NCBI RefSeq assembly: GCF_900188245.1
Contig: NZ_FZOK01000006.1
Location: forward strand, 62,001-126,000
Length of the DNA: 64,000 nt
Origin: Belliella buryatensis
GTDB lineage: Bacteria; Bacteroidota; Bacteroidia; Cytophagales; Cyclobacteriaceae
Reading direction: 5' to 3'
The translations under genes and the position numbers were made by a program. Below, piece by piece: positions 1-64,000 of the stretch (position 1 is the stretch's first letter; every line of letters begins with the position of its first letter). Under the pieces are notes generated by a model. It searched no databases. It saw nothing but the letters and a program-made list of their open reading frames with translations, and had not been told where the DNA came from.

Positions 1-2
1 AC

Positions 3-92
3 TATGTGTCTATTGTTCCTTGTCAGTATGATTTGACAGCTCATTATGCTATCAATCAAATGAATGAAGACTGGGATTGGGATAATTTATAA
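3..92 (+). CDS. C-terminal end of an unidentified protein (partial)
   Basis: An open frame runs in from the left edge and ends at TAA 90-92. The visible tail, about 29 residues, is hydrophilic and ends in an acidic, tryptophan-containing stretch (NEDWDWDNL). A hairpin terminator follows 25 bases after the stop, which supports a true gene end. Too little is visible to name a family. Confidence 0.6.
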   Translation, partial: YVSIVPCQYDLTAHYAINQMNEDWDWDNL

Positions 93-117
93 TTTTGAAT
101 TTGATAAAATCACAGAG

Positions 118-147
118 AAGCCTACCAAACATCTTTTTGGTAGGCTT
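118..147 (+). terminator. Rho-independent terminator
   Basis: A perfect 12-bp stem (118-129 with 136-147) has a 6-base loop and is followed by a T-rich stretch. It ends the partial gene at the left edge. Confidence 0.8.
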
Positions 148-203
148 ATTTCGTTTTTGTAGATATTATTAATCAAAAGATGCATCCTTTCTTAAAAGTA
201 AAA

Positions 204-236
204 TTGTTATGAAATGCATTTTTGTTTATATATTTG
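204..236 (+). promoter_or_regulatory. Bacteroidota-type promoter of the S8 protease gene
   Basis: TTG at 204-206 is followed after 22 bases by TATATTTG at 229-236, matching the TTG / TAnnTTTG pattern used by the Bacteroidota primary sigma factor. Transcription would start near 243 and give a leader of only about 10 bases before the ATG at 254. Position and sequence fit; no transcript data. Confidence 0.55.
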
Positions 237-253
237 ATGGAAAATAGAGATTT

Positions 254-1489
254 ATGAAAATTAACTTTTATAGATGTATAGCTTTTGCTGCAATCGTATT
301 GGTTGGCATGGCCTCTTGTGCTGAGGATAATCATGAAGCTGTAGAAATAACAGATGCTCAGGAAAATATGACTTTCCCTAATTACAGTACCACGCTTATC
401 GATGGACAATTCTTTGTGATTTTGCATGATAACCAAATCAATTTCAGAATTGATCCAGATGATTACGAAGGTGCACAAGCAGCCATGCGCAAAGAAGCCA
501 TTTCATTTTTAGCTCATTATAAGTTGAGCGAAGAGGATCTCGATCGAATTTATACCATGGCATTGACTGGTTTTACAGCTAGAATATCCAAGGAAAAAAT
601 TCATGAAATTAGTGCAGACCCGAGGGTAAAGTATGTAGAGCAGGATAGGATGGGCATGCTAGGAAGACCCATTGATCATCCAAGAAATCAACCAGAAGAG
701 CCTGTAGTCAATACACAATCTATTCCTTGGGGCATCAAGAGAGTAGGAGGACCATTCCCATATTCAGGTAGAAATAGTGTATTTATTTTAGATACAGGGA
801 TTGACTTGAACCATCCTGATTTGAATATTGATACGCAAAAAGGATTTGATGCTTACACTAGATTTAGAAAAGATTGGAACTTCGATGACGAGCATGGACA
901 TGGTACCCATGTAGCAGGTACAGTAGGAGCATTAGATAATCATTTTGGTGTAGTAGGAGTAGCAGCAGGTGTGCCAGTAGTACCTATTAAGATATTTTTT
1001 GGTCCATGGGCAGCTTACACTTATTCAGGAATGGTAGCTGGTATCGAGCACTTAGGTGTTCGAGGTATTCCTGGGGATGTCGCAAATCTGAGTTTTGGGG
1101 GTTTCGATGAGAGTAGAGTTCTAGATGATGCCTTGCTGAATGTGTCTGAGAAACGAAGAATTTGGATGGTTATAGCTTCTGGTAATTCTGCCTTGCCTGC
1201 CACAGCGTTTAGTCCAGCTCGTGTGGTTGGTAACTATACCATTACAGTATCTGCAATAGATTCTAGAGACAGGAGAGCGTGGTTTTCTCACTATGGTGAA
1301 CCTATCAAATATGCAGCTCCGGGCGTTAACGTGGTATCAACTTGGAGAGGAGGAGGTTATAGTAATCAGACAGGAACTTCCATGTCAGCCCCCCATGTGT
1401 CTGGCTTGAGGGTACTCGGAGATATCGATACAGATGGATATTCTGTTAATTGGGTAGGAAAGGCTGATCCGATTGCTTTTAGGAGGTGA
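254..1489 (+). CDS. S8 (subtilisin-like) serine protease, lipoprotein
   Basis: A 411-residue secreted serine endopeptidase. A hydrophobic leader ending in MASC gives a lipoprotein signal with the lipidated Cys near residue 22. Residues about 50-130 resemble the I9 propeptide inhibitor that folds and then blocks the protease. The catalytic triad is visible as D180 (LDTGID), H216 (HGHGTHVAG) and S376 (GTSMSAPH), with N311 (ASGN) as the oxyanion residue. The short tail after the serine, ending in DPIAFRR, appears natural for the marine Bacteroidota branch of this family. It is monocistronic, with its own promoter and a terminator after the stop. Substrate is unknown. Confidence 0.93.
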   Translation: MKINFYRCIAFAAIVLVGMASCAEDNHEAVEITDAQENMTFPNYSTTLIDGQFFVILHDNQINFRIDPDDYEGAQAAMRKEAISFLAHYKLSEEDLDRIYTMALTGFTARISKEKIHEISADPRVKYVEQDRMGMLGRPIDHPRNQPEEPVVNTQSIPWGIKRVGGPFPYSGRNSVFILDTGIDLNHPDLNIDTQKGFDAYTRFRKDWNFDDEHGHGTHVAGTVGALDNHFGVVGVAAGVPVVPIKIFFGPWAAYTYSGMVAGIEHLGVRGIPGDVANLSFGGFDESRVLDDALLNVSEKRRIWMVIASGNSALPATAFSPARVVGNYTITVSAIDSRDRRAWFSHYGEPIKYAAPGVNVVSTWRGGGYSNQTGTSMSAPHVSGLRVLGDIDTDGYSVNWVGKADPIAFRR

Positions 1490-1565
1490 ATCAAAACCTC
1501 AATGTTGTGAATTCAAAGGCTACTTTCTTTCAAATGTTTTGAAAAATTCAAAATCTTCAAATAAG

Positions 1566-1607
1566 TCAGGAATCTGCAATCGAGAGACACCAGATTCCTG
1601 ATTTTTT
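1566..1607 (+). terminator. Rho-independent terminator
   Basis: An 11-bp perfect stem (1566-1576 with 1591-1601) is followed by six T residues. It ends the S8 protease transcript and lies just before the convergent thioredoxin-like gene. Confidence 0.75.
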
Positions 1608-1613
1608 GAATTG

Positions 1614-3239
1614 TTATAACTTAACAGTGAACTTACCTCCAACTAGATCAGTTTTCTTGATCTTCACTTCTTTTTTGATAAGCTGTCTATTTTCATCTGA
1701 ATAATTCAATACTAAATCGATTTCTTCTTGATTATCCTCAAAATTGAAACCTCGTTGATATAGTCCATCAACAGGGTAGGCATAGTACTTCTCGCTAGAT
1801 TCCCCGATAGTAGCATAAGGAGAGCTGATCTTTTTATCTGAATGATCTATAGAAATGATAAAGTCACCTTGGGTAATGTACTTTAGGAAATCCCTTTCAT
1901 CTCTATTGAGGTATTTGGATAGTGTTTTGTAAAGCTGATAGCTTCTAAGCCCTTTGTTTTTGATAACTACTTGATTGTTTTGATCTATAAGATAAGTCGT
2001 AGGATAGCCTGAGATGCCATATGCCTTAGAGATATCTACTGAGTCAGATTTATCATATTGATGCATGACTTGCTTCCAAAAGACATTGTTTTTTTCAATG
2101 AAAGCCTCTACGGTCTTTCTTGTGTCAAAGATGATTCCAACAAGTTCAAACTGATCGCCTTCAAAAAATCCCGCAGCATCCTTGAGAAAAGGAATCTCAG
2201 CTACACATGGTCCACACCATGAACCCCAAAAGTCAAGCATGGTAATCTTTCCATTGTATAGGTTATAGGGAATACTATCAAGTGTGACGGAACTAATCGG
2301 AACTGCTTTTGAGCCGATTTGAGTGCCTATCCACTCTTGGTCTTCTGGATATTTAATTAAGGTTAAAGTAGTTCCATCTATGCTTGTGTTTCCTATTTTG
2401 TATTTGATTCCGTTGATAAATAACACTTCTTGGTATTGAAGGTATTCTTTTTCTTCATAAGGAATATCTTGAAATGCCCTGGGGTCATCGTGATAAAATA
2501 CATTGATCTGTTCTTTGACAAAATAGTCTGATGTACCTCCATTGCTCAAGTAGATGTCAAATGATCCGGTATCAGTTATTATTTCACCTTTTTTATATTC
2601 ACTGAAATTGTAAAGTATATTGTCTTGATAGCCAAATGGATTGAGGTTCAGCTGGATGTGAGCATCGACAACTTTTCCATTTACAAATTTTTCATAAGTA
2701 ACTTCAAAGGAGTTTTCTCCACTATATAGACTAGGAGAGCCTTTCAAAGAAGTAGAATAATGATGAATCTCTCCTGGATCGACTTGATCATTGGCATTCA
2801 TGTCTACCCAAATATTGATATTTCCATCAGCATCACTCGCGCTAGCCAGTCTGATGAAGGTTCTGATTGGATTTTTTGACAATTGGGAGATAATTTCCTC
2901 ACCATCATATCTTGATTCCAGACCTTTCCAATAAGACTCTTCGATCAAACCTTCATTGGCGGATTGATAGACAAATTGAATAAAGTTTGGTATAATGTAA
3001 TACTGCTTATAATTAGCCATGTCTTCTGGCAGCTCAATAGGTTCTGGCTGTGCTTTGAAATATGGATGACTTTCATCAGACCTGCTCCCAGCCATTGTCA
3101 TCCCAGCATTGAATGGACCTACACCTTGTTGTTTTTCTAACTTAATCTCAATTGTATCTGGAGTACTTTCTTGAGCTACTACATGCTGATAGGATAGTCC
3201 TACAAAAAGAAGGAATGGAGAAAAATATTTTGTTTTCAT
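1614..3239 (-). CDS. TlpA-like thioredoxin-domain protein, exported
   Basis: A 541-residue protein with an N-terminal signal peptide (hydrophobic core, then VVAQ cleavage region) and no lipobox Cys. About 300 residues of unassigned beta-rich sequence precede a TlpA/AhpC-type thioredoxin domain (about 310-450) with the redox motif WCGPC, cysteines at 342 and 345. A further 90-residue tail follows. The family reduces or rearranges disulfides in the periplasm. The N-terminal half contains WVDMNANDQVDPGE, reminiscent of a calcium-binding loop. It is alone between convergent and same-strand genes, so no pathway is suggested. The thioredoxin assignment is firm; the role is not. Confidence 0.85.
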   Translation of the reverse strand: MKTKYFSPFLLFVGLSYQHVVAQESTPDTIEIKLEKQQGVGPFNAGMTMAGSRSDESHPYFKAQPEPIELPEDMANYKQYYIIPNFIQFVYQSANEGLIEESYWKGLESRYDGEEIISQLSKNPIRTFIRLASASDADGNINIWVDMNANDQVDPGEIHHYSTSLKGSPSLYSGENSFEVTYEKFVNGKVVDAHIQLNLNPFGYQDNILYNFSEYKKGEIITDTGSFDIYLSNGGTSDYFVKEQINVFYHDDPRAFQDIPYEEKEYLQYQEVLFINGIKYKIGNTSIDGTTLTLIKYPEDQEWIGTQIGSKAVPISSVTLDSIPYNLYNGKITMLDFWGSWCGPCVAEIPFLKDAAGFFEGDQFELVGIIFDTRKTVEAFIEKNNVFWKQVMHQYDKSDSVDISKAYGISGYPTTYLIDQNNQVVIKNKGLRSYQLYKTLSKYLNRDERDFLKYITQGDFIISIDHSDKKISSPYATIGESSEKYYAYPVDGLYQRGFNFEDNQEEIDLVLNYSDENRQLIKKEVKIKKTDLVGGKFTVKL

Positions 3240-3371
3240 GCTTATTAGTTTAGTTCCAACTAATGTAAATGATTCAATGGAGATTAAAAAGTATTTAGTT
3301 ATATTTTATCTATTCCTATCCTAAAATTATTGAAAATCTAATATTGTAGCCGAATTTCTTTTGAGTTAAGG

Positions 3372-4226
3372 CTACAAACCGAATTTAATTTTTTCTAGGC
3401 TCACAGGATCGTTGATAAGATTGAGCCGGTGCAAGGTATTTATGGTTTCAACCAAAACAGACTTGGGAACTTCGCTATCATTGGCCCATTGGGTTTGATG
3501 TAACCACTCCTTTACATCAGTTTCTTCTAGAGCATAATTTTCTGCTATGATTTTAATAAAATCGGTGTGTTTGACCATTTCTTCTGCATAAGTATAGACT
3601 TGATCACGAAGCTTTTCGACCACACTTCTATGTTCAGCTAGCACATTTTCTGTTGCGACTATTACGAAACAAGGCCAAGGAGTCGGAATCTCACCTACAC
3701 GCTTGAATTGGCCTGAATCTACGAGTGGCTTGGTAGTGTATTTTTCCCAAAGAAACATTTTTGGTTCAGGTTTTTCGAATGCTTTTTTTGCGCCTTCAAG
3801 GTTATCGATAACTTCAAAATTCAATTTATCAAAATCCCAGCCTTCTCGCTGCGCCAATAAGAATGCCATCAAATGTGATCCAGATCCATAACGACTGATC
3901 AAAAATGGTGTGTTTGCAAGTTCAGCCAAAGTGTTTTGAGGAGATTTAGCTGAAATATGAATTCCCCATATCAAAGGAGAGGCTATATGAAATCCGATGA
4001 TTCTAGAAGGATTCCCTTCTATGCGATCTTTGATAAAGCTTTCTGTAAGTACTAAGGCTATATCAGTACATCCTTCTCTCAAAGCTTTATTCATGGCACC
4101 AGAACCTCTTGACTCTTCTATCCATTCAAGTTCGATTCCTTCTTTCAAAAATGGTTGCTGCTCGATTACCTTAACCCATGGGAAATTAAAATGCTCAGGT
4201 ACTCCTGTGATTCTGATTATTTGCAT
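3372..4226 (-). CDS. Substrate-binding-like protein without signal peptide
   Basis: A 284-residue protein resembling the periplasmic-binding fold of nitrate/taurine/thiamine-precursor (NMT1/SsuA-like) solute receptors: two alpha/beta lobes, a SRGSGAMNKAL segment, and SRYGSGSHLMAFL in the expected ligand-contact region. The start was set at ATG 4226 (MQIIRITGVPEHF), because the 17-residue upstream extension runs through a terminator hairpin. With this start there is no signal peptide and the protein would be cytoplasmic. No permease or ATPase is nearby. It could be an enzyme or a regulator that has borrowed the fold, as MqnA-type proteins have. Confidence 0.7.
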   Translation of the reverse strand: MQIIRITGVPEHFNFPWVKVIEQQPFLKEGIELEWIEESRGSGAMNKALREGCTDIALVLTESFIKDRIEGNPSRIIGFHIASPLIWGIHISAKSPQNTLAELANTPFLISRYGSGSHLMAFLLAQREGWDFDKLNFEVIDNLEGAKKAFEKPEPKMFLWEKYTTKPLVDSGQFKRVGEIPTPWPCFVIVATENVLAEHRSVVEKLRDQVYTYAEEMVKHTDFIKIIAENYALEETDVKEWLHQTQWANDSEVPKSVLVETINTLHRLNLINDPVSLEKIKFGL

Positions 4227-4260
4227 ACCCAAAATTATCAGTAATTTCTGAGAAAAATAT

Positions 4261-4293
4261 AAAAACCCAGTAAACAAAGCTCACTGGGTTTTT
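4261..4293 (-). terminator. Terminator after the MFS transporter / small ORF
   Basis: A perfect 11-bp stem (4261-4271 with 4283-4293), A-rich on one side and T-rich on the other. On the minus strand it ends the sugar-transporter operon and separates it from the substrate-binding-like gene. Confidence 0.8.
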
Positions 4294-4305
4294 CCAATCT
4301 CAAAC

Positions 4306-4425
4306 CTAAATTTTAATATTTTGTGTATACTGAGCTTTGTCAATAAACAATAAAATCAGATTCAATATATGTATGACTGCTGCTGTTGTTATAATGCCGG
4401 AATTAAACTCAACGATAGTTTTCAT
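4306..4425 (-). CDS. Possible 39-residue single-span membrane protein
   Basis: An ATG at 4425 opens a frame to TAG at 4308-4306. The product has a short polar N-terminus, one hydrophobic segment (about residues 11-28, IITTAAVIHILNLILLFI) and a polar tail. It begins 28 bases after the MFS stop and ends 12 bases before the operon terminator, so it would be the last gene of the maltose operon. No family is recognised and no Shine-Dalgarno sequence is evident. It may be a chance ORF; position and hydrophobicity are the only support. Confidence 0.35.
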   Translation of the reverse strand: MKTIVEFNSGIITTAAVIHILNLILLFIDKAQYTQNIKI

Positions 4426-4453
4426 GTAAGGATAATCAACCTTCATTCAGTTT

Positions 4454-5788
4454 TTAGCCATCATGGGTGGCATTTCTATCAGTGATCAGTAGGTTAGCAA
4501 ATCCAGCTATTATCAAGGAGCAACCAGCCAAAACCATAGTATAAACCACTTCTTCACCAAAGAGTAACTTGTAAGTAAATGTGATTCCTCCAACTGATGC
4601 GATGATTTGTGGTATGACGATGAACATATTGAAAATCCCCATATATATCCCCATTTTATTAGGATCAACTGAACTAGAAAGCATGGCATAAGGCATGGAT
4701 AGAATGCTAGCCCAAGCTATTCCGACCAAGGCAAAACAGATATGAAGCATCCAAGGCTCCGTAATTAGGAAAATAGATATGAAACCAACCCCCCCAGAGA
4801 TAAGGCTGACCATATGTACCAGCTTTCGGTTGATTTTAATCTTGCTGGTTACGAAGGCTAAGATTAATGCCATAAACATAGATACCAATCCATAAGTACC
4901 CAGATAATTACCTACGCTATCAGCTGCATCATTGTAGGCCAAGGATGCTGTATCTGTAGCCTTGAATACATGCTCTGTTATGGCAGGCGTAGCATAAGTC
5001 CACATGGTGAAAAAGGCGAACCAAGAGAAAAACTGAACTATACCCAGTTTTTTCATCACTGAAGGCATGCCTTGGATATTTTCAAAAATCTCTTTGAAGC
5101 CATTGAAAAAGCCCTTGCTAGCTTCCTTTTCTCTTTGAAACTTCTCAAGATCTTCTGGTGGATATTCTTTTGTTGTCAGAATAGTATAGAGTATGGATAA
5201 AAAAAGCACCACGGCGCCAATACCAAATGCAAATTTTACCGAATCAGGAATGACTCCCGGTTCCGCAGTGTTTGGTATTCCAATTTGCGTCATGAACCAC
5301 GGCAGATTACTTGCAATCCATGTCCCAATTCCAATGATCAAAGTCTGGACTACGAATCCATAAGAGCGCTGACTATCTGGAAGTTTGTCTGCAACCAATG
5401 CCCGGAATGGCTCCATGCTAATATTGATAGAAGCATCCAAAATCCATAAGGAGGAAGCAGCCATCCACAATGCGCTAGAGTAGGGAGCGAAAAACAATGC
5501 AATGGTACTAAATACAGCACCAATGAAGAAAAATGGTCTTCTTCTGCCTAAAATTGGATGCCATGTTCTATCACTTAAGTAGCCTACGATGGGTTGTACG
5601 ATCAATCCAGTAAGTGGAGCAGCTAGCCAAAGTATTGGAATATCATCTTTTTCAGCACCAAGGGTCTGAAATATTCTAGACATAAATCCGCCTTGCAATG
5701 CAAAGGCAAACTGAATTCCTAAGAATCCAAAACTCATATTCCAAATTTGCCAAAAGCTCAATCTTGGCTTATTTCCTTCTAGATGCAT
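4454..5788 (-). CDS. MFS sugar transporter (SLC45/maltose type)
   Basis: A 444-residue, roughly 12-helix inner-membrane carrier of the GPH/SLC45-like MFS branch. The GYLSDR and GRRRPF motifs between helices 2 and 4 are characteristic of that branch, whose plant and animal members carry sucrose and other disaccharides with protons. It lies 31 bases downstream of the GH31 alpha-glucosidase and under the same LacI regulator, so maltose or maltodextrin uptake into the cytoplasm is the likely job. Specificity is inferred from context. Confidence 0.88.
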   Translation of the reverse strand: MHLEGNKPRLSFWQIWNMSFGFLGIQFAFALQGGFMSRIFQTLGAEKDDIPILWLAAPLTGLIVQPIVGYLSDRTWHPILGRRRPFFFIGAVFSTIALFFAPYSSALWMAASSLWILDASINISMEPFRALVADKLPDSQRSYGFVVQTLIIGIGTWIASNLPWFMTQIGIPNTAEPGVIPDSVKFAFGIGAVVLFLSILYTILTTKEYPPEDLEKFQREKEASKGFFNGFKEIFENIQGMPSVMKKLGIVQFFSWFAFFTMWTYATPAITEHVFKATDTASLAYNDAADSVGNYLGTYGLVSMFMALILAFVTSKIKINRKLVHMVSLISGGVGFISIFLITEPWMLHICFALVGIAWASILSMPYAMLSSSVDPNKMGIYMGIFNMFIVIPQIIASVGGITFTYKLLFGEEVVYTMVLAGCSLIIAGFANLLITDRNATHDG

Positions 5789-5819
5789 GGTATGGGTTTA
5801 TTGTAACTTCAAAAGGTAA

Positions 5820-8243
5820 TCAAAATTGAATAACAAATTTCTGCTGATGATGAGGAAATGTGAAATGAATCAAACCTTTTACTTCGAAATAAGGGTGGTA
5901 ATGATCAGGTAATGGGTCAAATTCTGTCAGTCTTCCTAGAAAAGCGAAGTTCTCTTTTTCAGCTTTGATATGCTTATTTAAGACTTCGATTTCTTGAGAA
6001 TTCAGACCGTGTATATAAAGCTTAATGGATTTAAATTCAGATTTATATGCACCTTCTGGTGAACTGAAGGTTAAAGTTTTCTGATTAGCTTTCCACCTGA
6101 TGGATCTTTTATAAAAATGTCCACTTTTATGCGCTTGGCTCTTGCCGTCATCTTCGTAGTGTATATAAGTTTGCTCTCCGCTTCCATTGTAGATATGAAG
6201 GTGGAGGACTCCATCATGCTTAGCATCTGTATATGGTACTATTGATTGCATAGAGAATACGGCTCCAGCCTTGACGTATACAGGAAGGTAACTCAATGGA
6301 GTATCCACATAGATTTCCTGATTACCTTGTGATTGATGATCGTTGTACATGTAATACCAGTTTCCTTCAGGTAAATAGACCTTATTGATCATTTTGGTGC
6401 TTTCTAACGGTGCTACTAAAAATGTATCACAGAAAAGGTATTGGTTTTGGTATGCCCCATCGTAAATTTTGGAATCAAATGGATAATCGACAGCTAAGCT
6501 TTTGGCAATAGGAAGTCCATCTAAGGTGCTTTTGTAAAAAGCCGAATAAAGCGTAGGAAGCAATTGATACCTTAACTTCATGTAATTACGAGAAATCTCT
6601 TCCACTTCTTCACCAAAAGACCAAGGTTCAGAATCACAAGTATTGATCATGGAATGTGCCCTATAAAATGGTGCAAATGCTGCAATACTCATCCATCGAG
6701 CAAATAATGCCTTGCTCGCCTCTCCTGCAAATCCTCCTACATCATAACCTGAAAAGGCGACTCCACTTAAGCCAAGACTATTAACTAGTCTCACTCCTGC
6801 AAGCATGTGCTCGTCAGAAGAGACATTGTCACCTGTCCATGCAGCTGCAAAGCGCTGTATCCCTGAGAATCCTGATCTGGTCAATACAAAAGCCCTTTGT
6901 TCTGGGGCTTGCATTTCACTTCCTTCCTTCGCTGCACGAGCCATCTGCATGCCGTATATATTTCTCGCCTTACGGTGACTGACCTGCTCTCCTTCATAAT
7001 CAAAATTGATCAGGTTGGGTGTGAATTGCCCCCAAGAAGCAGGTTCATTCATATCAGTCCAATAACCATCGATACCAGCATCCTTATAGAATTTCATCTT
7101 TTCTCCCCACCAATTTCTTGTTTTTTCTTTGGTGAAATCAGGGAATGCACACCAGCCAGGCCAAACTTGTCCTTCATAAATCTCTCCATCTGGAAATTTC
7201 ACAAAAAGGTCTTTGTGCTTTCCATCTTCATATGGTTCATAGCCCAATTCTGTTTTGATCCCTGGATCCATGATTACGACTACCTTGAATCCCTGCTCTT
7301 TGAGTTTTTTGATCATGGATTGAGGATCGGGGAATTTTTCGCCATCAAAGGTGAAAACCTTATATTTTTCCATGTGATGTATATCAAGATAGATTACATC
7401 AGCAGGCATATCTTTTTCCCTGAAAGTCTGTGCGAGAGTTAAGACCTCAGATTCTGGATAATAAGAATAGCGACATTGTTGATAACCTAATGCCCACATT
7501 GGTGGCATTTCCATTTTCCCTGTCAGTCGAGTGTAGGTGCTGATGATTTTTCCTACAGAATCGTCGTGCATGAAATAGTAATCCATATCGCCATCATCGG
7601 CAGAATAATACATGAACCGTCTATTGGATGCACCAAAATTGAAAATAGTCTTGTATGTATTATCAAAGTAGATCCCGTATGCAGATCGATCTAAAACACC
7701 AATGTAGAATGGAATGGACATGTAAAGTGGGTCATCACCTACACCATAAGCAAAGTAATCGGTATTCCAATTAGTGTAAGCATTACCTGCTCGATTCAAA
7801 TTTCCTGTTTTCTCACCCAGACCTATAAACTTCTCGTTGGGCTGTAGTTTTTTATAATTACTAACTTCAGTACCTAGCCAAGAAACTGAAAAGGCTTCAT
7901 CATCTTCATTCAGCAAGTTTCCATTGCTATCGAAAAATTTGATATGAAAGGGATATTTATTAATGATGGCTTCAATTTTATCCGTTTTGATTTTGATATT
8001 ATCAGATCCTTCCTCAATTGCAAAAGAGGTTTGGCTTGGATTTATCACCACACTATATGGGTTGGGAGAGAAATTTTCATCTTTTGTTATTTGAACACGT
8101 ATCGTATCAGCCTCATAGACGGTGATTTTGAAAATTGCCGTATCTGTACTACCCAAGATGCCCCATGGTTTCCGATTCCAAACTTGAATATTTCCAGCCT
8201 GCTGATTTTGAGTATTTTGTTTGATTTGAGTAGAAGTGATCAT
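5820..8243 (-). CDS. GH31 alpha-glucosidase, cytoplasmic
   Basis: An 807-residue glycoside hydrolase family 31 enzyme that releases glucose from the non-reducing end of alpha-glucans. An N-terminal beta-sandwich (about 30-240) precedes the (beta/alpha)8 barrel. The nucleophile is D397 in WTDMNEP and the acid/base is D472 in WTGDN; C-terminal beta domains follow. There is no signal peptide, so it acts in the cytoplasm on sugar imported by the adjacent MFS carrier. A LacI-type operator lies in the 212-base gap upstream, between this gene and lacI. Length and motifs are normal and the gene is intact. Confidence 0.95.
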   Translation of the reverse strand: MITSTQIKQNTQNQQAGNIQVWNRKPWGILGSTDTAIFKITVYEADTIRVQITKDENFSPNPYSVVINPSQTSFAIEEGSDNIKIKTDKIEAIINKYPFHIKFFDSNGNLLNEDDEAFSVSWLGTEVSNYKKLQPNEKFIGLGEKTGNLNRAGNAYTNWNTDYFAYGVGDDPLYMSIPFYIGVLDRSAYGIYFDNTYKTIFNFGASNRRFMYYSADDGDMDYYFMHDDSVGKIISTYTRLTGKMEMPPMWALGYQQCRYSYYPESEVLTLAQTFREKDMPADVIYLDIHHMEKYKVFTFDGEKFPDPQSMIKKLKEQGFKVVVIMDPGIKTELGYEPYEDGKHKDLFVKFPDGEIYEGQVWPGWCAFPDFTKEKTRNWWGEKMKFYKDAGIDGYWTDMNEPASWGQFTPNLINFDYEGEQVSHRKARNIYGMQMARAAKEGSEMQAPEQRAFVLTRSGFSGIQRFAAAWTGDNVSSDEHMLAGVRLVNSLGLSGVAFSGYDVGGFAGEASKALFARWMSIAAFAPFYRAHSMINTCDSEPWSFGEEVEEISRNYMKLRYQLLPTLYSAFYKSTLDGLPIAKSLAVDYPFDSKIYDGAYQNQYLFCDTFLVAPLESTKMINKVYLPEGNWYYMYNDHQSQGNQEIYVDTPLSYLPVYVKAGAVFSMQSIVPYTDAKHDGVLHLHIYNGSGEQTYIHYEDDGKSQAHKSGHFYKRSIRWKANQKTLTFSSPEGAYKSEFKSIKLYIHGLNSQEIEVLNKHIKAEKENFAFLGRLTEFDPLPDHYHPYFEVKGLIHFTFPHHQQKFVIQF

Positions 8244-8406
8244 CTTGAAAAGGGTAATGTGCTCGGTTTTTTAGGTTTTAAAGACTAATTGTCCAAGGCT
8301 AATTTAAAAAGGAAAACTAAAGTAAAAAATTGCCTAAAGCTGTGAGTTAAACATATTTGGAAGGATTTTATATTCCTAAACCTTGAAATTAAATAGAACA
8401 GCCTTA

Positions 8407-8420
8407 TTCAAACGTTTGCA
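8407..8420. promoter_or_regulatory. LacI-family operator, site 1
   Basis: A perfect 10-bp palindrome (CAAACGTTTG, 8409-8418) with a central CG. It matches TGCAAACGTTTGCA at 13 of 14 positions. This is the classic half-site arrangement for LacI/MalR-type repressors. It lies between the lacI stop and the GH31 start and would control the GH31-MFS operon. Confidence 0.65.
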
Positions 8421-8455
8421 TAAAAAAGTGCAAAAAATCTCAAAATAATTCATAA

Positions 8456-9484
8456 TTATTTCACCGAAGACTTTCTTATGAGCAATTCAGTCTCTAAAAC
8501 CAAGGTTTTAGTGGCATCATAACTTCTATCTTTATTGTCTATCATTTCTAGAAGCAATTGAGTTGCTTTCTCACCCATTTTGAATCCAGGTTGAGCAACT
8601 GTAGAAAGAGGAGGGTCTATCATGGAACAAAATTGCCAATTAGAAAAGCCAACCACACCTACTTGTTTTGGTACTTTATATCCTAGTTTCTTTAAAGCCA
8701 TCATGGCACCTGCGGCGGCAATGTCATTGCTTGCAAAAAATCCATTTGGAAAATCTCCACCTTCCTCAAATAGTTGTTCGGTGATTTTCATACTTTCTTC
8801 TTGCGTGCCCATAGGACAGGGTAAAATCCAATCTGGATTAATTTCTAAGCCATGGTCCCTCAGCGCAGCTTGATAGCCATCCATTCGTTTTTTGCTGATA
8901 GTTAGATTTTTCGGGCCTGCTAAGTGAGCTATGGAGGTATACCCTTGACTGATCAAGTGTTTGGTGGCATCATATGCTCCTTGATAGTCATTCACTGTGA
9001 CATTGACTGTATTTTCAATTTCTGGTACGCGGTCAAAGAAAACTATAGGGAAATTTTGAGCCATAAGTTTAGAAAAATGACTAAATTCTTCAGTTTCTTT
9101 TGAGTAGCTGACCAATAATCCATCGATTTGATTCGCGAGCATCGTATCTATACTAGAGAGCTCTCTTTGGAGTTTTTCATTGGTCTGGCACAAAATCACA
9201 TTGTACCCATTGGCATAGGCTACCTCTTCAATTCCGCTGATGACCGTAGAAAAAAAGAAATGTACAACTTCAGGAATAATCACGCCTATTGTGAAGGATT
9301 TACTTTTTCTCAAACTAAGCGCAACTGCATTTGGCCTGTAGTTTAGTTTTTCGGCAAGTTCCTTGACTTTTCTTTTGGTTTCGTCGCTGATTCCAGGATA
9401 GTCTTTCAAAGCTCTGGAAACAGTAGATGAAGAGACATTGAGCTCTCTAGCAATGTCTTTGATGGTAGCTTGGCCTAGTTTCAT
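8456..9484 (-). CDS. LacI-family transcription regulator of the maltose locus
   Basis: 342 residues. The N-terminal helix-turn-helix (about 7-30, TIKDIARELNVSSSTVSRAL) and the hinge helix (YRPNAVALSL, about 48-58) are intact. A periplasmic-binding-like effector domain (60-342) follows. It heads the minus-strand run lacI-GH31-MFS and faces the susE/GH13 genes. Two palindromes of LacI type flank the gene, one near 8.41 kb and one near 9.63 kb, so it probably regulates both directions in response to maltose or a derivative. The effector is inferred. Confidence 0.9.
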   Translation of the reverse strand: MKLGQATIKDIARELNVSSSTVSRALKDYPGISDETKRKVKELAEKLNYRPNAVALSLRKSKSFTIGVIIPEVVHFFFSTVISGIEEVAYANGYNVILCQTNEKLQRELSSIDTMLANQIDGLLVSYSKETEEFSHFSKLMAQNFPIVFFDRVPEIENTVNVTVNDYQGAYDATKHLISQGYTSIAHLAGPKNLTISKKRMDGYQAALRDHGLEINPDWILPCPMGTQEESMKITEQLFEEGGDFPNGFFASNDIAAAGAMMALKKLGYKVPKQVGVVGFSNWQFCSMIDPPLSTVAQPGFKMGEKATQLLLEMIDNKDRSYDATKTLVLETELLIRKSSVK

Positions 9485-9609
9485 GAAAATTATATTATTC
9501 TAAGAATTTAAATATAGGGTAATTTTGAGAAATATAGCTATCCGAGATAATTTTAATATTCGTCTCATCTGTTGGGTTTTGTGGTTCTAAGTTTTTTGGT
9601 GGAAGAAAT

Positions 9610-9643
9610 TTGTGGTTCATGCAAACGATTGCGGTGACCTTTG
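9610..9643 (+). promoter_or_regulatory. Candidate promoter of the susE-GH13 operon with operator inside
   Basis: TTG at 9610-9612 and GACCTTTG at 9636-9643 (one mismatch to TAnnTTTG) are 23 bases apart, at the loose end of the usual spacing. The LacI-type palindrome 9620-9633 fills the spacer, the expected place for a repressor. Transcription from here would give a leader of about 190 bases before susE. Confidence 0.4.
9620..9633. promoter_or_regulatory. LacI-family operator, site 2
   Basis: The 14 bases match the palindrome TGCAAACGTTTGCA at 12 positions, and the core at 9621-9632 is symmetric except for one base. It resembles site 1 at 8407-8420, so the same regulator probably binds both. 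Confidence 0.6.
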
Positions 9644-9838
9644 CATACATTTATTTAAATTATTTTTTACTAGAATCCTTGCTGTTAAAAATTGCTTTTA
9701 CTAATATAGATAAGTTGGATTTGTGATCTAATAAAACAATTCAAAAAATCAATTAGATTAATTATAATAAAATTAAGTAAAAACATAAATTATTTAACCC
9801 TATCGAATTAACAATTTATACCAAAAATCAATCAAATT

Positions 9839-10882
9839 ATGAGAGTATTTAGTAAACTTCTATTTATTGTATTTGCATTACCGTTAGTATGGTCATGTGA
9901 GACTTTGGATGAGCCAAGGCTTATCACACAAACTTGAGCGATGATCACAGACGCTCCTAGTAATTTGGTTCTTACAAGAGAAGAAGCAGATGATTTTATT
10001 GTTTTTAATGTGAGTTCAGCTGACTTCGGAGTAAGTGTATCTGAGGTAACTTACACCATTCAAATAGATGCCGCTGGAAATAATTTTGCAGCACCAGTTG
10101 CTGTTGGTTCTTCGCCTACAACTACTGTCGAAGTAAACATCGACGAGTTGAATAGAAGAGCTGTGGCAAAAGGTCTTGAAGCTGAAGTTGCTGGTAATAT
10201 TGAGTTCAGAGTGAGTGCTTCTACCACAAGAGCAGGCTTACCAACTGTCAACGGCGATGCTGTGACCATTTCTATTACGCCTTACTCAACTGAGGTAGAG
10301 CTTCCTTTCTTGAGAGTTCCTGGAGATTATCAAGGCTGGAACCCAGGTAATGACAACACCATCATCTATTCTGAAAATTCTGACGATGTATATGAAGGTT
10401 TTGTTCATATTTTATCTGGTTCTGGTGAATTTAAATTTATCACGGGTCCAGCTTGGGGAGATTTTCCTGACTTTGGTGTGGGTGCAACAGCGGGTACGCT
10501 TTCTGAAGGAGGAGGAAACCTGAAAATTGAGGACGGTTTTGGTACTTATAAAGTAACAGTTAATAAAGAAACATTTACTTATGAAAAAGAGAGAATAGGT
10601 ATCTGGGGAATCATAGGAGATGCTACCGCTGGTGGTTGGGATAATGAAACACCTATGATATTTGACGCCGCCGAAAATATCTTGAAAATCACTACGGATT
10701 TAAATGCAGGTGAAATGAAGTTTAGAACTCAGACTTGGGCAATGAACTATGGTGTTTCAGGCGAAGATGGTGTAGCTGGTTTCGATGGAGGAAATATTCA
10801 GATTGCTGAGGCTGGAAATTATACGATTATTTTAGACTTCAAACTTCCTGGAGAAGTAAGATATTCAGTTACTAAAAACTAA
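9839..10882 (+). pseudogene. SusE-like starch-binding lipoprotein, interrupted by in-frame TGA
   Basis: Reading from ATG 9839, the first 32 codons give a lipoprotein signal ending in LVWSC and then ETLDEPRLITQT. TGA follows at 9935-9937, after which the same frame continues unbroken from 9938 to TAA at 10882. The downstream part matches the SusE pattern: an N-terminal fibronectin-like domain (opening with SNLVLTREEADD), then two SusE/SusF-type starch-binding modules (LRVPGDYQGWNPG; IWGIIGDATAGGWDN). Without readthrough only a 32-residue peptide is lipidated. An internal restart at ATG 9941 would make a 313-residue protein with no signal, stranded in the cytoplasm. A single base change (for example TCA to TGA) explains it. 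Confidence 0.85.
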
Positions 10883-10897
10883 TACATATTAATTTTT

Positions 10898-10930
10898 AAG
10901 AAAAGTATCGGTTTAGCCGGTACTTTTCTT
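10898..10930 (+). terminator. Hairpin terminator/attenuator between susE and GH13
   Basis: A 14-bp stem (10898-10911 with 10917-10930, one G-T pair) with a 5-base loop; the 3' arm is T-rich and runs into CTTTTAATT. It could end the susE message or reduce readthrough into the amylase gene. Confidence 0.65.
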
Positions 10931-10985
10931 CTTTTAATTAAATCAGGTTAGTAAAGTCCTGACACATACATTATCTCCTATCAAA

Positions 10986-13781
10986 ATGAAATCCAGAATT
11001 ACCATATCCATTTATTTACTAGCATTTTTATTTTTTCTAGTTCTGCAATTGCACAAGTTACTACTCAACCAAGTTTTCCTAGAGCGGATCAAAAAGTAAA
11101 GATTATCTATGATGCAACTCAAGGTGCCTCAGGTTTGGTTGGAGAGGACCCTGTCTATATTCATATAGGCGCAGTCACTCAAGGACCAACTTCTACAACT
11201 TGGTCAATTGTTCCCTTCGAATGGGGTACTGCCAATCCTGATGCTAGAATGACCAAAGTAGAAGGTGAGTCTGATGTATGGGAATGGGAATTGACGCCCA
11301 ATGAACTTTTTGAAATTTCTGGAGATCAGACTGTCTTCCGTTTAGGGATGGTCTTTAGGGTATGCTACAGGGAATAGAGAGGGTAAAACTGCTACCAATG
11401 GTGATTTTTTTGTCAACCTTAGTCAAGGTTTTGAGGTCAGTTTTACAAATCCACAGACATCTTCCATATTATTAGAAATAGGAGAGTCTCAAGAAATTAA
11501 AATCGTTGCATCTGAAAGCTCGGAACTTAGTATATCGGTCAATGAAAGTATTGTTGCTTCAGCTACATCAGTGGATGAACTTGAATATACTTTTTTAGCT
11601 ACAGAAGAAGGTACCTTTAATATTTTGGCAAAAGCCACTGCAGGTGAAGAAGAGTCAACTGCAGAACTGACAATCAATGTAGTAGATCAGAGCCCACAGG
11701 CTCCAATTCCATCGGGAGCGATCAAAGGAATTAATTACATTTCTGATACTGAAGTTATACTGGTTTTAGAGGCGCCATTCAAGAAAAATGTCTTTGTCAT
11801 TGGAGATTTTAATGATTGGCAAATAAGACCAGAATATCAAATGTTTCAAACACCAGATAAGGAAAAATTCTGGTTGAGACTGACAAATTTAGAAGTTGGG
11901 AAGGAGTATATTTTTCAATATCTAGTAGACGGAAGTATTCGAATTGGGGATCCTTATGCTGAAAAAGTTTCGGATCCATTTCACGATCAAGAAATCATAG
12001 ATCAGAATAGATATCCTGGTTTGTTACCTTATCCACAAGGAAAGACAGAATTTCAAGCTTCCTATCTACAAACAGCACAGCAACCTTATGAATGGAAATA
12101 CTTAGATTACAATAAACCCAAACCAGAGGAGTTAGTCGTTTATGAACTTTTGGTGAGAGATTTTGATGATAAGAGGACTTACAAGGCAGTAACAGAGCGC
12201 CTCGATTATTTGAAAGATTTAGGAATCAATGCAATTGAATTGATGCCGATCAAGGAATTTGAAGGAAACTTATCTTGGGGTTATAATCCATCATTTTTCT
12301 TTGCCGCAGATAAATTCTATGGTCCAAAAAATGACCTTAAAGAACTAATCGATGAGGCTCATAAAAGAGACATGGTTGTGATCCTTGACATGGTACTCAA
12401 CCATGCTTTTGGTCAAAATCCTATGGTGAGATTATACAATGATGGAGATTATGGAGCTCCGACTGAGGATAACCCTTGGTTCAATAGAGTAGCTAGACAC
12501 CCATTTAACGTGGGCTATGATTTCAACCATGAAAGTGAATATACCAAGGCTTTTGTAGATACAGTGAATCACTACTGGTTGTCTGAATATAAATTTGATG
12601 GCTATCGATTTGATTTGAGTAAAGGTTTCACACAGGTCAACTCAGGAGATAATGTGAGTTTTTGGAGTCAGCGAGATGAATCTAGAATTGCCATCTGGAA
12701 GAACATCTATGACAATATCAAAAAGGATTTCCCCGATGCCTATTTGATTTTAGAGCATTTTGCAGACAATTCAGAGGAAACTGAGCTGGCTAATTATGGA
12801 TTGATGTTTTGGGGCAATATGAATGGTGATTTCCGAGCTATGGCCAAAGGTGAAAATAGAAATTTCGATTGGGGCTATTATAAAAGAAGGGGTTGGAATC
12901 AAAGTAATTTAGTGACTTACATGGAGAGTCATGATGAAGAAAGGACGATGTGGGAGTCCCTTACCTTCGGACAGACTTCTCCTGTAAATATTAGACAATT
13001 GAAAAACGCAGTCAATAGAAATCAACTGCTGGCTACGTTTTTCTTTGCAATTCCAGGTCCTAAAATGCTCTGGCAATTTGAAGAATTTGGTTATGATTTG
13101 GAATTGAACAATGACAGGTTAGGAATCAAGCCTACAAGATGGAATTACCTAGATAATGAAGATAGGGTAAGACTCTATAACCTTTACAGGGCTATGATCA
13201 AATTGAAAAACGAGTATAATTTGTTCAATGACCCCGATGATGCTGCACTTTCATTTAACAATGCACTCAAGTCTATAGTCTCAAAAGATGGAAACTTAGA
13301 AATGGTTTTATACGGAAATTTTGGAAATACAACCATCAACAATGCCACGATTACTTTCCCATCTAACGGTACTTGGTACAATTATTTTACAGGTGATGAA
13401 ATCACAGTAAGTGGAAGCGAAATTACAGCTAGGTTGAGGCCTAGCCAATTTTTGTTATTTACCAATGAAAAGCTTTCATTACCTGAAGGTGAAATTTTAG
13501 AAGAAGTCATTACGTCGATTGATAATGAAAGAATTGATTCAGGCGCTTTTAAAATTTATCCTAATCCATCTGATGATAAGATCAATGTTTCTTTACCAAG
13601 AGGTTTCAATCAATTTCAATATAAAATTCTAGATGTAACAGGAAAAGTACTCGTGGAAGGTGGGAGTACTGCGGTTTCTGATATTTTAGAGCTTGAAATA
13701 AGGGATTTTAAAGCAGGTCTTTATATCTTTGACCTCAATGATAACCGCCAAGTATTGCGAAAGCGGTTTATTAAAAAATAA
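10986..13781 (+). pseudogene. Type IX-secreted GH13 amylase with two frameshifts
   Basis: ATG 10986 begins a signal peptide in frame 0 that is lost in the T-rich run 11025-11036. One extra T would restore ...AFLFFSSSAIAQ and join the second frame (to about 11357). That frame would then end at TAG 11375-11377. Removing one G from GGG 11358-11360 joins the third frame, which is open to 13781. The rest is a normal GH13 amylase/pullulanase-like enzyme. It has an N-terminal beta domain, an Ig-like repeat and a CBM48-like module (VIGDFNDW). The barrel carries catalytic Asp at 12612 (DGYRFD), Glu at 12753 (LILEHF) and Asp at 12933 (ESHDEE). A type A sorting domain (YPNPSDDKINV to the terminal KRFIKK) marks it for type IX export. 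As written, no full-length exported product can be made. Confidence 0.85.
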
Positions 13782-13802
13782 ACAAACCATTAAATCGAAA
13801 AG

Positions 13803-14864
13803 ATGAAATTCAAACCAGGAGTAAAGTATGGGGAAGAGCTTAAAGACCTTTTATCCTATGCTAAGGAAAATGAATTTGCTTTACCAGCTGTCAATGTAAT
13901 TAATACAAGTACCATTAATGGTGTCTTGGAGACAGCTAAAAAGGTAAATTCACCAGTAATTATTCAATTCTCTAATGGAGGCGCTCAGTTTTTTGCAGGC
14001 AAAGGTCTTCCAAACGATAAGCAACAAGCAAGTGTAGCGGGAGCGATTTCTGGTGCTATCCACGTGCACAAAATGGCAGAAGCTTATGGTGTACCAGTTA
14101 TTTTACACACTGATCATGCAGCCAAAAAACTTCTTCCTTGGATTGATGGTATGTTGGCAGAAGGCCAAGCTTACTACGAGGCATTCAAGAGACCTTTATA
14201 CAGTTCACATATGTTGGATCTTTCTGAAGAGTCTTTGGAAGAGAATATTGAGACCTCAGTAAAGTACCTTGAAGAATTCAATAAACTTCAAATGGCAATC
14301 GAAATCGAGTTGGGTGTAACTGGAGGTGAAGAAGATGGTGTAGATAACTCGGATGTAGATAGCTCTAAACTTTATACCCAGCCGGAGGAAGTTGCCTATG
14401 CCTATGAGAAATTGAAGCAGGTAAGTGATTTATTTACAATTGCTGCGGCCTTTGGTAATGTTCATGGTGTTTACAAGCCAGGGAATGTTTCCTTGAGACC
14501 TGAAATTCTTAAAAATTCTCAAGACTATATCAATCAGAAGTTTGGAACAACAGGTAAACCATTGTTTTTTGTATTCCATGGTGGTTCTGGTTCTTCAGTG
14601 GAAGAAATCAGAGAAGCTAATAGCTATGGTTCTATCAAAATGAACATTGATACAGACATGCAATGGGCTTTTTGGGAAGGGATTTTGAATTTCTATAAAA
14701 CAAATGAAGGCTATCTTCAAAGTCAGCTTGGTAATCCGACTGGATCTGATAGTCCTAATAAAAAATTCTACGATCCGAGAGTCTGGTTGAGAAAAGGAGA
14801 AGAAAACTTTGTCAAAAGACTTGAAGTGGCCTTCGATATGCTCAATGCAGTGAATAGAAATTAA
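13803..14864 (+). CDS. fbaA: Class II fructose-bisphosphate aldolase
   Basis: A 353-residue zinc-dependent aldolase that splits fructose-1,6-bisphosphate into dihydroxyacetone phosphate and glyceraldehyde-3-phosphate. The HTDH motif gives a zinc ligand at H102 or H105 and the catalytic Asp D104. The later conserved FHGGSGSS and NIDTDMQWAF segments bind phosphate. The length fits the FbaA (class IIA) group. It starts 21 bases after the GH13 pseudogene and lies among the amylase genes, so it may share the maltose promoter. A terminator follows. It is intact, in contrast to the gene before it. Confidence 0.95.
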   Translation: MKFKPGVKYGEELKDLLSYAKENEFALPAVNVINTSTINGVLETAKKVNSPVIIQFSNGGAQFFAGKGLPNDKQQASVAGAISGAIHVHKMAEAYGVPVILHTDHAAKKLLPWIDGMLAEGQAYYEAFKRPLYSSHMLDLSEESLEENIETSVKYLEEFNKLQMAIEIELGVTGGEEDGVDNSDVDSSKLYTQPEEVAYAYEKLKQVSDLFTIAAAFGNVHGVYKPGNVSLRPEILKNSQDYINQKFGTTGKPLFFVFHGGSGSSVEEIREANSYGSIKMNIDTDMQWAFWEGILNFYKTNEGYLQSQLGNPTGSDSPNKKFYDPRVWLRKGEENFVKRLEVAFDMLNAVNRN

Positions 14865-14884
14865 GAATTAAGCAAATCAGTCAG

Positions 14885-14912
14885 GAAAAGGTCACTTTTT
14901 AGTGACTTTTTC
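14885..14912 (+). terminator. Rho-independent terminator after fbaA
   Basis: The stem around GGTCACT/AGTGACT, with flanking A-T pairs and a TTTT loop, is followed by a long T tract. It separates fbaA from the GH13 lipoprotein gene. Confidence 0.7.
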
Positions 14913-14932
14913 TTTTTTTATTAAATTGAACC

Positions 14933-16483
14933 ATGAAAAAAAATTTATTGCTCTTAATCCTTTCGGTTTTGATTCTATTTTCATCTTGTGACAGCAATCT
15001 TGGAACCGAAGTGGAAAATCATTGGCCTCAGGCTGGGGTCACCTACGAAATTTTTATTCAATCATTTTATGACTCCGACGGGGATGGTATAGGAGACATC
15101 AATGGAGTTACTAAGAAGCTTTACCATGTCAAAGAATTGGGTGCAGATGCAATTTGGTTTATGCCAATCATGCCTTCTCCCAGTTATCACAAGTATGATG
15201 TGACAGATTATAAGGAGATTCATCCAGATTATGGAACCATGGATGATTTCAAAAATCTTATCAAAGAAGCACATAAGAATGATATCAAAATTGTGATCGA
15301 TATGATTATCAATCACACCAGCACTGAGCACCCATGGTTTCAAGAGTCACAAAAAAGTAGGGATAATCCTTATAGAGATTATTATGTTTGGGCACAAAAG
15401 GATACGATTGCAGATTTTTTGAATAAAAAAACGATTACCCTAGATTCTGATAATATTAGACAATGGCATGATCCTGGGCAAGGAGAAGACTTTTACTATG
15501 GGTTTTTCTATGGTGGTATGCCAGATTTGAATTTTGATAATCCAAAGGTAAGAGAAGAAATTTATGATATAGGTAGATTTTGGTTGGAAGAAGTTGGAGT
15601 AGATGGATTCAGACTAGACGCAGCCAAGCATATATTCCCAGATGATAGACCAGAGGACAACCACGCATTTTGGAAAGAGTTTAGAGAGGAAATGTCAAAA
15701 GTTAAACCTGATGTATATTTAGTAGGAGAAGTGTATGATATGAAAGAGATCGTAGCTCCTTATTTGCCTGGTCTACCTGCATTATTCAATTTTGATTTTC
15801 ATTATACCTTGTTAGAGGCATATGAAAAAGTTGACGGGATGCTGTTAGCTAGGAAGCAAAAAGAGATATTGGATTTTTATAACGCTATCACGGATGATTT
15901 TATTGATGCCACTTTTTCATCCAATCACGACCAGCCAAGATTGCTGAACTCACTAGATCAGAATCCAAAGAAATACAAACAAGCCATCAATATCTTGATG
16001 TCCATGCCAGGAGCTCCATATTTGTACTATGGAGAAGAAATCGGAATGTTGGGTAAAAAACCAGATGAAAACATCAGAGAGCCTTTCGTATGGGATATCA
16101 AAGCAAATGATAAGGGAAGAACCACTTGGATAGAACCTGAATACTCCATTGATGATACAGTAACCCCTTTGGCTATTCAAAAATCGATGAGCACTAGTTA
16201 TTTTAATCATTACAAAGAAATCATCAGGTTAAGAAATACAAATCGGGCACTCGCTTTGGGAGATTTAGAGTTGTATGAGGAATCTATTCCTAAAGAATTG
16301 ATGGCCTATTATAGAACTCATGATAAGCAAGTGCTGTTTGTGGTACACAACCTAAGTGATCAAGAAGTTAAAATTGCTGCGCCAGAAGATTATTCATGGC
16401 CTATTTATAGCTATGGCATGGCTGAAATTCAAGAAGGTCAACTTAGATTGCCAGCATACTCAAGTATCATACTTGAAAAATAA
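14933..16483 (+). CDS. GH13 alpha-glucosidase/amylase, lipoprotein
   Basis: 516 residues. A lipoprotein signal ends in LFSSC, so the enzyme is anchored to a membrane, probably the periplasmic face or the cell surface. The GH13 barrel is complete: nucleophile D229 (DGFRLDAAKH), acid/base E266 (VGEVYD) and transition-state D333 (SSNHDQ), with a small C-terminal beta domain. The DSDGDGIGDINGV loop near residue 48 is the calcium-binding sequence of the oligo-1,6-glucosidase and alpha-amylase branch. It likely degrades maltodextrins in the envelope. It is intact, and is the only visible GH13 in the locus that can still work. Confidence 0.92.
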   Translation: MKKNLLLLILSVLILFSSCDSNLGTEVENHWPQAGVTYEIFIQSFYDSDGDGIGDINGVTKKLYHVKELGADAIWFMPIMPSPSYHKYDVTDYKEIHPDYGTMDDFKNLIKEAHKNDIKIVIDMIINHTSTEHPWFQESQKSRDNPYRDYYVWAQKDTIADFLNKKTITLDSDNIRQWHDPGQGEDFYYGFFYGGMPDLNFDNPKVREEIYDIGRFWLEEVGVDGFRLDAAKHIFPDDRPEDNHAFWKEFREEMSKVKPDVYLVGEVYDMKEIVAPYLPGLPALFNFDFHYTLLEAYEKVDGMLLARKQKEILDFYNAITDDFIDATFSSNHDQPRLLNSLDQNPKKYKQAINILMSMPGAPYLYYGEEIGMLGKKPDENIREPFVWDIKANDKGRTTWIEPEYSIDDTVTPLAIQKSMSTSYFNHYKEIIRLRNTNRALALGDLELYEESIPKELMAYYRTHDKQVLFVVHNLSDQEVKIAAPEDYSWPIYSYGMAEIQEGQLRLPAYSSIILEK

Positions 16484-16490
16484 GGAAAAT

Positions 16491-16519
16491 AAAAAAGGAG
16501 GTTTATAACCTCCTTTTTT
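16491..16519. terminator. Bidirectional terminator between GH13 lipoprotein and pfkA
   Basis: A perfect 13-bp stem (16491-16503 with 16507-16519), A-rich on the left and T-rich on the right with a 3-base loop. It serves both convergent genes and overlaps the pfkA stop codon. Confidence 0.85.
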
Positions 16520-17504
16520 ATGTAGAAAGAATTTTTGCAATTCTAAAATCGTCCTCATCTACTTCTTTGTCATCGACAATGGCTTTAGTGATTGGAGTAA
16601 ATACAATCTTATTATTGATGATTCCTGCCATCACATCATATTTACCTTGCATCAAGCCTTCAACTGCAGCTACGCCAAGTTTGCTCGCAAGCACTCTATC
16701 AAAGGAAGAAGGTGAGCCTCCTCTCTGCAAGTGACCTAAAATCGTCACTTTAATGTCATAAGAAGGAAGTTGCTTTTTGATTTTTTCGGCTATTTCGGTT
16801 GCTCCACCACTTTTACCACCTTCTGCAACGATTACTATATTAGATTGCTTCATCGCTTTCTTACGAGCTTTTAACCTTTCTACAAGTTTTTCGATAGGCA
16901 TTTTCTTTTCTGGGATTAGCGTGGCTGCGGCAGCACTTCCTATTCCTGCATTGATAGCGATAAATCCAGCATCTCTCCCCATCACTTCCACAAAAAATAG
17001 TCTATCATGTGAAGTAGCTGTATCTCGAATTTTGTCTATGGCTTGGATAGCCGTATTACATGCAGTGTCAAAGCCTATCGTTGAATCCGTTCCAGAAAGA
17101 TCGTTGTCAATGGTACCTGGTAGTCCAATTGCTGGTATACCAAATTCTTGATAAAATAAATGCGCACCTGTCAAAGAACCATCTCCACCAATAACCACAA
17201 GTGCATCTATTCCATGTTTTTTGAGATTATCAAAAGCTTTTTGTCTGCCTTCAGGAGTTCTAAATTCCGCACTTCTTGCTGATTTTAGAAAAGTTCCACC
17301 TCTTTCCAATACATGGGCGATGTTTTTGCTCTCTAATTTTTTGATGTCATCGTTGATCATTCCTTCATATCCACGATAGATACCATACATTTCCAAGTTA
17401 TAATAAAAGCCTGCTCTGACTACGGCCCTGATGGCAGCGTTCATGCCTGGTGCATCTCCTCCAGAGGTTAATACACCTATTTTTTTGATAGTTTTTGGTT
17501 CCAT
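16518..17504 (-). CDS. pfkA: ATP-dependent 6-phosphofructokinase
   Basis: A 328-residue cytoplasmic kinase that commits fructose-6-phosphate to glycolysis. The ATP site is seen in TSGGDAPGMN (13-22) and GGDGS (106-110). The catalytic region PGTIDND has D133 and D135; the Gly of GGDGS, rather than a Lys pattern, points to the ATP-using bacterial form. It starts 4 bases downstream of mgsA, so the two are co-transcribed and probably translationally coupled. Confidence 0.96.
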   Translation of the reverse strand: MEPKTIKKIGVLTSGGDAPGMNAAIRAVVRAGFYYNLEMYGIYRGYEGMINDDIKKLESKNIAHVLERGGTFLKSARSAEFRTPEGRQKAFDNLKKHGIDALVVIGGDGSLTGAHLFYQEFGIPAIGLPGTIDNDLSGTDSTIGFDTACNTAIQAIDKIRDTATSHDRLFFVEVMGRDAGFIAINAGIGSAAAATLIPEKKMPIEKLVERLKARKKAMKQSNIVIVAEGGKSGGATEIAEKIKKQLPSYDIKVTILGHLQRGGSPSSFDRVLASKLGVAAVEGLMQGKYDVMAGIINNKIVFTPITKAIVDDKEVDEDDFRIAKILST

Positions 17505-17508
17505 TAGT

Positions 17509-17883
17509 TTACGGTTTGATGGTGATAAATTTAAAAATTAGATCTGCGGCTGCTGGATTAGTGGCCAAAGGGATATTGTGAACATCACATATTCGCATTA
17601 GCATTTGTACATCTGGCTCGTGGGGGTGTTTATCCAAAGGATCCCTGAAAAATATCACTAAATCCAATTCTTTTTGTGCAGCCATTGCTGCAATCTGAGC
17701 ATCTCCTCCCAAAGGTCCTGAAAGTAATTTGGTCACTTGAAAACCAGCTTTTTCAATATGCGAACCCGTAGTTCCTGTGGCAAAAAGTTGGACGTCTTTT
17801 TGATGTAATTCATTCTTAAATCCTGATAGAAAGTGAACCATGTCGGCTTTTTTTCCATCATGTGCAATCAATGCAATTCTCAT
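17509..17883 (-). CDS. mgsA: Methylglyoxal synthase
   Basis: A 124-residue enzyme that converts dihydroxyacetone phosphate to methylglyoxal and phosphate, a bypass that relieves sugar-phosphate build-up. Conserved features are ALIAHDGKK (4-12), the phosphate-binding FATGTTG (34-40) and the catalytic Asp D61 in GPLGGDAQ. It is about 25 residues shorter than the E. coli enzyme at the termini, but the core is complete. It is the first gene of an operon with pfkA. Confidence 0.93.
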
Positions 17884-18194
17884 ATTTGATTTAATAGGTT
17901 ATGGCTCAAAGTTATGAATTTTTATAAATATCAAATTGAATAAAATGTTTTTGTTAGATATGTAGGTTGATACTGTTCAATGTTTGATTGATATCGCTTC
18001 AAAGTACAAAAAGGCGTTGCATTTAATTTCTCTTAGACTAAATGAAGCTTATAGGGCCTACTCAAAGAGTTATTATTAGAAGTATACAATCAAATATAAT
18101 TTTCATTTTTATAAAATTTGCTCTTGAATTTTAGATTTAAATCCATATTTTTCATATATGTTTAATCTAATCAAAAATTAAAAACCTGTACACT
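17884..18194. other. Gene-free AT-rich gap between mgsA and mscL
   Basis: 311 bases separate two divergent genes, so promoters for both should lie here. Several weak AT-rich -7-like sequences occur close to mscL (for example TATGTTTA near 18157), but none is convincing. No coding frame, RNA or repeat was recognised. Confidence 0.5.
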
Positions 18195-18611
18195 ATGGGA
18201 ATGTTCAAAGAGTTTAAAGACTTTGCTATGAAGGGCAATGTAGTCGATTTGGCTGTTGCTGTTATTATTGGTGGAGCATTTGGGAAGATTGTTTCTTCTT
18301 TTGTCAATGATATTATCATGCCACCAATTGGGGTACTTTTGGGTGGGGCGGATTTCAAAGATTTGACATATACGCTAAAGGAGGCTTATGTCTCAGAAGA
18401 GGGGGTCGAAATGGCAGCCGTGGTGCTTAGCTATGGAAATTTCATCCAGAATGTTGTTGACTTTTTGATCATTGCATTCGTGATTTTCTTGGCTATCAAG
18501 GGGATCAATTCTACAAAAAAGAAGAAAGAAGAAGCTCCAGCAGCGCCTCCTGCTCCTCCAAAGACAGAAGTTCTTCTGGAAGAAATCAGAGATTTGCTTA
18601 AGAAGCAATAA
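18195..18611 (+). CDS. mscL: Large-conductance mechanosensitive channel MscL
   Basis: A 138-residue pentameric membrane channel that opens under membrane tension to release solutes on osmotic downshock. An N-terminal amphipathic helix ([23 protein letters not shown]) leads into TM1 (about 18-40). TM2 (about 75-100) and a charged C-terminal helix ([14 protein letters not shown]) follow, with a Lys/Ala/Pro-rich linker between them. All hallmark residues are present. It is monocistronic with its own terminator. Confidence 0.96.
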
Positions 18612-18640
18612 AAAAGAGGAGCAGTTTTGCTCCTCTTTTT
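18611..18640. terminator. Bidirectional terminator between mscL and the Spy-like gene
   Basis: A perfect 13-bp stem (18611-18623 with 18628-18640) with a GTTT loop, A-rich on the left and T-rich on the right. Confidence 0.85.
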
Positions 18641-18665
18641 TATAAATAATCTAATTAGATAACAC

Positions 18666-19121
18666 TTAATTACCACCTCTTCCTCTTTGGTTCATTCTAT
18701 AAATTTGTCTGATGAAATCCCTGTTAGCACCACCTAGGGCTACGGCCTGTTTATGAGTAATTACTTTCGTGATATCATTCATGAATTTCTGATCCAATTT
18801 GAGCATATCACTTTGAACACTAAATCTTTGGTCAATCAATTGCTTGGCTTGATTCTCAGATATATTTCCCTCCGATTCTTTGCTGAAGTCTGCCATCTTT
18901 CTCATCAATGATTCTCGCTCTTCATTGTATTTATTGAAGAGGGGCCAGAATTTTTCAGCTTGCTCTGGTTTCAAATCTAGCCTATTAGTAATGAAGGCAA
19001 CTCTAGCTGCTTCAAACTTTTCTTTATCATAACGCTGTTCCTGAGGCCTTTGGGCATAGGTGATACTTGATAGCATCAACAAAAGCACTATGATTAAATA
19101 TTGAGGTGATTTCATATTCAT
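18666..19121 (-). CDS. Periplasmic Spy/CpxP-like protein
   Basis: 151 residues with a cleavable signal peptide (LIIVLLLMLSSITYAQ). The mature part is a predicted four-helix, charged protein with the Spy/CpxP-like pattern RLDLKPEQAEKFWPLFNKYNEER. Such proteins act as periplasmic chaperones or stress sensors. The N-terminus could be M1 or M3. It follows the putative anti-sigma gene by 3 bases and is the third gene of a sigma factor operon, suggesting a role in an envelope stress loop. Partner and stimulus are not visible. Confidence 0.75.
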   Translation of the reverse strand: MNMKSPQYLIIVLLLMLSSITYAQRPQEQRYDKEKFEAARVAFITNRLDLKPEQAEKFWPLFNKYNEERESLMRKMADFSKESEGNISENQAKQLIDQRFSVQSDMLKLDQKFMNDITKVITHKQAVALGGANRDFIRQIYRMNQRGRGGN

Positions 19122-19124
19122 ATT

Positions 19125-19499
19125 TTAATACCAAATATCTTCTTGGAATTCGTAATCATCATTTACTTCAAAATATCCCCATTCATCATTGATGATCTGA
19201 TCTAAGATAAAATTAGGATCATCTGAGAGTGAAAGCATATCATCTGCAGTCCAATAACCCGCATTAATGTAGAGGTTGATGTCTTCTGTAATTCTGTTGT
19301 CTAGGTAATCAGCACTATTAATTTCACTTTTGAAAATAAAAAGAGAAATACTGATAATCACAACAGCCGCTGCCGCGATACTTCTATAGTAAAGGAATCT
19401 GGTCTTTCGAGATGCATTTTTCTCTAAAACATTTTCCGCAAGCTGTTCAAAGTAATTGTCAGGAACTTTGAAGATGTTTTTTTTTGGCAGATTTTCCAT
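19125..19499 (-). CDS. Small single-span membrane protein, putative anti-sigma factor
   Basis: 124 residues from ATG 19499, chosen over an upstream TTG because AAAGGA precedes it by about 7 bases. A cytoplasmic part of about 40 residues carries KKNIFKVPDNYFEQLAENVLEK, the pattern of small Bacteroidota anti-sigma proteins. One TM helix follows (about 43-58) and then an acidic outer part rich in D, E, Y and W. The position directly after a sigma-70 family gene supports an anti-sigma role; there is no zinc-binding motif. Confidence 0.6.
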   Translation of the reverse strand: MENLPKKNIFKVPDNYFEQLAENVLEKNASRKTRFLYYRSIAAAAVVIISISLFIFKSEINSADYLDNRITEDINLYINAGYWTADDMLSLSDDPNFILDQIINDEWGYFEVNDDYEFQEDIWY

Positions 19500-19534
19500 A
19501 TTATATCCTTTAGACAATATTTATGCTCAGAGGT

Positions 19535-20083
19535 TTAGTCAACCTTCAATTCGTTTTCGATTTTTTTTACAGCATGGTGATAACTGGCTTTCAAAGCACC
19601 TACAGAAGTATCAGTAATCTTACTTATTTCGTCATAACTGAGATCATCGAAATATTTTAAGTTAAAGACCAGCCTTTGCTTTTCTGGTAAACTTAAAAGC
19701 GATTTTTGAAGCCTTCTTTGAATTTCGTCACCATCGATCAATGGAGAGTCATCAATATAGCTTTTCATCACCTCTTCATGGTCTTCTACAGGGAAGAAAT
19801 ACCGTCTCTTCTTCTTTTCAAGAAAGTTTAGGCTTTCATTTGTAGCAATTCTATATAGCCACGTAAACAATGAAGCATTGTTTTGAAAGCTGTCTAGATT
19901 TTTGATTGCTTTAATAAAGGTGTTTTGAGTGATGTCATCTGCATCTTCGTGTACGATGACCATCTTTCTGATGATACCGTAGACCCGCTTCTGATATGTC
20001 TCCATCAAAGCCCGATAGCCTCTTTCCCGTGTGGAGGGATCTTTGATCATATTGAGAATCGCTAAATCGCTGAGTGACATCAT
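19535..20083 (-). CDS. ECF-type RNA polymerase sigma factor
   Basis: 182 residues. Region 2 (about 25-95) contains DADDITQNTFIKAIKNLDSF and TWLYRIATN for -10 recognition and core binding. Region 4 (about 125-180) contains LPEKQRLVFNLKYFDDLSYDEI and a helix-turn-helix (ISKITDTSVGALKASYHHAVKK). It is followed by the putative anti-sigma and Spy-like genes. The start may be either of the first two Met. It probably autoregulates this operon; no target promoter was deduced. Confidence 0.92.
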   Translation of the reverse strand: MMSLSDLAILNMIKDPSTRERGYRALMETYQKRVYGIIRKMVIVHEDADDITQNTFIKAIKNLDSFQNNASLFTWLYRIATNESLNFLEKKKRRYFFPVEDHEEVMKSYIDDSPLIDGDEIQRRLQKSLLSLPEKQRLVFNLKYFDDLSYDEISKITDTSVGALKASYHHAVKKIENELKVD

Positions 20084-20251
20084 TGAGGCTTAGACAGCTA
20101 AATTAACCATAAGTTTAAATGCATTGCTCAAAAAGAAAACTGATTTCGTCTCAAAAGGAAGATTTATTCAAGCAGATTTTAAAAAAATAACTGTAAAACC
20201 AACTTGGTAAGTGTCTAATATTAAGGGAGGTTATACTTGTTCATAACTATA

Positions 20252-20284
20252 AACTTTACCAAAGTATTAAACTTTGGTAAAGTT
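20252..20284. repeat. 14-bp perfect inverted repeat downstream of the Usp gene
   Basis: The arms 20252-20265 and 20271-20284 (AACTTTACCAAAGT and its complement) are separated by ATTAA. It lies 15 bases past the stop of the universal stress gene and could be its terminator. No T tract follows on the minus strand, so an operator for the sigma operon is also possible. Confidence 0.6.
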
Positions 20285-20298
20285 GAAATTCAGGCCTA

Positions 20299-21222
20299 TT
20301 AAATTTCCAAAATATAGTCGAGAATACCAGCATTTTTTCCTTTTGGTCTGGTGACAAGCAATGGTAACCTGTCATTCATTTGAATCAATCGTTCGGCTAA
20401 GCTACCAATAAATAGTGCTGTAGCTGCTGTTCTACCTTTTGCACCTATGATGATGCCATCAGCTTGGATTTCTTCTGCTTTGGATAGAATATCTTCTACT
20501 GGATCGTCATCTTCGTCTTTGGTATAAAGTGGTGTGATGTCTATGCCTTTGGTATCTATTTTCCTGATGAATTTTTTGTAATTGATCTCAGCATGCATTT
20601 CCATGATGGAGGCAAATTCTTCGTAAGACTTGCCCGTAAAATGGTAACCTGATGGGATTGAAAATACATTTTGACAGAAAATCTTGGCTTTACCTCCGTA
20701 CTTTTCCACGATCATAATGGCCTCTTCCATGGCATCTTTCGAATAGTCAGAAAAATCACTAGGAACCAAAAGTTTATCAATTTTTGGAATAGAATTTTCA
20801 GGGACGATAAGCAAGCTGCAACTTGCCCTTCTTGCGAGCCGCTGAGAAAGTACCCCTGTACCAGAGAGGTTCACTTTTCGGCCAATGATGATCATATCAG
20901 CGGACTTTTCATGAGCTAGCTTGAGGATTTTCTTGGAGAGTTGTCCTTCCTTGACCATGAAAGAGAGTTCAGCGTCTTTGTTTTTATCGAAAAACTTATG
21001 GACCAATGCTTTCATTTTCCCTTTGCGTTCTTCGACCATGTTCTCGATCAGATTGGGAAACTCTTGAAGCACCTCCTTAGGAATGTTCATATTTCTGATC
21101 ACATTGGTGAAGTAGATCTTTTTGGTCTGATTGACCTGAGCTACAAAAGAAGCAAATCGAACTAATGTTTCGTCCAATTCACTTTGATCTAAGCAAACAA
21201 TGAGTTTTTTGATTTGGTACAT
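20299..21222 (-). CDS. Universal stress protein, two Usp domains
   Basis: 307 residues forming two UspA-like alpha/beta domains in tandem (about 1-141 and 147-300). The first contains ADMIIIGRKVNLSGTG; the second contains ADGIIIGAKGRTAATALFIGSLAERL, close to the G-2x-G-9x-G-S nucleotide-binding signature. The cytoplasmic protein is linked to survival in stress and starvation. It is a single-gene unit with an AT-rich upstream region. The physiological trigger cannot be read from sequence. Confidence 0.9.
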   Translation of the reverse strand: MYQIKKLIVCLDQSELDETLVRFASFVAQVNQTKKIYFTNVIRNMNIPKEVLQEFPNLIENMVEERKGKMKALVHKFFDKNKDAELSFMVKEGQLSKKILKLAHEKSADMIIIGRKVNLSGTGVLSQRLARRASCSLLIVPENSIPKIDKLLVPSDFSDYSKDAMEEAIMIVEKYGGKAKIFCQNVFSIPSGYHFTGKSYEEFASIMEMHAEINYKKFIRKIDTKGIDITPLYTKDEDDDPVEDILSKAEEIQADGIIIGAKGRTAATALFIGSLAERLIQMNDRLPLLVTRPKGKNAGILDYILEI

Positions 21223-21540
21223 TTCAATAATGGATTTGATCTTACAAAATTATTGATAAATAAATTGATTATTGATTATTTAAGAAATAATATATTGATG
21301 TATTCATCTGTTTTTTTATTTGTCAAAATAATAATTTGTGAAACTTTACTAAGTATGATATATTTTTTAATGTTTTGTAATTTTTGAATTGAACAATTTA
21401 AAATTATATAATTTTAGTAATTGGTAATATGGTGAAATCTAATTTTATATGGATGGCAAAAAGATCAATTGTGTTTTGTTAAGAGCCTTCAATGTTTTTT
21501 CAATCAGAATAGATAGCTAAACTACTCTAAATTTTATCCG
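21223..21540. other. Strongly AT-rich gap upstream of the Usp gene
   Basis: About 320 bases of very AT-rich sequence with no coding frame or repeat recognised. It should hold the promoter of the Usp gene (leftward) and lies just before the rightward promoter of the RNA candidate. Confidence 0.5.
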
Positions 21541-21548
21541 TATATTTG
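21541..21548 (+). promoter_or_regulatory. -7 promoter box for the candidate RNA
   Basis: TATATTTG is a perfect match to the Bacteroidota -7 consensus TAnnTTTG. No TTG is at the usual -33 distance. It lies at a sharp change from very AT-rich to GC-balanced DNA and would start a transcript near 21553. Confidence 0.45.
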
Positions 21549-21550
21549 CC

Positions 21551-21712
21551 CAAGGAAGTCGGGTCGCCGACATGTTCAAACTTCACAATTAACATAAATT
21601 ACCGAGTGAAGCCCTTTTCAAAAACAGGCCTCATCCTGAGCAATTAGGACCTCGTCTCTTCGGAGGCAGGATAACAGTGGAAGTTTGCGATCTTCAGGCA
21701 GCTCAAATCTTG
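21551..21712 (+). ncRNA. Candidate structured small RNA
   Basis: About 160 bases have clearly higher GC than the flanks and no long frame, and they follow a perfect -7 box. Foldable parts: a 5' hairpin GTCGG/CCGAC (21558-21571); a long-range helix of CAAACTTC..AC (21578-21586) with GTGGAAGTTTG (about 21677-21687); an inner ATCCTG/CAGGAT helix (21633-21638 with 21667-21672) stacked on CCTC/GAGG; and a possible closing CAAG/CTTG at the ends. CTTCAC at 21581-21586 could alternatively pair with GTGAAG at 21606-21611. Size and two-state folding are reminiscent of 6S-type RNA, but the family is not established. It is not RNase P, tmRNA or SRP RNA by their key motifs. Confidence 0.4.
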
Positions 21713-21735
21713 TCTATAAAGAGGTTTGTAACACT

Positions 21736-23214
21736 CTAAGACCTGGCTTCTTTTATTTTTCTTAAGATCTTTTTTCGACTGTCCGAAGCAATATTTAACA
21801 CTAATACCCCTCCCAAATAAAGTAGTATTAGCCCTGCTAGGGAAACAATAATGCTGTATATTCCTTTTTCTATTACTTCTGAACTCAAGTAATGAACCAA
21901 CCAAATGAGGCATCCTAATAGGATGATTTTTAAGATGTCCCAAGAAAAAGGATCAAAGCTGAGCCTCTTTTTAACATATAGGTATTTGATCAGATTGAAG
22001 AGAAACATAGCTAAAAAGGAAGCAATCGCAGCACCTTCAATCCCCATCAACGGGATCAATATCAAATTGAAAAGAATCACTGCTACGCTCATGATCATCG
22101 TTGCGGTGATGTTGAATACATAATATTTTGAAAAGACAATGATTTCACTATTGATGGAAAAGAGCACATCGGTCAATTTACCTAGACCAATCCATAAGAC
22201 AACCCACTTGCCCAATTCATAGACCTGATTGTTTGGCACAAAATGATATAGACTATCAATGTTTGTCCAAATGGCTAAAAAGATAAAAGAGCAGATTAAA
22301 AGTTGATGTACTGCAACTTGCTTGTAAAGCCGATTGATTTCTTTTAATCGATTATTTTCAAAATGCTCCGAGACCAGTGGCATGACGACTTGAGAAATGG
22401 CTCTTCTTGGCATTTCAATAACTACAGCAATGGAAAACCCAATCGTATAAATCGCGTTGGCATCCAGGCCTATCATGGAAGTGACCATCAGGCTGTCTAT
22501 TTTCATAATCAGCATCGCTCCAGTAGTACCCAACAAAGTAATCAAATTGAAGCGCATGAAGTCCCTAATAAATCCCTTAGGGAAAATTGAAAAATCAAAT
22601 TTCAATCTAAATAATTTGATGTGAACCATATAGGCAATCATTCCGACTAAAGCCAACAAATAAATCATTGCCAGTCCCCACATGAGTTGTGGAAAGTCAA
22701 TCCATTTGACGAGATAGATCAAAACTAAAATTGCACTTAAAAGCCTTAGGATTACTTCTCTAAAAAATGCAGGAACAGCTACTTTGAGAAAGGAACGGCA
22801 GAAGGAATCTAAGATGGTATTCAATACGGAGAAAAGTGTAATCATCAAGACGACACCGAGGAAATCGATGATCTCTGGGGAATTTTTTGCAAATGCCTGC
22901 ACAATCAAATCCCTAAAAATAAAAAATAAACTCATCACGATCAGAAAGCCTATCAGAGACAAGATCAAGCTAAAAGTAAAGAAGGAAAATTGATATTCCT
23001 TCACTTTAGGATAAAACCGAGTAATTCCATTGCCAACACCCAGCTGTGCAAAAGGAACAAAAAGTAAGCCCATGTCTTGGATGGTTCTAAATATCCCGAT
23101 TTCTTCAGGTTGCAAGGCATAAGGCAAAAGCCAAAGCACATTGAAATACCCAATCAATACGCCCAAATAGGACGATAAGGTGGTCAATATGCTTTGCTTT
23201 GCGATTTGTTTCAT
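21736..23214 (-). CDS. Polysaccharide flippase (Wzx/MATE-like)
   Basis: A 492-residue integral membrane protein with about 14 hydrophobic segments and the layout of the Wzx/RfbX polysaccharide export family (N-terminal LTTLSSYLGVLIGYFNVLWLLPYALQ region reduced here to a short helix pair). It would flip lipid-linked glycans across the inner membrane. It is the last gene in a run with a glycosyltransferase, a methyltransferase and a YfhO-type protein, all on the minus strand. The glycan is unknown. Confidence 0.85.
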   Translation of the reverse strand: MKQIAKQSILTTLSSYLGVLIGYFNVLWLLPYALQPEEIGIFRTIQDMGLLFVPFAQLGVGNGITRFYPKVKEYQFSFFTFSLILSLIGFLIVMSLFFIFRDLIVQAFAKNSPEIIDFLGVVLMITLFSVLNTILDSFCRSFLKVAVPAFFREVILRLLSAILVLIYLVKWIDFPQLMWGLAMIYLLALVGMIAYMVHIKLFRLKFDFSIFPKGFIRDFMRFNLITLLGTTGAMLIMKIDSLMVTSMIGLDANAIYTIGFSIAVVIEMPRRAISQVVMPLVSEHFENNRLKEINRLYKQVAVHQLLICSFIFLAIWTNIDSLYHFVPNNQVYELGKWVVLWIGLGKLTDVLFSINSEIIVFSKYYVFNITATMIMSVAVILFNLILIPLMGIEGAAIASFLAMFLFNLIKYLYVKKRLSFDPFSWDILKIILLGCLIWLVHYLSSEVIEKGIYSIIVSLAGLILLYLGGVLVLNIASDSRKKILRKIKEARS

Positions 23215-23253
23215 CGATGTTGGACCTGTACTTCAGGTGAATTAAAGATATTT

Positions 23254-24279
23254 CTAATTAAGAAGATCCAGCAATGCTGTTTTTCTTTTTTGATAAGAAT
23301 AATTATCAGCTATTCGGTTTCTGGCTTGGATTCTCTTGGCTTCTAAATCATTTGCCTGGGTTAATTTTAAGATTAATGCTTCTAATATTGAAAACTCTTT
23401 CTTGGCCAAGATTCCTCCAGTGTTTCCAATGATCGAAGGAATATCTCCAACTGCCGAACCTATGGGAATACATCCACAGAGCATGGCTTCCGCTAACGCA
23501 TTGGGAAATCCTTCGGATGTAGAAAGTTGTAAGTAAAATATATGCTGATTAAGGGTTTCTCTCAATTGTTCAGGTCGAGAAGCAGGTAGTATATGGATAT
23601 TGTTTGTTCTAGAAGTATAAGCTTCGTCACCCAAAATCGTAAAATGGAATTCGGGAAAAGCAAGAGCTAGTTTTTCGATCAAATCTATACCTTTGATTTT
23701 GGCTCGGGTGGGATTTGAAATTCCTTTGGCAACAGTAATAAATGAATTGGGAATGCGATCATTATCGAAGTCTTTCCAGAAATCCACATCAAATCCATTG
23801 TAGACTACTTCAATGGGTGTTTTGAGCGCAGGAATGAGGTTCTTCAAACCTTGTTTTATTTCAATTTGGTCGTCATAAGTGTAATCGTAAGCTATCAAAG
23901 AATCCGCTACAGGGATGATTTTAGTACAATTTTTGAAGCTATAGATCGTGGCTGTTTTTAACCATTTTTTTCTAAAATTACCATAACCAATACTAGGCAT
24001 ATGGACAGCATCAGTACCTCCAGCTTGGATTAGCACTTTGATGCCAAATAAGCTCCCAAACCAAACAGGTAATACAGTATGATAGCCACCAAAGAAACAG
24101 AGATACGTTTTGGTTTTTGGAAGCAGCAGCAATAACTGAAAAAATTGAATTAAAAAATAAAAGGGCAGCAGGATGGGAGATTGCGTAAATGCCAAGCACA
24201 TGACCTTGTGCTTTGTTTGAAGCATTTCCACATCTCGCTGGGTAAAAGCAGTCTCGACAGGATAAATGTATACCACCAT
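23254..24279 (-). CDS. Family 1/4-type glycosyltransferase
   Basis: 341 residues, GT-B fold. The C-terminal half holds the donor site pattern: TVAKGISNPTRAKIKGID, then STSEGFPNALAEAMLCGCIPIGS with the conserved E-x7-E-like element. The N-terminal half is variable, as usual for acceptor binding. It begins 9 bases after the methyltransferase stop. It transfers a sugar from a nucleotide donor in cell-surface glycan synthesis; donor and acceptor are not predictable. Confidence 0.87.
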   Translation of the reverse strand: MVVYIYPVETAFTQRDVEMLQTKHKVMCLAFTQSPILLPFYFLIQFFQLLLLLPKTKTYLCFFGGYHTVLPVWFGSLFGIKVLIQAGGTDAVHMPSIGYGNFRKKWLKTATIYSFKNCTKIIPVADSLIAYDYTYDDQIEIKQGLKNLIPALKTPIEVVYNGFDVDFWKDFDNDRIPNSFITVAKGISNPTRAKIKGIDLIEKLALAFPEFHFTILGDEAYTSRTNNIHILPASRPEQLRETLNQHIFYLQLSTSEGFPNALAEAMLCGCIPIGSAVGDIPSIIGNTGGILAKKEFSILEALILKLTQANDLEAKRIQARNRIADNYSYQKRKTALLDLLN

Positions 24280-24288
24280 CCTGATTTT

Positions 24289-24999
24289 CTATTTAATTTT
24301 TAATTTAAAAGCTAACCTTTCCAAGAAGACATCTATTTTCTTCCTCATGGTAGTTTTTTCAATAGCTGAGTTTCTTCTGAATATAAAAAATTGATAATCT
24401 TTTTCTTCGTAATAAACTGAATAAGTTTTCATCTCTTCCAAGTAGAAGCCAAACTGTTGCAATACGCCAATCAACTTTGATGTATCCAAAGGCTGATCTA
24501 TCACTTGAAGTTTTTCAGGTTCATTTTTGATCATCCATTCCAAGAATCTTGGAGAAGGGATATGTACAAAAACTACTGAGTTTTCATGTGCGTGTTTTGA
24601 GATATTGGCAAAAAGTGTGGAGTGTTGCTCTACAGGGATGTGCTCGAGTACATCAGGGAATACGAAGTAATCGAAAGTCTTCCCTTTTTTCTCAAAGTCT
24701 GACATGTCAGAAACTTCAAAACTGAGATTGCTTTTGGCTTTCCAAAGTTCTTTTGCTTTCTCTATACTTTTTGGACTGATATCTACCGCCAAAACCTCTC
24801 CAGCATTTACCTGCTTGGCGATTAATTGACTCACAGTGCCTATTCCACAGCCTACCTCCAACACCTGATGGTTGGATTTCAAGCCTGAGGAAATCAATTT
24901 GTTGATTATGCTTAGGTGTCTAGAATTGACGCCTGTCTTAATCTGCTGGTCAGCAAACTGATCATAAAAGCCTTCGACCTTTTCTTTGTTGACCTCCAT
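24289..24999 (-). CDS. SAM-dependent methyltransferase
   Basis: 236 residues from ATG 24999. The motif I loop LEVGCGIG (47-54) binds S-adenosylmethionine; the acidic AVDIS that follows and a later FPDVLEHIP complete the class I fold. The stop of the YfhO gene and this ATG overlap as TAATG, which fixes the start and implies translational coupling. It probably methylates a glycan or lipid of the surface polysaccharide pathway. The target is inferred from neighbours only. Confidence 0.85.
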   Translation of the reverse strand: MEVNKEKVEGFYDQFADQQIKTGVNSRHLSIINKLISSGLKSNHQVLEVGCGIGTVSQLIAKQVNAGEVLAVDISPKSIEKAKELWKAKSNLSFEVSDMSDFEKKGKTFDYFVFPDVLEHIPVEQHSTLFANISKHAHENSVVFVHIPSPRFLEWMIKNEPEKLQVIDQPLDTSKLIGVLQQFGFYLEEMKTYSVYYEEKDYQFFIFRRNSAIEKTTMRKKIDVFLERLAFKLKIK

Positions 25000-27419
25000 T
25001 AATTTTTGTTTTTGATTTCTACAAATATTCCTACAACAAAAAGGAGCAGCCAAATGTATTGAGCAGCAACATTGATGGATTTTGTTTTGTAATAGCTATC
25101 TGGTTCAAAGCGCATTTCGATATTGCTCTGACCAGATGGGACAACTAGACCTCTTAAGAGGTAATTGGTTCTGATGATAGGTGATTCTTCTCCATTTACA
25201 AAAGCCTTCCATCCAGCAGGATAATAGATCTCTGAAAAAACCACTAATCCACCTTTACTGGCATCTACTTCATAGCGCATGATGTTCGGACTTTGATGAC
25301 GGAGGTAAATGATGCCTTCACCTGCTGTAACATTCTCAAATTCGTCAGTATTGACAGTCGCCTCCATTAAAGTATTGATTTCTGGAATCATCATTATTTC
25401 CTCGTTATTCGTTTTGACAGGTCTGATGAATTCAGGCATCCAGGCATAGCCGTTGGCAAGTGGATTTTCAAATACTGCATTTTCATTTTGGCCAGCCATG
25501 ACGTATTTGGTATTGAGCATGTTCAAAGCATGAAGACTTTCAAAGTCAAAATCTCCCGCTTGTGCTTTTTGGATAAATTGATTGATTTCTGGATTGATGA
25601 CATTTTCAATCATCTCTTGGTACCTGCGCATTTTGGCTCCATGATAGCCTCCGATACTATTAAAGCGATAGGAGGTACGGGCATCGTTAAATGGATTTCC
25701 TAAATTGAGTACTCTGAAGTAATCTTCGTCTTGAAGAATTTTTTTGTCAGCTGGTGTTGCTGCAAAGAATTGCTCTGAAGGGTTGTATTCAAAAGAGTCA
25801 GCATTTAGGTAGCGCTTATTGATCAGCCATAGGTCTAAGGTCAAGATGGCTGCCATAGATATGCCTGCTATTTGAACAGAAATTTTATCTTTCAAAGCGG
25901 CCCAAATCAAAGCTGCAGAAAGTAATATAAAAGCGAAGCTTTTTAATGCGCTCGATCTAAGAAGAGCTTTACGATCATCTTGAATAGCACCAATCAACCA
26001 GTCTGGCAAGTTGGTATCTACTGGAGCTCTGAAGCCAAATATTCCCGCTATCAATGCAAAAATCAAAGCTAAGCCAGCTGTACTTCCCAAAGCTATACCT
26101 AAGTTTTTGAATGTTTTTTTGTCAAAAGGCTGTGAAAAAAGCTGCTCTAAACCTAGGATCCCCAATACAGGAATTGAGAACAATGCGATGCATAATGCCA
26201 TCGATACTGCCCTGAATTTATTATATCCAGGCAGGTAATCAAATAAGAAGTAATTGAGCCACTCAAGGTTTTTTCCCCAAGCTAACAGGATAGAAGTCAA
26301 GGTCATAGCTAGAAATGCATTTCTGTATCCTTTTGGTGCATAGATCAAGCCTAGCACAAAAAGAAAAATCATGATAGCACCACCATAAATCGGCCCGCCT
26401 GTTCCTGGTTGATCTCCCCAATAAGTAGGAGCACTTTGGATAAACCCTCTGATTTGAGCATTGTCTACTCCATTGGATCGAAGTGCATTCTCAGTTTTTG
26501 AGTCCTTACCTAAGGCCTCACTGCTGCCTCCTCCATAGAAATAGGGCACTAATAGTGTCAAGGTTTCTGCTTTTCCCTGAGACCAGTTGAAAGCATAATC
26601 TTTGTCAAGGCCTTTTGCACCATCAGTGCTTGTGTTTAGATTGGAAGGGCCTCTTGTGGAATATTGGCCGTACTCGTAGACACTTAGAAATCTGCTGATA
26701 TTTCCTCCGACAGCGATGAAGGCACCTAGCAAAAGGATGGCAGCTACTTTTGAGAATTCTTTTAAATTTTTAGACCTAGCATGCTCAAATACCACAGTAA
26801 TCAAGTAAATAAACACAATGATGACTGTATAGTAGGTGATCTGAATATGGTTAAACTTAAGCTGGAGGAGAAGTCCGAGGGTGAAAACTCCAAGCCCAAG
26901 TAATTTCCTTTGTTGAAAAGCCATATGGATACCAGCAAGAATCAATGGAATCAAACAGATTGCCCAGATTTTGGCATTGTGTCCTGCATCTATACTGATG
27001 ATATGAAAGGTGTTGAAAGAAAATGCGATACTTCCAATGATAGCGAACTCAGGTCGGACTTTGAAGCTCAGCAATAAGATATACATCGCGACCATGCCAA
27101 AGAATAAAGAATTGATTGGATGCGGTAGACCTAAAGTAAATACTTTGGTAATGTAATTGGTAATGTCTCCAGATATTTCAAAACTCAATAAATAGGCTGG
27201 CATACCACCAAACATGCTGTTGGACCAAAGTGCCTCTTCTCCAGTTTGAGCTCTATGATCGAGAATTTCTTTTGCTCCGCCTTCCCACTGGAGAATGTCA
27301 TTTTGGAAGATAATTTTCCCATCAAAAACAGCTGGAGAAAAGTAAAAAAGTGTGATCAGATAGAAAACAGCGATGCTGATGAGGTGCGGTAAAAGGTCTT
27401 TTTTTAAGTTGATTTGCAT
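24999..27419 (-). CDS. YfhO-family multi-pass membrane protein
   Basis: 806 residues with a dozen or more hydrophobic segments in the first 540 residues and a periplasmic C-terminal domain before a final TM helix. This is the layout of YfhO, a GT-C type lipid-linked sugar transferase. The N-terminal loop after TM1 contains NDILQWEGGAKEI, typical of the family acid/aromatic region. It heads the run YfhO-methyltransferase-glycosyltransferase-flippase. The family is linked to teichoic acid glycosylation in Firmicutes; its substrate in Bacteroidota is not known. Confidence 0.85.
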   Translation of the reverse strand: MQINLKKDLLPHLISIAVFYLITLFYFSPAVFDGKIIFQNDILQWEGGAKEILDHRAQTGEEALWSNSMFGGMPAYLLSFEISGDITNYITKVFTLGLPHPINSLFFGMVAMYILLLSFKVRPEFAIIGSIAFSFNTFHIISIDAGHNAKIWAICLIPLILAGIHMAFQQRKLLGLGVFTLGLLLQLKFNHIQITYYTVIIVFIYLITVVFEHARSKNLKEFSKVAAILLLGAFIAVGGNISRFLSVYEYGQYSTRGPSNLNTSTDGAKGLDKDYAFNWSQGKAETLTLLVPYFYGGGSSEALGKDSKTENALRSNGVDNAQIRGFIQSAPTYWGDQPGTGGPIYGGAIMIFLFVLGLIYAPKGYRNAFLAMTLTSILLAWGKNLEWLNYFLFDYLPGYNKFRAVSMALCIALFSIPVLGILGLEQLFSQPFDKKTFKNLGIALGSTAGLALIFALIAGIFGFRAPVDTNLPDWLIGAIQDDRKALLRSSALKSFAFILLSAALIWAALKDKISVQIAGISMAAILTLDLWLINKRYLNADSFEYNPSEQFFAATPADKKILQDEDYFRVLNLGNPFNDARTSYRFNSIGGYHGAKMRRYQEMIENVINPEINQFIQKAQAGDFDFESLHALNMLNTKYVMAGQNENAVFENPLANGYAWMPEFIRPVKTNNEEIMMIPEINTLMEATVNTDEFENVTAGEGIIYLRHQSPNIMRYEVDASKGGLVVFSEIYYPAGWKAFVNGEESPIIRTNYLLRGLVVPSGQSNIEMRFEPDSYYKTKSINVAAQYIWLLLFVVGIFVEIKNKN

Positions 27420-27580
27420 TTTTTTCTATTTACAAGTCAGATTTGAATTGCAAATTAAACAATTAATAAGATTCCAATAGCTAAAATTCAAGATATCCTG
27501 AGTTACAGTAAATTGCTTAACTCTGTTTGATCTGAAATTCAAAAGCTTGAAGCTCCCTGCCCATTTCACAAATAATTTCC

Positions 27581-27588
27581 TATTTTTG
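27581..27588 (+). promoter_or_regulatory. -7 promoter box of ffh
   Basis: TATTTTTG matches TAnnTTTG exactly and lies 20 bases before the ffh ATG, giving a very short leader. No TTG at the standard -33 distance was seen. Confidence 0.45.
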
Positions 27589-27608
27589 CACAAAATAGAA
27601 TAGACGGC

Positions 27609-28946
27609 ATGTTTGATAATCTCAGTTTAAAATTAGATAAAGCTTTTAAGACCCTTAAGGGTACTGGAAAAATCACCGAAATCAACGTAGCAACTACGGT
27701 TAAGGAAATCAGAAGAGCCTTGATCGATGCCGATGTGAACTATAAAGTTGCCAAAGAAGTCACTGATACTATTAAAGAGGAAGCACTTGGAAGAGATGTT
27801 TTGATCGCTGTATCACCTGGTCAATTATTGGTCAAGATTACCCAAGAGGAATTGACCAAATTGATGGGAGGTACCAAGGTTGATGTAAATATTAAAGGTG
27901 ACCCGGCCGTTGTCTTGATTTCTGGTTTGCAAGGGTCTGGTAAGACGACTTTTTCTGGAAAATTTGCTAGCTATCTCAAAAAGCAAGGTCGTCAAGTTTT
28001 GTTAGTAGCCTGTGATATCTACAGACCTGCTGCGATAGACCAGTTGAAAGTATTAGGTGAGCAAATAGGTGTAGAGGTATATGCAGAACCTGAAAATAAA
28101 AATGCCCTAGATATCGCAAATAATGCCATTGCATATGCGAAGAAAACAGGGAAGAAGACAGTAATTGTCGATACTGCAGGCCGCTTAGCAGTAGACGAGC
28201 AGATGATGAACGAAATCGAAGCACTCAAAAAGGCTTTGAATCCATCAGAAACGCTATTCGTCGTCGACTCCATGACGGGGCAAGATGCAGTAAATACAGC
28301 TAAGACTTTTGATGAGCGTTTGAATTTTGATGGTGTCGTCTTGACCAAATTGGATGGTGATACCCGTGGTGGTGCTGCAATTTCTATCAGACACGTGGTC
28401 AACAAGCCAATCAAATTTATCTCCACAGGAGAAAAGATGGAGAATCTCGATGTGTTTCACCCAGATAGGATGGCACAGAGGATACTCGGGATGGGGGATG
28501 TGATCTCTTTGGTAGAGCGTGCTCAGCAGACTTTTGATGAAGATGAAGCAAAAAGAATCAATGCCAAAATCCGAAAGAACCAATTCAATTTTGATGATTT
28601 CCTTTCTCAACTGGAGCAAATCAAGAAGATGGGAAACATCAAAGATTTGATGGGCATGATACCGGGAATGGGCAAAGCCATGAAAGGGTTAGATATTGAT
28701 GATGATTCTTTTAAACCAATAGAAGCAATCATCAGAAGTATGACTCCGATGGAAAGAGAGAATCCAGATGTGATCGATGGCAGTAGAAGAAAAAGAATTG
28801 CAACCGGTAGCGGAAGAAGTATCACTGAAGTGAATAACTTGATGAAACAATTTGGTGATATGCGTAAAATGATGAAGCAGATGAATAAAATGGGTGGAGC
28901 CCAGAAAGCATTGGGCAACATCATGCCCAAAATGGGAAGGAGATAA
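27609..28946 (+). CDS. ffh: Signal recognition particle GTPase Ffh
   Basis: 445 residues. The N domain (1-90) is followed by the G domain with the P-loop GLQGSGKTT (106-114), DTAGR (about 188) and TKLDGD (about 247). The M domain (about 330-445) is Met-rich (GMIPGMGKAMKG; MRKMMKQMNKMGG) and binds signal sequences and 4.5S RNA. It targets inner-membrane proteins co-translationally with FtsY. Full length, intact, monocistronic; ends at a shared terminator with dprA. Confidence 0.97.
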   Translation: MFDNLSLKLDKAFKTLKGTGKITEINVATTVKEIRRALIDADVNYKVAKEVTDTIKEEALGRDVLIAVSPGQLLVKITQEELTKLMGGTKVDVNIKGDPAVVLISGLQGSGKTTFSGKFASYLKKQGRQVLLVACDIYRPAAIDQLKVLGEQIGVEVYAEPENKNALDIANNAIAYAKKTGKKTVIVDTAGRLAVDEQMMNEIEALKKALNPSETLFVVDSMTGQDAVNTAKTFDERLNFDGVVLTKLDGDTRGGAAISIRHVVNKPIKFISTGEKMENLDVFHPDRMAQRILGMGDVISLVERAQQTFDEDEAKRINAKIRKNQFNFDDFLSQLEQIKKMGNIKDLMGMIPGMGKAMKGLDIDDDSFKPIEAIIRSMTPMERENPDVIDGSRRKRIATGSGRSITEVNNLMKQFGDMRKMMKQMNKMGGAQKALGNIMPKMGRR

Positions 28947-29000
28947 TTTATTAATTCTAATATATACATTAGATCAAGAAATATTTCATAAATAAAATTC

Positions 29001-29036
29001 AAAAAGAGGTTATTGCATGGCAATAGCCTTTTTTAT
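29001..29036. terminator. Bidirectional terminator between ffh and dprA
   Basis: A 16-bp stem (one G-T pair) at 29001-29016 and 29020-29035 with an ATG loop, A-rich left arm and T-rich right arm. Confidence 0.8.
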
Positions 29037-30152
29037 TTAGGCCAAACTATACCTTTTCCCAGGAAGAGATCTGATCATACCTTCAAATTCGAGGTTGAGG
29101 AGTTTGGAAGCAAGCAAAGGTAGACTTATATCTGTGAGCATGGCAAGTTGGTCTATTTCAACACTTTGCTTTTCTTTGATCAATTTTAGAATTTGCTGGT
29201 CTTCCACTGGGAGCATTGACCATTTTTTTTCTTTGCTAAATTGACTTTCGCTGGGGTTTTCTTTAGACCAAGACAAAGCTTCTTCGATGTCTCTTACGCC
29301 TGTGAAGATGGACGCTTTCATCTTACTGATTAGTTTATTGCAGCCTTCACTATGCTGAGATTGGAGGTTTCCAGGTACTGCAAAAACCTCCTTATTGTAT
29401 CCATAAGCTATTTCTGCGGTGATCAAAGCGCCACCTTTAATAGCTGCCTCCACTACGATTAAAGCATCGGACATTCCTGCGATGAGTCTATTTCGCTGTG
29501 GGAAGTTACTTGGATGCATAGTTGTTCCTGGAGCATACTCGCTTGCAAGTCCTCCGGAAAGGCACATTTCTTTTGCTGTGCTTTTATGTATAGCAGGGTA
29601 AATATTATCAACAGATGACCCCATAAAAGCAATGGTAGGTAAGTCATTTTGCAATGCTGCTCGATGTGCATCTATATCAATTCCATATGCCAAGCCACTA
29701 ATAATGGTAGGCTGATAAGGAGCGAGTTCTTCGATGATTTTTTTTGTCACAGCGCGACCGTATTCTGTACAGCTTCTTGTCCCCACGATACCTATGCTTC
29801 TGCTAGGATTGAGATCGCAAATACCCTTTTTATAGATGACTAGCGGGAAATCATCGATGCCTTTTAATCTTAGTGGATAGTCAAGAGATGAAAAAGTACT
29901 AACTTGAATTTCTTTCTTTAAACAGTCATTAAGTGTTTTCTCTGCAATAGGTAGGTTCTTCTCAAATTGATTTCTGATTTCTACAACTTTATTGCTTATT
30001 CTTGAGATTTTGGATGCTTTACCCTTGGAAATATTCAGGAATCCCTTTGCATCGCCTGCATAGGCTAGAATACTTCTAAATACGGCTGGCCCAATATTAG
30101 GAACCAAGCTGAGAGCTAATTCATGAAGGGTAGTTTCATTCGGGCTTGACAT
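29037..30152 (-). CDS. dprA: DNA-processing protein DprA
   Basis: 371 residues. A helix-hairpin-helix-like N-terminus (LALSLVPNIGPAVFRSIL) precedes the Rossmann DprA core (about 100-300), with GIVGTRSCTEYGR and SGLAYGIDIDAHRAAL. A C-terminal winged-helix (about 315-371) follows. In other species it loads RecA onto incoming single-stranded DNA during natural transformation. It overlaps the upstream MerR-type gene by 17 bases, so they form one operon. Competence in this host is not shown. Confidence 0.93.
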   Translation of the reverse strand: MSSPNETTLHELALSLVPNIGPAVFRSILAYAGDAKGFLNISKGKASKISRISNKVVEIRNQFEKNLPIAEKTLNDCLKKEIQVSTFSSLDYPLRLKGIDDFPLVIYKKGICDLNPSRSIGIVGTRSCTEYGRAVTKKIIEELAPYQPTIISGLAYGIDIDAHRAALQNDLPTIAFMGSSVDNIYPAIHKSTAKEMCLSGGLASEYAPGTTMHPSNFPQRNRLIAGMSDALIVVEAAIKGGALITAEIAYGYNKEVFAVPGNLQSQHSEGCNKLISKMKASIFTGVRDIEEALSWSKENPSESQFSKEKKWSMLPVEDQQILKLIKEKQSVEIDQLAMLTDISLPLLASKLLNLEFEGMIRSLPGKRYSLA

Positions 30153-30486
30153 GCATGGAATCTCTGATTTCGGTTAAAAATTTCTTCATTTGATGAAGTT
30201 TATCAATCATATGAACTTTATCAAAAACTTTGTTTTGGTCTTTTCTGATGGCTTCCTGTGCCCCTTGAAGTGTAAAACCTTTTACTTTGACCAATTGATA
30301 GATATATCTTATTTTCTCAATATCCTCTTTGGTAAATCTCCTGTTCCCTTTTTTATCCTTTTTGGGGTTGATCATATCAAACTCACCTTCCCAATATCGG
30401 ATAAGAGACGGAGCGACCTTGAACATTGTGGCAACTTCACCAATTGAAAAGTATTTTTTCTCTATTTCACGTTCTTTGTATGGCAC
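30136..30486 (-). CDS. MerR-family transcription regulator
   Basis: 116 residues from a GTG start at 30486; no in-frame ATG lies between it and the helix-turn-helix. The winged HTH spans about 13-80 (FSIGEVATMFKVAPSLIRYWEGEF, then NRRFTKEDIEKIRYIYQLV), with a short C-terminal helix and no effector domain or metal-binding cysteines. This small form is common in Bacteroidota, often beside dprA or lysM-type envelope genes. Targets are unknown. Confidence 0.88.
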   Translation of the reverse strand: MPYKEREIEKKYFSIGEVATMFKVAPSLIRYWEGEFDMINPKKDKKGNRRFTKEDIEKIRYIYQLVKVKGFTLQGAQEAIRKDQNKVFDKVHMIDKLHQMKKFLTEIRDSMHVKPE

Positions 30487-30662
30487 GACAGCATTTTTTA
30501 AAAGATTACTAAATCAAATTTAATAAAATATTTCAAAAGCTAGAAGGCAATCTACCTTCAAACAAAAAAATCTAGTTTTTTGAGAAAATAATAATTGAGA
30601 ATCAATAAAAAATTTTAGAATAGCTTTATGTTGAATCGTGATTTCTAAATAATTACTTATCG

Positions 30663-33600
30663 ATGAAAAACCTTTACTCCAAAGGATATATTTTAATAAT
30701 TACCTTTTTATTATTCCTATCATCTTTTGATCAACTTTTTGCCCAAGTAACTACCGTTGGTAAGGAATTTTGGGTAGGGTTTATGGAGAATTATTATATT
30801 CCAAGGAGACCAAATCCTAATATTCCTGGTACTTTTTTACCTGAATTAAGAGATTTAGGAGTTATTTTAATTACTTCTCAAGAACAAACACAAGGTGTAA
30901 TAGAATATAATGGAAGAACTATAACTTTTAATATACCTGCTGGAGGCGAATTTATATACAAAATTGAAGATGTTGATATTCTACATAGAACAAATGATGT
31001 TACAGAAAATAAGGGAGTTAGAATTTCTTCTTCAAATAACGTATCTGTATATGCTTTTAATGAGAGACAAAGTAGTGCAGATGGTACTGTTGTTTTACCT
31101 ATAACCACTTTAGGTAAAGATTATTTTATCACTTCTCACTTTGAAATAGTTACGAGGGGCAATAGTGCAAATGGATTTAGTATTAATAATGAAAGTTTAC
31201 TTTTGGTAGTTGGTACAGAGAATAATACACAAATTGAAATTACGCCAAGTGTAAATGCTTTAGGAAGGCCAGCAAATGTGCCCTATCTTATTACTTTGAA
31301 TAGCGGACAATCTTATCAACTTAAGGCAAGAAACGATCTCACAGGGACTAGAGTTAGGGTAATTGGTGATAATGCAAATGATTGTAAAAACATTGCCGTT
31401 TTTGGAGGGAATAAATGGACTCAGGTTGGTGATTGTGGTCAGGCAAATGACCATCTTTTCCAACAAGCTTACCCTGTAAATACTTGGGGAAATGAATTTT
31501 TACACATTCCTTTCAATGGAAGGACATCTGGAGAACTAGTAAAAGTGCTAGTGTCGGAAAATAATACTGAAATTAATGTAAACGGTGTTCCAAGAGGTAA
31601 CTATAATAGAGGTGAATTTTTAACCTTAGATTTTTCTTTCACTGAAACCGCATTTATAACAGGGAATAAACCTATTTCTGTAACAACTTTTTCAAAAAGT
31701 ATGGATTGTAATCTTCCAGGGCCTGGTAGTAATATCGGAGATCCTTTTATGATATCTTACAGCCCCAATCAACAACAACTTAAAGAAATCACATTTAATG
31801 CTATTCAATTACCATCTATTACAAGCCATTATGTAAATGTTATAACAGCGACAGCATCGATTCAAAATACGCTTTTAGATGGGCAGAATGTAGGGAATGA
31901 ATTTGTTTCATTTCTAAATAAACCTGATTTTTCTTATGCGCGAATTCAAATTTCCTCTGGGGTACATCGGTTGGAAAATCCTGATGGCTTCATAGGATAT
32001 GTTTATGGTTTTGGTAATGTCGAATCTTATGGTTACGCAGTAGGAGCAAGTTTAGAGAATCTGAATTTTGAAGTTATTTCTGAATATGATTTTGAAGTAG
32101 AAGGTGAATCTGTCGCTTGTCTTAATCAAACTGCTGAATGGGAAATAAATCCTGAGAATGAAATTTTTCAATTTTTCACCTGGAATTTTGGAGATGGTTC
32201 TCCAATAAAAGAAGGCAAGTTAGTTCAGCACAAATTTGAAAGTCCAGGAACTTATGAAGTAGTAGTGACTGCATCAATAAGTGATGATAGTTGTGATCAA
32301 CAAGAGGAAGTTAGATTTGAAGTATTAGTTGAAGAATATGTCAGAGAAATCATTGGGCCAAATAGCGTATGTCCAGATATTGATGAAATCATTTACACAA
32401 TCGATTCTGATCAACCAATTTCAAAAATTGAATGGCGTGTAGAAGGAGGTGAAATCATCGATGAAACGGTAGAGACTGTTACCATCAGATGGGGATCTGC
32501 CAATCCTAGTGCTAGACTGTATGCAATACCTTACAATCTTCAGGGTTGTCCAGGAGAAGAGATTCAACTTTCTGTAGTTATCAATAACCAAATACAGCCC
32601 AAAATTGCCCTTGGGGATGAAGATATTTGTTTTGATGGTACCACAATTTATGAATACACGGTAGCAGAGTTTGTCAATGGGAGAGGCTATGAATGGTTTA
32701 TCATTGGTGGGGATATAATTGGCTCAAATGAAAATAATACTGTAGAAGTAAACTGGAGTATTCCAGGCACTACTGGGCAATTATGGTATAGAGAGTATAG
32801 TTTGATCAATGATGATTGTGAAGGCGAATCACCTATTTTGAATGTGATAATCAATAATGTTTTCAATGCTGTCATCGATGGCACAACAGATATTTTGTGT
32901 TTTGGCGAAGAGACTGGCAATATCAGTGTAACGGTTACTGGTGGCACTGCTCCGTATACTTTTGAATGGTCGCATGATGCTAACCTCAATGCTCCACTTG
33001 CTCCAGATGTTACAGCTGGAGTTTACAGTGTTTTGATTACAGATAGTTTTGGCTGTGAGATCCTTTTGGATAATATTGAAGTCAATGAACCACCATTGTT
33101 AGCATTAAATGGGGAGATTCAAACTATCCCGACCACTTGCTTTGGAAGAGCTGACGGAGAGGCAAGGATACGTGTCCAGGGAGGAGTAGCGCCATATCAA
33201 ATTAATTTACCGACAAGTAGTATAAGTGGAGACTTGATTAGCCTTTTCGAATTAGAAGGTAGAGATTATGAGTTGGAAATCACTGATTCTAACGGATGTT
33301 TAATTCCTGTAAGTTTTACAGTGGAGTCTCCACTACCTTTGGAAGTAGATGTTAGGATAGAAAAGTTAGCTTGTCCGGGTGAGTCAAATGGTGAGTTATT
33401 TGCAGAGCCTAGTGGAGGAAATGGGCCATTTTCTTATTCTTGGACGCTAGATGGATCTGATCAACCATTACTAATTGGTGTGCCGAGAGGTGTTCATGAT
33501 GTTACAGTGGTAGATAGCAGAGGCTGTATTAGTTTTGGTTCAGGTGAGATGTTTGAAGACGATCCAATAGTAAGGATGCCTACTGGATTCGACCCTAAAG

Positions 33601-33824
33601 AAGGGCTATATCAAGCTGTTTCAAATTGTACCTTGACTTTTGAAATCAACATCTATAATCGTTGGGGTGAGTTGATCTATTTTGGCTCTTTAGGGTGGGA
33701 TGGGACTACTGAAGGAAGCGATGCTCCTATAGGAACATACTCATATTCCATGGTTTACAATTATATTTTAAATGGTGAGCCTAAATCAGGTCAATTGAGT
33801 GGTAATTTCACTTTGGTAAGATAG
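30663..33824 (+). CDS. Type IX-secreted adhesin-like protein (IgGFc-binding-like, PKD, SprB-like repeats)
   Basis: 1053 residues with a signal peptide ending in LFAQ. Residues about 25-480 resemble the IgGFc-binding domain of Bacteroidota surface proteins (GKEFWVGFMENYY; VRISSSNNVSVYAF). A PKD domain at about 480-560 contains FTWNFGDGSP, two PKD/Ig-like modules follow, and two to three SprB-like repeats lie at about 735-960 (CFGEETGNISVTVTGGTAPY). The end (about 990-1053, INIYNRWGELIYFG to FTLVR) is a type B sorting domain, as in gliding adhesins. It is probably a surface adhesin. The usual PNGDGxND opening of the sorting domain is replaced by FDPKEGLYQ. No operon partner. Confidence 0.85.
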   Translation: MKNLYSKGYILIITFLLFLSSFDQLFAQVTTVGKEFWVGFMENYYIPRRPNPNIPGTFLPELRDLGVILITSQEQTQGVIEYNGRTITFNIPAGGEFIYKIEDVDILHRTNDVTENKGVRISSSNNVSVYAFNERQSSADGTVVLPITTLGKDYFITSHFEIVTRGNSANGFSINNESLLLVVGTENNTQIEITPSVNALGRPANVPYLITLNSGQSYQLKARNDLTGTRVRVIGDNANDCKNIAVFGGNKWTQVGDCGQANDHLFQQAYPVNTWGNEFLHIPFNGRTSGELVKVLVSENNTEINVNGVPRGNYNRGEFLTLDFSFTETAFITGNKPISVTTFSKSMDCNLPGPGSNIGDPFMISYSPNQQQLKEITFNAIQLPSITSHYVNVITATASIQNTLLDGQNVGNEFVSFLNKPDFSYARIQISSGVHRLENPDGFIGYVYGFGNVESYGYAVGASLENLNFEVISEYDFEVEGESVACLNQTAEWEINPENEIFQFFTWNFGDGSPIKEGKLVQHKFESPGTYEVVVTASISDDSCDQQEEVRFEVLVEEYVREIIGPNSVCPDIDEIIYTIDSDQPISKIEWRVEGGEIIDETVETVTIRWGSANPSARLYAIPYNLQGCPGEEIQLSVVINNQIQPKIALGDEDICFDGTTIYEYTVAEFVNGRGYEWFIIGGDIIGSNENNTVEVNWSIPGTTGQLWYREYSLINDDCEGESPILNVIINNVFNAVIDGTTDILCFGEETGNISVTVTGGTAPYTFEWSHDANLNAPLAPDVTAGVYSVLITDSFGCEILLDNIEVNEPPLLALNGEIQTIPTTCFGRADGEARIRVQGGVAPYQINLPTSSISGDLISLFELEGRDYELEITDSNGCLIPVSFTVESPLPLEVDVRIEKLACPGESNGELFAEPSGGNGPFSYSWTLDGSDQPLLIGVPRGVHDVTVVDSRGCISFGSGEMFEDDPIVRMPTGFDPKEGLYQAVSNCTLTFEINIYNRWGELIYFGSLGWDGTTEGSDAPIGTYSYSMVYNYILNGEPKSGQLSGNFTLVR

Positions 33825-33862
33825 TTTTGTGCTTTACAGTTCGGTCTTTTGATGAATCTGTG

Positions 33863-33870
33863 TATACTTG
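33863..33870 (+). promoter_or_regulatory. -7-like box of galE
   Basis: TATACTTG differs from TAnnTTTG at one base and lies 20 bases before the galE ATG, matching the spacing seen for ffh. Confidence 0.35.
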
Positions 33871-33890
33871 CATACCATTAAACCAATCAC

Positions 33891-34910
33891 ATGAAGAACA
33901 TTTTAATAACAGGTGGTGCTGGATATATAGGATCTCATACCGCCGTAGCATTGATTAACTCAGGTTTTGAACCCATCATTATCGACAATTTTTCAAATTC
34001 AGAAAAAAGTGTTCTCAAAGGGCTAAAAAACATTTTAGGAAGAGAGGTTAAGACCTACGAAGGTGACTGTAATGACCGTACCTTGATGGAAAGTATATTT
34101 TCTGAAAATCAAATTTCAGGTGTAATTCACTTTGCAGCTAGTAAGGCAGTTGGAGAAAGTACGCAAATACCCTTGGCTTATTACGCCAATAACATTGGTT
34201 CTTTACTTGTGATATTGGAGGTAATGCAAGAACATGGTGTGAAAAACCTTGTGTTTTCCTCTTCTTGTACTGTATATGGTCAACCAGATGAATTACCAGT
34301 ATTAGAGGGTACTCCGAGAAAAGAAGCAGAAAGTCCATATGGTAATACAAAGAAAATTTGTGAAGATATTCTTCATGATTACATCAAAAGTAAAGCTAGT
34401 GCAAGAATAATTTCACTTAGGTATTTTAACCCTATAGGAGCTCACCCTTCTTCGGAAATAGGCGAACTTCCATTGGGTGTTCCTGCTAATTTAATTCCTT
34501 TTGTCACCCAAACAGCAGTAGGAATTCGAGAGAAGTTGACAGTATTTGGTGATGATTATGACACCAAAGATGGGACTTGTGTCCGGGATTATATTCACGT
34601 ATTGGACTTGGCAGATGCGCATGTGAAATCATTAGAATACCTTGAAAAGCAATCAGATTGCTTCATAGACACTTTTAATGTGGGAACTGGGCAAGGGAAT
34701 ACTGTTTTAGAAGTGATCAATACTTTCGAGAAGGTATCGGAGAGAAAACTCAATTATCAAATTGGACCAAGACGAGCTGGAGATATAGAGAAAGTGTGGG
34801 CAAATACTAATAAGGTGAATACAGTCCTTGGCTGGAGTGCTCAATATAATCTAGAAGATTCATTAAGAGATTCCTGGAATTGGCAAAAAAGGCTTTCTGG
34901 GATTGAGTAA
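33891..34910 (+). CDS. galE: UDP-glucose 4-epimerase
   Basis: A 339-residue short-chain dehydrogenase-type enzyme that interconverts UDP-glucose and UDP-galactose with bound NAD. The NAD motif GGAGYIG (8-14), the SSSCTVYG segment (123-130) and the catalytic Y150/K154 pair (YGNTK) are present. It supplies galactose for surface glycans or allows galactose use. Stands alone and runs convergently toward the tRNA-Asp pair. Confidence 0.96.
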   Translation: MKNILITGGAGYIGSHTAVALINSGFEPIIIDNFSNSEKSVLKGLKNILGREVKTYEGDCNDRTLMESIFSENQISGVIHFAASKAVGESTQIPLAYYANNIGSLLVILEVMQEHGVKNLVFSSSCTVYGQPDELPVLEGTPRKEAESPYGNTKKICEDILHDYIKSKASARIISLRYFNPIGAHPSSEIGELPLGVPANLIPFVTQTAVGIREKLTVFGDDYDTKDGTCVRDYIHVLDLADAHVKSLEYLEKQSDCFIDTFNVGTGQGNTVLEVINTFEKVSERKLNYQIGPRRAGDIEKVWANTNKVNTVLGWSAQYNLEDSLRDSWNWQKRLSGIE

Positions 34911-34914
34911 AAAC

Positions 34915-34942
34915 AAAAAAGTCTCAAGTGTAAACTTGAGAC
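34915..34942 (-). terminator. Terminator of the tRNA-Asp pair
   Basis: A perfect 9-bp stem (34921-34929 with 34934-34942) with a GTAA loop. On the minus strand it is followed by a run of T residues, so it ends the tRNA transcript. It may also end galE. Confidence 0.75.
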
Positions 34943-34946
34943 TCTG

Positions 34947-35020
34947 CGGAATGGACGGGACTCGAACCCGCGACCTCCTGCGTGACAGGCAGGCATTCTA
35001 ACCAGCTGAACTACCACTCC
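34947..35020 (-). tRNA. tRNA-Asp (GTC), copy 1
   Basis: A 74-base cloverleaf read on the minus strand. The acceptor GGAGTGG pairs with CCATTCC (one G-U), the D-loop contains AGCTGGTTAGA, the anticodon GTC is at 34986-34984 and the T arm is GGGTTCGAGTCCC. The discriminator is G and the CCA end is not encoded. Identical to the second copy. Confidence 0.97.
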
Positions 35021-35025
35021 ATTAT

Positions 35026-35067
35026 TTTTGAGTTGTTGTAATGATAAAGATTTTTTGCAACTCAAAA
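35026..35067 (-). repeat. 10-bp inverted repeat between the two tRNA genes
   Basis: TTTTGAGTTG (35026-35035) and its complement (35058-35067) flank a 22-base loop. In a joint transcript this hairpin would separate the two tRNAs and could be a processing signal. Confidence 0.5.
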
Positions 35068-35079
35068 CAAAAAACCTTG

Positions 35080-35153
35080 CGGAATGGACGGGACTCGAAC
35101 CCGCGACCTCCTGCGTGACAGGCAGGCATTCTAACCAGCTGAACTACCACTCC
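35080..35153 (-). tRNA. tRNA-Asp (GTC), copy 2
   Basis: The same 74 bases as copy 1, with anticodon GTC, the same G-U in the acceptor stem, discriminator G and no encoded CCA. It lies 59 bases upstream of copy 1 in transcription order, so the two are likely one unit. Confidence 0.97.
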
Positions 35154-35452
35154 TTTTGTTACCTTCTCGTTTGAAGTGATGCAAAGGTAGTATTTTGGCT
35201 TTTCATTGCAAAAAATCAATCAAAAAAAATGATTGGCACCTAGGTATAATTCTAACTTTCAAATAGATAAATTTAATTGATGTTTTGTTTTTGTTTTAAA
35301 AGGACGGGATTTGATGGTAGATTGAGGTATTATATGCTGATTTTTTTTCTCGCAATAGATTTTTCTAGGGGGATTAAAATGGAACCATCGATATAAAAAA
35401 GTTTCTAATCGGTATATTATTTTTATCTTTGCCTTAGTCAAAAACGCTTATT
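35154..35452. other. Gap between tRNA-Asp and accA
   Basis: 299 AT-rich bases. The left part should contain the tRNA promoter (leftward). TATCTTTG near the right end fits an accA promoter. No coding frame or structured RNA was recognised. Confidence 0.5.
35424..35431 (+). promoter_or_regulatory. -7 promoter box of accA
   Basis: TATCTTTG matches TAnnTTTG exactly, 21 bases before the accA ATG, again giving a very short leader. Confidence 0.5.
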
Positions 35453-36400
35453 ATGGTATTAGAATTTGAAAAACCAATTGCTGATCTTGAGACCAAGTTG
35501 CAAGAAATGAAAGACTTGGCAAAGGGTAGAAACATTGATTTGTCTGCTGATATTCAGTCGTTGGAAGAAAAAATACAAGCTTTGAAAAAAGAAACATTCC
35601 AGAATTTGACTAGATGGCAGCGGGTTCAGCTATCTAGACATGCAGATAGACCTTATGCCTTAGATTATGTTTATGAAATGACCAATGATTTCATAGAACT
35701 ACATGGAGACAGATCTGTCAAAGACGATAAAGCCATGATAGGTGGTTTAGGAGATTTGGACGGAAGAACAGTAATGTTTATCGGTCAGCAAAAAGGTAGG
35801 AATACCAAACAAAGGCAAGAGCGTAATTTTGGGATGGCGAATCCTGAAGGCTACAGAAAAGCACTTCGGTTGATGAAAATGGCTGAGAAGTTTGGAAAGC
35901 CTATTGTTACTTTGATTGATACGCCTGGTGCATTTCCTGGTTTGGAAGCTGAAGAAAGAGGACAAGGTGAAGCCATAGCTAGGAATATCAAAGAGATGTT
36001 CATGTTGAAGGTGCCTGTTATTTGTATCATCATAGGAGAGGGTGCTTCAGGTGGTGCTCTTGGAATTGCAATAGGAGATAGAGTATTGATGTTAGAGAAC
36101 ACCTGGTACTCAGTAATTTCTCCTGAATCATGTTCCTCTATTCTTTGGAGATCATGGGATTATAAAGAGCAAGCAGCAGAAGCTCTTAAACTCACCGCTC
36201 CTGATATGCAAAAGAATGGCCTAATAGATGGAATTATTGAGGAACCACTAGGAGGTGCACACAAGGATATGAAGAAAATGGCTAGGACGATTAAGACTTC
36301 AATCCTAGAAGCCTTAAAAGAACTGGATAAAATCAAAGCAGAAAAAAGAATTGACCAAAGGATTGATAAATTCTGCTCTATGGGGGTAGTTGTTGAATAA
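35453..36400 (+). CDS. accA: Acetyl-CoA carboxylase carboxyltransferase subunit alpha
   Basis: 315 residues. With AccD it transfers a carboxyl group from biotin to acetyl-CoA, making malonyl-CoA for fatty acid synthesis. A helical N-terminus ([19 protein letters not shown]) precedes the crotonase-type carboxyltransferase domain. The oxyanion and CoA-binding sequences are [26 protein letters not shown] and [15 protein letters not shown]. Length and motifs are standard. A single gene, apparently not linked to accD or accBC here. Confidence 0.97.
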
Positions 36401-36489
36401 ATTATTCTGATCCCATAATAACTTAACTGAATGATTGAAAAATGAGGTGAAGTTATTATGGGATTTTTGTTTTTAGATAAAATAGAATT

Positions 36490-37335
36490 ATGAATTTGCA
36501 TGTTGTCAATACTGGATTTTTCAAGCTAGATGGAGGAGCCATGTTTGGTGTCGTACCCAAAACCCTATGGTCTAGAACCAATCCAGCTGATGAGAATAAT
36601 CTTTGTACATGGGCTATGAGATGTCTTCTAGTAGAAAATCAAGGCAGAATCGTATTGATTGACAATGGTATTGGGGATAAGCAGGATGCAAAGTTTTTTT
36701 CACATTATTACCTTCATGGAGATGTTTCCCTGAAGGGTTCTTTGAATCAATTAGGGTTAGACCGTGCAGACATTACAGATAATTTTCTTACACACCTACA
36801 TTTTGATCATTGTGGAGGAGGAGTGAGTTATGTAAATGGAGTTCCGGATCATTTTCAAATGACATTTCCAAATGCCAAATATTGGACGAATGCTGATCAT
36901 TGGAATTGGGCCACTGTACCCAATGCAAGAGAGAAAGCCTCTTTCCTAGAAGAGAATATTTTTCCTATGCAAGAGAGTGGTCAGCTTGCATTTCTTGATA
37001 TTGAATCACCACAGCTTTTTGAGGGATTTGAATTTTTTACTGTAGACGGCCATACTGATAAGCAAATGATTCCAAAAATCCGGTATAAAGATAAAACAAT
37101 CGTTTTTGCAGCAGATTTACTTCCATCGGTAGGTCATATACCACTTCCATATGTGATGGGATATGATACCAGACCTTTACTGACTTTAAAAGAAAAGAAA
37201 AGATTTTTGGAAGAGGCAGCAGCCAATCAATATATCATATTCTTGGAACACGACCCACAATTCGAATGTTGTACCGTGAAAATGACAGAAAAGGGTGTCC
37301 GACTAGATCAAACTTTCCAACTCAATGAAATCTAA
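36490..37335 (+). CDS. MBL-fold metallo-hydrolase
   Basis: 281 residues. The metal-binding motif THLHFDHCGGG has H102, H104, D106 and H107; a later FTVDGHTDKQ and a final HDP add further ligands. This is the large metallo-beta-lactamase superfamily: lactonases, hydrolases and glyoxalase-like enzymes. It is closest in look to the quorum-quenching lactonase/methyl parathion hydrolase branch, but that is not decisive. It overlaps the patatin gene by 11 bases. Confidence 0.88.
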   Translation: MNLHVVNTGFFKLDGGAMFGVVPKTLWSRTNPADENNLCTWAMRCLLVENQGRIVLIDNGIGDKQDAKFFSHYYLHGDVSLKGSLNQLGLDRADITDNFLTHLHFDHCGGGVSYVNGVPDHFQMTFPNAKYWTNADHWNWATVPNAREKASFLEENIFPMQESGQLAFLDIESPQLFEGFEFFTVDGHTDKQMIPKIRYKDKTIVFAADLLPSVGHIPLPYVMGYDTRPLLTLKEKKRFLEEAAANQYIIFLEHDPQFECCTVKMTEKGVRLDQTFQLNEI

Positions 37336-38128
37336 TCCAAAAATTGGCCTTGCTTTCTCCGGTGGAGGAATAAGAGGCATTGCTCATCTTGGCGTGATTA
37401 AGGCATTGGACGAATATGGCATCAAAGCGGATCAAGTGAGTGGAAGTAGCGCTGGAGCTATAGCTGGAGCCATGTACTGCAATGGGTATACAGCAGAAGA
37501 AATTTACGAAGCTATTATCAAAACTAATTACTTCAAATTCATGCGTCCAGCTATAAGTTGGACAGGTATATTGAAGATGGATACTGTAGTTGAGCTTTTT
37601 AATAAATATTTCCCTGTTGATGATTTTTCTGCACTTAAAATCCCTTTGACAGTCGCTGCTACTGATATTAAAAGAGGGAAGGTAGTGTATTTTTCTAAAG
37701 GTCCACTGATCAAGCCTGTGATGGCGTCTTCTTGTATCCCTGGAATGTTTGACCCAATTGAAATTGATGGAAGATATTATGTTGATGGAGGCGTATTGAA
37801 TAATATGCCAGTCGAGCCCCATGATGGAGTCTGTGATGTGATCATAGGAGTCAATTGTAATCATTTGCCAGAAGAACATAACATCAAAAACATCAAGAAT
37901 TTAATCGAAAGGACAGTAATCATGTCCATGAATTATAATGTTTATAGTAGAAAAAATAAATGTGATTTTTTCATAGAGCCTCAAGGCTTAGCAAAATACG
38001 GTGTATTTGATATCAAAAAATCTAAAGATATTTTTGAAGCTGGATATAAGGCAACATGTGAATACATAGAATCTAACCCTGAGTTTAGGTCATTAGGGAA
38101 ATCCGAACAAAAAGTAGAAGTCAAATGA
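37325..38128 (+). CDS. Patatin-like phospholipase
   Basis: 267 residues of the RssA-like patatin group. The glycine-rich oxyanion loop GGGIRG is near 14-19, the nucleophile S42 lies in GSSAG, and the dyad partner D154 in DGG. It hydrolyses acyl esters of phospholipids. There is no signal peptide, so it works on the cytoplasmic side. It overlaps the genes on both sides (11 and 4 bases), which implies one coupled operon for lipid turnover. Confidence 0.92.
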   Translation: MKSNPKIGLAFSGGGIRGIAHLGVIKALDEYGIKADQVSGSSAGAIAGAMYCNGYTAEEIYEAIIKTNYFKFMRPAISWTGILKMDTVVELFNKYFPVDDFSALKIPLTVAATDIKRGKVVYFSKGPLIKPVMASSCIPGMFDPIEIDGRYYVDGGVLNNMPVEPHDGVCDVIIGVNCNHLPEEHNIKNIKNLIERTVIMSMNYNVYSRKNKCDFFIEPQGLAKYGVFDIKKSKDIFEAGYKATCEYIESNPEFRSLGKSEQKVEVK

Positions 38129-38685
38129 TGAAGTTCCTATCAAATGTGGTGTTTTGGCTAACGGGCTGGAAATTTGTGTCTGTATGGCCAAGAGAGTTGA
38201 AAAAAGCTGTTTTAATAGCTATTCCTCATACAAGTAATTGGGATTTACTTTATGCCAGAGCTGCCTTTTATTTGATGGATGTACCAGTTAAGTTTACCAT
38301 AAAAAAAGAAGTAATGGTAGGACCTTTAGGTTGGTTGATCAAGTCTTTGGGAGGTATTGGCATTGATAGGAAAAGAACTCCTGGTAAAAAGAAGCAGACT
38401 TATACAGAGCTGATGATTAATTTGCTTAAAGAAACTGATGAGTTAGTCATGATGGTCACACCTGAAGGAACAAGAAGCTATGCACCCAAATGGAAATCAG
38501 GTTTTTATCATATTGCTCTTGGTGCTCGGGTACCTGTTGTGGTTGGTTATCTAGACTATAAAAAGAAGGAAGCTGGATTAGGCCCTATCATTATGCCTGA
38601 CGGTAATATGGATGCACAAATCGAAGAAATGAAAGCTTTTGGGCGCACCGTAACTGCCAAATATCCAGAGCAAGGAATTAGATGA
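38125..38685 (+). CDS. PlsC-like 1-acyl-glycerol-3-phosphate acyltransferase
   Basis: A 186-residue membrane-associated acyltransferase. The catalytic HX4D is H35-T-S-N-W-D40; the substrate-binding segments are GIGIDRKR and VTPEGTRS. It is shorter than classical PlsC but matches the small glycerol acyltransferase forms of Bacteroidota. The ATGA overlap with the patatin gene suggests that a lipase and a re-acylating enzyme are made together. The acyl acceptor is not certain. Confidence 0.88.
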   Translation: MMKFLSNVVFWLTGWKFVSVWPRELKKAVLIAIPHTSNWDLLYARAAFYLMDVPVKFTIKKEVMVGPLGWLIKSLGGIGIDRKRTPGKKKQTYTELMINLLKETDELVMMVTPEGTRSYAPKWKSGFYHIALGARVPVVVGYLDYKKKEAGLGPIIMPDGNMDAQIEEMKAFGRTVTAKYPEQGIR

Positions 38686-38716
38686 TTTAAAGTTTTTAAT
38701 GTGAGTTTGTTTAAAG

Positions 38717-39745
38717 TTAATTTACTCTAGCCAAATCCATTTCAGTTTTAGCTTTTATACCAACAATATTTTCAAGAAAAGAAATCGTTGCATCTCTTAC
38801 GGCTTGCCAATCTTTTGAAGTGATTTCTGAAGCGATCACGTGGTCCCCTGATTCTGGGAAGGGAGATTTTAATTTTTGTTCAGATAAAGTACTCACCGAT
38901 TCAAACATTTCAAGCATTTTTGGCACAGACACCACAAAGTCCTGTTCTTGATCATTTTTATAATAGTATCCCAAGAATAATGGCTGCTTGATTTTTTTGA
39001 ATGTCTGCTCGTTCATAGTACTCCTTAAAAGAACTCCCAAACTAACATAACTATTCAAGTGATATTCCTCTGACCAGTATTTAGCCTTTTCACCTTCTCG
39101 TTGATTGATGCGCATGCCGTCTTTGATTAAGAAGTTTTCAGCGAGGTATTTATTCCAAGGTTGAAAAAATCTATCTAAGGCTTTCCCACCTTCTTCCACT
39201 GCTGGTGAGTATAGAATCAAAGCTTTCATGTCGGGTCTTTCTGCAGCCAAATTCAAACTCAATGCTCCCCCCATGGAAGTTCCAATAACGATCACACTGT
39301 CTCCAATGCTTTTTCCTATCATGTAAGCTTCCCTAGCTGCTTCTAGTAAAAGCTTTGCTGATAGGTGTTTCATGGCATCAGGTCTTGATATACCATGTTC
39401 TGGAAGCCTAGCCAAGTAGAGATTTGCATTGAAATATTCTGCAACCTGTTCATGCACTGGCGAACCTTCCTTTTCGCTAGCACCGAAACCATGAATATAA
39501 ACAATGGAGTAGGGTGTTTTAGTCTTACTAGAATCAGCCCAGACTATTCTAGCACTTGTGCCAGGCTTCAGCCCAGTAACAGTATCCTCTATTGCCTTGA
39601 TGTAATTTTCTAAGAGTGTTGGATCGGTGGGGATTTGGTGATACTCCCCAGACAAGTCTTCGATTTCAGCCTTCGGGCCAAGCATATAAACAATAGCAAG
39701 TAGCATTGCAATGGCCATGATGATTGTGAGTATTCGTTTAAGCAT
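38717..39745 (-). CDS. Alpha/beta hydrolase with N-terminal membrane anchor
   Basis: 342 residues. A hydrophobic N-terminal helix (about 4-22) anchors or exports the protein. The alpha/beta-hydrolase domain has the oxyanion HGFGAS (85-90), the nucleophile S157 in GTSMGG and a late acid/His pair (ESGDHV). It resembles esterase/lysophospholipase-type hydrolases. It faces the lipid operon convergently; substrate unknown. Confidence 0.85.
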   Translation of the reverse strand: MLKRILTIIMAIAMLLAIVYMLGPKAEIEDLSGEYHQIPTDPTLLENYIKAIEDTVTGLKPGTSARIVWADSSKTKTPYSIVYIHGFGASEKEGSPVHEQVAEYFNANLYLARLPEHGISRPDAMKHLSAKLLLEAAREAYMIGKSIGDSVIVIGTSMGGALSLNLAAERPDMKALILYSPAVEEGGKALDRFFQPWNKYLAENFLIKDGMRINQREGEKAKYWSEEYHLNSYVSLGVLLRSTMNEQTFKKIKQPLFLGYYYKNDQEQDFVVSVPKMLEMFESVSTLSEQKLKSPFPESGDHVIASEITSKDWQAVRDATISFLENIVGIKAKTEMDLARVN

Positions 39746-39884
39746 AAATATAGGGTTACTTATTAAAAGGGTTACTTCTATTTCATGTTTTGATAGTTCA
39801 AAGATAGTCTTTTCAATTTTGTTTACTTTTATAATATTTCACGCTATATTTTTTACATTTGAGTAATCGCTCAATTCAACTCAT

Positions 39885-41534
39885 ATGAAAATTCAAATAC
39901 ATTATTTATTAACATTAAGCATAGCTACGGTACTTTTTAATGCTTGTCAAAATCAGGGAACAGAGACTTATCAATTTCAAGTCAATGACATAGAAGATCA
40001 TATCATCACCTTATCTTCAGATGACTTTCTTGGTCGGATGCCATTTACAGAGGGGGAGGAGCTGACTACTTCCTATTTGGTTAATGAATTTAAAAATCTT
40101 GGACTTGAACCTGGAAATGGAGATTCATTTTTTCAAGAAGTACCAATGGTGTCTATTCTAGCTACTCCTGCAGCGCAGATGACAATCAGTTCTGAGAAAG
40201 AGAAAATAAGATTGGATGGATTGAAGGATTATGTGATTTGGACACAAAGGACTGATCCAAGCGTTGGCTTCGAAGATGTTGAACTCGTTTTTGCGGGTTT
40301 TGGAATAGTTGCACCAGAATATGATTGGGATGATTATAAAGGGCTCAATGTTAAAGACAAGATCGTAGTAGTTCTGGTGAATGATCCAGGTTTTGGGACT
40401 GATGATGAAGCTTTTTTCAAGGGAAATACCATGACTTATTATGGTAGATGGACCTATAAATATGAAGAAGCTATCAGGCAGGGAGCTTTGGGATGTTTGA
40501 TCGTTCATAATACCATCCCAGCTGGTTATGGATTCAATGTGGTGCAAAATAGCTGGAATACTTCTAAACTTTACCTAGATGATAGGGGAAAAGAATCTTA
40601 CAAACTTGCTTTTGAAGGTTGGATTACCTTGCCAGTTGCGAATAGACTTTTTGAAATGGCTGGATTGAATGAAAGAGAGATGCTAGCGAAAGCGCGGAAG
40701 GTTGATTTTGAACCTATTGCAATGAATTTGAAAGCTACAAGCTTAATTGAAGTAAGTGCTTCCTATAATACTAGCAAAAACGTCATGGCCAAAATTACTG
40801 GTAAAACTGCTCCAGATGAGGTGATTATTTATACGGCCCATTGGGATCACTTAGGGATCGGAAAGCCGGATGAATTTGGAGATAGCCTTTATAATGGTGC
40901 ATTAGACAATGCCAGTGGGACGGCCGCTCTATTGGCTATGGCTAAAGCTTTTAAAAATGATGCTCAGACAGATCGGACAGTGGCTTTTCTTGCAGTAACT
41001 GCTGAAGAGCAAGGTCTATGGGGTTCGGCCTATTACGCTCAAAACCCGATCTTCCCAAAGGAAAAGACAGTGGCCAATATCAATATGGACGGCATCAATC
41101 CTTACGGGAAAATGAAAGATGTATCTTTGATTGGTATGGGTCAATCTACATTAGAAGATATTCTTATTGAAGAATTGGAAAAAGTGGAGAGATATGCTTC
41201 CCCTGACCCAACTCCATCAGCTGGCTTTTATTTCAGGTCTGACCATTTCAATTTTGCAAAAATTGGAATTCCAGCCCTCTATATCGGAACTGGTATTGAT
41301 CATTTTGAAAAAGGAAAAGAATATGGTAAGCAGCTTCAAGAAGAATACACTGCAAAATATTATCACAAGCCATCTGATGAATATGACCCAAGTCGCTGGA
41401 ACCTTGATGGGGCAGTAGATGATGTGCAGCTTTTATATCAAGTAGGAAGGAGGCTAGCCAACGATTCTAACTGGCCTCAATGGAAGCCAGGTTCAGAGTT
41501 TAAGGCGGTTAGAGAGGCATATTTAAACAAATAA
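39885..41534 (+). CDS. M28 zinc aminopeptidase, lipoprotein
   Basis: 549 residues. The lipoprotein signal ends in FNAC. A PA (protease-associated) domain lies at about 125-270. The M28 domain has its zinc ligands in HWDHLG (H319), the ALDNASG motif (D341), AEEQG (catalytic E374, ligand E375) and a late SDHFNF. It removes N-terminal residues from peptides outside the inner membrane. The next gene starts 4 bases after its stop, so the two are co-transcribed. Confidence 0.94.
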   Translation: MKIQIHYLLTLSIATVLFNACQNQGTETYQFQVNDIEDHIITLSSDDFLGRMPFTEGEELTTSYLVNEFKNLGLEPGNGDSFFQEVPMVSILATPAAQMTISSEKEKIRLDGLKDYVIWTQRTDPSVGFEDVELVFAGFGIVAPEYDWDDYKGLNVKDKIVVVLVNDPGFGTDDEAFFKGNTMTYYGRWTYKYEEAIRQGALGCLIVHNTIPAGYGFNVVQNSWNTSKLYLDDRGKESYKLAFEGWITLPVANRLFEMAGLNEREMLAKARKVDFEPIAMNLKATSLIEVSASYNTSKNVMAKITGKTAPDEVIIYTAHWDHLGIGKPDEFGDSLYNGALDNASGTAALLAMAKAFKNDAQTDRTVAFLAVTAEEQGLWGSAYYAQNPIFPKEKTVANINMDGINPYGKMKDVSLIGMGQSTLEDILIEELEKVERYASPDPTPSAGFYFRSDHFNFAKIGIPALYIGTGIDHFEKGKEYGKQLQEEYTAKYYHKPSDEYDPSRWNLDGAVDDVQLLYQVGRRLANDSNWPQWKPGSEFKAVREAYLNK

Positions 41535-41538
41535 GTTT

Positions 41539-42063
41539 GTGCATCTTAGAATAATATTTCTCGGTATAGCATTGATTGTCCTGAGTTTTGGGCAGCTGAA
41601 GTCTCAAGACTTTATTCCTTATCGTTCAGTTTATGTAGAACTTGGAGGTGCTGGACTTCCATATTCATTCAATTACGATTTCAGGTTTGACAAAAAAGAT
41701 ATTCATTCTTGGGGTATGAGAGTTGGCGCGGGTGGTTATGCGTTTTTTGAGGGGGATAAGTTTTTCTCACTTCCTGTTTTAGTAAACAAGCTATATGGTC
41801 CAGGCCCAGGTTATTTTGAAATGGGAGCTGGGTTAACTCTCGTGGCATTTAGCAGTTCTAAGCCAAACTCTAGAAGTGACTTCACTCAATTTGTTTTGCC
41901 ATTTGATGGCTCACCTAATATGATGGGCGTGATGAGCTTTGGGTATAGACACCTTCCAAAGCAAGGTGGGTTTACTTGGAGGACCAATTTGAACCCTATT
42001 TTTAACACCAAAGGGTTTTGGCCTTTATGGATAGGGTTAGGAATTGGATATGCCTTTCAATAA
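41539..42063 (+). CDS. Exported protein of unknown function, probably outer-membrane beta-barrel
   Basis: 174 residues from a GTG start, chosen because no ATG lies in frame before the signal peptide. The signal (LGIALIVLSFGQLKSQ) is cleavable. The mature part alternates aromatic and glycine-rich strands (YVELGGAGLPYSFNYDFRF; WGMRVGAGGYAFF) and ends in aromatic GIGYAFQ, like small outer-membrane barrels. No family was recognised. It lies directly downstream of the M28 peptidase. Confidence 0.65.
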   Translation: MHLRIIFLGIALIVLSFGQLKSQDFIPYRSVYVELGGAGLPYSFNYDFRFDKKDIHSWGMRVGAGGYAFFEGDKFFSLPVLVNKLYGPGPGYFEMGAGLTLVAFSSSKPNSRSDFTQFVLPFDGSPNMMGVMSFGYRHLPKQGGFTWRTNLNPIFNTKGFWPLWIGLGIGYAFQ

Positions 42064-42171
42064 GTAATAAGACCGTTTTTTGAATTTCTTGTTAGTATTA
42101 CAAACAAAAAATGAATTTTTGTAAACTCTTTTATTACCTTGATCGTTACAGAGTTTGTTTTGGTAAAAATT

Positions 42172-42852
42172 ATGGAAAAATTACTTAAAAACATGCGGGT
42201 CGATGTGAATGAGAAAATTTACATGAAAGATCCTTTTAGTTCTGATTTGGGTAAGGAAATAGTCAATAATAGCCTTGAATTGATTCCTGAGTTAGGACTT
42301 GAAAATTTTACTTTTAAAAAGTTAGCCTTAAGGATTGGTTGTACAGAAGCCGCCATTTACCGATATTTCGAAAATAAGCACAAGCTCATGCTATTTTTGA
42401 CTTTGTGGTATTGGGGTTTCTTGGAACAAAATCTTGTTCTATCCACTTTAAATCTCAGTGATCCAAAAGAAAGGTTGAAAATTGCCATTAAGATTTTGGT
42501 CACAGGTCCGATTTATAAAATCAATGATTATGTGGATCCTATTTCTTTAAAAAAATTGGTTATCGACGAATCAACCAAAGCTTATATGACCAAAGAAGTA
42601 GATGCTGATTATAAAAATGGTTTCTTTAACCTATACAATAGGCTAGGTGAGCGAATCGCGAATATTATTCTTGAAATAAACCCAAACTATGAATTCCCTA
42701 AAACACTGGTTTCTACAGTAATGGAATCAAGTCTATTACAATCTTATTATTCAGAACATATTCCAAGTCTTACTGATATTCACCCCATGGATAGTAAGAA
42801 AGTGGAGTTTTTCCAAAAACTTGTATTTAAAGCCATAGAAAATGAAAATTGA
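42172..42852 (+). CDS. TetR/AcrR-family regulator
   Basis: 226 residues from ATG 42172; an upstream TTG in frame is less likely. The N-terminal HTH covers about 25-70 (LGLENFTFKKLALRIGCTEAAIYRYFENK), the rest is a divergent ligand-binding/dimer domain. It overlaps the ABC transporter gene by 11 bases and so heads the export operon it likely represses. The ligand is unknown. Confidence 0.88.
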   Translation: MEKLLKNMRVDVNEKIYMKDPFSSDLGKEIVNNSLELIPELGLENFTFKKLALRIGCTEAAIYRYFENKHKLMLFLTLWYWGFLEQNLVLSTLNLSDPKERLKIAIKILVTGPIYKINDYVDPISLKKLVIDESTKAYMTKEVDADYKNGFFNLYNRLGERIANIILEINPNYEFPKTLVSTVMESSLLQSYYSEHIPSLTDIHPMDSKKVEFFQKLVFKAIENEN

Positions 42853-44542
42853 AGTAGCACTTACTCCTCTGAAAAGATTTATGAGATTTCTTGAAGAGGA
42901 AAAGAGAGATGTTTATGCTATTTATTTCTACGCAATCCTCAATGGTATTGTCTCCTTAAGTTTGCCTTTGGGCATTCAAGCCATATTGAATTTTATCTTA
43001 GGAGGAAGAATATCGACATCTTGGGTAATTCTAGTTGTAGTAGTAGGAGCTGGGATTTCATTTGGTGGTTTTCTCCAAATCAGTCAGCTGTATCTTACTG
43101 AGAAACTTCAACAACGAATCTTTACCAAGTCTGGGTTCAGTTTTGCTTATAGACTTCCGAGGCTAAAATTAGATGCTTTGCATGATAAGCACGCTCCAGA
43201 TCTTGTCAATAGATTTTTTGATGCAGTCAATTTACAAAAGGGGCTTGCAAAGATTTTGATTGACTTCTCCACAGCCTCTATACAGGTTTTCTTTGGTTTA
43301 TTATTGCTTGCACTTTATCACCCATTCTTCATCATCTTCGGGTTTATTCTGATCCTATTATTGATTTTGATTTTCTATTTCACCAGCCCCAAAGGAATGG
43401 AAACCTCCTTGAAGGAATCTACCTCTAAGTATAAAGTTGCTTATTGGCTTGAAGAAATAGGCAGGACTATGGCTACTTTTAAGTTGGCAGGGACATCTAA
43501 GCTTCCTTTTATGAGAGTAGACAAGCTTTTACAAACTTATGTGGAATTTAGAAATAAGCACTTTGCTGTGCTGATTTTTCAATACAAGATATTGATTGCT
43601 TTTAAAGTTCTAATTGTATGTTCTTTGCTCGTAGCAGGTAGTTTGCTATTGATTAATAATGAAATCAGTATTGGCCAATTTGTTGCAGCTGAGATTATTA
43701 TTGTATTAGTCGTGGGTTCAGTTGAAAAATTAATTTTGACACTGGAAACTGTATATGATACCCTAACAGCTACTGAAAAAATGGGCCAAATCATGGATTT
43801 ACCTGTTGAAAGAATAGAAGGTACTGATAAATCATTGACAAGTGAATTTACAGGTTTAGAGTTCAAAGTGCAAAATGTAACCTATCAATCAAGAGATCTT
43901 CAGATCAATATATTAGATGATGTGTCATTTCATTTGAAGACAGGCGAAAAAGTGATTCTCACTGGGACAAGTGGAAGCGGTAAAAGTACGCTGATGTATC
44001 TTATGGCTGGATTATACTCTGAATATAAGGGTAAGATCTTTGTCAACGGACTTCCGATTGATATGATGAATTTGGATAAATTTAGAAGCTTTGTAGGAGA
44101 CAGTTTGACACATCAATCTATTTTTCATGGTTCCATTTATGAAAATATCACGCTTGGCAAAGATGTAGAGTCCAAACAGTTGAAGGAAATTATAGAATTG
44201 GTTGGTTTAAAGGAATATGTCTTTGCATTAAACGATGACCTAAACACTATGCTAATGCCTGAAGGAAAAGGCCTAAGTAAAAAGATTATTAGCAAGATTA
44301 TCATGGCTAGATGTCTAGTAGGTAACCCTAAGGCATTGATTCTAGAAGACTTATTTACTTATTTTGATCCTGAGTTGAAGAAAAGTATTGGAGATTATAT
44401 CCTAGCAGGCCCTTGGACAACCATGATGATATCTGATGATATGGATTTGCTTAAGAAAGCACCAAGAGTAATCGAATTGAGCAATGGTAAAGTAGTCTTT
44501 GACGGTCCAAGTGAAGCTTATTTTGAATTTAAAAACCTTTAA
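42842..44542 (+). CDS. ABC transporter (export type) with degenerate ATPase motifs
   Basis: 566 residues: six TM helices (about 20-310) fused to a nucleotide-binding domain, with no N-terminal peptidase domain. The Walker A is normal (GTSGSGKST, K381). The signature loop reads LSKKI (478-482) instead of LSGGQ, Walker B reads LILED with D/E order reversed, and the switch position after TMMIS is D532 rather than His. Such NBDs usually bind but barely hydrolyse ATP. The gene leads into HlyD- and TolC-like genes 12 and 6 bases apart, so it should be the inner-membrane part of a type I-like exporter. Homodimer function with these motifs is doubtful. Confidence 0.85.
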   Translation: MKIEVALTPLKRFMRFLEEEKRDVYAIYFYAILNGIVSLSLPLGIQAILNFILGGRISTSWVILVVVVGAGISFGGFLQISQLYLTEKLQQRIFTKSGFSFAYRLPRLKLDALHDKHAPDLVNRFFDAVNLQKGLAKILIDFSTASIQVFFGLLLLALYHPFFIIFGFILILLLILIFYFTSPKGMETSLKESTSKYKVAYWLEEIGRTMATFKLAGTSKLPFMRVDKLLQTYVEFRNKHFAVLIFQYKILIAFKVLIVCSLLVAGSLLLINNEISIGQFVAAEIIIVLVVGSVEKLILTLETVYDTLTATEKMGQIMDLPVERIEGTDKSLTSEFTGLEFKVQNVTYQSRDLQINILDDVSFHLKTGEKVILTGTSGSGKSTLMYLMAGLYSEYKGKIFVNGLPIDMMNLDKFRSFVGDSLTHQSIFHGSIYENITLGKDVESKQLKEIIELVGLKEYVFALNDDLNTMLMPEGKGLSKKIISKIIMARCLVGNPKALILEDLFTYFDPELKKSIGDYILAGPWTTMMISDDMDLLKKAPRVIELSNGKVVFDGPSEAYFEFKNL

Positions 44543-44554
44543 TCTTCTAGCCCT

Positions 44555-45907
44555 ATGTTGAATATTTCAAGAAATAACGTCGAGAAGAAAGTTTCTTTTG
44601 AAGGTTTCAAAAGCTTAGTCATGTCTGAACCTTCAGATCAGAGCAAAAAAAGAGTGCGGGTTATGCTTTGGTTTTTGTTGGGGACTGTATTGTTTATATT
44701 TCTACCTTGGACCCAAAATGTCAGGTCGAATGGATATGTAACAGCTTTACGTCCGGACCAAAGACCTCAAACGGTACATTCTATTATCGCAGGTAGGATT
44801 GAAAAATGGTATGTTTCAGAAGGGGATTATGTGAGCAAAGGTGATACAATACTTTTGATTTCTGAGATTAAAGATGACTACTTTGATCCACAACTTTTGG
44901 AGAGAACCCAACTTCAGGTTGATGCAAAAGTATTATCAGCCAAGTCTTACGAGCAAAAAGTAAAGGCACAACAAATGCAAATTGATGCCTTAAGATCAAA
45001 TAATATTTTAAGAAAAGAACAAGCGACTAATCGGCTTCGAATGGCAGAATTGAAAGTAACTTCAGATAGCATCCGCTTTGAGCAGGCTAAAGTTAATTTC
45101 AGTATCGGTGAACAACAGTTGCAACGAGCGGAGGAACTTTTAGAAAAAGGTTTGAGGTCTCTTACTGATTTTGAAACAAGAAAACTGAGGTTTCAAGAAG
45201 TACAAGCTAATTTGATTGCCTCTGAAAATAATTTATTAAGTTCTAGAAACGAATTGATAGCTGCTCAGATTGAATTGAATGCTATTGATAACGATTTCAG
45301 AGATAGAGTTGCTAAAGCAGAATCAGAAATGTACTCCGCAATGTCATCCCAATTTGATTCAGAAGCTGCCGCAACGAAGCTCTCCAATCAATTTACTAAT
45401 TATGAGTTTAGGACAGGGTTCAGGCACATATTGGCTCCTCAGGATGGATATATTACGCAAGCCATTCAAGTAGGTATCGGTGAGACAATCAAAGAAGGTG
45501 CACAGATTTTGAGTATTCTACCTGCTGATGCACAACTTGCTGTAGAGATGTTTGTAGAACCAGTAGATTTACCACTTTTAAGACCTGGTAACAAGGTTAG
45601 ATTTATTTTTGACGGTTGGCCAGCAATCGTATTTTCGGGCTGGCCTCAGCTATCAAATGGTACTTTTGGAGGTAAAGTAGTAGCAATTGATAATTTTGCT
45701 GGTCCAAATAATAAATACAGAGTATTGGTAGTAGAGGATCCTGAAGAAGACCCATGGCCTTACGCACTTAAAATTGGCTCTGGTGCAGATGGTATCGCCT
45801 TACTTAACGATGTGCCTATTTGGTATGAAATATGGCGACAGCTTAATGGTTTCCCTGCTGATTACTATACTAGAAAAGAAAAACTTGCCAACAAGGATAA
45901 TAAATAA
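44555..45907 (+). CDS. HlyD-family membrane fusion protein
   Basis: 450 residues. One TM helix near the N-terminus (about 37-56, MLWFLLGTVLFIFLPW), then a biotinyl-lipoyl-like half (GRIEKWYVSEGDYVSKGD), a long alpha-helical hairpin (about 130-270), the second lipoyl half and a beta-barrel. It links the ABC inner-membrane protein to the outer-membrane channel in a type I export system. It sits between those two genes. Confidence 0.92.
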   Translation: MLNISRNNVEKKVSFEGFKSLVMSEPSDQSKKRVRVMLWFLLGTVLFIFLPWTQNVRSNGYVTALRPDQRPQTVHSIIAGRIEKWYVSEGDYVSKGDTILLISEIKDDYFDPQLLERTQLQVDAKVLSAKSYEQKVKAQQMQIDALRSNNILRKEQATNRLRMAELKVTSDSIRFEQAKVNFSIGEQQLQRAEELLEKGLRSLTDFETRKLRFQEVQANLIASENNLLSSRNELIAAQIELNAIDNDFRDRVAKAESEMYSAMSSQFDSEAAATKLSNQFTNYEFRTGFRHILAPQDGYITQAIQVGIGETIKEGAQILSILPADAQLAVEMFVEPVDLPLLRPGNKVRFIFDGWPAIVFSGWPQLSNGTFGGKVVAIDNFAGPNNKYRVLVVEDPEEDPWPYALKIGSGADGIALLNDVPIWYEIWRQLNGFPADYYTRKEKLANKDNK

Positions 45908-45913
45908 GCAAGC

Positions 45914-47305
45914 ATGAGGTATCTCAAAGGTTTATGTTTTGGGCTTTTACTATTGCTAACTCAAGTTACTTTAGCTCAGGAAACACTCAGTTTTGATCAA
46001 TATATAGAATGGGTTAGGTTTTATCATCCGGTAGCGAGGCAAGCTGATATAAATCTACGTTTTGGAGAGCAAGAGCTCAGAATGGCCAGAGGTGGATTTG
46101 ATCCTAAGCTATTTGGGAATTATGATAATAAGCAGTTTAATGGAACTGAATATTACGATAAGAGAGAAGGTGGAATTTCTGTTCCTACTATGGCTGGTGT
46201 GGAGTTAAAAGGTGTTTTTGAACAAAATAGAGGAACTTTCTTAAATGCGGAAAGAACAGTTCCAAGTAATGGTTTAATTGCAGCTGGTGCATCCGTCAAT
46301 TTAGGCCAAGGATTATTGATTGATCAAAGAAGAGCTACATTGAGGCAAGCCGAGATTTACAAGGATTTGACCCAGTCAGAAAGGCAACTTTTCCTCAATG
46401 ATTTATATGTAGATGCCACTAGTGCGTATTGGTTTTGGTCAGCATCTTATCAGAATCTGAAGATTTTGGAGGAGAGCGTAGAGCTAGCTCAAATTAGGTT
46501 TGAGGCAGTCAAAGAAAGTTTTGTACAAGGTGATTTGCCTGCTATCGATACTGTGGAGGCGTACACTCAAGTGATGAATAGGATATATAGATTCCAATCT
46601 GCACAAATTGATTTTGTAGATGCATCGCAAAGCTTGAGCACCTTCTTGTGGGATGAAGAAGGACAGCCATTGAATTTGATTGAAGGGATATTTCCACAGG
46701 ATGTATTAGCTCCTCTAGAATTGGACTACGATCAAGCAGCATTGAGAGGTCTTGTAGCTAATCATCCAGTGATAAGGATTACAGATTTTGAATTGGCTAG
46801 TTTAGATATTGAGCGTCGATGGAAAGCAGAGCAATTGAAGCCTGTTGTAAAAGTGAATTATAATTTCCTGACAGAGACAGTTGGTCAATTTAATGAAGCG
46901 CCTTTTTTTGAAAATAATTACAAGTGGGGTGTCACCATCATGACTCCGATTTTCTTAAGAAAGGAAAGAGGTGGTTTGGGATTGACCAAAGCAAAAATTG
47001 ATTTTAAACAAAATGATAGAGATTTGAAATTTCTACAGCTTCAAGCAAAGTTAGAAGCGGAAATTAATAATTTCAGAACACTAGGAGATCAATTAGGCGT
47101 ATTTAATGCAAATATTGTGGGTTTGGAGAGTTTACTTGAAGGTGAGCAGATTCGATTTCAAATAGGAGAGAGCTCTCTTTTCTTGATCAATGCTAGGGAG
47201 GTTTCTGTGCTGGATGGAAGATTAATTCTAAATGATCTGGCGGCAAAAAGAAAGATTGCTTACGCCAAAATGCTCAATGCTGCAGGGATTGGGTTTGATG
47301 AGTAA
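45914..47305 (+). CDS. TolC-family outer-membrane channel
   Basis: 463 residues with a signal peptide (LLLLLTQVTLAQ). The sequence shows two internally similar halves of coiled-coil helices and short strands, as in TolC/OEP proteins, which form trimeric tunnels across periplasm and outer membrane. It is the last gene of TetR-ABC-HlyD-TolC and is followed by a strong terminator. Confidence 0.9.
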   Translation: MRYLKGLCFGLLLLLTQVTLAQETLSFDQYIEWVRFYHPVARQADINLRFGEQELRMARGGFDPKLFGNYDNKQFNGTEYYDKREGGISVPTMAGVELKGVFEQNRGTFLNAERTVPSNGLIAAGASVNLGQGLLIDQRRATLRQAEIYKDLTQSERQLFLNDLYVDATSAYWFWSASYQNLKILEESVELAQIRFEAVKESFVQGDLPAIDTVEAYTQVMNRIYRFQSAQIDFVDASQSLSTFLWDEEGQPLNLIEGIFPQDVLAPLELDYDQAALRGLVANHPVIRITDFELASLDIERRWKAEQLKPVVKVNYNFLTETVGQFNEAPFFENNYKWGVTIMTPIFLRKERGGLGLTKAKIDFKQNDRDLKFLQLQAKLEAEINNFRTLGDQLGVFNANIVGLESLLEGEQIRFQIGESSLFLINAREVSVLDGRLILNDLAAKRKIAYAKMLNAAGIGFDE

Positions 47306-47307
47306 AA

Positions 47308-47343
47308 GAAATCCTTAGCTGAATAAATTCAGCTAAGGATTTC
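47308..47343. terminator. Bidirectional terminator after the TolC gene
   Basis: A perfect 16-bp stem (47308-47323 with 47328-47343) with a TAAA loop; the oxidoreductase gene ends 4 bases beyond on the other strand. Confidence 0.85.
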
Positions 47344-47346
47344 TGA

Positions 47347-48810
47347 TCAAACCCCCAACTTCCAACCTTCTCTGTATTCTCTTTTTACAAATTGATTGGC
47401 TGGGTCGAAATTAGTGACTTTCATATTTGGCCCGTCCCAAACTAATTTAATTCCTCGGCCTGGATAATCAAAACCATTACCAGTGGTACGTGGTATTCTG
47501 TAATCATAGCTTCTGATAGCTAGATTCCCCATCAGAACTGACTCCGTAAGTGGTCCCGCAATTGAAAATGGAGAACTGAGATTATTGTAAGCATTGCTTC
47601 CATAGCCTTCGATACAAGCTTCTACCCAGTTATTATAATGACCAGCATCACCATTAGGAACTCGATAAAGTGTTTCAGGCACATTGATTTCGGCAGTTTT
47701 AGACGTTGGGAGAAGTTGTGGATTTCTTCCATAGGTACCACACATCATTTTCCCTTTGGTACCTTCTATGATGACTCCATTACCACCATCTCCCATCACC
47801 TCATTTGGCCCGAGTTCTTCTGGCCTAGCAGGCTGGATTCCCCCATCCATCCAATGGAAAGATAGGTCTTCTTTGCCTTCTCTTTTAAATTTCAAAGTAA
47901 TGTGAGAAGAAGGAGGACAGCTATCTGGGAAATAACCTCTCTGGAACTCTCCTATGTAAACTGAGCCTACACTGCACTCAGCTGATTCCGGGTATCCTAA
48001 TCCCAAAACTCTAAAAGGAGGCTCCATGATATGGCAAGCCATATCACCTAATGCACCTGTACCATAATCCCACCAACCTCTCCAGTTAAATGGGATCAAA
48101 TTGGCTACGTAATTTTTTTGAGGTGCTGTTCCAAGCCATAGATCCCAGTCCAAATCAGCAGGAGGAGTAGCTGATTCCTTTGGCCATGGTATTCCTTGTG
48201 GCCATACTGGCCTGTCAGTCCAGCAGTATACTCGGGTAGCTTCTCCGATCAATCCTGCATTATACCATTCCATCATTTTCCTGACTCCTTCTCCAGAGGA
48301 TCCCTGATTCCCCATTTGTGTTACGACCTTATACCTGTCGGCAGCTTGGGTGAGAACTCTTGCTTCGTAAATATCATGCGAAAGTGGTTTTTGAACATAC
48401 ACATGCTTACCTAGCTGCATCGCAGCTATGGCTTGAATGGCATGCATGTGGTCAGGGGTAGAGATGGTGATGGCATCTATATTTTGATGTTCTTTGTCAA
48501 GCATCTCTCTATAATCTCTGTAATATTTAGCTTTAGGATGATCCTCCACAGCTCTTTTTGCTCTCGTATCATCCACATCGCATAAGGCAATAAAGTCAGC
48601 TTTACCGGAATTAAAAGTTCCTCTTACATCATTGTAACCCATCCCACCTACACCGATACCTGCTACTCTTAGTTTATCTGATGGAGCGATAAAACCAGGT
48701 CCTCCAAGCACATGTCTTGGAACTAAATAGAATCCTGCCAATGCGGTAGCAGAAGCTTTAATGAAACTTCTTCTGGAGTTTTGGTCTTGGGGTTTATTGT
48801 CTTTTTTCAT
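47347..48810 (-). CDS. Gfo/Idh/MocA-family oxidoreductase, Tat-exported
   Basis: 487 residues from ATG 48810; the longer TTG start would only add 10 residues before the signal. The twin-arginine signal SRRSFIKASATALAGF marks export as a folded protein. The NAD(P)-binding GIGVGGMGYND follows, then a Gfo/Idh dehydrogenase core with HVYVQKPLSHD carrying the conserved EKP-like Lys. The C-terminal part belongs to the Bacteroidota Tat-type group that includes glycosidases such as GH109. Sugar substrate is unknown; monocistronic. Confidence 0.9.
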   Translation of the reverse strand: MKKDNKPQDQNSRRSFIKASATALAGFYLVPRHVLGGPGFIAPSDKLRVAGIGVGGMGYNDVRGTFNSGKADFIALCDVDDTRAKRAVEDHPKAKYYRDYREMLDKEHQNIDAITISTPDHMHAIQAIAAMQLGKHVYVQKPLSHDIYEARVLTQAADRYKVVTQMGNQGSSGEGVRKMMEWYNAGLIGEATRVYCWTDRPVWPQGIPWPKESATPPADLDWDLWLGTAPQKNYVANLIPFNWRGWWDYGTGALGDMACHIMEPPFRVLGLGYPESAECSVGSVYIGEFQRGYFPDSCPPSSHITLKFKREGKEDLSFHWMDGGIQPARPEELGPNEVMGDGGNGVIIEGTKGKMMCGTYGRNPQLLPTSKTAEINVPETLYRVPNGDAGHYNNWVEACIEGYGSNAYNNLSSPFSIAGPLTESVLMGNLAIRSYDYRIPRTTGNGFDYPGRGIKLVWDGPNMKVTNFDPANQFVKREYREGWKLGV

Positions 48811-49041
48811 TTGAATAGAGAAGTTTTTTGGTTTGATCAATCTCTAAATTAGAGTTTTTTATTTTTTTGCCTTGTCTTTGGGTGTTTTTTTTATCTCAAA
48901 TATTTCAATTTTACATGGATGGAGGTTGTTATTCAATACGACATTGAAAAACCACCTAGCATGAGAATATAGCTGATTGCAGTGGATACAATTGTAATTT
49001 CAGAAAATTGGCATTAATATGCCTATTCATTTAAAATCAAC

Positions 49042-50391
49042 ATGGGAGACTTTATTATTAATTTCAGTAATTGGATTTGGGACACACCTATGCTTGTCTT
49101 ACTGATGGGAGGCGGGTTTATTTTATTCGTTTATTCAGGATTTTTACCATTTAGAAGGCTAGGTCATGCAATCAAGCTAGTACAAGGCAAATATGATGAT
49201 CATAACCTTCCTGGTCAGATCTCATCTCGTCAAGCCTTATCAGCTGCAATTGCGGCGACAGTGGGTCTTGGAAATATCAGTGGGGTTGCTATCGCTATTA
49301 ATATGGGTGGTCCAGGTGCAATATTTTGGATGTGGATGTCTGCATTTGTGGGAATGGCTACCAAATACTTTTCTTGTAGCCTGGCAATTATGTATCGGGG
49401 AAAAGACTCCAATGGAGAAGTGCAAGGGGGGCCGATGTATGTGATTGAAGAAGGTATGGGTAAAAAGTGGAAGCCCTTGGCTATCTTATTTTCAGTTGCC
49501 GGAGTCCTTGGTTTGCTTTCTATTTTTCAAGCCAATCAACTTACTGCAGTACTTCGTTCTGTACTTTTTATTCCCAATGGTTTGGATGGGGGAGAAAGTA
49601 CTAAATGGGTGTTAGGGATTTCTATGATGTTGATAGTAGGAGTAGTGATTCTTGGAGGGATCAAAAGAATTGCAATGGTGGCTTCACGATTAGTACCATT
49701 TATGGTGGGGGTTTACTTTATTTCTGTAGTTATCATTTTGATCCAATATATCGGCAATGTGCCAGCGATGTTACATTTAATCATAGTGGATGCATTTACA
49801 GGTCAGGCAGTAATGGGAGGCGCAGTAGGAGCGGTCATTATTCTAGGTGCAAGAAGAGCTGCTTTTTCAAATGAAGCTGGTATTGGGACAGCTCCAATGG
49901 TACATGGTGCTTCCAAAAACAACGAGCCTGTCAGGGAAGGTTTGATTGCAATGCTAGGACCATTTATTGATACAATAGTTGTATGTACGCTGACAGCTTT
50001 GGTGATTTTATTGACAGGAGTATGGGAAAGCACCGAAAATGATGGCGTAAGGTTAACGCTATCTGCTTTTGAGATGGCTTTACCGGGTATTGGAAAGTAT
50101 CTCTTGATGATCGCAGTGCTAGTCTTTGCTATGTCAACCATGTTTACTTATTCTTATTATGGGCATAAATGTTTTATTTATTTATTTGGCCCAAAGAAGG
50201 CTGATTATTACAATTATTTTTACTTATTGACTATCGTAGCGGGTGCCGTAGTTTCTCTTGAAGTTGTGGTAAGTTTTATTGATGGTATGTATGCTGTGAT
50301 GGCTATTCCAACGATGATTTCGACTGTATATCTTGCTCCAAAAGTAAAAGCAGCCACAAAAGAATATTTCAATAGAATGGGTAAAGTATAG
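49042..50391 (+). CDS. Sodium:alanine symporter (AGCS family)
   Basis: A 449-residue, 11-helix inner-membrane amino acid carrier. The AGCS signature GNISGVAIAINMGGPGAIFWMW and the FSNEAGIGTAPMVHGASK loop are present. It takes up alanine or glycine with sodium. It precedes a glycerate kinase gene by 2 bases, which suggests one transcript for amino acid and C3 acid use. Confidence 0.92.
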   Translation: MGDFIINFSNWIWDTPMLVLLMGGGFILFVYSGFLPFRRLGHAIKLVQGKYDDHNLPGQISSRQALSAAIAATVGLGNISGVAIAINMGGPGAIFWMWMSAFVGMATKYFSCSLAIMYRGKDSNGEVQGGPMYVIEEGMGKKWKPLAILFSVAGVLGLLSIFQANQLTAVLRSVLFIPNGLDGGESTKWVLGISMMLIVGVVILGGIKRIAMVASRLVPFMVGVYFISVVIILIQYIGNVPAMLHLIIVDAFTGQAVMGGAVGAVIILGARRAAFSNEAGIGTAPMVHGASKNNEPVREGLIAMLGPFIDTIVVCTLTALVILLTGVWESTENDGVRLTLSAFEMALPGIGKYLLMIAVLVFAMSTMFTYSYYGHKCFIYLFGPKKADYYNYFYLLTIVAGAVVSLEVVVSFIDGMYAVMAIPTMISTVYLAPKVKAATKEYFNRMGKV

Positions 50392-50393
50392 TT

Positions 50394-51488
50394 ATGAAGA
50401 TTCTTGTCGCTCCAAATGCTTTCAAAGGTGCCCTTGATGCGCTTGAAGCTGCAAAAATTATAAAAGCTGAGTTGGAGCAAAGAGATCCTTATTTTAATAT
50501 TGAAATAAGTCCCATTGCCGATGGAGGTGATGGGACTTGTGATTTATTAGGAAGCGCTTTGGGTTTAGAGAAAGTGGAAGTAATTACCCTAGACGCTATC
50601 GGGAGATCGAAATTAGGATATTACTATTGGGATAGATATAAGCAGCTAGCTTTCATTGATGTGAGTATAGTTTCTGGGATTAAGGTTTTGAATAAAAATC
50701 AAATAAATCCCTTTATAGCAAGTACTTACGGTACCGGACTTTTAATCAAAGATGCTATAGCAAGAGGAGTGGTGCAAGTTTATTTGGGTTTGGGAGGTAG
50801 CGCGAGTATTGATTTGGGTATTGGGATTCTTCAAGCTTTGGGTTTTTCATTTTTGGATGACAAAGGAAGAGCGCTAATCCCATTCACGGATTCCTTTTTT
50901 ACAAAAATTAGTCATATCCAAAGACCTATTCAAGCATCTAAAATTAGATTTACTTGTATCTGTGATGTGTCAAATTCATTTTTTGGTGCTAATGGGGCAG
51001 TAAAAACATTTGGGCCTCAAAAGGGCTTACCCATTAGTGAAATTGAGGAATTTGAGACTAAATCTAAGAGAATCACTGACTTATTGTCGCTAAAAACATT
51101 AAAGGATATCCCCGATAGCTTTGGTTTTGGTGCTGCTGGCGGCATTGCTTATGGATTGAGTTATTTTTATCCAGTAGAGATTGAAGCTGGCTCTAGTTGG
51201 TTTTTTAATATCATCAACCTTGAAGAAAAGATAAAGCATTGTGATACTGTAATCACAGGAGAAGGAATCTACGACAGGCAATCTAAAGACGGAAAAGGAT
51301 GCTTTGAGCTACTTCGTTTAGCCAAAAAATTCAATAAGAAATCTATATTAATCACTTCAAAGGTAGAGGGAATAGAACCTGATTTTGATCAAGTAATTCT
51401 ATTACCGTATTTGGATTTTAATAGTGGAAATTTCAAAGATTTGGCGAGAGGGAATTTAAAAAGTGCTTTGGCAAACATAGAAATTTAA
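50394..51488 (+). CDS. Glycerate kinase
   Basis: A 364-residue GarK/GlxK-family kinase forming phosphoglycerate from D-glycerate and ATP (usually the 2-phospho form). Conserved features are APNAFKGALDA (5-15), ISPIADGGDGT (39-49) and VITGEGIYDRQSKDGKG near 285. Its ATG lies just after the symporter stop. Confidence 0.93.
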   Translation: MKILVAPNAFKGALDALEAAKIIKAELEQRDPYFNIEISPIADGGDGTCDLLGSALGLEKVEVITLDAIGRSKLGYYYWDRYKQLAFIDVSIVSGIKVLNKNQINPFIASTYGTGLLIKDAIARGVVQVYLGLGGSASIDLGIGILQALGFSFLDDKGRALIPFTDSFFTKISHIQRPIQASKIRFTCICDVSNSFFGANGAVKTFGPQKGLPISEIEEFETKSKRITDLLSLKTLKDIPDSFGFGAAGGIAYGLSYFYPVEIEAGSSWFFNIINLEEKIKHCDTVITGEGIYDRQSKDGKGCFELLRLAKKFNKKSILITSKVEGIEPDFDQVILLPYLDFNSGNFKDLARGNLKSALANIEI

Positions 51489-51521
51489 AAAGGCCTCAAA
51501 TTTACTTTTGAGGCCTTTTTT
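51487..51521. terminator. Bidirectional terminator between glycerate kinase and S41 protease
   Basis: A stem of AAAAAGGCCTCAAA (51487-51500) with TTTTGAGGCCTTTTT (to 51521) and a short T-rich loop. Confidence 0.8.
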
Positions 51522-51525
51522 GAAA

Positions 51526-52950
51526 TTACTGAATCATTTTGATTCTTTCTTTTATCAAATCACCCACAGATTTGTCTTCAATTAATTTACCATTTCTTAT
51601 TTTCATATCAATTGAACTTTCAAGTTCAACTCGGTGATAAATTCTTTTTTGCCTTCCTGAAGGAACACCAGTAATTCGAGATATTGCTGCATCAAGTAAA
51701 GGGTCATCAAGATCACCGAATGGTTTGAAAGGAAGAAAGTTAAGCTCGTTTATTGTAATATCGGGTTGGAACCCCAAACTATAATCTGATTGATCTAAAC
51801 TGTTAAAACTCTTTGAAATTATTGGTAATATACCATAGTTGTTTCCTGAATTATTTTCATCTTCTAAAGCTACAGAACCAACATTTTTTCCCATCGTAGT
51901 AGCACCTATTATTTCAATGTCTAAATATGGTTTAAGGCCATTAATTATCAATTCACTAGCAGATGCAGTTCTAGCTGAGGTAAGAATATAAATTTTATTA
52001 CTCTTCAATTGATTTCCAATGTTTTGATTTTTTTCTAAGAATTTAGTTTGGACGTTTTTAAACCTATCATCTCTTGAAAGAAAACTATTATATTTTGTTT
52101 TGGAAAAGATACTTTCTGAGTTAATACTAGGCGCAACAAGACTTGCTAGATTAACTGCACTACTTACAAATCCGCCTCCATTGTATCTAAAGTCTATAAT
52201 CAATTCATTTACTCCTTCTGACTTGAGTCTTTCAAAAATTTGATCCATTTGATTGTCATAGATTTGAGGTTGGCCAGCTACTCCAGGTGCAAAGAAGTGA
52301 TAAACTACATAACCGATTTTATGATCACCAATAGTGTAGATTGTATCCAGAAAATTCGGGTTTTCTGAGATTACTATAGGTTGTAGGTTTATAGTACCTT
52401 GATCAACAAAGCTATTTTCCGATTCGTCATACCTAGAATATGTCACAGAGTGGTTAGAAGAAATCTCTCTCAAAGCTGTCAAATAATTATTTATGGTTAA
52501 AGTTGTTCCATTGATAGCGTTGATGACATCTCCTCTTCTTAAAGATGCTTCTTCAGCTGGACTACCTTTTTTGATATAAGTAATAAAAGCGCCTACAGAA
52601 TTGGTGTTAGAAAACTGCACCAATCTAAATTCATATCCAGCTTCTAGGTTTGTTCCCTCTAGACTGCTAATTAATTCTTGGTAATTTGGAAAAATAGCTG
52701 AAAATCTATCTGTTGGAGTGAAAAGTAATGAAGTAAAATAGTCCTCAGGGTCTGAATTGATTGCAATAGGAATTTTCATGTCTTCTAACCAGTAATAGAC
52801 TTGATCCATCACTGCTTTGATCCATGTATTAACTGCTCTATTAGAAGAATCATTGGTTGGCCTTTCATCGTCTTTATCTTGGCAAGCACTGAAAGCAAAG
52901 AATCCAAAAATCAAGATTAGAATAATCTTCCTTATTTTAATATTTTCCAT
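51526..52950 (-). CDS. S41-family (C-terminal processing) protease, lipoprotein
   Basis: 474 residues from ATG 52950; an upstream TTG adds only three residues. The lipobox FSAC gives a lipoprotein. An N-terminal helical domain and a PDZ-like region (GSPAEEASLRRGDVINAING) precede the S41 core with the catalytic Ser in SARTASASE and the DFRYNGGG motif. It degrades or trims periplasmic proteins. It stands alone with a terminator shared with glycerate kinase. Confidence 0.9.
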   Translation of the reverse strand: MENIKIRKIILILIFGFFAFSACQDKDDERPTNDSSNRAVNTWIKAVMDQVYYWLEDMKIPIAINSDPEDYFTSLLFTPTDRFSAIFPNYQELISSLEGTNLEAGYEFRLVQFSNTNSVGAFITYIKKGSPAEEASLRRGDVINAINGTTLTINNYLTALREISSNHSVTYSRYDESENSFVDQGTINLQPIVISENPNFLDTIYTIGDHKIGYVVYHFFAPGVAGQPQIYDNQMDQIFERLKSEGVNELIIDFRYNGGGFVSSAVNLASLVAPSINSESIFSKTKYNSFLSRDDRFKNVQTKFLEKNQNIGNQLKSNKIYILTSARTASASELIINGLKPYLDIEIIGATTMGKNVGSVALEDENNSGNNYGILPIISKSFNSLDQSDYSLGFQPDITINELNFLPFKPFGDLDDPLLDAAISRITGVPSGRQKRIYHRVELESSIDMKIRNGKLIEDKSVGDLIKERIKMIQ

Positions 52951-53052
52951 TGTATACAAGCTTATATATGATCCAAAACAGCTTTTTGACTACAGATGTT
53001 CAATATAATTAAAATGTGATTTTAAAATTGAAAAAATTTTAAAAAAAACACC

Positions 53053-53763
53053 TCAATAAGAGGTGTTGATTGAAATATCTGATGTTTTGCTGTCAAGCAA
53101 TTGACCCCTCTCACACTTGAGAACCCGATAAGGATATTTTCTTAATAAGTCATGATTATGAGTGGCCATCAAAATAGCTGTACCTTGCTTATTGATCTCT
53201 TGGAATAACTTAAAAACACCATCTGCTACATCAGGATCCAAATTCCCGGTAGGTTCATCAGCCAAAAGAATCTCTGGATCATTGATCAATGCCCTAGCAA
53301 TCACCACGCGCTGTTGTTCTCCACCAGATAGTTGGTGAGGCATTTTACTAGCTGCATCAGCAAGGCCTACTTGCATCAATACCTCTGCCATTCGGTTTTT
53401 CATTTTGCTTTTATCTTTCCAACCCGTAGCTTTCATAACAAAAAATAAGTTTTCCGCTACCGATCGATCAGGGAATAATTGAAAATCTTGAAACACAATG
53501 CCTAGTTTCCTCCTTAAATACGGCACTTCTTTAGTTTTGATTTTATCAAGACCATAACCTACAATTTCAGCTTTTCCCATTTTCAATGGAAGATCCGCGT
53601 ATAATGTTTTTAATAAAGAACTTTTCCCACTTCCAGTTCTTCCTATCAAAAAAACAAATTCCTTTTTTTCTATACTAAAAGTTACATTGGTTAATACAGC
53701 ATCAAGATCCTGGAATATCCCGGCTTCCTGTACATGTATGATTGGTTCTGTTTGAAAATCCAT
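53053..53763 (-). CDS. FtsE/LolD-like ABC transporter ATPase
   Basis: 236 residues. Walker A GRTGSGKSS (41-49), signature LSGGEQQR, Walker B LLADEPTGNLD and H-loop ATHNHD are all normal. It belongs to the MacB/FtsE/LolD branch that works with FtsX-like permeases. The sequence is closest to FtsE of Bacteroidota, but no ftsX lies beside it, so the symbol is not assigned. The upstream 67-residue gene ends 2 bases before its ATG. Confidence 0.85.
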   Translation of the reverse strand: MDFQTEPIIHVQEAGIFQDLDAVLTNVTFSIEKKEFVFLIGRTGSGKSSLLKTLYADLPLKMGKAEIVGYGLDKIKTKEVPYLRRKLGIVFQDFQLFPDRSVAENLFFVMKATGWKDKSKMKNRMAEVLMQVGLADAASKMPHQLSGGEQQRVVIARALINDPEILLADEPTGNLDPDVADGVFKLFQEINKQGTAILMATHNHDLLRKYPYRVLKCERGQLLDSKTSDISINTSY

Positions 53764-53765
53764 TG

Positions 53766-53969
53766 TTACAACTCAAGTTTTTGTAATTTCCCAAAAGGGA
53801 GCTCTTGAATTAATTTTTCTAATTCATCCTCCTTACCTTCAAGCCCAAATTTCTCAGCATTCTTCATAGGTCGGTCAGCTCTAAAGTATGCCACTAACAC
53901 AAAGTTTTCATCTCTGATTTGAATGTAGTCTGGAATTTTTGCTTTACCTTTTACTTTAATGATGTACAT
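53766..53969 (-). CDS. Small conserved-looking protein upstream of the FtsE-like gene
   Basis: 67 residues, mixed strand and helix (MYIIKVKGKAKIPDYIQIRD; ENFVLVAYFRADRP), charged, no TM segment. It ends 2 bases before the FtsE-like gene and so is translated with it. No family was recognised. The tight coupling suggests a linked function. Confidence 0.7.
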   Translation of the reverse strand: MYIIKVKGKAKIPDYIQIRDENFVLVAYFRADRPMKNAEKFGLEGKEDELEKLIQELPFGKLQKLEL

Positions 53970-54002
53970 AGGGATTTTATTGTAGTGGATTTGGATAAAT
54001 TA

Positions 54003-54057
54003 CCCATGATATACATTATTCCGCAATGATTGTTCACAGATAAATGTACATCATGGG
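54003..54057 (-). repeat. 15-bp inverted repeat with 26-base loop
   Basis: The arms CCCATGATATACATT (54003-54017) and 54043-54057 match at all but one position (a G-T pair). It lies 9 bases past the fsa stop on the minus strand. No T tract follows, so it may be a mRNA-stabilising hairpin or weak terminator. Confidence 0.55.
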
Positions 54058-54065
54058 CTTTCAGA

Positions 54066-54725
54066 TTATTTTCCAGCTGCCTTGGCGTGGTCAGCCAAGA
54101 ATGTAGCCAAACCAGAATCTGTCAAAGGATGCTTCAATAGACCTGTGATTACTTTCAATGGACAAGTGACCACATCTGCACCGATTTCTGCACATTTGAT
54201 CAAATGCATAGTATGTCTAACTGAAGCAGCGAGTACTTCTGTAGCGAAACCATAAGTACTATAAATATGTACGATTTGTTCGATCAACTCCAAGCCATCG
54301 TAAGAGATATCATCCAATCTTCCAATAAATGGAGAAAGGTATGTAGCCCCAGCTTTTGCGGCAAGAATCGCTTGACCTGCTGAAAATACAAGTGTACAGT
54401 TTGTCCTGATTCCTTCAGAGTGAAAATATTTGATTGCTTTTACACCATCTTTGATCATTGGGATTTTCACTACGATCTTATCGTCGATTTTTGCTAGCTC
54501 TTTTCCCTCTTTGATCATTCCCTCAAAGTCTGTAGAGATCACTTCAGCACTTACCTTGTCATCTACGATATCGCAGATAGCTTTGTAGTGTGCTCTAACA
54601 TTTGCATCTCCGCTGATGCCTTCTTTTGCCATCAAGGATGGGTTGGTGGTCACGCCATCAAGTACGCCTAAATCATAGGCTTCTTTGATTTCGTCAAGAT
54701 TTGCGGTGTCAATAAAGAATTTCAT
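54066..54725 (-). CDS. fsa: Fructose-6-phosphate aldolase / transaldolase-like
   Basis: 219 residues, the short transaldolase subfamily. The Schiff-base lysine is K87 in [17 protein letters not shown] (26-36) and SPFIGRLDD (about 131-139) are conserved. These proteins act as fructose-6-phosphate aldolase or as transaldolase; which one cannot be told from sequence alone. Monocistronic, upstream of the small gene and the FtsE-like ATPase. Confidence 0.9.
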
Positions 54726-54868
54726 TGCTATTAGGTTTAAAGATTGTTTTTATGATCCAACAAAGTTAAAGGAATATCTAGGATTTGGAAGGTTCCAGAA
54801 ATGCTTTATTCCAAAAAGAACTATTAAATTCCGATTTGATGTTGTAACCTGTTTTTAAAACGAATTTT

Positions 54869-56620
54869 ATGTCAAAATCAAAAAGGAGTGAAAATAGAGT
54901 CACCATGACTCAGGTATTTAAAACCATCATTTGGCCAAGGAAAAGACAGCTATTAATAGGACTGATTTTAATTGTAATCAGTAGACTTTCTGGACTGGTT
55001 CTTCCAGGAGCTTCCAAAATCTTAATAGATGATGTAATTCCATCAAATGATTTAGGATTATTGAAATGGCTAGTTGCTGGTGTTGTCTTAGCTATTTCTA
55101 TACAGTCCATAACTTCTTATGCCCTTACACAAATCCTGAGTGTTGAAGCACAACATTTGATTGCTAAACTGAGGGCTAAAGTACAGCGGCATATCATACA
55201 ACTTCCTGTTAGGTTTTTTGATAATACTAAAACAGGTGAACTAGTGTCTCGAATAATGACTGATGTAGAAGGTGTAAGAAATCTTGTGGGTACTGGTTTT
55301 GCACAAATGATAGGAGGGATTTTGACAGCAGTTATTTCTCTTGTTTTACTTATCTACATTAGCCCTTTGATGACATTATATGTTTTAGTACCAGTTATCA
55401 TATTTGGATTGATTTCCTTGAAAGCTTTCGGGAAAATCAGACCGATTTTCAGAGAAAGGGGTAAAATCAATGCTGAAGTAACTGGCCGATTGACTGAGAC
55501 ATTAGGGGGTATTCGAGTAATCAAAGGTTTTAATGCAGAAGAACAAGAAATCAGATCTTTTGAGTCAGGAGTTAATCGACTTTTTCTCAATGTTAAAGCT
55601 AGTTTGACTGCGACAAGCTTTGTGACCTCGTCTGCTACCTTTCTTCTAGGACTTGCATCAGCGGGTATTATGGGGATAGGAGGTTATATGATTATGGATG
55701 AACAGATGACATTTGGGGATTTTCTTGCTTTCACTCTTTATTTAGGTTTCATGATCGCTCCGATAGTTCAGATGAGTAATATTGGAAGTCAGTTTACAGA
55801 AGCTTTTGCTGGATTAGACAGAACAGAGGAAATCATGAATTTGACTCTGGAGAGTTCAGGTGGAAATAGAAATATTCAACTACCCAAGATTAACGGGGAA
55901 GTTCTGTTTCAAAATGTTTCCTTCTCTTATGAGGAAGGCAAAGATGTTTTACATGATATTTCATTTAAGGCTCCAGCAGGTTCTGTTACAGCATTAGTTG
56001 GGACTTCGGGTTCAGGTAAGACTACAATTGCTGGAATAGCTGCTTCATTTTTGAATCCCGAGTCTGGAAAAGTTCTAATTGATGGGGTGGATATGCAAGA
56101 GGTCACATTGGAGAACTTTAGATCACAGTTGGGTGTAGTGCTTCAAGATGATTTTTTATTTGAAGGAACTATTAAGGAAAACATACTCTTTCCTAGGCCC
56201 CAGGCCACTGAGCAAGATTTGAAAAGTGCTGTGAAAGCAGCGCATGTGGATGAATTTACCGATAGGTTTGAAGATGGACTCGATACTTTGATAGGAGAGA
56301 GAGGAGTCAAATTATCAGGTGGGCAAAGACAGCGAATAGCCATTGCTAGAGCTATTTTAGCAGACCCAAGGATTTTAGTTTTAGATGAAGCTACTTCAAA
56401 CTTGGATACAGAAAGTGAGGCTTTGATTCAAGCAAGTTTAAGAGATTTGATGCAAGGTAGAACCACCTTTGTCATTGCACACAGATTGAGCACGATTAGA
56501 CAGGCAGATCAGATTTTGGTGATTGAGCAAGGCAGGATTGTAGAACAGGGGCAACATGAAGAACTTATCTCCAAACAAGGAAGGTATTATCAATTATATA
56601 CCTATCAGGCTAGAATATGA
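54869..56620 (+). CDS. ABC transporter, fused permease/ATPase (MsbA-like)
   Basis: 583 residues. Six TM helices (about 25-310) with the exporter fold precede a full ATPase: GTSGSGKTT (Walker A, about 378-386), LSGGQRQR signature, VLDEATSNLD Walker B and IAHRLST H-loop, all intact. It works as a homodimer exporting a lipid or small molecule (MsbA/LmrA branch). It differs from the 42842-44542 exporter in having normal ATPase motifs. Substrate is unknown. Confidence 0.92.
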   Translation: MSKSKRSENRVTMTQVFKTIIWPRKRQLLIGLILIVISRLSGLVLPGASKILIDDVIPSNDLGLLKWLVAGVVLAISIQSITSYALTQILSVEAQHLIAKLRAKVQRHIIQLPVRFFDNTKTGELVSRIMTDVEGVRNLVGTGFAQMIGGILTAVISLVLLIYISPLMTLYVLVPVIIFGLISLKAFGKIRPIFRERGKINAEVTGRLTETLGGIRVIKGFNAEEQEIRSFESGVNRLFLNVKASLTATSFVTSSATFLLGLASAGIMGIGGYMIMDEQMTFGDFLAFTLYLGFMIAPIVQMSNIGSQFTEAFAGLDRTEEIMNLTLESSGGNRNIQLPKINGEVLFQNVSFSYEEGKDVLHDISFKAPAGSVTALVGTSGSGKTTIAGIAASFLNPESGKVLIDGVDMQEVTLENFRSQLGVVLQDDFLFEGTIKENILFPRPQATEQDLKSAVKAAHVDEFTDRFEDGLDTLIGERGVKLSGGQRQRIAIARAILADPRILVLDEATSNLDTESEALIQASLRDLMQGRTTFVIAHRLSTIRQADQILVIEQGRIVEQGQHEELISKQGRYYQLYTYQARI

Positions 56621-56622
56621 AA

Positions 56623-56655
56623 TAAAAAAAGAGAGGTCATAGCCTCTCTTTTTTT
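56623..56655. terminator. Bidirectional terminator between ABC exporter and M23 gene
   Basis: An A-rich/T-rich stem around GAGAGG and CCTCTC with a TCATAG loop. Confidence 0.8.
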
Positions 56656-56673
56656 TATTGTTTAAAAATCAAA

Positions 56674-57651
56674 TTAGGAAAGTGATTGATTTTCTTTCGA
56701 TGCCAATTCAAGTATTTTTTCGTACTCACTTGGCTCAAGATCCTTGAAGAAGTAATGTACTGGGTTGACATACCTGCCATCTTTAAGAATCTCGTAATGC
56801 ACGTGTGGAGCTGTTGAAGAACCTGTGTTTCCAACGGTTCCGATTTGATCGCCTCTTTTTACTTTTTGACCTTTTCGCACGGTAAATTCATTCATGTGAG
56901 CATAACGCGTGACAAACCCAAAACCGTGGTCAATTTCTATATACTTTCCATATCCGCCAAAAACTGTCTTTACATCAATCACAACACCATCTCCGGTAGC
57001 ATAAATCGGTGTACCCTTAGGTGCTGAGAAATCAACACCTGTATGCAGTTTCCTAACTTTTAAAATTGGATGAAGTCTATTTCCAAAACCGGATGCAAGC
57101 CTAGTCAATTCTTCGTTGATAATGGGTTGAATGGCAGGAATAGATGCCCAATATTCATCTTTGTTGAGTGCCATTTCTGAGACCTCATCATAACTGATGT
57201 TTTGTACATAGAGTTGCCTCTTAAGATCATCTACTTTAGACCTCAAATCAATGATTAATTTTTCTGGATTAAGTCCTTTTTCTTTGATTTCCTTGTACCG
57301 ATCAGTACCGCCAACTCCAGCTCTTCTAATATCAGAAGGGATTGGTTCAGTTTCAAAAATGACTCTGTAAAGGTTGTCGTCTCTTTGCTGAAGGTCCACA
57401 AGCATTTGGCTCATTTGATTCACTTCAGACTCCATCAATTGATAATAGTATTTGAGCTCTTTATTTTCTTTTTTTAGAATAAGCTCTTTGGGGCTATCAA
57501 AGTAATAATTGAAAACGATCAAAATACCTACTGCCAGAATCAAGGCTGAGGAAAGAAAACCTAGGGTATTCAGTGTAATATCCCACTTGCTACGTTGGTA
57601 TCTTTCGTATTTACAGGTTTTTGGGTCGTAGTAATATTTTATTCTACTCAT
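56674..57651 (-). CDS. M23 metallopeptidase (LytM-like)
   Basis: 325 residues. One TM helix (about 29-50), then a coiled coil (about 60-150), then the M23 domain at about 195-300 with the zinc ligands HTGVDFS and HVHYE and a central YAHM. It cuts peptidoglycan cross-links or activates amidases from the periplasmic face. All catalytic residues are present. It runs divergently from alaS. Confidence 0.92.
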   Translation of the reverse strand: MSRIKYYYDPKTCKYERYQRSKWDITLNTLGFLSSALILAVGILIVFNYYFDSPKELILKKENKELKYYYQLMESEVNQMSQMLVDLQQRDDNLYRVIFETEPIPSDIRRAGVGGTDRYKEIKEKGLNPEKLIIDLRSKVDDLKRQLYVQNISYDEVSEMALNKDEYWASIPAIQPIINEELTRLASGFGNRLHPILKVRKLHTGVDFSAPKGTPIYATGDGVVIDVKTVFGGYGKYIEIDHGFGFVTRYAHMNEFTVRKGQKVKRGDQIGTVGNTGSSTAPHVHYEILKDGRYVNPVHYFFKDLEPSEYEKILELASKENQSLS

Positions 57652-57774
57652 TATAAATTGCAGGGTAATTATTCTAATTTTGCAAACCTCAGTGGGTTTT
57701 TGGTGATTTCTTAATCCGAAGCTCGCAAATATATAAATTAAGATAATATAATCCGAACATAGTCAAAAGCTTAC

Positions 57775-60399
57775 ATGGAAGCAAAGAAAGTCAGAAGTAC
57801 CTTTATAGAATTTTTCCAATCTAAACAGCATCAATTTGTTCCTTCTTCTCCAATAGTTGTCAAGAACGATCCCACCTTGATGTTTACCAATGCAGGGATG
57901 AATCAATTCAAAGATTTTTTTCTCGGCAACGATATCGCCAAAGTCACTCGTGTAGCTAACAGTCAAAAGTGCCTGAGGGTTTCGGGGAAGCATAATGACC
58001 TGGAGGAAGTTGGGGTAGATACTTATCATCACACCATGTTCGAAATGCTAGGAAACTGGTCATTTGGAGATTATTTTAAGAAAGAGGCCATTGAGTGGGC
58101 TTGGGAACTTTTAACAGATGTTTACAAGCTACCAAAAGATAGACTTTACGTGTCTGTTTTTGGAGGAGATGATAAAGATGGTTTAGATAAAGACATGGAA
58201 GCTTTTGAGCTTTGGAAAAATATAGTTTCGGAAGACAGGATCATTTTTGGTTCAAAAAAGGATAATTTTTGGGAAATGGGTGACACAGGTCCATGTGGTC
58301 CTTGTTCTGAAATTCATATTGACCTTAGGTCAGAAGAAGAAAGGATAGCTTTGAGTGGTTTTGATCTAGTAAACAATGACCATCCACAAGTAATAGAAAT
58401 TTGGAACCTCGTATTCATGCAATTCAATAGACTGAGTGATGGTTCTTTGAAGGAGTTACCAGCCAAGCATGTGGACACAGGGATGGGTTTTGAGCGATTG
58501 GTAAGGGCTATTCAGCAGAAGTCCTCCAATTATGATACAGATGTATTCATGCCATTTATCAATTTCTTAGAAGGCAAGTCTGGTAAAAAGTATGGTCATA
58601 ATGAAAAAACTGATATTGCCATGCGTGTCATTGTAGATCACATCAGGGCAATTTCATTCACAATAGCAGATGGACAACTGCCTTCAAATAATAAGGCTGG
58701 ATATGTCATCAGGAGAATTCTAAGAAGAGCAGTTCGCTATGGATACACTTTCTTAGGCTTCCAGAAACCATTTATGTATGAAATGCTACCGATGCTAGCT
58801 GAAAGTTTTGGAGATATTTTTCCAGAAGTTGTAGCTCAGCAGGATTTTATTGCTAGAGTTGTTGAAGAAGAGGAAGCTTCATTTTTGAGAACATTAGACA
58901 ATGGCTTGAAAATTCTTGATCAAATTATAAATGAACTTCAAGCTTCAGGTGATCAGATGATTGATGGAAAGACTGCTTTTGAGCTGTATGATACTTTTGG
59001 TTTCCCACTGGATCTTACTTCATTGATTGCTAGAGAAAATGGGCTTTCTGTGGATGAAAATGGTTTTGCCGATGAAATGGAAAAGCAAAAATCCAGATCA
59101 AGAGCAGCCGCAGAACAAGAAACAGGAGATTGGGTCATGGTCAGAGATGACGAGGGAGTGGAGTTTGTAGGTTATGATAACTTAACCGTACAAAGTAAAA
59201 TCATAAAATATCGTCAGATCAAAGATAAGAAAGGAAATAGATTCCAGCTTGTACTTGATCGTACTCCTTTCTATGCAGAAAGTGGTGGTCAAGTAGGAGA
59301 TACTGGTTTTTTGATTTCTTCATCAGAGAAAATCAAGGTCTTAGATACCAAAAAAGAAAATGATCTGATAGTGCATTTTGTAGATAAATTGGCATCAGAT
59401 CCAATGGTACAATTTTTGGCTGAGGTAAATGCTGGAAAGCGAAAGCTTACGATGAATAACCATACCGCAACCCATCTTTTGCAATCAGCGCTTAAGGAAG
59501 TTCTTGGAGATCATGTGCAGCAAAAAGGTTCTTTGGTGAATGATGAATTATTGCGTTTTGATTTTTCACATTTCGCTAAATTGACTGAGGATGAACTCGC
59601 TAAAGTCGAAGCAATAGTCAATACCAAAATCAGAGAAAATATTCAACTTTCCGAAGAAAGAAATGTGCCAATAGAAGAAGCAAAGACAAAAGGTGCAACA
59701 GCACTTTTTGGAGAGAAATATGGAGATTTTGTGAGGGTTATCACTTTCGATCCAGATTTTTCGGTTGAGCTTTGTGGAGGTACCCATGTAAAGTCCACTG
59801 GTGCAATAGGTCTATTTAAGATCGTATCAGAAGGCTCTATTTCTTCTGGAGTGAGAAGGATTGAAGCGATTACTGCCGAAGCAGCTGAAACTTTCCTTAA
59901 CAGTCAATTGACATTGGTTAAAGAAATCCAAGAATTACTCAAAGCACCAAAAGATCTGAAAAAGGCAATTGAATCTTTGATCCAAGAAAGAAATGACTTG
60001 AGGAAAGAAATCGAAATACTGCATGGCAAGCAAGCCGGAGCTTTGAAGGATGATCTTTTAAAACAAGTGGATTCTGCAGATGATTTAAATAAACTGTTTG
60101 TAAAGGTGAATTTACCTACTGCTGAAGCTTTGAAGAAAATAGCCTTTGAACTTAAAAACGAAGTCCCAAATTTAATAGCAGTGATAGCAGCTGAGATTGA
60201 AGGTAAACCTCAGATTGCTGTTATAATAAGTGAAAACTTGGTTTCAACCCAAAGGCTTAATGCGGGACAAGCTATCCGAGAATTGGCAAAAGAGATTCAA
60301 GGAGGGGGAGGAGGTCAGCCTTTCTTCGCGACAGCAGGAGGTAAGAATCTTGCTGGATTAGATGCTGTCGTAGCCAAAGCTAAAACCATGTTTGGGTAA
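57775..60399 (+). CDS. alaS: Alanyl-tRNA synthetase
   Basis: 874 residues. The class II aminoacylation core begins at FFQSKQHQFVPSSPIVV; the editing domain carries HTATHLL and the C-terminal CGGTHV zinc site. The last 150 residues form the coiled C-Ala domain with GGGGGQPFFATAGG. Attaches alanine to tRNA-Ala. Complete and monocistronic or loosely linked with gatB, 97 bases downstream. Confidence 0.98.
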   Translation: MEAKKVRSTFIEFFQSKQHQFVPSSPIVVKNDPTLMFTNAGMNQFKDFFLGNDIAKVTRVANSQKCLRVSGKHNDLEEVGVDTYHHTMFEMLGNWSFGDYFKKEAIEWAWELLTDVYKLPKDRLYVSVFGGDDKDGLDKDMEAFELWKNIVSEDRIIFGSKKDNFWEMGDTGPCGPCSEIHIDLRSEEERIALSGFDLVNNDHPQVIEIWNLVFMQFNRLSDGSLKELPAKHVDTGMGFERLVRAIQQKSSNYDTDVFMPFINFLEGKSGKKYGHNEKTDIAMRVIVDHIRAISFTIADGQLPSNNKAGYVIRRILRRAVRYGYTFLGFQKPFMYEMLPMLAESFGDIFPEVVAQQDFIARVVEEEEASFLRTLDNGLKILDQIINELQASGDQMIDGKTAFELYDTFGFPLDLTSLIARENGLSVDENGFADEMEKQKSRSRAAAEQETGDWVMVRDDEGVEFVGYDNLTVQSKIIKYRQIKDKKGNRFQLVLDRTPFYAESGGQVGDTGFLISSSEKIKVLDTKKENDLIVHFVDKLASDPMVQFLAEVNAGKRKLTMNNHTATHLLQSALKEVLGDHVQQKGSLVNDELLRFDFSHFAKLTEDELAKVEAIVNTKIRENIQLSEERNVPIEEAKTKGATALFGEKYGDFVRVITFDPDFSVELCGGTHVKSTGAIGLFKIVSEGSISSGVRRIEAITAEAAETFLNSQLTLVKEIQELLKAPKDLKKAIESLIQERNDLRKEIEILHGKQAGALKDDLLKQVDSADDLNKLFVKVNLPTAEALKKIAFELKNEVPNLIAVIAAEIEGKPQIAVIISENLVSTQRLNAGQAIRELAKEIQGGGGGQPFFATAGGKNLAGLDAVVAKAKTMFG

Positions 60400-60496
60400 A
60401 ATACAGCATTTAAATTACCTCCAATTTGGTTTTAGATGATTTCTGAGCCATTTTTGGACACTTCATTAGATTATATTCAAACCTAGATAAGAATTA

Positions 60497-61960
60497 ATGA
60501 TGCTTTCAGCTGATATAAAAAATAAATACGAGTTAGTAGTAGGTCTTGAGGTGCATGCACAGTTATTGACAAAAAGTAAAATGTATGCATCAGATTCTAC
60601 AGAATTCGGGAATTTGCCAAATACACACATTTCTGTCCTTACGCTAGGTCACCCTGGTACGCTTCCAAAAGTCAATAAAAAAGCTGTGGAATTTGCTGTA
60701 AAGATGGGTTTTGCTTGTAATTCTGAAATTACAAGAAAGAATATTTTTGCAAGAAAGAATTATTTCTATCCAGATCTTCCAAAAGGATATCAGATTACCC
60801 AAGACAAGGGACCAATCTGTGTTGGAGGAGAAGTTCCTTTGACATTACCGGATGGTACTAAAAAATCAGTCACATTGACTAGAATCCACATGGAAGAGGA
60901 TGCAGGTAAATCCATGCACCTGGCTGGGGAAGTGGATACCCTAGTGGATTACAATAGAGCTGGAGTGCCATTAATTGAAATTGTGTCTGAGCCAGACATC
61001 AGGTCATCTGAAGAAGCATATGCTTTTTTGGTGGAGATCAAGAAATTGGTAAGATACTTAGATATCTGTGATGGAAATATGGAAGAGGGTTCATTAAGAT
61101 GTGATGCCAATATTTCGGTGAGGTTGTATGACGAATCAGAATATGGAAAAAAAGTAGAGGTCAAAAATATGAACTCTTTTAGAAACGTAGCTAGAGCCAT
61201 AGAGCACGAGTTTGAAAGACAAATACTTTTGATCGAAAAAGGAGTAGAAATAGTATCTGAAACAAGGACTTTTGATGCTACGACCGGAACTACTGCTAGT
61301 ATGCGTACCAAGGAAGACCTAAATGATTATAGGTATTTTCCAGAACCTGACCTCAGCCCAGTAGTTGTGTCTGAAGAGTGGCTAGAATCTGTCAGAAAAG
61401 ACATGCCAGCACTACCTAGAGAGCTTCATGCTAAGTTTGTCAATGAATATGGCCTCCCTGAATACGATGCAGGAGTACTCACGGATTCCAAAGAGATCGC
61501 ATTGTTTTTCAATGATCTCTGTGAGGCTACAGCCAACTACAAGGCAGCTTCCAACTGGATGATGGGACCTGTGAAATCTTATTTGAATGAATTGACTTTG
61601 CATATTTCCGACTTCCCTATTCAACCCAAAAGATTAGCAGATCTAATATCGATTATTGATGATGGGAAAATCAACTTTTCTGTTGCTTCTCAAAAGGTAT
61701 ATCCTGAGATGCTCAAAAATAGTGAGAAAACTCCGCTTGAAATAGCTCAAGAATTGAATCTAATTCAAGATAGTGATGAAGGTAGTTTAAGACCTATTGT
61801 TGAAGCTGTTTTGTTAGAAAACGGGCCTAAAGTAGAAGAGTATAGGTCTGGTAAAAAAGGCTTAATGGGAATGTTTATGGGACAAGTGATGAAAAAGTCT
61901 CAAGGTAAAGCAGACCCTAAAGTTGCAACAAAAATATTGACTGAACTTCTTGAAAATTAA
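60497..61960 (+). CDS. gatB: Asp-tRNA(Asn)/Glu-tRNA(Gln) amidotransferase subunit B
   Basis: 487 residues. The kinase core (YELVVGLEVHAQLLTKSKMY; LPKGYQITQ; EDAGKS) activates the misacylated tRNA and the C-terminal YqeY-like helical domain binds the tRNA elbow. It works with GatA and GatC, not seen here, to make Gln-tRNA and Asn-tRNA by transamidation. The start may be either of two adjacent Met. Only 6 bases separate it from the following TlpA gene. Confidence 0.97.
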   Translation: MMLSADIKNKYELVVGLEVHAQLLTKSKMYASDSTEFGNLPNTHISVLTLGHPGTLPKVNKKAVEFAVKMGFACNSEITRKNIFARKNYFYPDLPKGYQITQDKGPICVGGEVPLTLPDGTKKSVTLTRIHMEEDAGKSMHLAGEVDTLVDYNRAGVPLIEIVSEPDIRSSEEAYAFLVEIKKLVRYLDICDGNMEEGSLRCDANISVRLYDESEYGKKVEVKNMNSFRNVARAIEHEFERQILLIEKGVEIVSETRTFDATTGTTASMRTKEDLNDYRYFPEPDLSPVVVSEEWLESVRKDMPALPRELHAKFVNEYGLPEYDAGVLTDSKEIALFFNDLCEATANYKAASNWMMGPVKSYLNELTLHISDFPIQPKRLADLISIIDDGKINFSVASQKVYPEMLKNSEKTPLEIAQELNLIQDSDEGSLRPIVEAVLLENGPKVEEYRSGKKGLMGMFMGQVMKKSQGKADPKVATKILTELLEN

Positions 61961-61966
61961 CAAAAT

Positions 61967-63076
61967 ATGAAAACATTCAAGCACTTAATAATAGTCATAG
62001 TTGCCATCTTGATATATGCTTGTGGTGAATCGGAAAGAGTATTTGATGGAAAAGTAAAAGTATCTGGTAAAATCAGTAATGCTGGATCTGGAAGCCTAGT
62101 TCTAATGAAGCTTGAGGAGAGATCAGAAGAGGTGGGTAAAATAGAATTAGGAGGAAATGGGAGTTTCGAATATGTACTCTCTTTGGATGGACCAGGTTTT
62201 TATGAATTAAATATTCTGGATAAAAAAATGGTCAGACTGGCTCTCTATGATCAAGATGTTATCATCAATTATGATCTAGATGATGAAAGTAGTCTTGTGA
62301 TTGAAGGATCTGAGGATTCTCAGTATATGCAGAAAGTCGACAAATTGACGGAGGATTACCAGGCAGAAATCAACAATCTAAATACTGCTTACTTTGAAGC
62401 CATGACCAATAAGGATCAAGATGCAATCAAGGAAATACAGAATCAGGCAATGAATCTAGAAGGTGACCATGCAGTGAAGGTAAAAGCCGTAATAGACGAT
62501 ATGAAGGGAAGTTTTGCAGCTTTGGCTGCGCTAGGCATGATCAATGAAAAGAATGATTTCCTTTATATCGACGAATTAGTCAAGAATCTGAATGAAAAAT
62601 ACCCTAATACTAAAATGATAACCACCTTGATGGCTCAATTGGATGATATGCGGGTATTGTCTATAGGCCAAGTAGCACCAGAGATCTCATTGCCAAATCC
62701 AGAAGGTGAGTTGGTTAATCTTTCAGATTTAAGAGGTAATTATGTATTAATCGATTTCTGGGCAGCATGGTGTAGACCATGTAGAGAAGAAAACCCAAAT
62801 GTGGTAAGGCTTTACAATAAGTATAATCAAAAAGGTTTTGAGGTTTTTGGAGTTTCTTTAGATAGAACTAAAGATGCCTGGGTAAAAGCTATTGAAGATG
62901 ATCAGTTGACATGGACGCATGTTTCGGATTTACAATACTTCAATTCAGCAGCGGCTGCGATTTATCAGATTAATGCAATACCAGCTACATATCTTCTTGA
63001 TCCTGAGGGTAAAATAATAGCAAAAGACTTAAGAGGAGCTAGCTTAGAAAATAAACTAAAAGAGCTATTTGATTAA
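61967..63076 (+). CDS. TlpA-family thioredoxin lipoprotein with DUF4369-like domain
   Basis: 369 residues. Lipobox IYAC near residue 18. An N-terminal DUF4369-like beta domain (about 25-130) is followed by a helical linker and a thioredoxin domain (about 230-369) with the redox motif WCRPC (C269, C272), WAAW before it and the cis-Pro at NAIPATY. It reduces disulfides in the periplasm or outer surface. Unlike the 1614-3239 protein, it is a lipoprotein with WCRPC rather than WCGPC. Confidence 0.92.
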   Translation: MKTFKHLIIVIVAILIYACGESERVFDGKVKVSGKISNAGSGSLVLMKLEERSEEVGKIELGGNGSFEYVLSLDGPGFYELNILDKKMVRLALYDQDVIINYDLDDESSLVIEGSEDSQYMQKVDKLTEDYQAEINNLNTAYFEAMTNKDQDAIKEIQNQAMNLEGDHAVKVKAVIDDMKGSFAALAALGMINEKNDFLYIDELVKNLNEKYPNTKMITTLMAQLDDMRVLSIGQVAPEISLPNPEGELVNLSDLRGNYVLIDFWAAWCRPCREENPNVVRLYNKYNQKGFEVFGVSLDRTKDAWVKAIEDDQLTWTHVSDLQYFNSAAAAIYQINAIPATYLLDPEGKIIAKDLRGASLENKLKELFD

Positions 63077-63097
63077 GTTAAAACAAATAAAATTATC

Positions 63098-63130
63098 AAG
63101 CCACTTACCGCAAGGAGGTGGCTTTTTTTA
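63098..63130 (+). terminator. Rho-independent terminator after the TlpA gene
   Basis: Stem AAGCCAC/GTGGCTT (63098-63104 with 63118-63124) followed by seven T residues. Confidence 0.75.
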
Positions 63131-63191
63131 TTCAAAAAAAATATTTTATCTTAATGGGATATAGCTAGTATTTATTATTGAGTTTTTCGCA

Positions 63192-63199
63192 TACATTTG
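63192..63199 (+). promoter_or_regulatory. -7 promoter box of the small lipoprotein gene
   Basis: TACATTTG matches TAnnTTTG exactly. Transcription would begin near 63206, with a leader of about 120 bases before the ATG at 63330. No good -33 TTG was found. Confidence 0.4.
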
Positions 63200-63329
63200 C
63201 GCGAGAAATTCGTTTTCTGTATGCATAAAGTAATTTCAAAATAAATAATTGATTTATTATTTATGGAATGCTTTTTGAAAGCTAGAGGACAATCTCAAAA
63301 GGAACAAACTAAAATCTATAATTCCAAAC

Positions 63330-63800
63330 ATGAAAAAAAGAACCCTTCAATCACCTTTGAACAGATTGGTATTTATTGCACTGTTCGGCTTATTAGCCAT
63401 GGGAGCTTGTAAAAGCAAGAAAAAAGTAGTTGCTGAACCAGCACCTCCTGCTCCAGTAGAGAAAGTAGAACCAGCACCTGCTCCAGCACCTGCACAGCCT
63501 TCAGCAGAAGAAGTCGCTGTAGGGAAGTTGGAAAATTATTTTAGCAGCATCGCTAACTCTACCAATGTTCAAGCTGCCAATAGCACAATTCAAGAAGCTT
63601 TGAGCATGTTTTCAAATCAAGAAACTCCAGTATTGATTGTGATCTATGAAGAAAGTGGTATCAAAGATTACGATGAGCCTACTACCATCGTTAAATACTT
63701 GAACTATCTCAAAGACACCAAGAAAAACCTAAACTTCATCAGCGATATCAGGTTAGATGCCAATGGTAGAGTATCTGAATTGGAACTTCGTCGCAAATAA
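63330..63800 (+). CDS. Small Pro/Ala-rich lipoprotein of unknown function
   Basis: 156 residues. Lipoprotein signal ending in MGAC, a basic KSKKK stretch and a low-complexity linker (APPAPVEKVEPAPAPAPAQP) that could span the periplasm. The C-terminal domain (about 60-156) contains NATIVKYLNYLKDTKKNL-like helices and is charged. No family was recognised. It precedes another small envelope gene by 26 bases. Confidence 0.75.
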   Translation: MKKRTLQSPLNRLVFIALFGLLAMGACKSKKKVVAEPAPPAPVEKVEPAPAPAPAQPSAEEVAVGKLENYFSSIANSTNVQAANSTIQEALSMFSNQETPVLIVIYEESGIKDYDEPTTIVKYLNYLKDTKKNLNFISDIRLDANGRVSELELRRK

Positions 63801-63825
63801 TCACTCAATCGATAATAATTAAACC

Positions 63826-64000
63826 ATGAAAAAATACATTTCCCTATTCCTATTCATGTTTGTGGCTAGCGCGACCATCTCTATGGCGCAGTCAGATAAC
63901 ATCAGCCCAGCAAGAAAGCAAGCCATCGATTCTTTGGCTTTGGAAAAAGTAAAGGATTTAAGTAAATACATCTCTATCATCGGTAGCAAAGAGACACAAT
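63826..64000 (+). CDS. Exported small protein (partial, runs off the window)
   Basis: ATG 63826 opens a frame to the window edge with no stop. It has a signal peptide ending in SMAQ and a polar helical start (ARKQAIDSLALEKVKDLSKYI). It follows the lipoprotein gene by 25 bases and is probably in the same operon. Function unknown. Confidence 0.65.
   Translation, partial: MKKYISLFLFMFVASATISMAQSDNISPARKQAIDSLALEKVKDLSKYISIIGSKETQ

Follow-up and report, generated by a model that had tools for sequence, protein, structure and literature searches.

A starch-type locus without susCD in Belliella buryatensis, with broken SusE-like and secreted amylase genes

Genes and lesions of the locus

The window, that is, the whole stretch of DNA analysed here, comprises 64,000 nucleotides of Belliella buryatensis, bases 62001-126000 of contig 29 in a genome of 3,877,983 bases and 52 contigs. 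Genes for an MFS carrier, a GH31 alpha-glucosidase, and a LacI-family regulator lie on the reverse strand and are followed on the forward strand by genes for a SusE-like lipoprotein, a type IX secreted GH13 amylase, an aldolase, and a GH13 lipoprotein (Table 1). The initial annotation described the regulator, GH31, the carrier, and the GH13 lipoprotein as intact, and all four are open in the window, as is the aldolase gene. The MFS and GH31 genes, which were part of that description, lie outside the region 8407-16483 to which it was assigned. Against TIGR01301, the GPH sucrose symporter family, the MFS protein scores 116.9 bits with a curated cut-off of 511; it is thus related to this family but not a member by that rule. 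A signal peptide was not evident in GH31 when judged by eye. The first PDB match of the GH13 lipoprotein is 1wza, and SusG (3k8k) comes next. We infer that GH31, the GH13 lipoprotein, and the amylase share one glycan target.

Table 1. Genes and operator-like sites of the locus, in window coordinates
Feature	Position	Strand	Evidence
MFS carrier, SLC45/sucrose-symporter-like, type B	4454..5788	-	Pfam MFS_1 1.8e-26; PDB best match SUC1 1.9e-21
GH31 alpha-glucosidase	5820..8243	-	Pfam GH31 6e-118; NCBIfam MalA 4.5e-143, below cut-off
LacI-type operator-like palindrome upstream of GH31	8407..8421	.	TTCAAACGTTTGCAT
LacI-family regulator, intact	8456..9484	-	Pfam LacI 1.3e-15, Peripla_BP_1 5.5e-36
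LacI-type operator-like palindrome, divergent promoter region	9620..9634	.	sequence inspection
SusE-like lipoprotein gene, broken	9839..10882	+	Pfam SusE 8.5e-19, SusF_SusE 1.4e-14; TGA 9935-9937
Type IX secreted GH13 amylase gene, two frameshifts	10986..13781	+	Por sorting domain; homolog L033:9806-12601
Class II fructose-bisphosphate aldolase, intact	13803..14864	+	Pfam 4.9e-82
GH13 lipoprotein, intact (signal by eye)	14933..16483	+	Pfam Alpha-amylase 5.5e-98, SusG_C 1.7e-17

Among the features of a Sus-type PUL, a SusE/SusF surface lipoprotein is recognizable from its Pfam match, though its gene is broken at codon 33. Linked glycoside hydrolases are present as well, namely GH31, the GH13 lipoprotein, and the broken GH13 amylase. 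A tandem susC-susD pair was not found in the locus. The LacI regulator retains its DNA-binding domain, and palindromes that are putative operators lie at both promoters.

The nearest relative compared is B. pelovolcani (G004, locus L033), which has the same locus arrangement with SusE and amylase both intact. Its amylase, a protein of 931 aa, is 97% identical to that of the window. The stop in SusE and the two frameshifts in the amylase, described at the outset, are borne out by the sequence. In SusE, the in-frame TGA is codon 33, and the ORF of the protein body resumes at ATG 9941 and extends to the end of the gene; the intact counterpart is L033:8649-9701. In the amylase, the frame is lost within the signal peptide, as judged by eye. 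Homology to the intact protein runs in frame 2 until 11359 and in frame 3 across 11364-13778 (94% and 96% identity), and the second frameshift falls between 11359 and 11364. One of the three lesions is a substitution, and one amylase frameshift sits in a T-rich stretch. The C-terminal sorting domain (Por_Secre_tail, 3.2e-10; TIGR04183, 5.5e-9 in the intact relative's amylase) marks the protein as type IX cargo, and in the window copy the mature protein is not joined in frame to a signal peptide. Translation restarting at 9941 or 11571 could yield fragments that lack one. Loss of the type IX secretion system as the cause was rejected, PorV being present in the genome.

Loci with and without susCD

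Glycan loci of Bacteroidota are conventionally defined by a SusC-SusD core, on which PUL callers usually insist. In the window, the gap between lacI and susE is 354 bp, and a search of the surrounding 20 kb at 1e-6 found neither SusC nor SusD, which bears out the earlier claim that susC and susD are absent from the expected place. A SusCD-less locus of this kind would escape callers requiring SusC-SusD. When one script was used to recount 40 loci of the near family plus an outgroup locus, SusC and SusD were absent from 29 of the 40 (form B) and present in 11, two Litoribacter loci among them (form A). The GH13 lipoprotein is found in all 29 form B loci, an intact amylase in 26, and SusE in 22, the broken copy of the window being counted. 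SusE is absent from the sister species G006, from Rhodonellum, and from five Algoriphagus or Cyclobacteriaceae loci. An intact amylase is missing from the window genome, G006, and Nitritalea. The Nitritalea assembly looks poor at the locus, where GH31, the aldolase, and PfkA are split too. SusE and amylase are both intact in seven of eight other Belliella or near loci (B. pelovolcani, B. calami, B. aquatica, B. filtrata, B. kenyensis, G003, and G008), and G006 has neither; the locus nearest to that of G006 in the four-gene tree is the one of B. calami. Form A, the Litoribacter/G063-type locus, shares LacI, GH31, and the GH13 lipoprotein with the window, as well as the amylase in 8 and the aldolase in 7 of the 11 loci; it differs in having susC-susD (11/11), susE (10/11), and another type of MFS carrier.

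The outgroup locus of Alg240-R148 reads susC-susD-susE-amylase, and in several more distant loci sus genes lie beside an amylase of the same family. Together these loci make it probable that susCD is ancestral. From this distribution, the loss of susCD looks old and common to a large group in which the other genes of the locus persist. Sites resembling the two palindromes of the window recur in this group. Among SusCD-less loci, all 29 have one in the GH31-lacI interval, and 24 have one in the divergent region, no more than 330 bp from lacI; the corresponding numbers for the 11 susCD-bearing loci are 5 and 9. The pattern was picked after inspection of the sites, and these counts carry no chance expectation. 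The operators claimed for both promoters are thus matched by palindromes in the window and by a similar pattern conserved across SusCD-less loci.

The type of MFS carrier follows the form of the locus, with one type in all 11 loci with susCD and another in all 29 without. Carriers of the susCD-bearing loci are 47-51% identical to that of the window, and those of the 28 other SusCD-less loci are 78-98% identical. A survey covered 196 family genomes evenly drawn from a larger group (G003 and G006 were not among the matches listed), and from these a subset of 42 genomes was taken, in which the best LacI match reaches 63% identity or more with that of the window; the genomes that follow reach at most 57%. 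All 31 genomes with a type B carrier have a lacI-amylase distance of at most 1.7 kb. Two of these have a distance of ~0.3 kb, which leaves no room for SusE. All eight genomes with a type A carrier and an amylase match have the amylase 6.05-6.27 kb from lacI; G061, G153, and G202 have a type A carrier, no amylase match, and both susC and susD. Outside the 42 genomes, among more distant relatives, the link with the carrier does not hold generally. The carrier of genus g65 is 54-55% identical, and its lacI-amylase distance is short (G071, G131, G183) or long (G162). G013 has a type-A-like carrier and no sus match adjoining the amylase.

A four-gene tree (LacI, GH31, aldolase, GH13 lipoprotein) groups the susCD-bearing loci with a support of 0.969, and this group includes Pararhodonellum, which is of form B. 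The placement of Pararhodonellum within the form A group has supports of 0.969 and 0.991, and the next node up has 0.404. Its MFS carrier clusters with form B, and the full form A group was not recovered in the single-gene trees of LacI or GH31. A single clean history of susCD was given up because of the conflicting trees and the Pararhodonellum carrier; one loss, two losses, and a mosaic all fit. In the SusE tree (midpoint-rooted, without supports), the SusEs of SusCD-less loci cluster, and the Litoribacter SusE clusters with that of a GH53 locus of G003. As a tentative reading, and one we regard as rather doubtful, the near Cyclobacteriaceae may have two alternative starch-locus forms, one with susCD and MFS type A and one with MFS type B and no susCD, in which importer loss and carrier exchange are coupled, perhaps repeatedly, as Pararhodonellum suggests. 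If this reading is true, the whole group would use starch via SusE and a secreted amylase without a dedicated SusCD, and the type B carrier would be matched to smaller products. Cheaters that live on the products of others could then lose the secreted amylase freely, as in the window genome.

A search for another susCD elsewhere in the window genome had been proposed, and it returned only partial matches to starch-type SusD. With the Litoribacter SusD as query, there were three (28%, 30%, and 44%; best E 1.7e-16), and no full-length starch-type SusD was found in this genome. A relocated susCD was discarded on these grounds. In a search of nine genomes, the window genome included, near-full-length matches were found only in G003 (78%) and G005 (41%). 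In a second set, a starch-type SusD ortholog lies at the locus in five of five form A genomes. Of ten form B genomes in that set, eight lack a SusD match at E 1e-60, and the other two are G056, with a match of 78% elsewhere, and G037, with one of 41%. Full-length matches therefore occur in four of 18 other form B genomes (G003, G056, G005, and G037), and the 78% matches of G003 and G056 lie in a near-identical GH53 locus common to both. The window genome has 14 SusD_RagB matches, so that maltodextrin import by another pair is possible. Its second SusE match, on contig 16, adjoins genes that appear by eye to be pectin-related.

A proposed route of starch use

We consider it likely that the window contains an old and widespread SusCD-less alpha-glucan locus, whose SusE and amylase genes were recently inactivated in this genome, independently of the ancient loss of susCD. 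Because the loss of susCD is old and group-wide and that of the surface genes recent, the two losses look separate. The case is one of ordinary recent gene decay upon a less ordinary SusCD-less starch locus. With gene content, conservation, lesions, and operator-like sites taken as observed, we infer the remaining steps as follows. A LacI-type repressor would act on the two promoters. In the intact relatives, SusE would hold starch at the cell surface, and the secreted amylase would cut it into short maltodextrins. The maltodextrins would cross the outer membrane via a porin or an unlinked SusCD, without a local SusC-SusD. They would then be trimmed by the GH13 lipoprotein, the trimmed products would be imported by the type B MFS carrier, and the cytoplasmic GH31 would release glucose. 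In the window genome, the SusE and amylase steps would be disabled, and the strain probably relies on maltose or maltodextrins from other producers, or else on the GH13 lipoproteins that it still has. The shift to maltodextrin scavenging suggested in the initial annotation is a plausible hypothesis.

In the Sus operon of Bacteroides thetaiotaomicron, a SusE-family lipoprotein, a SusG-like GH13 lipoprotein, and an alpha-glucosidase belong to one regulated locus. The window locus resembles it in these three components. It differs in having no susC or susD, in its LacI-type regulator, in the addition of a type IX secreted amylase and of an MFS carrier in the inner membrane, and in that its SusE and amylase genes are broken. 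A conserved starch locus with SusE and a secreted amylase but without SusCD raises the question of the route through the outer membrane. Among the matches listed in the literature (titles and abstract openings), none named a SusCD-less starch locus with SusE, and nothing usable was found on the starch phenotype of Belliella. In a study on marine Flavobacteriia, alpha-1,4-glucan PULs are described with GH13 plus GH31 sets, of which reduced versions are known (PMC6298971). Its reduced loci, such as those of every Maribacter isolate, lack susE/susF and are suggested to target maltodextrin or amylose (PMC6298971). The Cyclobacteriaceae locus has the GH13 and GH31 gene set in common with the PULs of that study (PMC6298971). 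Unlike the reduced loci it describes, in which susE/susF are missing, the loci here miss susCD, and 22 of 29 retain SusE. The pair of B. pelovolcani and the window strain, together with the deletion in G006, forms a natural test of the amylase as a droppable public good.

Origin of the lesions

To approach the age of the lesions, changes were placed on the branch of either the window genome or B. pelovolcani, and further Belliella species served as outgroups. For the amylase, 20 changes on the window branch alter an amino acid and 71 are silent (20/71); the B. pelovolcani branch has 15/59. Window-branch counts of the other genes are 5/23 for LacI, 31/97 for GH31, 2/20 for MFS, 5/58 for the aldolase, 14/69 for the GH13 lipoprotein, and 4/41 for PfkA. 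Since the amylase has no clear excess of amino-acid changes, it was probably constrained for most of the branch, and since no clear relaxation is seen, its lesions look young. SusE has 47/54 changes on the window branch versus 20/27 on the B. pelovolcani branch. From about residue 200, however, the SusE proteins of B. pelovolcani and G003 are 100% identical, and identity between those of B. pelovolcani and the window genome is 57-76%; the 3' identity with G003, a sign of recombination, ruled SusE out as a clock. Relaxed selection was thus abandoned as a clock, with no clear signal on the amylase and SusE unusable.

Lesions this young are consistent with a loss at strain level or in culture, and equally with a trait of the species. 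Such a loss, in a species that otherwise degrades starch, is possible though we doubt it. The constraint on the amylase branch, which shows no clear relaxation, agrees with it, but three separate lesions in two genes take some time, and the loss of the same gene in the sister species and in other genera suggests a recurrent ecological cause. Another reading, which we hold to be unlikely, is that polymer digestion is unaffected because surface GH13 lipoproteins and another SusCD suffice, the broken genes being redundant. The GH13 lipoprotein of the locus, with its SusG C-terminal domain, might be located on the cell surface, and contig 14 encodes another GH13 protein, whose signal looks lipoprotein-like by eye. 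If these proteins are at the surface, starch use may persist, and the 14 SusD_RagB matches could provide the importer. Against this, the amylase has stayed intact in 26 of the 29 SusCD-less loci, all of which have the GH13 lipoprotein, so that it is not generally redundant.

Sequencing or assembly errors are an improbable source of the stop and the frameshifts. The genome is a draft of 52 contigs, and one indel lies within a T-rich run; one lesion is a substitution, however, and all three are confined to two adjacent genes. In a forward test, the B. pelovolcani contig supplied 120 ORFs with a minimum length of 120 aa, which were compared with the window contig at a match threshold of 80% identity. 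Eight had no match above 80%, 108 were intact, and four were flagged, namely SusE, the amylase, and two ORFs whose only stop comes early, at residues 23 (of 479) and 4 (of 277). The window versions of the latter two hold complete SRP54 and Patatin domains, so their start was probably called too far upstream. After this start check, 110 of 112 matched ORFs are undamaged, and only the neighbours SusE and amylase are broken here. The reverse test covered 186 ORFs, of which 73 had no match above 80%, 108 were intact, and five were flagged. One of the five runs off the end of the contig, two have their stop among the final four residues, and a MurB-like ORF has stops at residues 12 and 15. The fifth, a PhzC-PhzF family gene, is clearly truncated in B. 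pelovolcani by a stop at residue 192 of 262. A broken gene as such is not unique to the window genome. Clearly broken genes number one in B. pelovolcani and two in the window genome, and the three lesions in these two neighbours would not be explained by a general error rate.

The view of the initial annotation that susCD, SusE, and the amylase are being lost together in one ongoing process is highly improbable: the importer is indeed missing where the surface genes are broken, and SusE is also absent from 7 of the 29 SusCD-less loci, yet 26 of the 29 keep an intact amylase, three loci that keep susCD (L164, L165, L166) have a missing or remnant amylase, so that the losses are not tied, and both B. 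pelovolcani and the wider survey contradict it. What stands is that the surface genes are broken and the inner-membrane and cytoplasmic ones kept, and that G006 has lost the same two genes. What falls is the inclusion of susCD, since SusCD-less loci with intact SusE and amylase are found in B. pelovolcani and in other genera. A close relative with the same arrangement and intact genes had been named as evidence that would speak against the view, and for susCD B. pelovolcani is such a relative.

Separate decay of the surface genes, as we prefer to read it, has parallels in other genomes. In G006, SusE and the amylase were lost by deletion, and ~35 codons of the amylase tail are left between lacI and the aldolase gene. 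In G202, 28 codons of the tail are left beside susC, susD, and susE. At the G153 locus, susCDE is present and an amylase of the same type was not matched, and G061 has susCD with neither SusE nor a same-type amylase there. The absence of the amylase from loci with susCD indicates that its loss is independent of that of susCD. A smaller lesion is seen in G126, where a nonsense codon lies at position 889 of 924 aligned codons, within the sorting tail; its relative G063 has none.

Probable exchange of glycan-utilization genes between species

In B. pelovolcani, the nearest relative of B. buryatensis among the genomes compared, SusE is identical (100%) to that of genome G003 from about residue 200 onward, whereas identity over the first 200 residues is 62-94% in 50-residue windows. 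Because of this break, the starch-binding part of the protein appears to have undergone interspecies recombination. A whole glycan locus with a GH53 gene is probably a recent horizontal transfer between G003 and Indibacter alkaliphilus (G056), which belong to two genera, since its proteins share 96-100% identity and those of the starch locus only 59-82%. Downstream of the G003 copy lie two ORFs that, by eye, resemble an IS21 pair.

Features located in the window and in relatives
Feature	Stretch	Position	Remark
SusE, B. pelovolcani, compared with L034	L033	8649-9701	
HTCS-GH53-863aa-susC-susD-susE locus, G003	L150	1-12876	protein identity with L172
Same locus, I. alkaliphilus	L172	3-12675	protein identity with L150
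Class II fructose-bisphosphate aldolase gene	window	13803-14864	adjoins amylase or its remnant
Amylase sorting-tail remnant, G006	L039	6435-6539	directly before aldolase gene
Amylase sorting-tail remnant, G202	L165	13054-13137	directly before aldolase gene
Amylase, nonsense codon in type IX sorting tail, G126	L159	7941-5170 (minus)	
PhzC-PhzF-family gene, open in B. buryatensis	L049	9595-10383	
Two tandem tRNA-Asp (GTC) genes	window	34946-35153	

Amylase damage and the adjoining aldolase gene

The aldolase gene adjoins the amylase or its remnant in all 29 SusCD-less loci and in 7 of the 11 susCD-bearing loci; in Litoribacter, which belongs to the latter, about 7 kb separate the two. The two independent amylase deletions, in G006 and G202, each spare 28-35 codons at the end of the sorting tail, a stretch that is perhaps important for aldolase expression. 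In G126, the catalytic part of the amylase is open. The Nitritalea amylase contains 10 stops, and the GH31, aldolase, and PfkA frames are split as well; this locus is probably poorly assembled.

Another gene of the species pair

In the B. pelovolcani counterpart of the PhzC-PhzF-family gene, the frame is interrupted by a stop codon at residue 192 of 262.
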